From positions 1-20,098 of IMG/VR virus record IMGVR_UViG_3300042402_001098: a stretch of DNA of 20,098 nt. The stretch is one strand, 5' to 3'. This DNA is from a virus. Below, one piece after another: positions 1 through 20,098 of this stretch; within the stretch, counting starts at the first letter, position 1; the number at the start of each line of letters is the position of its first letter. Position numbers and translations under genes: made by a program. A model generated the notes under the pieces. It saw only the letters and a list, made by a program, of their open reading frames with translations. It was not told the DNA's origin and did not search any database.

Positions 1-2
1 CT

Positions 3-89
3 GATAAGATTGCTCTAATAGAAGATAGTATTTCTGCAGCTGATTCTGCACTAGGGAATATACTTGAATTTGAAGGAGCATTAACATGA
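3..89 (+). CDS. 3' end of an upstream gene, probably a tail protein (partial)
   Basis: Frame 3 is open from the window edge and ends in TGA at 87-89, overlapping the ATG of the next gene (ATGA). The visible 28 residues are acidic and helical-looking and end in ILEFEGALT. The overlap and its position just before fibre genes suggest a tail-associated protein. Too little is visible to name a family. The real gene boundary lies outside the window. Confidence 0.6.
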   Translation, partial: DKIALIEDSISAADSALGNILEFEGALT

Positions 90-3000
90 ACTTAGCACAA
101 CGGATAGCGCAGGAGTTTAAGACAATCAGAAATGACGAGTTAACGCTTAAGGCAAACCAGAGCTCTACATATACAAAGACTGAAACTGATGCGAAGATAG
201 TAGAACTTGCTCCTGCTACGGATATTTCAGGCAAAGCTGATAAAGCTACAACATATACAAAGACTGAAGTAGATTCAGCAATACCTACAAATGTAAGCGA
301 TCTGACTAATGATTCTGGTTTCCAAACTGGATCTCAGGTTGATTCTAAAATTGCAGTGTTAACGGCGTTGGCTCCAGCTACATTAGATACATTTAAAGAA
401 ATTGCAGATCAACTAGTTACCGACCAAGGTGCAGTAGCTGCTCTTACAAGTGTTGTTAGTAACAAAGTTGATAAAGTAACTGGCAAAGGTTTATCTACAG
501 AAGATTATACTTCAGTAGAGAAAACTAAGTTGGGTGGTATTGCAACAGGCGCTCAGGTTAATACTGTTGCTAGTGTAGCAGGTAAAACTGGAGTGGTTTC
601 TTTAGTTAAAGCTGATGTTGGGTTATCAAATGTAGATAATACAACTGACTTGTTAAAGCCTATTTCTACTGCTACTCAGACGGCACTAGACGGAAAAGTG
701 GACGATGCACAAGTACTAACTAATGTACCTGCAGGAGCAGTGTTTACTGATACAGTATATACACACCCAGCATCTCACCCAGCATCTATCATTACGCAGG
801 ACGCGTCAAACCGTTTCGTTACTGATACAGAAAAAACAACTTGGAACGGAAAAGCATCTACCTCAGTTGCTACTACATCTGCAAACGGTCTTATGGCTAG
901 CACAGATAAAACCAAGTTAGACGCTATCAGTGGAACAAATACAGGTGATGAGACAGTCACTACTATTAAAACTAAATTAGGCATTACTACATTGTCTGGT
1001 TCTAATACAGGAGACCAAACGACTATTACTGGCAACGCTGGTACTGCAACGAAGCTAGCTACTGCACGCACTATTAACGGTGTAGCTTTTGATGGCACTG
1101 CTAACATTACTATCAATGCAGTAGATACAACAGCTCGTGTAGCTAGTAGTCTCTTAGGTGTAGCCAACGGAGTTGCTACATTAGATGCTGGAGGACTAGT
1201 ACCTAGTTCTCAATTACCTTCGTATGTAGATGACGTCCTTGAATTCGCTAACCTAGCTGGATTCCCGAGTGCAGGTACGACAGGTAAGATTTATGTAGCA
1301 TTAGATACTAATAAAACTTATAGATGGTCAGGCTCTGCTTATGTTTATATCACATCAGGAGCAGTTGATTCGGTTGCTGGTAAAGCAGGTGTTGTAACTC
1401 TAGTAAAAGGTGATGTTGGACTTGGTTCAGTAGATAATACTTCTGATGCTAATAAACCGATTAGTACTGCTACCCAAACGGCTTTAAATGCTAAAGTAGA
1501 TAAAGTAACAGGTAAAGGTCTTTCTACTGAAGATTATACATCAGCAGAAAAAACTAAATTAGCAGGAATCGCAGCAGGGGCGCAAGTAAATACAGTGGCA
1601 AGTGTCGCTGGACGCACTGGTGCGGTAGTACTCGCAAAAGCGGACGTAGGGCTAGGAAGCGTGGATAACACTGCTGATGCTAGTAAGCCGATTTCAACAG
1701 CTACCCAAACAGCGCTTGATTTGAAAGCACCATTAGCTTCACCTACATTTACTGGTACTGTTACTGGTGTTACTAAAACTATGGTAGGACTTGGGAACGT
1801 AGATAATACTGCTGATAGCGCTAAAAATGTTCTTTCGGCAACTAAATTAACTACAGCTAGAACAATCAATGGTGTATCTTTTGATGGCACAGCTAATATC
1901 ACAGTAGCTGATAGTACTAAACTACCTCTTGCTGGTGGTACATTAACAGGTGCAGTTGTATTTGCTGGAGGTCAAACTTGGCCTACGTTCAATCAATCAA
2001 CAACTGGTAATGCAGCGACTGCTACTAAGTTAGGAACTGCTAGAACAATAAGTTTGACGGGTGATGTTACTGGTTCTGTTTCGTTTGATGGTAGTGCAAA
2101 TGCGGCAATCACAACTACTGTGGCAGCAAATTCAGTAGCTCTTGGTACTGATACAACTGGTAACTATGTTGCTGGAAATACAGCTGGTACTGGTATAGCG
2201 GTAACTGGGACTGCTGATGAAGGGTGGAGCCCAACTATTTCTTTGGCGACTGCGGGAACAGCAGGTAGTTACTCTAAAGTAACTACTGATGTTTACGGAA
2301 GAGTTACTTCTGGTACTACATTAAGCGCATCTGATATTCCAGTTCTAGATGCTAGTAAAATTACTACAGGTACAATTGATGCTGCTAGATTGCCTTCTTA
2401 TGTGGATGATGTTATTGAAGGTGCAAATTTAGCCTCATTCCCTGCTACAGGAGAGACTGGTAAAATTTATGTTGACTTAGCCACTAATAAAACGTATCGT
2501 TGGAGTGGTTCTGCATATGTTTATATTACTTCTGGTGCTGTAGATAGTGTAGCTGGTAAAACTGGTGTAATCACTTTGGTTAAAGCTGACGTAGGACTGG
2601 GGAGTGCTGATAATACGTCTGATGCAAATAAGCCTGTAAGTACTGCTCAAGCTAGTGCTATTGCTTTAAAAGCTAATATTGCTTCACCAGTTTTTACAGG
2701 TAATGTAACAGGATTAGGTGTAGCAACTGGAACAAGTTTTAATTCAATCACTGGTTTATCTAGTACAACTCCATTAACTAATGGTACTGCTGCAATAGGA
2801 ACTGGTACAACGGCGGCAAGAGCTGACCACGTACACCCGAGCGATACAACTAAATTATCACTAACTGGTGGTACATTAACTGGAACTATTTTTAATGACG
2901 ATTCTAATAGATATTGGTTAGCCACTGCTACGAATTGGGGTATGTATTGGAATACTACAGATAATGCATTAGAATTTCATGGTGCTGGTGTAACAAAAGC

Positions 3001-3136
3001 TAAAATTGACTTGGATGACGGTGTTGTAACTGCTCCAGTAATTAATGCTACAACTTCTATAAATATTGGAAGTACTCAGCAGGCGTCTATGGTTTACAAC
3101 GCAACACAGTCTTCAATAGACTTTATAATTAACTAA
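86..3136 (+). CDS. Repeat-rich phage tail fibre protein
   Basis: This 1016-residue protein is rich in Thr, Ala, Gly, Ser, Val and Asp and has no catalytic motif. It is probably a trimeric fibre shaft with receptor-binding parts. Recurrent units of the type KADVGLGxVDNTxDxxKPISTA occur near residues 175-199, 440-464, 518-542 and 833-855, with a degenerate copy near 566-578. Larger duplications cover 129-205/472-548 and 379-470/771-862. A module ending in ARADHVHP lies at 881-918; such His-containing motifs are common in phage fibres. The last ~80 residues (NRYWLATATNWGMYWNTTDN) look like a distinct distal domain. AAGGAG at 73-78 sets the start at 86, which overlaps the preceding stop. The repeats are kept at protein level while their codons differ. 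The receptor is unknown. Confidence 0.9.
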   Translation: MNLAQRIAQEFKTIRNDELTLKANQSSTYTKTETDAKIVELAPATDISGKADKATTYTKTEVDSAIPTNVSDLTNDSGFQTGSQVDSKIAVLTALAPATLDTFKEIADQLVTDQGAVAALTSVVSNKVDKVTGKGLSTEDYTSVEKTKLGGIATGAQVNTVASVAGKTGVVSLVKADVGLSNVDNTTDLLKPISTATQTALDGKVDDAQVLTNVPAGAVFTDTVYTHPASHPASIITQDASNRFVTDTEKTTWNGKASTSVATTSANGLMASTDKTKLDAISGTNTGDETVTTIKTKLGITTLSGSNTGDQTTITGNAGTATKLATARTINGVAFDGTANITINAVDTTARVASSLLGVANGVATLDAGGLVPSSQLPSYVDDVLEFANLAGFPSAGTTGKIYVALDTNKTYRWSGSAYVYITSGAVDSVAGKAGVVTLVKGDVGLGSVDNTSDANKPISTATQTALNAKVDKVTGKGLSTEDYTSAEKTKLAGIAAGAQVNTVASVAGRTGAVVLAKADVGLGSVDNTADASKPISTATQTALDLKAPLASPTFTGTVTGVTKTMVGLGNVDNTADSAKNVLSATKLTTARTINGVSFDGTANITVADSTKLPLAGGTLTGAVVFAGGQTWPTFNQSTTGNAATATKLGTARTISLTGDVTGSVSFDGSANAAITTTVAANSVALGTDTTGNYVAGNTAGTGIAVTGTADEGWSPTISLATAGTAGSYSKVTTDVYGRVTSGTTLSASDIPVLDASKITTGTIDAARLPSYVDDVIEGANLASFPATGETGKIYVDLATNKTYRWSGSAYVYITSGAVDSVAGKTGVITLVKADVGLGSADNTSDANKPVSTAQASAIALKANIASPVFTGNVTGLGVATGTSFNSITGLSSTTPLTNGTAAIGTGTTAARADHVHPSDTTKLSLTGGTLTGTIFNDDSNRYWLATATNWGMYWNTTDNALEFHGAGVTKAKIDLDDGVVTAPVINATTSINIGSTQQASMVYNATQSSIDFIIN
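470..700 (+). repeat. Tail-fibre repeat type 1, copy A
   Basis: Encodes residues 129-205 of the first fibre, running from DKVTGKGLSTEDYTS through GAQVNTVASVAGKTG to PISTATQTALDGK. The same unit recurs at 1499-1729. The copies match closely in protein but use different codons. Confidence 0.8.
1220..1495 (+). repeat. Tail-fibre repeat type 2, copy A
   Basis: Encodes residues 379-470, beginning SYVDDV, containing KTYRWSGSAYVYITSG and ending in a KGDVGLGSVDNT unit. It aligns without gaps to 2396-2671, with 73 of 92 residues identical by hand alignment. Confidence 0.8.
1499..1729 (+). repeat. Tail-fibre repeat type 1, copy B
   Basis: Encodes residues 472-548, the second copy of the unit at 470-700. 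It uses conspicuously different and more G/C-rich synonymous codons around 1560-1670. Confidence 0.8.
2396..2671 (+). repeat. Tail-fibre repeat type 2, copy B
   Basis: Encodes residues 771-862, the partner of 1220-1495. The central part from KTYRWSG to DSVAGK is identical in protein. Confidence 0.8.
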
Positions 3137-3149
3137 TAAAGGAATTATA

Positions 3150-5669
3150 ATGATAGCAGGAAGATTGACAAATGATGGTGAATTAAGAGTATCTAAATCT
3201 ATAGACACTCGTTTACCATTAGTAACAAACGGATTAGTGGCTCATTACCCATTTGATGGGTCGACAAAAGGAATAGGATATTTGAATAAAATAGATTATT
3301 CCACATGGACAATTGGAACCACTGGTTCGCAAGTTGGGTTCAATCAAAATGGAACTTCCTCTGAAAATAGTATCGTTGAAGATATTGGACCATTTGGAGA
3401 ACCGCAAGCTATTTGGCAAGCACTTGGAAATGATGTAGCATCGGATCCTGATGGTGGATGGGATGGTTCTTCATTCACTATCGATAGAACTAAAAAATAT
3501 AGATTTTCGGTATGGATTAGACGCAAAGTAGCGGGAAATGGTACTGGGTATTTCGGGTGCGCCACCAATTCTTCAGTTTATAATATAGTAGCAAACACTG
3601 TAAACACCAATCCGTATTTTTGGTCTGGTGGTATAGCTGGGTCTGATTGGAGATTATATGTAGCTTATATATACCCTTCTGATATCGGAAATGTTTACCC
3701 AGTTGAAGATGCAGGTGTATACAATTTACAGAAAGTGAAGTTACAATCCATAACATCTTTGAAATTTTCCCCAACGGCGACAACGACATCTTTACGAACG
3801 TATTTGTATTATTCTACATTAGCAGAAACAAATCAGCAATGGGCATACCCAAGAGTTGATCTATGTGATGGCACAGAGCCAAGCTTAGATGATTTATTAT
3901 CTGGCGAAGGTAATGTAACTAATCCGGTGACGGATACAAGTAATACAAAAACATTTAATGGTGTTGCGATAGAAAGTGCTACTACTAATATAATACCATA
4001 TGGTGATTTTTCAAATGGGTTACGTCAGCCTTATTTATCAGCAGCCAATGGTGCATTATCAATAGTATATGATAATACATTGGGAAGAAATGTATTAAGA
4101 CATACAAATAGTTCTGGTGCTGAAAGTTATTTTAGCTCTAGTAACTTTGCTCTCACTCCATCTATTGCGGGGGATACTTGGACAAACACTGTATATGTTC
4201 GCTCTGAAACTGTTGGGGCTAGTGTTCAAATGTATATATTTGAGCTCAATTCTAGTAATGCTTATGTTCAAATTCCACAAAAAACTATTATTGTTAATCC
4301 GTGGGATGGTTGGGTAAAATTAAGCCTTACTTATACATTCATAAATGCAGCAACAGTTAATATTGGAACAAGACTTGACCTCGATAATAATGGCACTGTA
4401 TATTATAGAGATTGGCAATTAGAAAAAAAAGCATCTGCAACGGAATATGTAAATGGAAGTAGAGGTGCTGGATATTTACAATACTCAGCAAAGTCTATAA
4501 ATCCATCCGTTGGTACTTTTCATTTTGAAACTTATATTTATCCTGAATTATATAGTACAACTGGTTATATTGATATGTTAGATTTTACAACACCAGCATC
4601 TAATAGATTTCTTATGCTTAGAAAAAGTGCTAATAACGTTATACCAGAAACAATGTTTTTAAGAGACGGATCTACATATAGAACTATTAATACTATTCCG
4701 TATATTATACAAAATGCATGGAACTCATTTACGTGGGTATGGGATACCACAAGTGGATATTCTATGTATATTAATAATACTCTAGTTGCATCAGCTGTAA
4801 CATATACTATCTCTGATTTGCCATCGGATTTCTTTAGATTTAGCTATAGTTGGATTATTAAGAATCTCTCGATATATAACAGAGCACTATCAGCAGGTGA
4901 AATAAAAACTTTAGCTAAAGGTACTCATTCTATAACATCCGATACATTAATTACGAAAAGTATTGAAGTTAAACCTATCACTCCTACTGATAGTTTTTAC
5001 TTTCCCCTTGATCTAAATGGGAAAGATTCTATGAATTCCGTAATACCAACTCAATCAACTTCAAGTTTTTCAACAGGAGATGTTTATGTTGTTGGCGGAA
5101 CAGCGTTAGAGTACAACTTAAATACTTCGATAGGATTAGACTGGAACGCTAACTGGAGTATCTGTTATTTTAAGAAGCCCATTGGTACTCATCTAGGTGA
5201 AGCAAATTTAACTGGATATAATTTAGAATCATTGGGGTGTAATTCAAATACTATAGGTGGTGGTTATATTTTTTGGGGGAAAGCTCTTAATAGTGATGAT
5301 TTATACCAAACAACTAACTCCAGTATTACTCCTGCTTCGTACTTTCAGAATTGGCAATGCGTAACAATGGTAAAATCTGGTACGAATTTAACTATAGAAA
5401 CTTGGATGAATGACAAACTTCAAAGAACTAGAACGATTACTTATGGTACAATTGCTTCTAATTATTATGTAACTCAACACGGTTATGATTTGAAGTTAGG
5501 TGGCTGGGATAATGGTAACGAATGTTGGAGTTATTACAAACATCTAACTATTTTAAAAAGAGCAATGACAGCGCAAGAACTACTAGATTTTAGAAAGACT
5601 AAAATGTCAGCATCTAAAAATGGGTTAAGAATACAAAGTTCAGCAAGTACTTATGAAAACTTGGTATAA
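3150..5669 (+). CDS. Multi-domain LamG/lectin-like tail adhesin
   Basis: An 839-residue, aromatic-rich, beta-rich protein. It opens with a LamG-like start (NGLVAHYPFDGS, residues 27-38). Two jelly-roll, carbohydrate-binding-like segments follow, at about 50-245 (KKYRFSVWIRRK) and 280-435 (from NIIPYGDFSNGL to YYRDWQLE). Two concanavalin A/LamG-type domains come next, at about 440-590 and 610-815. Each ends in the typical LamG tail: IKNLSIYNRALSAGEIKTL and YKHLTILKRAMTAQELLDF. Such domains bind sugars, so a role in recognising surface glycans is the natural inference. It lies 13 bp after the first fibre gene, with AAAGGA upstream of the ATG. No glycosidase motif was recognised, so it appears to bind rather than cleave. 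Domain borders are estimates. Confidence 0.85.
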   Translation: MIAGRLTNDGELRVSKSIDTRLPLVTNGLVAHYPFDGSTKGIGYLNKIDYSTWTIGTTGSQVGFNQNGTSSENSIVEDIGPFGEPQAIWQALGNDVASDPDGGWDGSSFTIDRTKKYRFSVWIRRKVAGNGTGYFGCATNSSVYNIVANTVNTNPYFWSGGIAGSDWRLYVAYIYPSDIGNVYPVEDAGVYNLQKVKLQSITSLKFSPTATTTSLRTYLYYSTLAETNQQWAYPRVDLCDGTEPSLDDLLSGEGNVTNPVTDTSNTKTFNGVAIESATTNIIPYGDFSNGLRQPYLSAANGALSIVYDNTLGRNVLRHTNSSGAESYFSSSNFALTPSIAGDTWTNTVYVRSETVGASVQMYIFELNSSNAYVQIPQKTIIVNPWDGWVKLSLTYTFINAATVNIGTRLDLDNNGTVYYRDWQLEKKASATEYVNGSRGAGYLQYSAKSINPSVGTFHFETYIYPELYSTTGYIDMLDFTTPASNRFLMLRKSANNVIPETMFLRDGSTYRTINTIPYIIQNAWNSFTWVWDTTSGYSMYINNTLVASAVTYTISDLPSDFFRFSYSWIIKNLSIYNRALSAGEIKTLAKGTHSITSDTLITKSIEVKPITPTDSFYFPLDLNGKDSMNSVIPTQSTSSFSTGDVYVVGGTALEYNLNTSIGLDWNANWSICYFKKPIGTHLGEANLTGYNLESLGCNSNTIGGGYIFWGKALNSDDLYQTTNSSITPASYFQNWQCVTMVKSGTNLTIETWMNDKLQRTRTITYGTIASNYYVTQHGYDLKLGGWDNGNECWSYYKHLTILKRAMTAQELLDFRKTKMSASKNGLRIQSSASTYENLV

Positions 5670-5694
5670 TGTTTAAAAGTAAAAGGAGACAAAC

Positions 5695-6681
5695 ATGGCC
5701 GATAAATTAAGAGGTGGAAGTACTGTCGGGGGAAACCTTATTTGGCATACTGGAAATGATGGCTCTGGCTCAGGTTTAGATGCTGATTTACTGGATGGTA
5801 TGAATGCAACAACTGCAGCTACAGCAAATACTATTGTTGCTAGAGATGCTAATGGTTATGTGTATGCTAATGCGTTAAATAGTACATTGGCAGATACCGC
5901 AAACAGTGCATCACACTATATGGTTGAAACTGGTAGCGATGGGTGGCTCAGACCAAAGACACTAGCGAATGTTAAAACTGAAATTGCTGGTGATAGATTG
6001 GCTTTAGCTGGTGGGACATTAACTGGTTCTTTAGCAGGAACAACCTTTACAGGAACTTCGTTTAACAGCATTACAGCTTTAAGTTCAACTGCACCTGTTG
6101 TTGCTGGTACCGCCGCTGTTGGTACTAGTACAACTGTCGCTAGAGCAGATCACGTACATCCTCTTCAGACAACAATTACAGGTAATGCTGGTTCAGCTAC
6201 CTTCCAAACATCTAATGTTACTGGAAGTAGTTGTTTGGCTATTTTTCACAATACCCCAGCTGGTTCAACTTCCACACGAGAGTGTAGTGGGTGGGCAGAT
6301 GCTCCTAACACTGGCTGGTGGGTAATTAACTCTATTAGACACACAAATAGTGATAACTACTGGGGAACTCAAATTGCTTACGGGTGGGAAGATAATGCAA
6401 ATGCTATCTATCAAAGAAACGTGTCGGCTGGGACGTGGTCTGCATGGACAAGAGTGGACGTTTCATCCGCAAATATAACTGAGCTTGTAAATAATGCTGG
6501 ATTTGCCACCACAGCTGCTGTAACCACAACTGTCAATGGACTAATGATCGCTGCGGATAAAACCAAACTCGACGGTGTCGCTGCTGGCGCTAACGCATAC
6601 ACTCTGCCGGTAGCTAATGCAGCAACATTCGGTGGAATAAAAGCCTCTGTTTCAGGTACAACCCTGACATTGAACTTCTAA
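5695..6681 (+). CDS. Tail fibre protein with pyocin-knob-like domain
   Basis: A 328-residue fibre protein. The N-terminal segment (GNLIWHTGNDGSGSGLDADLLDG, residues 13-35) is a common phage fibre motif. Residues 119-156 are a near copy of a module in the first fibre (30 of 38 identical by hand), ending ARADHVHP. Residues about 165-256 (WADAPNTGWWVINSIRH, then AIYQRNVSAGTWSAWTRVD) match the pyocin-knob pattern found at the ends of bacteriocin and phage fibres. The C-terminus (NGLMIAADKTKLDGVA, then FGGIKASVSGTTLTLNF) resembles part of fibre 1. A strong AAAAGGAG lies upstream. Several fibres in a row suggest a branched adhesin complex or assembly on one another. The precise role is inferred. 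Confidence 0.85.
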   Translation: MADKLRGGSTVGGNLIWHTGNDGSGSGLDADLLDGMNATTAATANTIVARDANGYVYANALNSTLADTANSASHYMVETGSDGWLRPKTLANVKTEIAGDRLALAGGTLTGSLAGTTFTGTSFNSITALSSTAPVVAGTAAVGTSTTVARADHVHPLQTTITGNAGSATFQTSNVTGSSCLAIFHNTPAGSTSTRECSGWADAPNTGWWVINSIRHTNSDNYWGTQIAYGWEDNANAIYQRNVSAGTWSAWTRVDVSSANITELVNNAGFATTAAVTTTVNGLMIAADKTKLDGVAAGANAYTLPVANAATFGGIKASVSGTTLTLNF

Positions 6682-6691
6682 AGGTACTAAG

Positions 6692-7159
6692 ATGCCTTTA
6701 GTAGTAAATGGGGTAACAATACCTGAAAACGTAGCAAATGCTTTAATGGTAAATGGTGTCAGTATCACGCAAGTAATAGCTAACGGTACATTGGTATGGG
6801 CTAAGGTTGTTGCTACTGCTTTTGATACCGGTGTTAGATATAGTCAGCTCAAGGGAGGAGGTAATAGTTACCAAGATACATCTGTTTCTGTTCCATTACC
6901 AGTTCCTTTATCAGCTCCTACTGTAGTTAATTTTACAGCCAATGAAGCACATACTACTGCAATGTATGAAAACACAATGGGTACTAATATAACTATTAAC
7001 GGAATACACATAAACTCAGGAACAGGTACGGTTACATTACCTGCAGGAACTACCGCTATTAATATATTCTTCGACACATATAATAGTTATAACACAGCTA
7101 CAACTACAGATTGCCCGACACCACAAGCTAGTTGTAGAGTATGGGGGACAGCAGCATGA
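6692..7159 (+). CDS. Small probable tail-tip protein, unknown fold
   Basis: 155 residues, start supported by AAAGG at 6681-6685. The N-terminus MPLVVNGVTIPENVANALMV, with NGVSITQVIANGTLVWAK following, is a short repeated NGV pattern seen in small phage tail proteins. The rest is Thr/Ser/Asn-rich and beta-like (TVTLPAGTTAINIFFDTYN) with two late cysteines (DCPTPQASC). It follows the fibre genes directly and its stop overlaps the next ATG (ATGA). A virion role is likely from context only; I do not recognise the family. Confidence 0.75.
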   Translation: MPLVVNGVTIPENVANALMVNGVSITQVIANGTLVWAKVVATAFDTGVRYSQLKGGGNSYQDTSVSVPLPVPLSAPTVVNFTANEAHTTAMYENTMGTNITINGIHINSGTGTVTLPAGTTAINIFFDTYNSYNTATTTDCPTPQASCRVWGTAA

Positions 7160-7338
7160 TTACTATAATTAAAACTGTATTAAAAAATGGCAAACCTAGT
7201 GAAAAATCTATAGGCGCGAATAACTTTTATACGTGGTATATCCAAGGAACTGAGGTTTCTCTAGTTAAACCGAAAGAAGACGAATATACTGTTGAATTTA
7301 CGACATATAATAAACTGCTTGAAAAAGGATTATCATGA
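7156..7338 (+). CDS. Small unknown protein with NFYTWYI motif
   Basis: I place the start at ATG 7156, giving 60 residues. It overlaps the previous stop (ATGA) and is preceded by GGGGGA at 7143-7148 with 7-nt spacing. The in-frame ATG at 7141 lacks this support. The protein is basic and beta-like. Residues 22-29 (NNFYTWYI) recur almost exactly in the protein at 9950-10399 (residues 61-67), a link within this gene run. Its stop overlaps the next ATG. No known family recognised. Confidence 0.7.
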   Translation: MITIIKTVLKNGKPSEKSIGANNFYTWYIQGTEVSLVKPKEDEYTVEFTTYNKLLEKGLS

Positions 7339-7769
7339 ATAATTATACTGAACTTGCATTAAAGGTAGATGAGCTCTTTGATGACAAACCTAACCTGCGT
7401 GAGTCAAATTACTTTAAACCTTTGTTTATGCACTACTTTATAAAAGGGTATAGCTCGGAGTTTATTACTTCATATGCTGCCCAGATTGAGAGTAGCATTG
7501 TAATTCTGTCAATAAAGAGAGGAGCACTTGACGTAAGATCATTGGATTTTCCTTCTCTCATGAATTACTTAAGAGATTCCATTGACTCACAATTAAGACC
7601 TTGTGAGAAGCAACCGGATTGCTTAGTAATACATTCTGTGAATAACCAATATGCGCTTGGATTGCTGTTAGACGATGGCAGAATATATAATGGGTTTATA
7701 AATAACCCATACGTAGCGGAAGCGGATGTAAACGTCCGTGGATATTTCTTAGGAAGGGAGATGATATGA
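7335..7769 (+). CDS. Unknown 144-residue protein of the acyl-carrier gene run
   Basis: Starts in an ATGA overlap with the preceding gene, with AAAAAGG a few bases upstream, and ends overlapping the diiron gene by 4 nt. The N-terminal half is mixed helical (TELALKVDELFDDKPNLRES, then PLFMHYFIKGYSSEF). The C-terminal half is beta-like (QYALGLLLDDGRIYNGFINN). There is no signal peptide, membrane segment or metal motif. I do not recognise it. Tight coupling to the diiron, ACP and ketosynthase genes suggests co-expression, and possibly a substrate or scaffold role. Confidence 0.75.
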   Translation: MNNYTELALKVDELFDDKPNLRESNYFKPLFMHYFIKGYSSEFITSYAAQIESSIVILSIKRGALDVRSLDFPSLMNYLRDSIDSQLRPCEKQPDCLVIHSVNNQYALGLLLDDGRIYNGFINNPYVAEADVNVRGYFLGREMI

Positions 7770-8590
7770 AAGGTATAGAGATTGTAACTAAATACGGACT
7801 AATCGCTGAAAAAGCCAAATGGGACGTCGAGGATTTTGAGTACAACTCCATTTGCGAGACTTTTTCTGAAAATGATAAGAACCTGATAATTGCTATGGAT
7901 CAAGTCGGGGACGGTGAAATGAGTGGAATGGGGATGTTACTTATTTTGCATAAGCTAGCTTTACAAGACGCAGACAAGTATATGCCAATCTTTTATGAAG
8001 TATTCATGTTCACTTCTTATGTCCTTATCTATGAAGAGTTCAGACACGGATTGTTCCTGAAAGAGCTTGTTGCCGCTGTTAGAGGTGAGCCTCCTTTTAA
8101 AAATACTGTAACCTCTGAAAAAATGGCTCAAGAGTACATCAACATGGAGAGCCCTTGGGGCAATCCTTATGAGGCCGTAGTTAGTTTCTTACTCGGTGAA
8201 GTGACTAACACGGTCGTATATCGAGAGGCCTCAAAAGCCGCTGAATCAGAATGGCTTAAAGAGAAGTTTATGAACATTTCTAGGGATGAAGCTCGTCACA
8301 AAGCGGCTTGGAGAGATTTAGCTAAGAAGGTCTGTGAGTATTCTGAAGAATCCAAAAGAGAGTTCATAGAGGCTTTCCGTACTAAACATATGATACACCA
8401 ATCCGAGGTTAATATTGGTTACGGGGAGAGTGTAAATAAAACCCATCATTTATTCAGCTTTGCTATTATGCGAGAGGTTCATGAGGACAAAATAAAGCTA
8501 TTGAACCATATCGCGGGTGATACGGATATCGACACTAATCAAATCTTAATTGACCATATCAATCATATTAAAGGGTTATGCCATGCTTAG
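7766..8590 (+). CDS. Soluble ferritin-like diiron protein resembling acyl-ACP desaturase
   Basis: 274 residues, helical, no membrane segments. Candidate iron ligands appear in the stearoyl-ACP desaturase order: E51 (GDGEMSG), E91 and H94 (EEFRHG), E145 (LLGEVTN), E175 and H178 (DEARH). The spacing E51-E91 (40), E91-E145 (54) and E145-E175 (30) is close to the plant enzyme's 38, 53 and 33, and its EENRHG/DEKRH motifs are nearly matched. That family uses O2 and an electron donor to desaturate ACP-bound acyl chains. Here an ACP gene follows immediately, overlapping by 8 nt, which supports an ACP-tethered substrate. Hydroxylation or another oxidation is equally possible. AurF-type N-oxygenases carry an extra His four residues before the last Glu; here that residue is I171. 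GGGAG precedes the ATG. Confidence 0.8.
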   Translation: MKGIEIVTKYGLIAEKAKWDVEDFEYNSICETFSENDKNLIIAMDQVGDGEMSGMGMLLILHKLALQDADKYMPIFYEVFMFTSYVLIYEEFRHGLFLKELVAAVRGEPPFKNTVTSEKMAQEYINMESPWGNPYEAVVSFLLGEVTNTVVYREASKAAESEWLKEKFMNISRDEARHKAAWRDLAKKVCEYSEESKREFIEAFRTKHMIHQSEVNIGYGESVNKTHHLFSFAIMREVHEDKIKLLNHIAGDTDIDTNQILIDHINHIKGLCHA

Positions 8591-8876
8591 AACCGCTATT
8601 AAAGAGCTTTGCCGTAAACTACTTGAAAAGAACTGTTCAGGGGATATCGAGTACATTAGTATCGAGGAAAATGAACGCCTAAGTGTCTGTGGAATTGACA
8701 GCTTTGCTTACGTTATGGTATATGCAGAGATAAGCTCTTTGTTTGACATTTCTAACGATAAATTTGAAGAAAACCTCCCTAAAGGGGATGTTGTGTTCGG
8801 AGACTTGCTCAACTTTATCGAAACTAATAAAACTAAAGAACCTAGTGAAGAGGAAATCCAAGATGCTTGTAACTAA
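8583..8876 (+). CDS. Acyl carrier protein
   Basis: I start the gene at ATG 8583 (97 residues), with AAAGGG about 9 nt upstream and an 8-nt overlap with the diiron gene. An earlier in-frame ATG at 8550 would only add diiron-gene sequence. The core LSVCGIDSFAYVMVYAEI has the carrier-protein signature, with S40 the expected 4'-phosphopantetheine attachment site. The motif is DSF rather than the common DSL; DSF also occurs in carriers such as DltC. A four-helix-like acidic layout follows (FDISNDKFEENL, DLLNFIE). It would hold the growing or oxidised acyl group between the ketosynthase and diiron protein. No phosphopantetheinyl transferase is in the window, so the host enzyme would have to load it. 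Confidence 0.88.
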   Translation: MLRTAIKELCRKLLEKNCSGDIEYISIEENERLSVCGIDSFAYVMVYAEISSLFDISNDKFEENLPKGDVVFGDLLNFIETNKTKEPSEEEIQDACN

Positions 8877-9948
8877 AACCGCATCTATAGTAGCTGACGA
8901 ATTTGTAAAGTACGAGGGTAAGCACCCTCAGATGGTTGGGATGGTTAGTGGGTCTATGGCTGGGACAGCTAACGGTGTGAAATATAGTGTTCATAATATG
9001 CTTGATAAAATGTTCCCAAAGGAGCTAAAAAAAGAGCTTAGAACTATAGGCGGGGATCGTAGTGGGGTGGTATTCGCTAGCGGGGCTTCAGAATGGGCTG
9101 GGGCAGCCTTACTAACCCCTCCTTTGGAAGCCGATTATCATTATTTCGCTCCTTTTCTAGGACTCATCAATATTGTCGCGGGTAAGTTTGCTAATGAGAT
9201 TGGTTTCACAGGGTATATATCTAGTGACGCGACGAGTTGTATAAGTAGCTACAAAGGTATCCAAGAAGCTAAGTGGCTTATTGAGTCTGGTCAATTAGAT
9301 CGGGTTCTTGTGGTAGGTATCGATGACCAAGTAAATGCCTCGGTAATGAGGGTCTTTGGTATGACTAAAGCTAGTATGTCATTAGAAGACGAGGCTGTAA
9401 GAAAGCCGTCTGCATTCGACAGCACTAACGGGGGGTTCCGCGTATCCCAAGGAGGGGGTTTCGTTCTCTTAGAGAAAGAGGAGTCTATCTACCCAGCCAT
9501 AGCTGAAGTAGTTAGTGTGGCTATAGGTGCGGAAGTGTGTAATAACCCTATAGGTATGACTATAACTGGTGCAGGTTATAAGTCTGTAATTAGCCGGTGC
9601 ATGAAGGCTTATGAAAACCCTACGTTTATTAAGACACATGGTACAGGTACTAAAGCTAATAACGAAGGGGAGCGTGCGGCAATCCAAGGGTTTTTCGGGG
9701 ACAATTTCATAGCCACTGGGTATAAAAGTGAGATAGGACATACAATGGGAGCTTCAGGGGTCGTGGAGTTGAGCATAGCTATATCCGATGCCCGTAAAGG
9801 TTTAATACGGGGTATTGTAAATCGGACTGAAACTGATGATAAGTTTCTTAGTTATGATAAACATTGTGCAGTAACTTCTATACTATTACTTGGTGCAGGT
9901 ATGGGTAACGTGTATGCTGCTGTACTTTTAAAATTGAAAGGGATATAA
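8863..9948 (+). CDS. Beta-ketoacyl-ACP synthase (FabF/KS type), short N-terminus
   Basis: Condensing enzyme that would extend an acyl chain with malonyl-ACP. The start is ATG 8863 (361 residues), with AGGA 8 nt upstream and a 14-nt overlap with the ACP stop. The longer in-frame start at 8743 adds only a Lys/Leu-rich tail with no KS character. Catalytic residues are intact: C126 (SDATSCISS), H259 (THGTGT), K288 (YKSEIGH) and H293 (GHTMGASG). FDSTNGGF and the C-terminal glycine-rich loop GAGMGN also fit the thiolase fold. FabF has about 410 residues and its Cys at 163, so about 37 N-terminal residues (the usual first strands) are missing or rebuilt. Retention of Cys argues for condensation rather than a chain-length-factor or decarboxylase role. 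Confidence 0.9.
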   Translation: MLVTKTASIVADEFVKYEGKHPQMVGMVSGSMAGTANGVKYSVHNMLDKMFPKELKKELRTIGGDRSGVVFASGASEWAGAALLTPPLEADYHYFAPFLGLINIVAGKFANEIGFTGYISSDATSCISSYKGIQEAKWLIESGQLDRVLVVGIDDQVNASVMRVFGMTKASMSLEDEAVRKPSAFDSTNGGFRVSQGGGFVLLEKEESIYPAIAEVVSVAIGAEVCNNPIGMTITGAGYKSVISRCMKAYENPTFIKTHGTGTKANNEGERAAIQGFFGDNFIATGYKSEIGHTMGASGVVELSIAISDARKGLIRGIVNRTETDDKFLSYDKHCAVTSILLLGAGMGNVYAAVLLKLKGI

Positions 9949-9949
9949 C

Positions 9950-10399
9950 ATGTCAGAAAAAATCGGATTCACCCATTTTAAAGTTGAGGATGGCCAAATT
10001 GCTGGCTATGATGTAGAAGGGCCGGCAGGGTTACTTATAACCCGTGTACTAGAGGGCTATGAACCTTACAGTTACCCCGCAGTAGCCTTAAGTTCTGAGG
10101 GGTATATCATTGCATGGGTCACTAATAGTAATTTCTATACATGGTACATCAACCCTGTGGCAGCCACTGCCGGATTAGTTCCTTTTGAAGGGGCTTTAGA
10201 TTTCTTCGGATCTATGAATCAGTTGAGAGACTATGTGGTGCAAGATGGGGAGTTACGAAGTAAAGCCCTTTTAACCAACTCCCCTTATTTAAGACTAGGG
10301 GCTTATAGAAACGGAATTGATATTATCGCTATGACTGGTAAAGTAGTTTACGAGGCCCCTCCTTTCAGCGGGAATACCCCTACGGTAGAGGAGCTATAA
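9950..10399 (+). CDS. Unknown 149-residue protein with NFYTWYI motif
   Basis: Begins one base after the ketosynthase stop, with AAAGGG upstream, and ends in TAATG shared with the cupin ATG, so the three are translationally coupled. The protein is soluble-looking and beta-rich (GPAGLLITRVLEGYEPY, then VALSSEGYIIAWVTN). Residues 61-67 (NFYTWYI) match the small protein at 7156-7338. No catalytic motif or family recognised. Because the two motif-bearing proteins flank the diiron-ACP-KS set, they may be related partners or shared targets; this is inference. Confidence 0.8.
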   Translation: MSEKIGFTHFKVEDGQIAGYDVEGPAGLLITRVLEGYEPYSYPAVALSSEGYIIAWVTNSNFYTWYINPVAATAGLVPFEGALDFFGSMNQLRDYVVQDGELRSKALLTNSPYLRLGAYRNGIDIIAMTGKVVYEAPPFSGNTPTVEEL

Positions 10400-10767
10400 T
10401 GTCTCACGATTTAGTCGGGTGCTTTGCCAATATATGGTTACGTCAGAAAGTATTTAGCTCTAAAGGTGAAACCATAGGGGGGCATAAACATAAATACGAC
10501 CATTTATCTATTTTAGCTAAAGGGTCTGTAGAGGTTTCTGTAGATGGTAAGACTAAAATATTCCATGCTCCAACATTCGTTGTAATAAGAGCTGATAAAG
10601 TCCATGATATTACTTCACTTACTGATGAGGTATTGTGGTACTGTACATTTGCTAGTAGAGATATTAATGGAGATGTATTCGATCCTACAGATAACTGTCC
10701 GTTAGACTTGGAAGCTCATGAACGATTGGATAAAGGCATCTTAGATAATATACAGGTATTAGAATGA
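10399..10767 (+). CDS. Small cupin-domain protein
   Basis: 122 residues, one beta-barrel cupin. Motif 1 is seen at GETIGGHKHKYDHLSILAKG (residues 23-42), with H29, H31 and H35. Motif 2 is FVVIRADKVHDITS, with H69. H35 stands where many cupins have Glu, giving an all-His metal site. Similar HxHxxxH cupins occur in phage tail regions. The reaction is unknown: it could be a dioxygenase, an isomerase or only a binding protein. Coupled by TAATG to the preceding gene, it ends the tightly packed run begun at 7156. A role tailoring a small molecule or sugar fits the context but is not shown. Confidence 0.8.
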   Translation: MSHDLVGCFANIWLRQKVFSSKGETIGGHKHKYDHLSILAKGSVEVSVDGKTKIFHAPTFVVIRADKVHDITSLTDEVLWYCTFASRDINGDVFDPTDNCPLDLEAHERLDKGILDNIQVLE

Positions 10768-10809
10768 GCCATTGGATTTCATTAACATAAAAACAAAAAG
10801 GAAATAAAA

Positions 10810-11385
10810 ATGACAAACATTCTAACATGGTATGCACCTTCTAACAATGGTGCTTTTCAAAAGACAGTTGAACTAGGTATCTTCTCGGATATGCTAGCAG
10901 TGAAACCAACATTTAGTTTCTCGTTTACGAGCATGAACTATATCGAGCAAAACGGTACGTTTGACATTGATGGTGTTCCTATGACAGAGGCTCAAAAGGC
11001 AGAAGTGCTAGGTGCTATTAACTCTATTTCAGCACCACTGGAATGGTATCGTAATGTGAAACAAAGGCAGTACAGCGATGCATATCAAGCAGCTATTAAA
11101 GCAATGGCTGGGAACACCGACAGTGCTGAGATGGCATCGTGGACGAAGCAAGAGACTGAAGCTAGGGCTTGGACTGCTGATAACAATGCTGTTACTCCTC
11201 TCATCGACAATTTACTCATTGGGCGTAATATTGCTGGTGAGACAAAAGCAGCATTAGTAGCCACTATCATCGCTAAAGCTGATGGGTATGCTCAAGGCTA
11301 TGCGCTAGTGCTGGGTATGTACCATGCTAAACAAAAACAGCTAGAAGAGTGCACTACGGTAGAGCAAATTCTAGCGCTCGTATAA
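10810..11385 (+). CDS. Tail-fibre assembly chaperone-like protein (DUF4376-type)
   Basis: 191 residues with AAAAAGG upstream. The C-terminal half (about 86-182) has the pattern of phage tail-fibre assembly/DUF4376 proteins: MASWTKQETEARAWTADN, then TPLIDNLLIGRNIAGETKA and helices with KADGYAQGYALVLGMYHAKQK. The N-terminal half (FDIDGVPMTEAQKAEVLGAI) is typical of short fibre-associated proteins. These proteins help fold or trimerise fibres, which fits its place after the fibre genes. A 42-bp A-rich gap separates it from the cupin gene, so it may be expressed differently from that run. Confidence 0.7.
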   Translation: MTNILTWYAPSNNGAFQKTVELGIFSDMLAVKPTFSFSFTSMNYIEQNGTFDIDGVPMTEAQKAEVLGAINSISAPLEWYRNVKQRQYSDAYQAAIKAMAGNTDSAEMASWTKQETEARAWTADNNAVTPLIDNLLIGRNIAGETKAALVATIIAKADGYAQGYALVLGMYHAKQKQLEECTTVEQILALV

Positions 11386-11395
11386 GGAGGATATG

Positions 11396-11539
11396 ATGAA
11401 AGTAGTAAAAGATGTCTGTGATCACTGTGGCAATGTCAATGCTGAGTGTGTCGAGTTTAAGTTGTTGTAGGTGCTCAAGTATCGAGTATGTCAGAAATGT
11501 ATCAGTATGGCATTTAGATCATTTTCTAAGGACAAGTAA
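11396..11539 (+). pseudogene. Small zinc-ribbon ORF interrupted by in-frame TAG
   Basis: AAGGAGG at 11384-11390 sits 5 nt before ATG 11396 (ATG 11393 is too close). The frame gives 24 residues with a CxxC (C8, C11), then TAG at 11468-11470. It continues open for 22 codons to TAA at 11537-11539 with a second CxxC (C32, C35). Together they make the two knuckles of a 47-residue zinc ribbon. Either a nonsense mutation broke the gene, the TAG is read through, or there is a base error. TAG is a normal stop for many neighbours, so genome-wide recoding is unlikely. Confidence 0.55.
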
Positions 11540-11540
11540 T

Positions 11541-11825
11541 ATGGCTGACTGTTGCACAATGTTTCCAGAGAAATTTAGAGGGGATGAGATTAGCGCAGCC
11601 TGCTGTAACCATGACCACGATGTGGTTCATACGTACAGCCTGATCACTCCAGCTGTGAACTTTTGGTACAACCTAAGTAACTGTGGTGTATCAGTAGGAT
11701 GGAGAACCATGATTGTGTTTGGAGGTACTGTGGGTCATATAATAAAGTACCCACATCTTGCATACAAAGCGTATAAAAATAAAAAAGCTATGGTACAATA
11801 CCAGCAACAAACGTCAAAGGGCTAG
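11541..11825 (+). CDS. Small Cys-rich PLA2-like phage protein
   Basis: I start at ATG 11541 (94 residues), with AAGGA 9 nt upstream. The longer frame from 11412 overlaps the zinc ribbon and has no Shine-Dalgarno. The segment ISAACCNHDHDV (residues 17-28) has the CxxHD pattern (C21, H24, D25) of small phage proteins resembling phospholipase A2. Another CC pair is at 4-5. A hydrophobic stretch GWRTMIVFGGTVGHIIKY (53-70) could associate with membrane and is followed by a basic tail. Families of this kind often sit beside lysis genes. Catalysis is unproven and the Tyr of true PLA2 is missing. Confidence 0.6.
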   Translation: MADCCTMFPEKFRGDEISAACCNHDHDVVHTYSLITPAVNFWYNLSNCGVSVGWRTMIVFGGTVGHIIKYPHLAYKAYKNKKAMVQYQQQTSKG

Positions 11826-11826
11826 T

Positions 11827-12246
11827 ATGGATGAAGCAGTAGTTAGAGAGATGGTAGTGAGGCATGATGAAGCAATTGATCATGTATCAAAATCTATTGA
11901 AAGGCTGGCTTCTGCTGTAGAGAAAACTGATGACAAGATGGACAAGGTTATTGATGCTCTGAGCCAGAATGCAGTTATATTAGAACGCATATCTAACATA
12001 GATAGCTCAAACAAGGACAGTGTGAATAGATTGCACAAACGCATTGATGATGTAGAGAAGGCTATTGAGAATAAAGAAGAGGCAATGAGTTTGCGTATGG
12101 CAAGTGTAGCTGCAGATGCCAAGAAAGGTGGACAGCTATATGATATAGCTTCCTATACTGTCAAAGCTTTAGCATGGGTATTGCCTTTAGGTACAGGTGC
12201 ACTTGTAGGTATATTGTGGTTGATAGACCACTCAAATAAAGGTTAA
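11827..12246 (+). CDS. XhlA-like coiled-coil protein with C-terminal membrane anchor
   Basis: Start at ATG 11827 (139 residues), just after the previous stop, with AAAGGG about 7 nt upstream. Residues 10-90 are a long charged heptad region (ERLASAVEKTDDKMDKVIDAL, then KRIDDVEKAIENKEEAM). A single transmembrane helix follows at about 114-133 (ALAWVLPLGTGALVGILWLI), then a short polar tail. This is the layout of XhlA-type holin accessory proteins. Placement before the endolysin supports a lysis role. It could act with the two-TM protein at 12923. Confidence 0.7.
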   Translation: MDEAVVREMVVRHDEAIDHVSKSIERLASAVEKTDDKMDKVIDALSQNAVILERISNIDSSNKDSVNRLHKRIDDVEKAIENKEEAMSLRMASVAADAKKGGQLYDIASYTVKALAWVLPLGTGALVGILWLIDHSNKG

Positions 12247-12248
12247 TC

Positions 12249-12308
12249 ATGAAGTTAAAACTAGTACTAGGAAAAGCTACTGCATCGGTAATACTAAAAG
12301 GAGAGTAA
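12249..12308 (+). CDS. Putative 19-residue micro-ORF before the endolysin
   Basis: ATG 12249, with AAAGG about 7 nt upstream, encodes a short basic, hydrophobic peptide (MKLKLVLGKATASVILKGE). It stops with TAA directly before the endolysin ATG. The endolysin's AAAGGAG lies inside its last codons, so translation of the micro-ORF could couple to the endolysin. It may also be chance. Confidence 0.35.
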   Translation: MKLKLVLGKATASVILKGE

Positions 12309-12848
12309 ATGGCTAATTTCGAAAAAGCGTATGCAAAGGTCAAGAAGTTTGAGGGTGGTTATGCAAACAACCCTAATGATCGCGGCGGTGAGACCTATGC
12401 TGGCATAGCTCGTGTGCACCACCCAAAATGGGCTGGATGGGTCATAGTTGATAAATACAAACAATCACAGCACAGCTCCAAAGCACTGAATAAAGTTTTG
12501 CAAGGCAATGAGGAAGTCGGTGCAATGGTGGCGAGGTTTTACAAAGTCAATTTTTGGAATCCGATTATGGGTGACAGTATCCTAAATCAACTCACTGCAG
12601 ATAATATTATGGATTTTGCTGTTAATAGTGGTGTGAGCCGTGCGGTAAAATACGCACAGCGTATCGTCGGAGCAGTTGAGGATGGGGTGATTGGACCTAG
12701 GACGATCAAGGCTATCAATGCGAATGTGGATGGGTTTGTTACAAAGTACAAAGCGGCACGTTTAGATTTTCTGAAAAAGATTGTGGCACGCGATAACACA
12801 CAATCGGAGTTTATGAAGGGCTGGACTTCTAGGGTTCAGAACGCATAG
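12309..12848 (+). CDS. GH108 endolysin (N-acetylmuramidase)
   Basis: 179 residues. Cleaves the glycan backbone of peptidoglycan at the end of infection. The GH108 signature is at residues 14-33 (FEGGYANNPNDRGGETYAGI), with E15 the predicted catalytic acid. The C-terminal half (about 95-175: NIMDFAVNSGVSRAVKYAQR, then DGVIGPRTIKAIN) is a PG_binding_3-type domain. N4 gp61 belongs to the same glycoside hydrolase family. No signal peptide is seen, so release should depend on a holin. AAAGGAG sits 6 nt before the ATG. It lies between two membrane proteins in a lysis cassette. Confidence 0.93.
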   Translation: MANFEKAYAKVKKFEGGYANNPNDRGGETYAGIARVHHPKWAGWVIVDKYKQSQHSSKALNKVLQGNEEVGAMVARFYKVNFWNPIMGDSILNQLTADNIMDFAVNSGVSRAVKYAQRIVGAVEDGVIGPRTIKAINANVDGFVTKYKAARLDFLKKIVARDNTQSEFMKGWTSRVQNA

Positions 12849-12852
12849 AGGT

Positions 12853-12906
12853 ATGAGTAAAAAGGTAAATCCAGAACTTACTAAAAGTGAGGCATTAAAA
12901 CTATAA
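12853..12906 (+). CDS. Putative 17-residue micro-ORF
   Basis: Begins MSKKVNPELTKSEALKL and ends TAA, filling the gap between the endolysin and the holin candidate. Its only Shine-Dalgarno-like sequence (AGAGG) is almost touching the ATG, so translation is doubtful. Confidence 0.2.
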   Translation: MSKKVNPELTKSEALKL

Positions 12907-12922
12907 AGGAGGCTAGAAGAGT

Positions 12923-13177
12923 ATGAAGATAATGGATAAGATAAAGAAGGTTCTAAATGACTGGTTTACAGAAGTGGATAACAAAACGTTTGACATTACT
13001 AAAGTACTCGCTGTATTTTCTATAGGCACTGGAATCTTTTTAGCAATTTTTTCAGTAGTGTACAAGGCTCAAGCATTTAATTACCAAGATTATGGCTTAG
13101 GTACTGCTGCATTATTCGCTGGCCTAGGCGTGGCTCTTGGTCTTAAGAAAGACTCTGATAAGAGCATAGGGGAATAG
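12923..13177 (+). CDS. Two-TM small membrane protein, holin candidate
   Basis: 84 residues, preceded by AAAGGAGG at 12905-12912 (10-nt spacing). TM1 is at about 28-49 (VLAVFSIGTGIFLAIFSVVY) and TM2 at about 57-74 (YGLGTAALFAGLGVALGLKK), with a charged N-terminus and short polar C-terminus. The pattern FDITKVLA...YGLGTAALFAGLGVALGLKKD is seen in small phage membrane proteins near lysis genes. It directly abuts the spanin gene (TAGATG). It is the best holin candidate, forming membrane lesions that free the endolysin, although the XhlA-like protein could share that job. Confidence 0.7.
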   Translation: MKIMDKIKKVLNDWFTEVDNKTFDITKVLAVFSIGTGIFLAIFSVVYKAQAFNYQDYGLGTAALFAGLGVALGLKKDSDKSIGE

Positions 13178-13513
13178 ATGGTATGGATTACATTTTTAAA
13201 GATGTACTGGAAATATGTTTTGGTTTTTGTGTGCTTCTCACTATTTTCTATCTCACTGGTATGGATGACGATATCAAACACTAAGCTAGAGGCTGATATA
13301 AACATCTACAAGACTGCTTTAGAATACCAGAATGCTTCACTACTAAAACATAAGAAGGAATATGATGAGAAGTTATCGAAACTGCCTAAAGAGATTGAAA
13401 AGATTACTGTTAGGTATCAAGTTATTTATCAAGATATAGACGATTGGAAAGGAGATGATAATGCAACTGATTGTGAAAATGCTGCTGCTTACTTACACAG
13501 CTTTAACTATTAG
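13178..13513 (+). CDS. Inner-membrane spanin (Rz-like)
   Basis: 111 residues. A signal-anchor helix at about 12-32 (KYVLVFVCFSLFSISLVWMT) is followed by a periplasmic coiled coil (about 35-90, TKLEADINIYKTALEY to KEIEKITVRYQVIYQDID). One Cys (C99) may allow dimer formation. The 3' end overlaps the o-spanin gene in another frame, the classic Rz/Rz1 arrangement. With its partner it would span the periplasm and fuse the inner and outer membranes in the last step of lysis. It begins directly at the preceding stop, with AGGGGA upstream. Confidence 0.85.
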   Translation: MVWITFLKMYWKYVLVFVCFSLFSISLVWMTISNTKLEADINIYKTALEYQNASLLKHKKEYDEKLSKLPKEIEKITVRYQVIYQDIDDWKGDDNATDCENAAAYLHSFNY

Positions 13514-13697
13514 TGGGTGTAGCCATAAGCTGTTATATGTACCCAGTGAGTGTCATATCCCTGATTACTCGGAAGTTACCATAGATATAGTTGATAGAAA
13601 TACAACTCTTGGTGAAGCTAAAAGATGTACTATTAACTACACAAAACAAAAAGAAGCTAATGAAAAAATGGTGAAAGCTATAAAGCTTTGTCAATAA
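13461..13697 (+). CDS. Outer-membrane lipoprotein spanin (Rz1-like)
   Basis: Start chosen at ATG 13461 (78 residues) because AAAGGAG ends 6 nt upstream; ATG 13455 lies directly on it. A lipoprotein signal (KMLLLTYTALTISGC) puts the lipobox ISG-C at C20. The mature part is about 58 residues (SHKLLYVPSECHIPDYSEVT) with two further Cys. It is longer and less Pro-rich than lambda Rz1. The first 53 nt overlap the Rz-like gene in another frame. It should sit in the outer-membrane inner leaflet and pair with the i-spanin. Confidence 0.85.
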   Translation: MQLIVKMLLLTYTALTISGCSHKLLYVPSECHIPDYSEVTIDIVDRNTTLGEAKRCTINYTKQKEANEKMVKAIKLCQ

Positions 13698-13729
13698 AGT
13701 AGATAGAACCAGCTATGATCTGACTCTAG

Positions 13730-13996
13730 ATGTGTCATTTCGTCTATAAAGGCACTTCATTAACAATCACCGTTAAAGAGAAATCAGTAATCCCAGTAGC
13801 AGACATGAGACTAGCGGGGTATCAAAGTGAAGTAAGTACGATGAGCAACATCATAACTATTATGCCAGATGCCTGGACAGCATTTCGACTCGAAGCAACT
13901 TGTGCCGCAATTGGGGCAGATGTGAATTCACTAAAAATAGCAGGGCAACAATGGTATAGTGGTACAGTCTTAAAAGTAAACTTTAAAGTTAGATAA
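13730..13996 (+). CDS. Weak unknown ORF (88 residues)
   Basis: The frame is open from just after an in-frame TAG at 13727 to 13996 and holds a plausible soluble sequence (NIITIMPDAWTAFRLEATCA, then QQWYSGTVLKVNFKVR). No Shine-Dalgarno precedes ATG 13730, nor the internal ATG at about 13841 (MSNIITIM). It lies between the spanins and the portal hairpin. I do not recognise it. The start is uncertain and it may be non-coding. Confidence 0.45.
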   Translation: MCHFVYKGTSLTITVKEKSVIPVADMRLAGYQSEVSTMSNIITIMPDAWTAFRLEATCAAIGADVNSLKIAGQQWYSGTVLKVNFKVR

Positions 13997-14000
13997 AACT

Positions 14001-14041
14001 GTGCTAAGACATACTTAAGGAGAGCTTAGGTAGAATAGCAC
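14001..14041 (+). promoter_or_regulatory. Two-part RNA hairpin upstream of the portal gene
   Basis: The outer stem GTGCTA (14001-14006) pairs with TAGCAC (14036-14041). An asymmetric internal loop (5 and 3 nt) leads to an inner stem TACTTAAG (14012-14019) pairing with CTTAGGTA (14025-14032), 8 bp with one G-U and loop GAGAG. No U-run follows, so it is not a standard terminator. The bulged shape resembles phage RNase III processing sites. It divides the lysis and head modules. Confidence 0.5.
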
Positions 14042-14065
14042 CAATACTGAGGGGATAGGATTAGA

Positions 14066-16042
14066 ATGAAAGTTAACAAAAAAGAAATACTTGCTGCTTT
14101 GAAAGAAGACTTTCGTTCGTCTGAATCACACCAATCTGAGTGGGATGCACAACGTGAGGACTGGAGAAAACAGTCTGTTGGCGAGCTTTATGGGAATGAA
14201 GTTGATGGTAAGTCCCAAATTGTTAGCAAAGATATTGCAAAACAGATTTCGTGGATGCTCCCATCTCTGGCTGACCCGTTTCTAAGTAGCGACGATATTA
14301 TCAAAACAAACCCAGTAACATTTGAAGATGGCCCAAGCGCTACACAAAGTGAACTGCTCCTTAATACATACTTCTGTCGAAAATTTCCAAGACATAATTT
14401 TATTATGAAAGCTCTAAAGGTATTACTTACTGAAGGTACAGTAATTGTAAAAACTGGATGGGATTACGCTGATAGAGAAGTTGAAGTTGAAGTAGAATCT
14501 ATAGGTATTGATGAGTCTGGGGAGGAATTTATTGAGTTAGTCCAAGAGACTGAGTTAAAGATTTTGATCAATCAACCTACTGCTGAAGTGTGTAGAAATG
14601 AAGATATTTTCATTGATCCTACCTGCATGGATGATTTAGATAAATGCCAATTTGTAATTCATCGATACGAAACAGATCTTAGTACACTAAAATCTGATGG
14701 GCGATACAAAAATTTGGCTAAGTTGGAAAATGCTGGGATGGACTCAACAAATGATGCTGAGGGATACCAGTCCGAAGATCGAACCGGGTTCAAGTTCCAT
14801 GATAACCCTCGTAAGAAATTTGTTGTATATGAATACTGGGGCTTTTATGATGTAGATGGGGATGGGCAAGTTGAACCAATTATCTGCACATGGACTGGAA
14901 GCACAATTATTCGTTTGGAAACAAATCCATACCCTGATGGAAAACCTCCATTTGTAATTGTTCCATTTAATAGTGTGCCCTTTCAAATGTTTGGTGAAGC
15001 GCTTGCAGAAATTATTGGGGATAACCAAAAAGTTAAGACCGCAGTGACACGTGGTATTATTGATAATATGGCCCAAAGTAACAATGGTCAGATTGGATTT
15101 GCTAGAGGAGCTTTGGACGATAATAATAGACGAAAGTTTCTGAAGGGTGATAATTTCGAATACACAGGACATATTGGTCAATTCTGGCAAGGTAGTTATA
15201 ACCAAATACCAAGCAGTGCATTTGATATGTTGGGTATACAAAATAATGAGATTGAGTCACAAACTGGGGTTAAATCATTTAGTGGCGGGATCAATGGTTC
15301 CGCATTAGGTGGATCTGCAACTGGGGCTAGAGGTGCATTGGACGCAACAAGTGTACGACGTATGGCGCTGGTACGGAATGTTGCTGAGAATATGCTAAAA
15401 CCACTCATGCGTAAATGGTTAGCGTATTTCCATGAGTTTATGGAACCTGAAGAGATTGTACGTGTTACTAATGCAGAATTTGTCCCGATCCGTAAAGATG
15501 ATTTGGCAGGTCGGTTGGATATTGAGATTACTGTGGCAACAGCGGAAGATAATGCTGCAAGAGCAGAACAATACTCCTTCCTTATCCAAACTTTAGGTAA
15601 TAGTTTACCGTTTGAGCTAACTCAACCGATCTTGGCGAATATTGCGAAACTTACAAGAGACCCAAAACTTGAAAAAGAGATTAGATCCTACGTACAAAAG
15701 CCTGATCCGGCTGCTGAACAAATGAAACAAATTGCAATTGAGAAAGCACAGTTAGAGAATGAAGAGATTCGTGCTAGAATTGCGCGTGATAAAGCAAGAG
15801 CATATGAAGATCAGATTGATGCTAAGGTAAAATTGGCTAAAATGGAATCAGAACTTGCAAGAGCACGTAAATTGAATAGCGAAGCTGATATGACGGACCT
15901 AAACTACATTGATAAAGATCATGGATTTAGTGAAATTCACAAATCAAGTGAGCAAGATAAAGAGCGAGCTCATCAGTTTATGTTAGCAGAGTTACAAGCT
16001 AAAGCTGGTGATAAAAATATTGGAATAGCGAGGAGAGACTAA
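14066..16042 (+). CDS. Portal protein
   Basis: 658 residues. It forms the portal ring at the capsid vertex through which DNA is packaged and to which the tail attaches. The N-terminal part (DIAKQISWMLPSLADPFLSSD, then FPRHNFIMKALKVLLTEGTV) and the central segment (FGEALAEIIGDNQKVKTAVTRG, then DNMAQSNNG) are typical of podoviral portals. A long Lys/Glu/Ala coiled coil covers about 545-620 (IEKAQLENEEIRARIARDKA), like portal barrel or crown extensions. It is shorter than N4 gp59 (about 760). AGGA lies 6 nt before the ATG, and the stop is shared with the next start (TAATG). It opens the head module. Confidence 0.88.
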   Translation: MKVNKKEILAALKEDFRSSESHQSEWDAQREDWRKQSVGELYGNEVDGKSQIVSKDIAKQISWMLPSLADPFLSSDDIIKTNPVTFEDGPSATQSELLLNTYFCRKFPRHNFIMKALKVLLTEGTVIVKTGWDYADREVEVEVESIGIDESGEEFIELVQETELKILINQPTAEVCRNEDIFIDPTCMDDLDKCQFVIHRYETDLSTLKSDGRYKNLAKLENAGMDSTNDAEGYQSEDRTGFKFHDNPRKKFVVYEYWGFYDVDGDGQVEPIICTWTGSTIIRLETNPYPDGKPPFVIVPFNSVPFQMFGEALAEIIGDNQKVKTAVTRGIIDNMAQSNNGQIGFARGALDDNNRRKFLKGDNFEYTGHIGQFWQGSYNQIPSSAFDMLGIQNNEIESQTGVKSFSGGINGSALGGSATGARGALDATSVRRMALVRNVAENMLKPLMRKWLAYFHEFMEPEEIVRVTNAEFVPIRKDDLAGRLDIEITVATAEDNAARAEQYSFLIQTLGNSLPFELTQPILANIAKLTRDPKLEKEIRSYVQKPDPAAEQMKQIAIEKAQLENEEIRARIARDKARAYEDQIDAKVKLAKMESELARARKLNSEADMTDLNYIDKDHGFSEIHKSSEQDKERAHQFMLAELQAKAGDKNIGIARRD

Positions 16043-16335
16043 TGTATGACCCAATCGTAGATGATAACACAACAATGACAAGTGCTGCAAAACGTGCTGG
16101 TGAAGAGCGCAGTTATGCGGCTCTAGGTAAAGAAGTTGCTGAGCAAAGTAGGTTAGATACTTACGCAGCTCCATTGACTGAAAAAGCTTGGGCTGAAGGC
16201 CAAGTAGCTGGAGCAGCTGGACTGCTTCAAGCAATCCGTGCACAAAGAGCACAACTGGCACAAACAATGCAACCTCAAGCTCCACAAAATGCCGGGTTAG
16301 CTGAGTATCTACAAACACAAGAGGAGATGGCATAA
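16042..16335 (+). CDS. Small head-module protein of unknown function, GLA motif
   Basis: 97 residues, coupled to the portal by TAATG and to the next gene by TAATG. It is Ala/Gln-rich and helical (LTEKAWAEGQVAGAAGLLQA, then QRAQLAQTMQPQAPQ). Near the C-terminus is GLAEYL (85-90), a motif repeated in the next two proteins. The position between portal and scaffold suggests a minor head or connector protein. No family recognised. Confidence 0.8.
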   Translation: MYDPIVDDNTTMTSAAKRAGEERSYAALGKEVAEQSRLDTYAAPLTEKAWAEGQVAGAAGLLQAIRAQRAQLAQTMQPQAPQNAGLAEYLQTQEEMA

Positions 16336-16625
16336 TGGAAGAAAATGGATTAGCAGCAGCATACGCTGCAGAGCAAGGAATGGGGCCAATGACACCTCCA
16401 GTAGGTCGTGGGCCTAGTAAGCAGGCTCCACAAGTAAGTGTGAATGAGATTGTTGCGCTATTGAAGCAAGGTATCACTCCTGAAGAGTTGGCACAAAATG
16501 GTGTTCCTGTGGAACTGATTGAGAAAGCATTAATGATGGTACAACAGGAAGCTCAAGCTGCGCAAGGACAAGTACCAGCAGAGCAAGGTCTTGCTGGAAT
16601 GTATGCGTCACAAGGTGCTGTGTAG
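16335..16625 (+). CDS. Small Ala/Gln-rich head-module protein with two GLA motifs
   Basis: 96 residues. GLAAAY (5-10) lies near the N-terminus and GLAGMY (85-90) near the C-terminus, flanking a Pro/Gly-rich linker and a helix-hairpin-like centre (VNEIVALLKQGITPEELAQN, then PVELIEKALMMVQ). Start in TAATG; its TAG overlaps the next GTG by one base. Probably a minor virion or assembly protein; function unknown. Confidence 0.8.
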   Translation: MEENGLAAAYAAEQGMGPMTPPVGRGPSKQAPQVSVNEIVALLKQGITPEELAQNGVPVELIEKALMMVQQEAQAAQGQVPAEQGLAGMYASQGAV

Positions 16626-16960
16626 TGGAAAATTCGTATGGGCTTGCAGCGTACCTCGGGACAATTGACCTAGATAAAAGAAAAGTCTATAATCATCCTG
16701 ATGGGTATATTCAAACTGAACATAGTTTTAGCTTCAGTCCTGATGGAACTACTGAAATATTAGTTCCACAAATTGTTAATGGTGTTCCAGTATCTGAACA
16801 AACTGCGGTTAAACATTTTTTTAAGACTGGAGAGCATCTTGGAGCGTTCAATAAAGAGGATGCTTTGAAGTCTGGATTAAGTGAAACTGAGTTTTATAAA
16901 GGCGTAGATGATTACGCAAATAAAATTCATGAACGCCAAGCAATCAAATACAAAAAGTAA
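16625..16960 (+). CDS. Phage internal-virion-type domain protein (GTG start)
   Basis: 111 residues from GTG 16625, overlapping the previous stop by one base. After GLAAYL (6-11), the core resembles a domain often found in phage internal virion and transglycosylase-type proteins. It runs from HPDGYIQTEHSFSFSPDGTT through EILVPQIVNGVPVSEQTAVK and FFKTGEHLGAF to YANKIHERQA. The family pattern is a sequence like 'dG..vliPtvv.G..vs..eA...y...G.hlG.F', ending in 'A..lh.rQ'. Here the domain stands alone as a small protein. Its function is not established; association with the virion is likely. Confidence 0.75.
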   Translation: MENSYGLAAYLGTIDLDKRKVYNHPDGYIQTEHSFSFSPDGTTEILVPQIVNGVPVSEQTAVKHFFKTGEHLGAFNKEDALKSGLSETEFYKGVDDYANKIHERQAIKYKK

Positions 16961-16970
16961 GGAATACACA

Positions 16971-17012
16971 ATGGCTTGTAAAACAAAACCTAAACCACCT
17001 AAAAAGAAGTAA
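16971..17012 (+). CDS. Putative 13-residue Lys/Pro-rich micro-ORF
   Basis: ATG 16971, with AAGGA about 8 nt upstream, encodes MACKTKPKPPKKK and stops with TAA, 7 nt before a hairpin. Strong charge and a good ribosome site make it a possible real peptide, although at this length it could be chance. Confidence 0.4.
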   Translation: MACKTKPKPPKKK

Positions 17013-17019
17013 TGTAAGC

Positions 17020-17040
17020 ACCCCTTAAGTTATGAGGGGT
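17020..17040 (+). terminator. Terminator-like hairpin between connector genes and scaffold operon
   Basis: ACCCCTTA pairs with TGAGGGGT (8 bp with one G-U, loop AGTTA). The downstream sequence TATAATC is only weakly U-rich. It could be a partial terminator or a processing/stability hairpin that adjusts the ratio of portal-side to capsid-side transcripts. Confidence 0.5.
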
Positions 17041-17098
17041 TATAATCAGACAAGTGAGTAATATCCACTAAAATCAACAATCGAAAAGGAGTCATTTA

Positions 17099-17410
17099 AT
17101 GACTAACCAAGAAAAATCGACTGATTCTGTAGAATTAGACAATGCTTTAAAAGGGCTACGCTACGAAGTTGCGTTAGCAGATGATCTGAAAGGACTGCTT
17201 GGAGATCAACGATTCATCAATGTGTTTTTAGAAGATTTTTGTAAAAAGACGGTAGCGCATGAAGTTGGACAGTTAATTAGTGCAAATGAGATTCTTCGTG
17301 AAGGTGCTCTTGAAAAGATCAAAGCTGCCAAGTTCTTTGAAGCGTATATGGACTATGTATTGAGTTGTGGTTCTGCTGCTAAATCTGATTTAGCGAAAGG
17401 TAGTAACTAA
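17099..17410 (+). CDS. Small acidic head-module protein, unknown
   Basis: 103 residues, with a strong AAAAGGAG upstream. Almost entirely helical: ALADDLKGLLGDQRFINVFL, EDFCKKTVAHEVGQLISANE, KFFEAYMDYVLSCGSAAKSD. Small helical proteins of this pattern occur next to the portal and scaffold in many podoviruses, but I know no assigned function. It is coupled to the scaffold gene by TAATG. The stretch from 17084 to the fifth codon is nearly copied before the gene at 20003. Confidence 0.8.
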   Translation: MTNQEKSTDSVELDNALKGLRYEVALADDLKGLLGDQRFINVFLEDFCKKTVAHEVGQLISANEILREGALEKIKAAKFFEAYMDYVLSCGSAAKSDLAKGSN

Positions 17411-18618
17411 TGGCAAGTACTAATACAAATCCGGACACAATGTCAGATGAAGAATTCACACAGTGGATGAACAATGCGGAATTCGCAGAAGCGGATTCAG
17501 AAGAGATTGAAGTTGGTCCTGTAGGCGACACTACTGAAGAATATGAAGAAGATGAAGAAGCTGTCGAAGACGACTTTGATGATTCTGAAGAAGACTTGGA
17601 ACAACCTGAAGAGGATTCCGATGATAATAGTGATGAAGAAGAAACTGAAGATGATGTAGAAGAAGACTCTGAAGAAGATGACGAGGAAACCGACGGGGGT
17701 CCTGAAGATACTGATACAGAACAATCTAAAGATACAAAAGATGCAGTGAAAACAGAAACACAACCAGTAGTAGAGCCTGCACAACGTACAGTTAAAGCCG
17801 GTGGAGAAGTATTCCAATTCAGTGATGCTGAGATGCTTGAACAATTTCCGGCAGTGTTTGCAAAAGCACTAGACTATACACAAAAAACCCAAGCTCTGAA
17901 GAAATATCGACCAATGTTAGATGCGATGGAACAAGAGAAAATCACTCCAGAACAAATGAACTTTGCGATTGATCTGCTGAAGGGTAATAAAGAAGCTATC
18001 GCTAAACTAATCAAGGATGTAGGGGTCGACACTCTAGAACTTGAAGTTGAGAATGAAGTGAAATATGTACCGCAAAATTATGGTCGGAGTAATGTGGAGC
18101 TGGATATCCAAGAGGTAACAGCAGAAATTAGTAAGGACCCAGAATATGAGGTAACTCATACTGTTCTTACGAAAGAATGGGATGATGAGTCCTGGACTGA
18201 AATGACCAAAAACCCGAATTTGATTCGATTGCTACATACTGATATCAAGAGTGGGACCTACCAACGGTTGAGCCCAATTGCTAAAAAGATTCGGATGCAG
18301 GAAGAAATGAAGTACGGTAGAAGTATGCGCTCAGACTTAGATTACTATAAAGCAGCTGTTGTACAGTATACGCAAGAACAAGAGAAAGCAGCAATGCGTG
18401 CTCAAACTGTTGCAGTACAAGAAGCTAAAGATAAAAAGATTGCTGATGTAGTTAAAAGTACTGAGAAGCGGGAAGTAACCAAAGCGGTTGCTGGGAAACG
18501 TAGGGCCGCAGCACCAACTAAAAGTAATGCTGGAACACGGAAGTCTATAGATTACTTAGATGAAGCGCTCAAAATGAGTGATGACGACTACGTAAAATGG
18601 ATGGAAAAGAAACTTTAA
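17410..18618 (+). CDS. Capsid scaffolding protein candidate
   Basis: 402 residues. The position directly before the major capsid gene and the composition support a scaffold. Residues about 28-105 are an extreme Glu/Asp tract. A Gln/Lys-rich coiled-coil region follows (ALDYTQKTQALKKYRPMLDA, later LDYYKAAVVQYTQEQEKAAM), then a basic linker (AVAGKRRAAAPTKS) and a short C-terminal helix. Basic or helical C-termini bind coat protein in known scaffolds. The motif MSDEEFTQWM (11-20) is echoed at the C-terminus by MSDDDYVKWM (389-398). Start in TAATG. No protease motif is seen, so how the scaffold leaves the head is unclear. Confidence 0.8.
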   Translation: MASTNTNPDTMSDEEFTQWMNNAEFAEADSEEIEVGPVGDTTEEYEEDEEAVEDDFDDSEEDLEQPEEDSDDNSDEEETEDDVEEDSEEDDEETDGGPEDTDTEQSKDTKDAVKTETQPVVEPAQRTVKAGGEVFQFSDAEMLEQFPAVFAKALDYTQKTQALKKYRPMLDAMEQEKITPEQMNFAIDLLKGNKEAIAKLIKDVGVDTLELEVENEVKYVPQNYGRSNVELDIQEVTAEISKDPEYEVTHTVLTKEWDDESWTEMTKNPNLIRLLHTDIKSGTYQRLSPIAKKIRMQEEMKYGRSMRSDLDYYKAAVVQYTQEQEKAAMRAQTVAVQEAKDKKIADVVKSTEKREVTKAVAGKRRAAAPTKSNAGTRKSIDYLDEALKMSDDDYVKWMEKKL

Positions 18619-18629
18619 AGGGTTAGATA

Positions 18630-19856
18630 ATGGGTTATAATACAGGTAAAACAGGTGGAGTTTCCACAATTGACAAAAAAGCAAATAATGTCCAGTTGAC
18701 TCAGGCGCATTATGACAAAATGGCGATTATCGACATCAAAGATGAGATGATCCTTTCACAAATGTCTGGAACTATGGCAATGCCTATGCACCAAGGTAAA
18801 GAAGTTGTTAAACATCGTTATATTGCTGTTCTTGACGACTTGAATGAAGTTGCTGCGTCAGGTATTGATGCATTTGGTGTTGCCTCTAATGGTAACTTGT
18901 ATGGTTCATCTCGTGGTATGGGATTTATCAATGGTAAAATGCCTGACTTGGGTGAAACAACAGCTCGTGCTAACAAAGTCAGCTTCAGCCGTAAAGAAGT
19001 TCGTGGTTCAATTAAGAATCGTGGTATTTTCTATGAGTGGACAAAAGATGAGATGAATTTTGATTCAGATCCTAAGTTGAAACAACACATTACTCGTGAA
19101 GCGGCTCGTGCAGCGAATCAAATCAATGAAGATGTATTGGCAATGGAATTGATCAATGGTGCTGGTGTTGTTTATTATGCTGGGACAGGTGTTACATCTG
19201 TAGCAACTGTTAATCAAACTGCGGTTCCAACAATCCAAGATTTGATCCGTATGGATACTGAGTTAGATAACAACAAATGTCCTCGTGATACAACAGTTAT
19301 TTCTGGTTCAAACATGAGCGATACACGTACTGTACAAGCAGCTCGTTATATGTTTATTAGCGCTGATATGAAAATGGACTTTATGTCTATTAAAGCATTA
19401 AATGGTACCGATGATGCATTTGTTCCTCTTGAGCAGTACGCAAAAGCGAACAGCAATGGTAAGTATATCACTGCAATTCATGGTGAAATTGGTAAAGTTG
19501 GACCATTCCGTATCGTTGTACACCCTAAAATGGTAAAATACTCGACTGCTGCTGATGCTGCTGCTGGTGCTGCTTGGGTTACTGGTGCTGGACGTGATGC
19601 GTTCCGTAACGATGGTACTAAGTTTGAAGTATATGCTAACTTGGTTATTGGTTCAGGTTCATTTACTCACATCGGTTTTGAGTTTGGTTCTGGTACACAA
19701 GGTAAGTTTAACGTTATTCACAAAACTCCAGAAGATCTTCGAACACGTGAGAATCCTTACGCTAAATTCGGTATGTCTGTTCTTGAATGGTGGAATGGTG
19801 TTCTTATCGAACGTCCAGAATGGATTTGTAACTACGTTACAGCGTCTCGCTACTAG
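18630..19856 (+). CDS. Major capsid protein, N4-gp56 family
   Basis: 408 residues. Forms the icosahedral shell (HK97-like fold expected). N4-gp56 family features include LTQAHYDKMAIIDIKDEMIL (near 24), LDDLNEVAASGIDAFG, GNLYGSSRGMGFI, FYEWTKDEMNFDSDPKLKQH, ELDNNKCPRDTTVISGSN with DTRTVQAARYMF, and GEIGKVGPFRIVV. No cleavable prodomain is evident. Gly codons are overwhelmingly GGT (by my count one GGG in about 42), consistent with optimisation for very high expression. AAGGG precedes the ATG. A structured untranslated region follows the stop. Confidence 0.95.
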   Translation: MGYNTGKTGGVSTIDKKANNVQLTQAHYDKMAIIDIKDEMILSQMSGTMAMPMHQGKEVVKHRYIAVLDDLNEVAASGIDAFGVASNGNLYGSSRGMGFINGKMPDLGETTARANKVSFSRKEVRGSIKNRGIFYEWTKDEMNFDSDPKLKQHITREAARAANQINEDVLAMELINGAGVVYYAGTGVTSVATVNQTAVPTIQDLIRMDTELDNNKCPRDTTVISGSNMSDTRTVQAARYMFISADMKMDFMSIKALNGTDDAFVPLEQYAKANSNGKYITAIHGEIGKVGPFRIVVHPKMVKYSTAADAAAGAAWVTGAGRDAFRNDGTKFEVYANLVIGSGSFTHIGFEFGSGTQGKFNVIHKTPEDLRTRENPYAKFGMSVLEWWNGVLIERPEWICNYVTASRY

Positions 19857-20002
19857 GAGTTAAGCTTCGGCTTAAATCCATAGCGGATTAATACTGCAAG
19901 TAGGGCTTCAGCTCTGCTCTGCTACAATTGCTCACAAAAGTTATAAGGTAATTACCTTTAACTATAAAATAAAAAAAAAAAAAAAATAACAGGAGTCATA
20001 CA
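19857..20002 (+). promoter_or_regulatory. Structured intergenic region after the capsid gene
   Basis: Four inverted repeats lie in a row. First, TTAAGC-TTCG-GCTTAA at 19860-19875, a 6-bp stem with the extra-stable cUUCGg loop. Second, AATCC-ATAGC-GGATT at 19875-19889. Third, GCAA-GTAG (19896-19903) pairs with CTAC-(AA)-TTGC (19922-19931). Fourth, GTTA(T)AAGG...CCTTTAAC at 19940-19962, containing the perfect palindrome AAGGTAATTACCTT. No U-run follows. It probably protects or processes capsid mRNA, or partly terminates transcription. Confidence 0.55.
19971..19986 (+). repeat. Run of 16 A in the leader of the next gene
   Basis: An uninterrupted A16 tract lies 4 nt before AGGAG (19991-19995) of the gene starting at 20003. 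It could be an unstructured S1-binding enhancer or a polymerase slippage site. Its length may also be inexact because of sequencing. Confidence 0.7.
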
Positions 20003-20098
20003 ATGACCTACCAAGAATTAAAAGATCGTGCTAAAGAATTAGGTGTAGAGTTCAAAGGTCAACCGGCTAAGGAAGAACTTGAGCTACTCGTGGCAGAA
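20003..20098 (+). CDS. 5' part of a gene with SAP/HeH-like N-terminus (partial)
   Basis: The ATG is 7 nt after AGGAG, and 32 codons are visible before the window ends. The sequence (MTYQELKDRAKELGVEFKGQ, then PAKEELELLVAE) fits the helix-extended loop-helix pattern of SAP/HeH domains, 'LK..A.ELG....G...KeEL..L'. These are found at the start of many phage head-completion proteins just after the capsid gene. Such domains usually bind nucleic acid. The rest of the gene is outside the window, so its full identity is unknown. Confidence 0.7.
   Translation, partial: MTYQELKDRAKELGVEFKGQPAKEELELLVAE

Follow-up and report, generated by a model that had tools for sequence, protein, structure and literature searches.

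A candidate two-step control region separates the major capsid gene from gp55 in an uncultured N4-like phage

Introduction

N4-like phages are widespread, and in the literature consulted little is known of how they balance the capsid protein against neighboring late proteins. The capsid gene of phage T4 is gene 23. In T4, a GIY-YIG endonuclease gene, segD, lies between genes 23 and 24. According to the parts of the respective reports that we could consult, the late genes of N4 are transcribed by the host RNA polymerase (PMC4496689), the T7-like phage LUZ100 carries a terminator directly behind its major capsid protein (MCP) gene (PMC10134795), and the T4 gp43 operator is a hairpin of constant loop that lies upstream of the gene's own start and acts on translation (PMC3014915). 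Here we describe the stretch between the MCP gene and gp55 in an N4-like phage and propose, with a probability of about 0.5, that it is a two-step control region.

Results

The window and its genes.

The window, meaning the whole stretch of DNA that was analyzed, is an entire virus record of 20,098 bases. Judged by its genes, it comes from an N4-like phage of the Schitoviridae type that has not been cultured. Its structural genes form an N4-like block (portal - gp57 - MCP gp56 - gp55), arranged as in named Schitoviridae, with profile matches to PF23899 (SU10 portal), phrog_1216, phrog_2120, and phrog_1357 and to phrog_2130 for the gp55 homolog. In a tblastn search the MCP matched 466 phage records, all at less than 60% identity, and the best matches (36-39%) were to Schitoviridae MCPs. 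The features of this block are as follows.

14066-16042: portal, N4-like or SU10-like profile
17410-18618: gp57-like gene, N4-like or SU10-like profile
18630..19856, plus strand: MCP gene (N4 gp56 family; phrog_1357, E 3.5e-77), the upstream neighbor
19857..20003, plus strand: MCP-gp55 intercistronic region, the candidate control region
19989..19994 (approximate), plus strand: ribosome-binding site (AGGAG) ahead of gp55, from sequence
20004..20098, plus strand: start of the gp55 homolog (N4; phrog_2130, unknown function), which runs off the window

The MCP gene stops at TAG 19854-19856 and the next start is the ATG at 20004, which leaves 147 nt without coding. A first-pass annotation had considered 146 noncoding bases to be notable in a genome of overlapping genes; the noncoding character holds, but the length is not unique, as the gap at 16961-17098, which separates small genes from the gp57 block, measures 138 nt and contains a 13-codon open reading frame and an ACCCC...GGGGT hairpin.

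Contig L002, which matches the window without a difference over 7,206 + 242 nt, encodes the full-length gp55 of 174 amino acids. The N-terminal segment of gp55 is similar in nearly all relatives. The predicted structure consists of N-terminal helices and a beta domain; no Pfam relative and no convincing PDB relative were found, and a fold search returned nothing under E 0.1. We take the protein to resemble HeH/SAP nucleic-acid-binding motifs, and RNA binding by gp55 would be only a guess. No giant virion RNA polymerase (vRNAP) gene lies in the 20-kb window; the vRNAP of phage Pollock matched three of six relatives' records (L007, L005, and L008) at 24-29% identity, the matching open frames being 2500-2556 codons long (E 7e-13 to 6e-9), and gave no match in the records of L020, L033, and L016.

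Several other genes of the window were recorded in passing. A weakly AurF/rubrerythrin-like protein (7766-8590), a beta-ketoacyl synthase (8743-9948), and a cupin (10399-10767) make up a lipid/polyketide-type gene set within the phage (7766-10767), and the genes 3' of gp55 in L020 (5733-6814) and L033 have the appearance of a candidate carrier protein and a ketosynthase. An endolysin-type protein with Glyco_hydro_108 and PG_binding_3 domains is encoded at 12309-12848. In the part scanned for sigma-70-like sites, the best match is TTGACC-17-TATAAT (11/12) at 16665-16693, inside the open reading frame 16625-16960; it is a possible late promoter. A sigma-70 promoter within the MCP-gp55 spacer was considered and rejected, as the scan gave no match there.

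Structures in the spacer.

The spacer holds four hairpins and a long A run.

19856..19879, plus strand: hairpin 1, cUUCGg tetraloop, directly behind the capsid stop
19876..19888, plus strand: hairpin 2, weak 4-bp stem that can form in place of the outer pairs of hairpin 1
19896..19922, plus strand: hairpin 3 (hp1 of the family), located where other N4-like phages have the terminator-type hairpin
19939..19963, plus strand: hairpin 4 (hp3 of the family), by alignment a putative descendant of the GG[UAUCAC]CC leader hairpin
19971..19986, plus strand: A16 run within the A-rich gp55 leader

Hairpin 1 has a core of TTAAGC-TTCG-GCTTAA at 19860-19875, 3 nt past the stop, and an outer extension GGA/TCC; hairpin 2 (ATCC-ATAGC-GGAT) shares the TCC with these outer pairs, so that the two compete. 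Hairpin 3 (GCAAGTAGGGC-TTCA-GCTCTGCTCTGC) is GC-rich. Hairpin 4 (AGTTATAAGGTAATTACCTTTAACT) is bulged and contains a perfect 14-bp palindrome at 19945-19958, with the loop UAAUUA. The segment 19850-20010 folds at -37.6 kcal/mol (z -4.1), which none of 200 shuffles equaled, and the spacer alone (z -2.8) is the most extreme among the eight gaps of at least 30 nt in the window. The window has no other 14-bp palindrome, yet 30 of 2000 shuffled spacers also contained one, whereas an A16 run occurred in none of 200 shuffled windows and the second-longest A run in the window is A8. The inverted repeats, the folding, and the shuffles thus bear out the first-pass description of hairpins and A16 behind the capsid gene, including the cUUCGg hairpin 3 nt past the stop; the three further inverted repeats that it listed were all located and the 14-bp palindrome is perfect, but the second hairpin is only marginal.

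Relatives and insertions in the gap.

Relatives were collected as 7 loci at first, then 5 new and 2 new ones, and then 80 plus 80 wider capsid loci, and 22 regions around the capsid gene were read in named phages. Seven of the 80 loci of the first wider set had no parseable gap, and all 80 of the second were parsed. The resulting 185 gaps reduced to 128 distinct ones, of which 21 were from named phages, 10 from the clade of the window, and 97 from others.

The gap of L007, the nearest relative without an insertion, aligns to the window from 19890 through the gp55 start, a span that includes hairpins 3 and 4 and the leader; hairpins 1 and 2 are absent from it. The counterpart of A16 is AAAAGATAA in L007 and A15 in the near-identical contig L003, and from this comparison A16 appears to be an expansion of the A-rich leader. 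The spacer is unchanged in L002 and L003 except for run length. The run length (A16/A15) and one base were the sole differences seen between the window and L003 over 7.2 kb and the spacer, and the former may be sequencing slippage. The L007 capsid protein (L007:3166-4593) is about 67 residues longer through an in-frame insertion, which may be an extra domain on the surface. An intron remnant was rejected as the source of the 201-nt excess in this gene, which is an in-frame coding insertion; Rfam recognized no intron.

Some relatives carry a homing endonuclease gene in this gap.

L005:7279-8118: homing endonuclease gene 3' of the capsid gene
L008:7305-8108: homing endonuclease gene 3' of the capsid gene
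L020:4315-4506: truncated endonuclease remnant

L004/L005 and L006/L008 have this gene between MCP and gp55 (phrog_314, E about 2e-20; NUMOD3 in L005); its right border in L005 coincides with the position of the capsid hairpin loop in L007, and 63 codons of it remain in L020. These insertions would fit a spacer whose conservation and folding result from its being an endonuclease target, with the hairpins as debris or as the target itself. However, the endonuclease was confined to the clade of the window among the phages seen, and the hexaloop hairpin described below also occurs in phages of other clades that have no such gene in the gap, so we regard a landing site as a very unlikely explanation. 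Past the right end of the endonuclease gene, L005 and L008 again have the hairpin 4 region.

The capsid hairpin.

Hairpin 3 occupies the position of a widespread type. In 126 of the 128 gaps (two shorter than 40 nt were left out), the best hairpin beat all 30 shuffles of its own gap in 103 cases and had at least five GC pairs in 112; 66 of these 112 GC-rich hairpins had at least four T in the 8-nt tail and were thus terminator-like. Among named phages, where a GC-rich hairpin stands in the MCP-gp55 gap and is often followed by T's, the hairpin beat all shuffles in 16 of 20 and had the T tail in 16 of 20; the gap of phi50-12, at 11 nt, is too short for a capsid hairpin. We regard the capsid hairpin of the family as ordinary; it looks as is common for intrinsic terminators that follow a capsid gene. 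In the window, the GC-rich stem of hairpin 3 is not followed by a T run (its tail, CTGCTACA, has 2 T in 8), and a terminator scan of 12000-20098 called nothing in the spacer on the plus strand. In the gaps of L092, L101, and L102, the sequence GGTGAT in the loop of the capsid hairpin is the complement of ATCACC near the gp55 start, which could reflect a kissing interaction between loop and leader or chance.

A leader hairpin with a fixed loop.

The last hairpin of the gap has the loop G[UAUCAC]C in L005, L007, L008, L016, L020, and L033, and the same loop was found in the Vibrio phages D501, K479, and SBP1 and in contigs L107, L124, L155, L156, L159, and L165. Variants have UUUCAC (L091, L172, and L199), UUCCAC (Pollock, KpCHEMY26, and L070), or CGCCAC (L096), and L086, L170, and also L087 have 7-nt loops. 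The motif GTATCACC is present in 15 of 128 gaps, compared with a mean of 0.22 (next best, 2) over 90 permutations of the loop, and these gaps were selected without regard to stems. Even so, 12 of the 15 have 3-7 contiguous stem pairs; L016 and L020 have one mismatch followed by five pairs, the stem of L033 is weak, and L005b has only 3 contiguous pairs. Selection by stem plus loop gave 20 of 128 gaps versus 0.72 in shuffles. L116, L128, and LIT1 have the motif without a matching stem.

At stem pairs 3-5, counted from the loop, A-U, U-A, G-C, C-G, and G-U are all used. Across 18 sequences, 77.8% of the cells were paired versus 55.8% when shuffled, and 31 cells were doubly changed versus 12.2 in shuffles (0 of 500 as high), a signal that falls when the alignment is slid; most rows of this alignment (A6) were picked with the stem, which inflates the covariation and makes the loop permutations the cleaner test. 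The covariation that the first-pass annotation proposed to look for among relatives was thus seen for the family of hairpin 4 but not for hairpins 1 and 2.

The usual site of the leader hairpin is behind the capsid hairpin. From the end of the loop motif to the gp55 start there are 21-26 nt outside the clade of the window (35 in L070) and 27-36 nt within it. The gap of L070 has no other hairpin, and this one may in fact be the capsid hairpin.

One alternative is that the capsid mRNA is processed, that hairpins 1 and 3 then lie at its end and stop 3'-5' exonucleases, and that the other structures are incidental. The stable cUUCGg hairpin behind the stop, the folding of the region (z -4.1), and the lack of a T tail on the window hairpin all suit such a protective 3' element, and a protective role of hairpins 1 and 3 is possible. 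As an account of the whole region we consider it unlikely, in that it leaves unexplained the constancy of the hexaloop, the covariation, and the placement by distance to the gp55 start in the hairpin 4 family, and hairpin 1 is absent from L007. The first-pass annotation had offered protection or control of downstream genes as the likely roles; this is partly supported, and control of the downstream gene is favored because of the position behind a terminator-type hairpin and the narrow range of distances to the gp55 start.

On a tree of MCPs (126 rows), the hairpin label requires 11 changes versus 21.4 when shuffled; this was a quick tree with a long-branch warning, and L003 and K479 were not included. 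The hairpin is absent in 102 of 125 labeled rows and is therefore dispensable; L017 and L018, of the clade of the window, have no such hairpin. Its distribution, clustered but spread over deep branches, resembles that of an old element that has often been lost, and repeated gain is also possible.

Hairpin 4 of the window.

In the alignment with L007, the window has a syntenic hairpin between the capsid hairpin and the gp55 start. Its loop is UAAUUA rather than a hexaloop NNYCAC closed by G-C, its stem is longer than that in L007, and covariance model R1 did not detect it. On the alignment, we read hairpin 4 as homologous to the leader hairpin with the fixed loop lost. Given the loop UAAUUA and the R1 miss, the conserved function may therefore no longer hold in the lineage of the window. 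It is a further step to suppose that the spacer is a neutral relic in which no hairpin still acts, as the missing loop, the missing T tail, and the expanded A run would suggest. However, the stem is longer than in L007, no other gap of the window is as strongly structured as the spacer, and L002 and L003 differ from this region only in run length; such complete decay seems to us quite unlikely.

Specificity of the leader hairpin.

A search with 4227 Rfam models gave no match at the gathering threshold on the window, L007, L002, or L005 and none at E<=5 on 19700-20098; on seven relatives' loci there was a single chance-level match, outside the gap. We found no description of the leader hairpin in the literature searched, with most subscription papers lying outside the search, and among phage mRNA hairpins, the class in which we place it, it is apparently undescribed.

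In searches with R1 over 18 records, the capsid-gap copy was the best match in 14 of 15 hairpin carriers (L087 being the exception), at 20.2-30.1 bits and, for the training sequences, by construction; other matches in these records reached at most 18.8 bits. The 18.8-bit match in Pollock lies inside its vRNAP gene, and PMBT57, which has no leader hairpin, gave 20.6 bits inside an annotated gene. R1 found no convincing new member in 90 other loci. The idea that GTATCACC is a repeated element was rejected: it had 27 matches in 7 of 11 records versus 11 for the reversed control, and among 20 fetched slices a hairpin was seen, by reading, only at the known capsid-gap copy. An open-frame measure on these slices did not discriminate, the capsid-gap copy also scoring 212.

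A further alternative is that the element acts in DNA, as a promoter hairpin of the kind used by the N4 virion RNA polymerase or as another protein-binding palindrome. N4-like phages do use DNA hairpin promoters (PMC3715699, consulted in part), both elements are short hairpins, and the window version is a perfect 14-bp palindrome. However, in the part of the literature available to us, the virion polymerase promoters are described as hairpins of 4-5 nt with a 3-nt loop, three per genome, in the early region, whereas the leader hairpin has a 6-nt loop, lies in the late region, occurs as one good copy per record, and includes G-U pairs in its stems. A DNA-level signal thus appears highly improbable.

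Discussion

A two-step control region is our preferred reading of the stretch between the capsid gene and gp55. It takes as given the structures, their positions, their homology, the constancy of the loop, and the covariation. In the first step, the hairpin at 19896-19922, with the UUCG hairpin ahead of it, would descend from the terminator-type hairpin behind the capsid gene and would end or trim part of the late transcript, so that capsid mRNA would be abundant and carry a folded structure at its 3' end while gp55 mRNA would be scarcer; how strongly it terminates is something that we infer. Because hairpin 3 of the window has no U tail, the effect in this lineage would probably be weak attenuation or protection of the 3' end.

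In the second step, the hairpin at 19939-19963 would descend from the G[UAUCAC]C leader hairpin near the gp55 ribosome-binding site. The leader hairpin is most likely an RNA operator or a standby structure that would tune gp55 translation on readthrough transcripts; here it is the translational effect and any binding partner that we infer. Since this constant hexamer no longer occurs in the hairpin of the window, control that depends on the loop was probably lost or altered there, and A16 has made the leader longer. A more tentative extension, which we offer as speculation, is that GG[UAUCAC]CC is an ancient undescribed operator through which a virion or replication protein, perhaps gp55, sets the late ratio of gp55 to capsid protein, and that this switch has been dismantled in the lineage of the window. 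The covarying hairpin with its fixed loop is present in cultured phages of Escherichia coli (Pollock), Klebsiella (KpCHEMY26), and Vibrio (SBP1) and so can be tested directly.

Compared with known systems, the gaps of the family share with the terminator behind the MCP gene of LUZ100, and with predicted N4-like terminators, a GC-rich hairpin at the same place behind the stop; the window hairpin differs from an intrinsic terminator behind the MCP gene in having no T tail and in not being called as a terminator. L004/L005 and L006/L008 resemble T4 segD in that an endonuclease gene has been inserted directly behind the capsid gene, whereas the spacer of the window is empty and the insertion is found only in its relatives. 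Like the T4/RB69 gp43 operator, as far as the consulted part of its description goes, the leader hairpin is a hairpin of constant loop located shortly upstream of a start codon; it differs in belonging to another gene, in having the loop UAUCAC rather than UAAC, and in that its role as an operator is putative and drawn by analogy.
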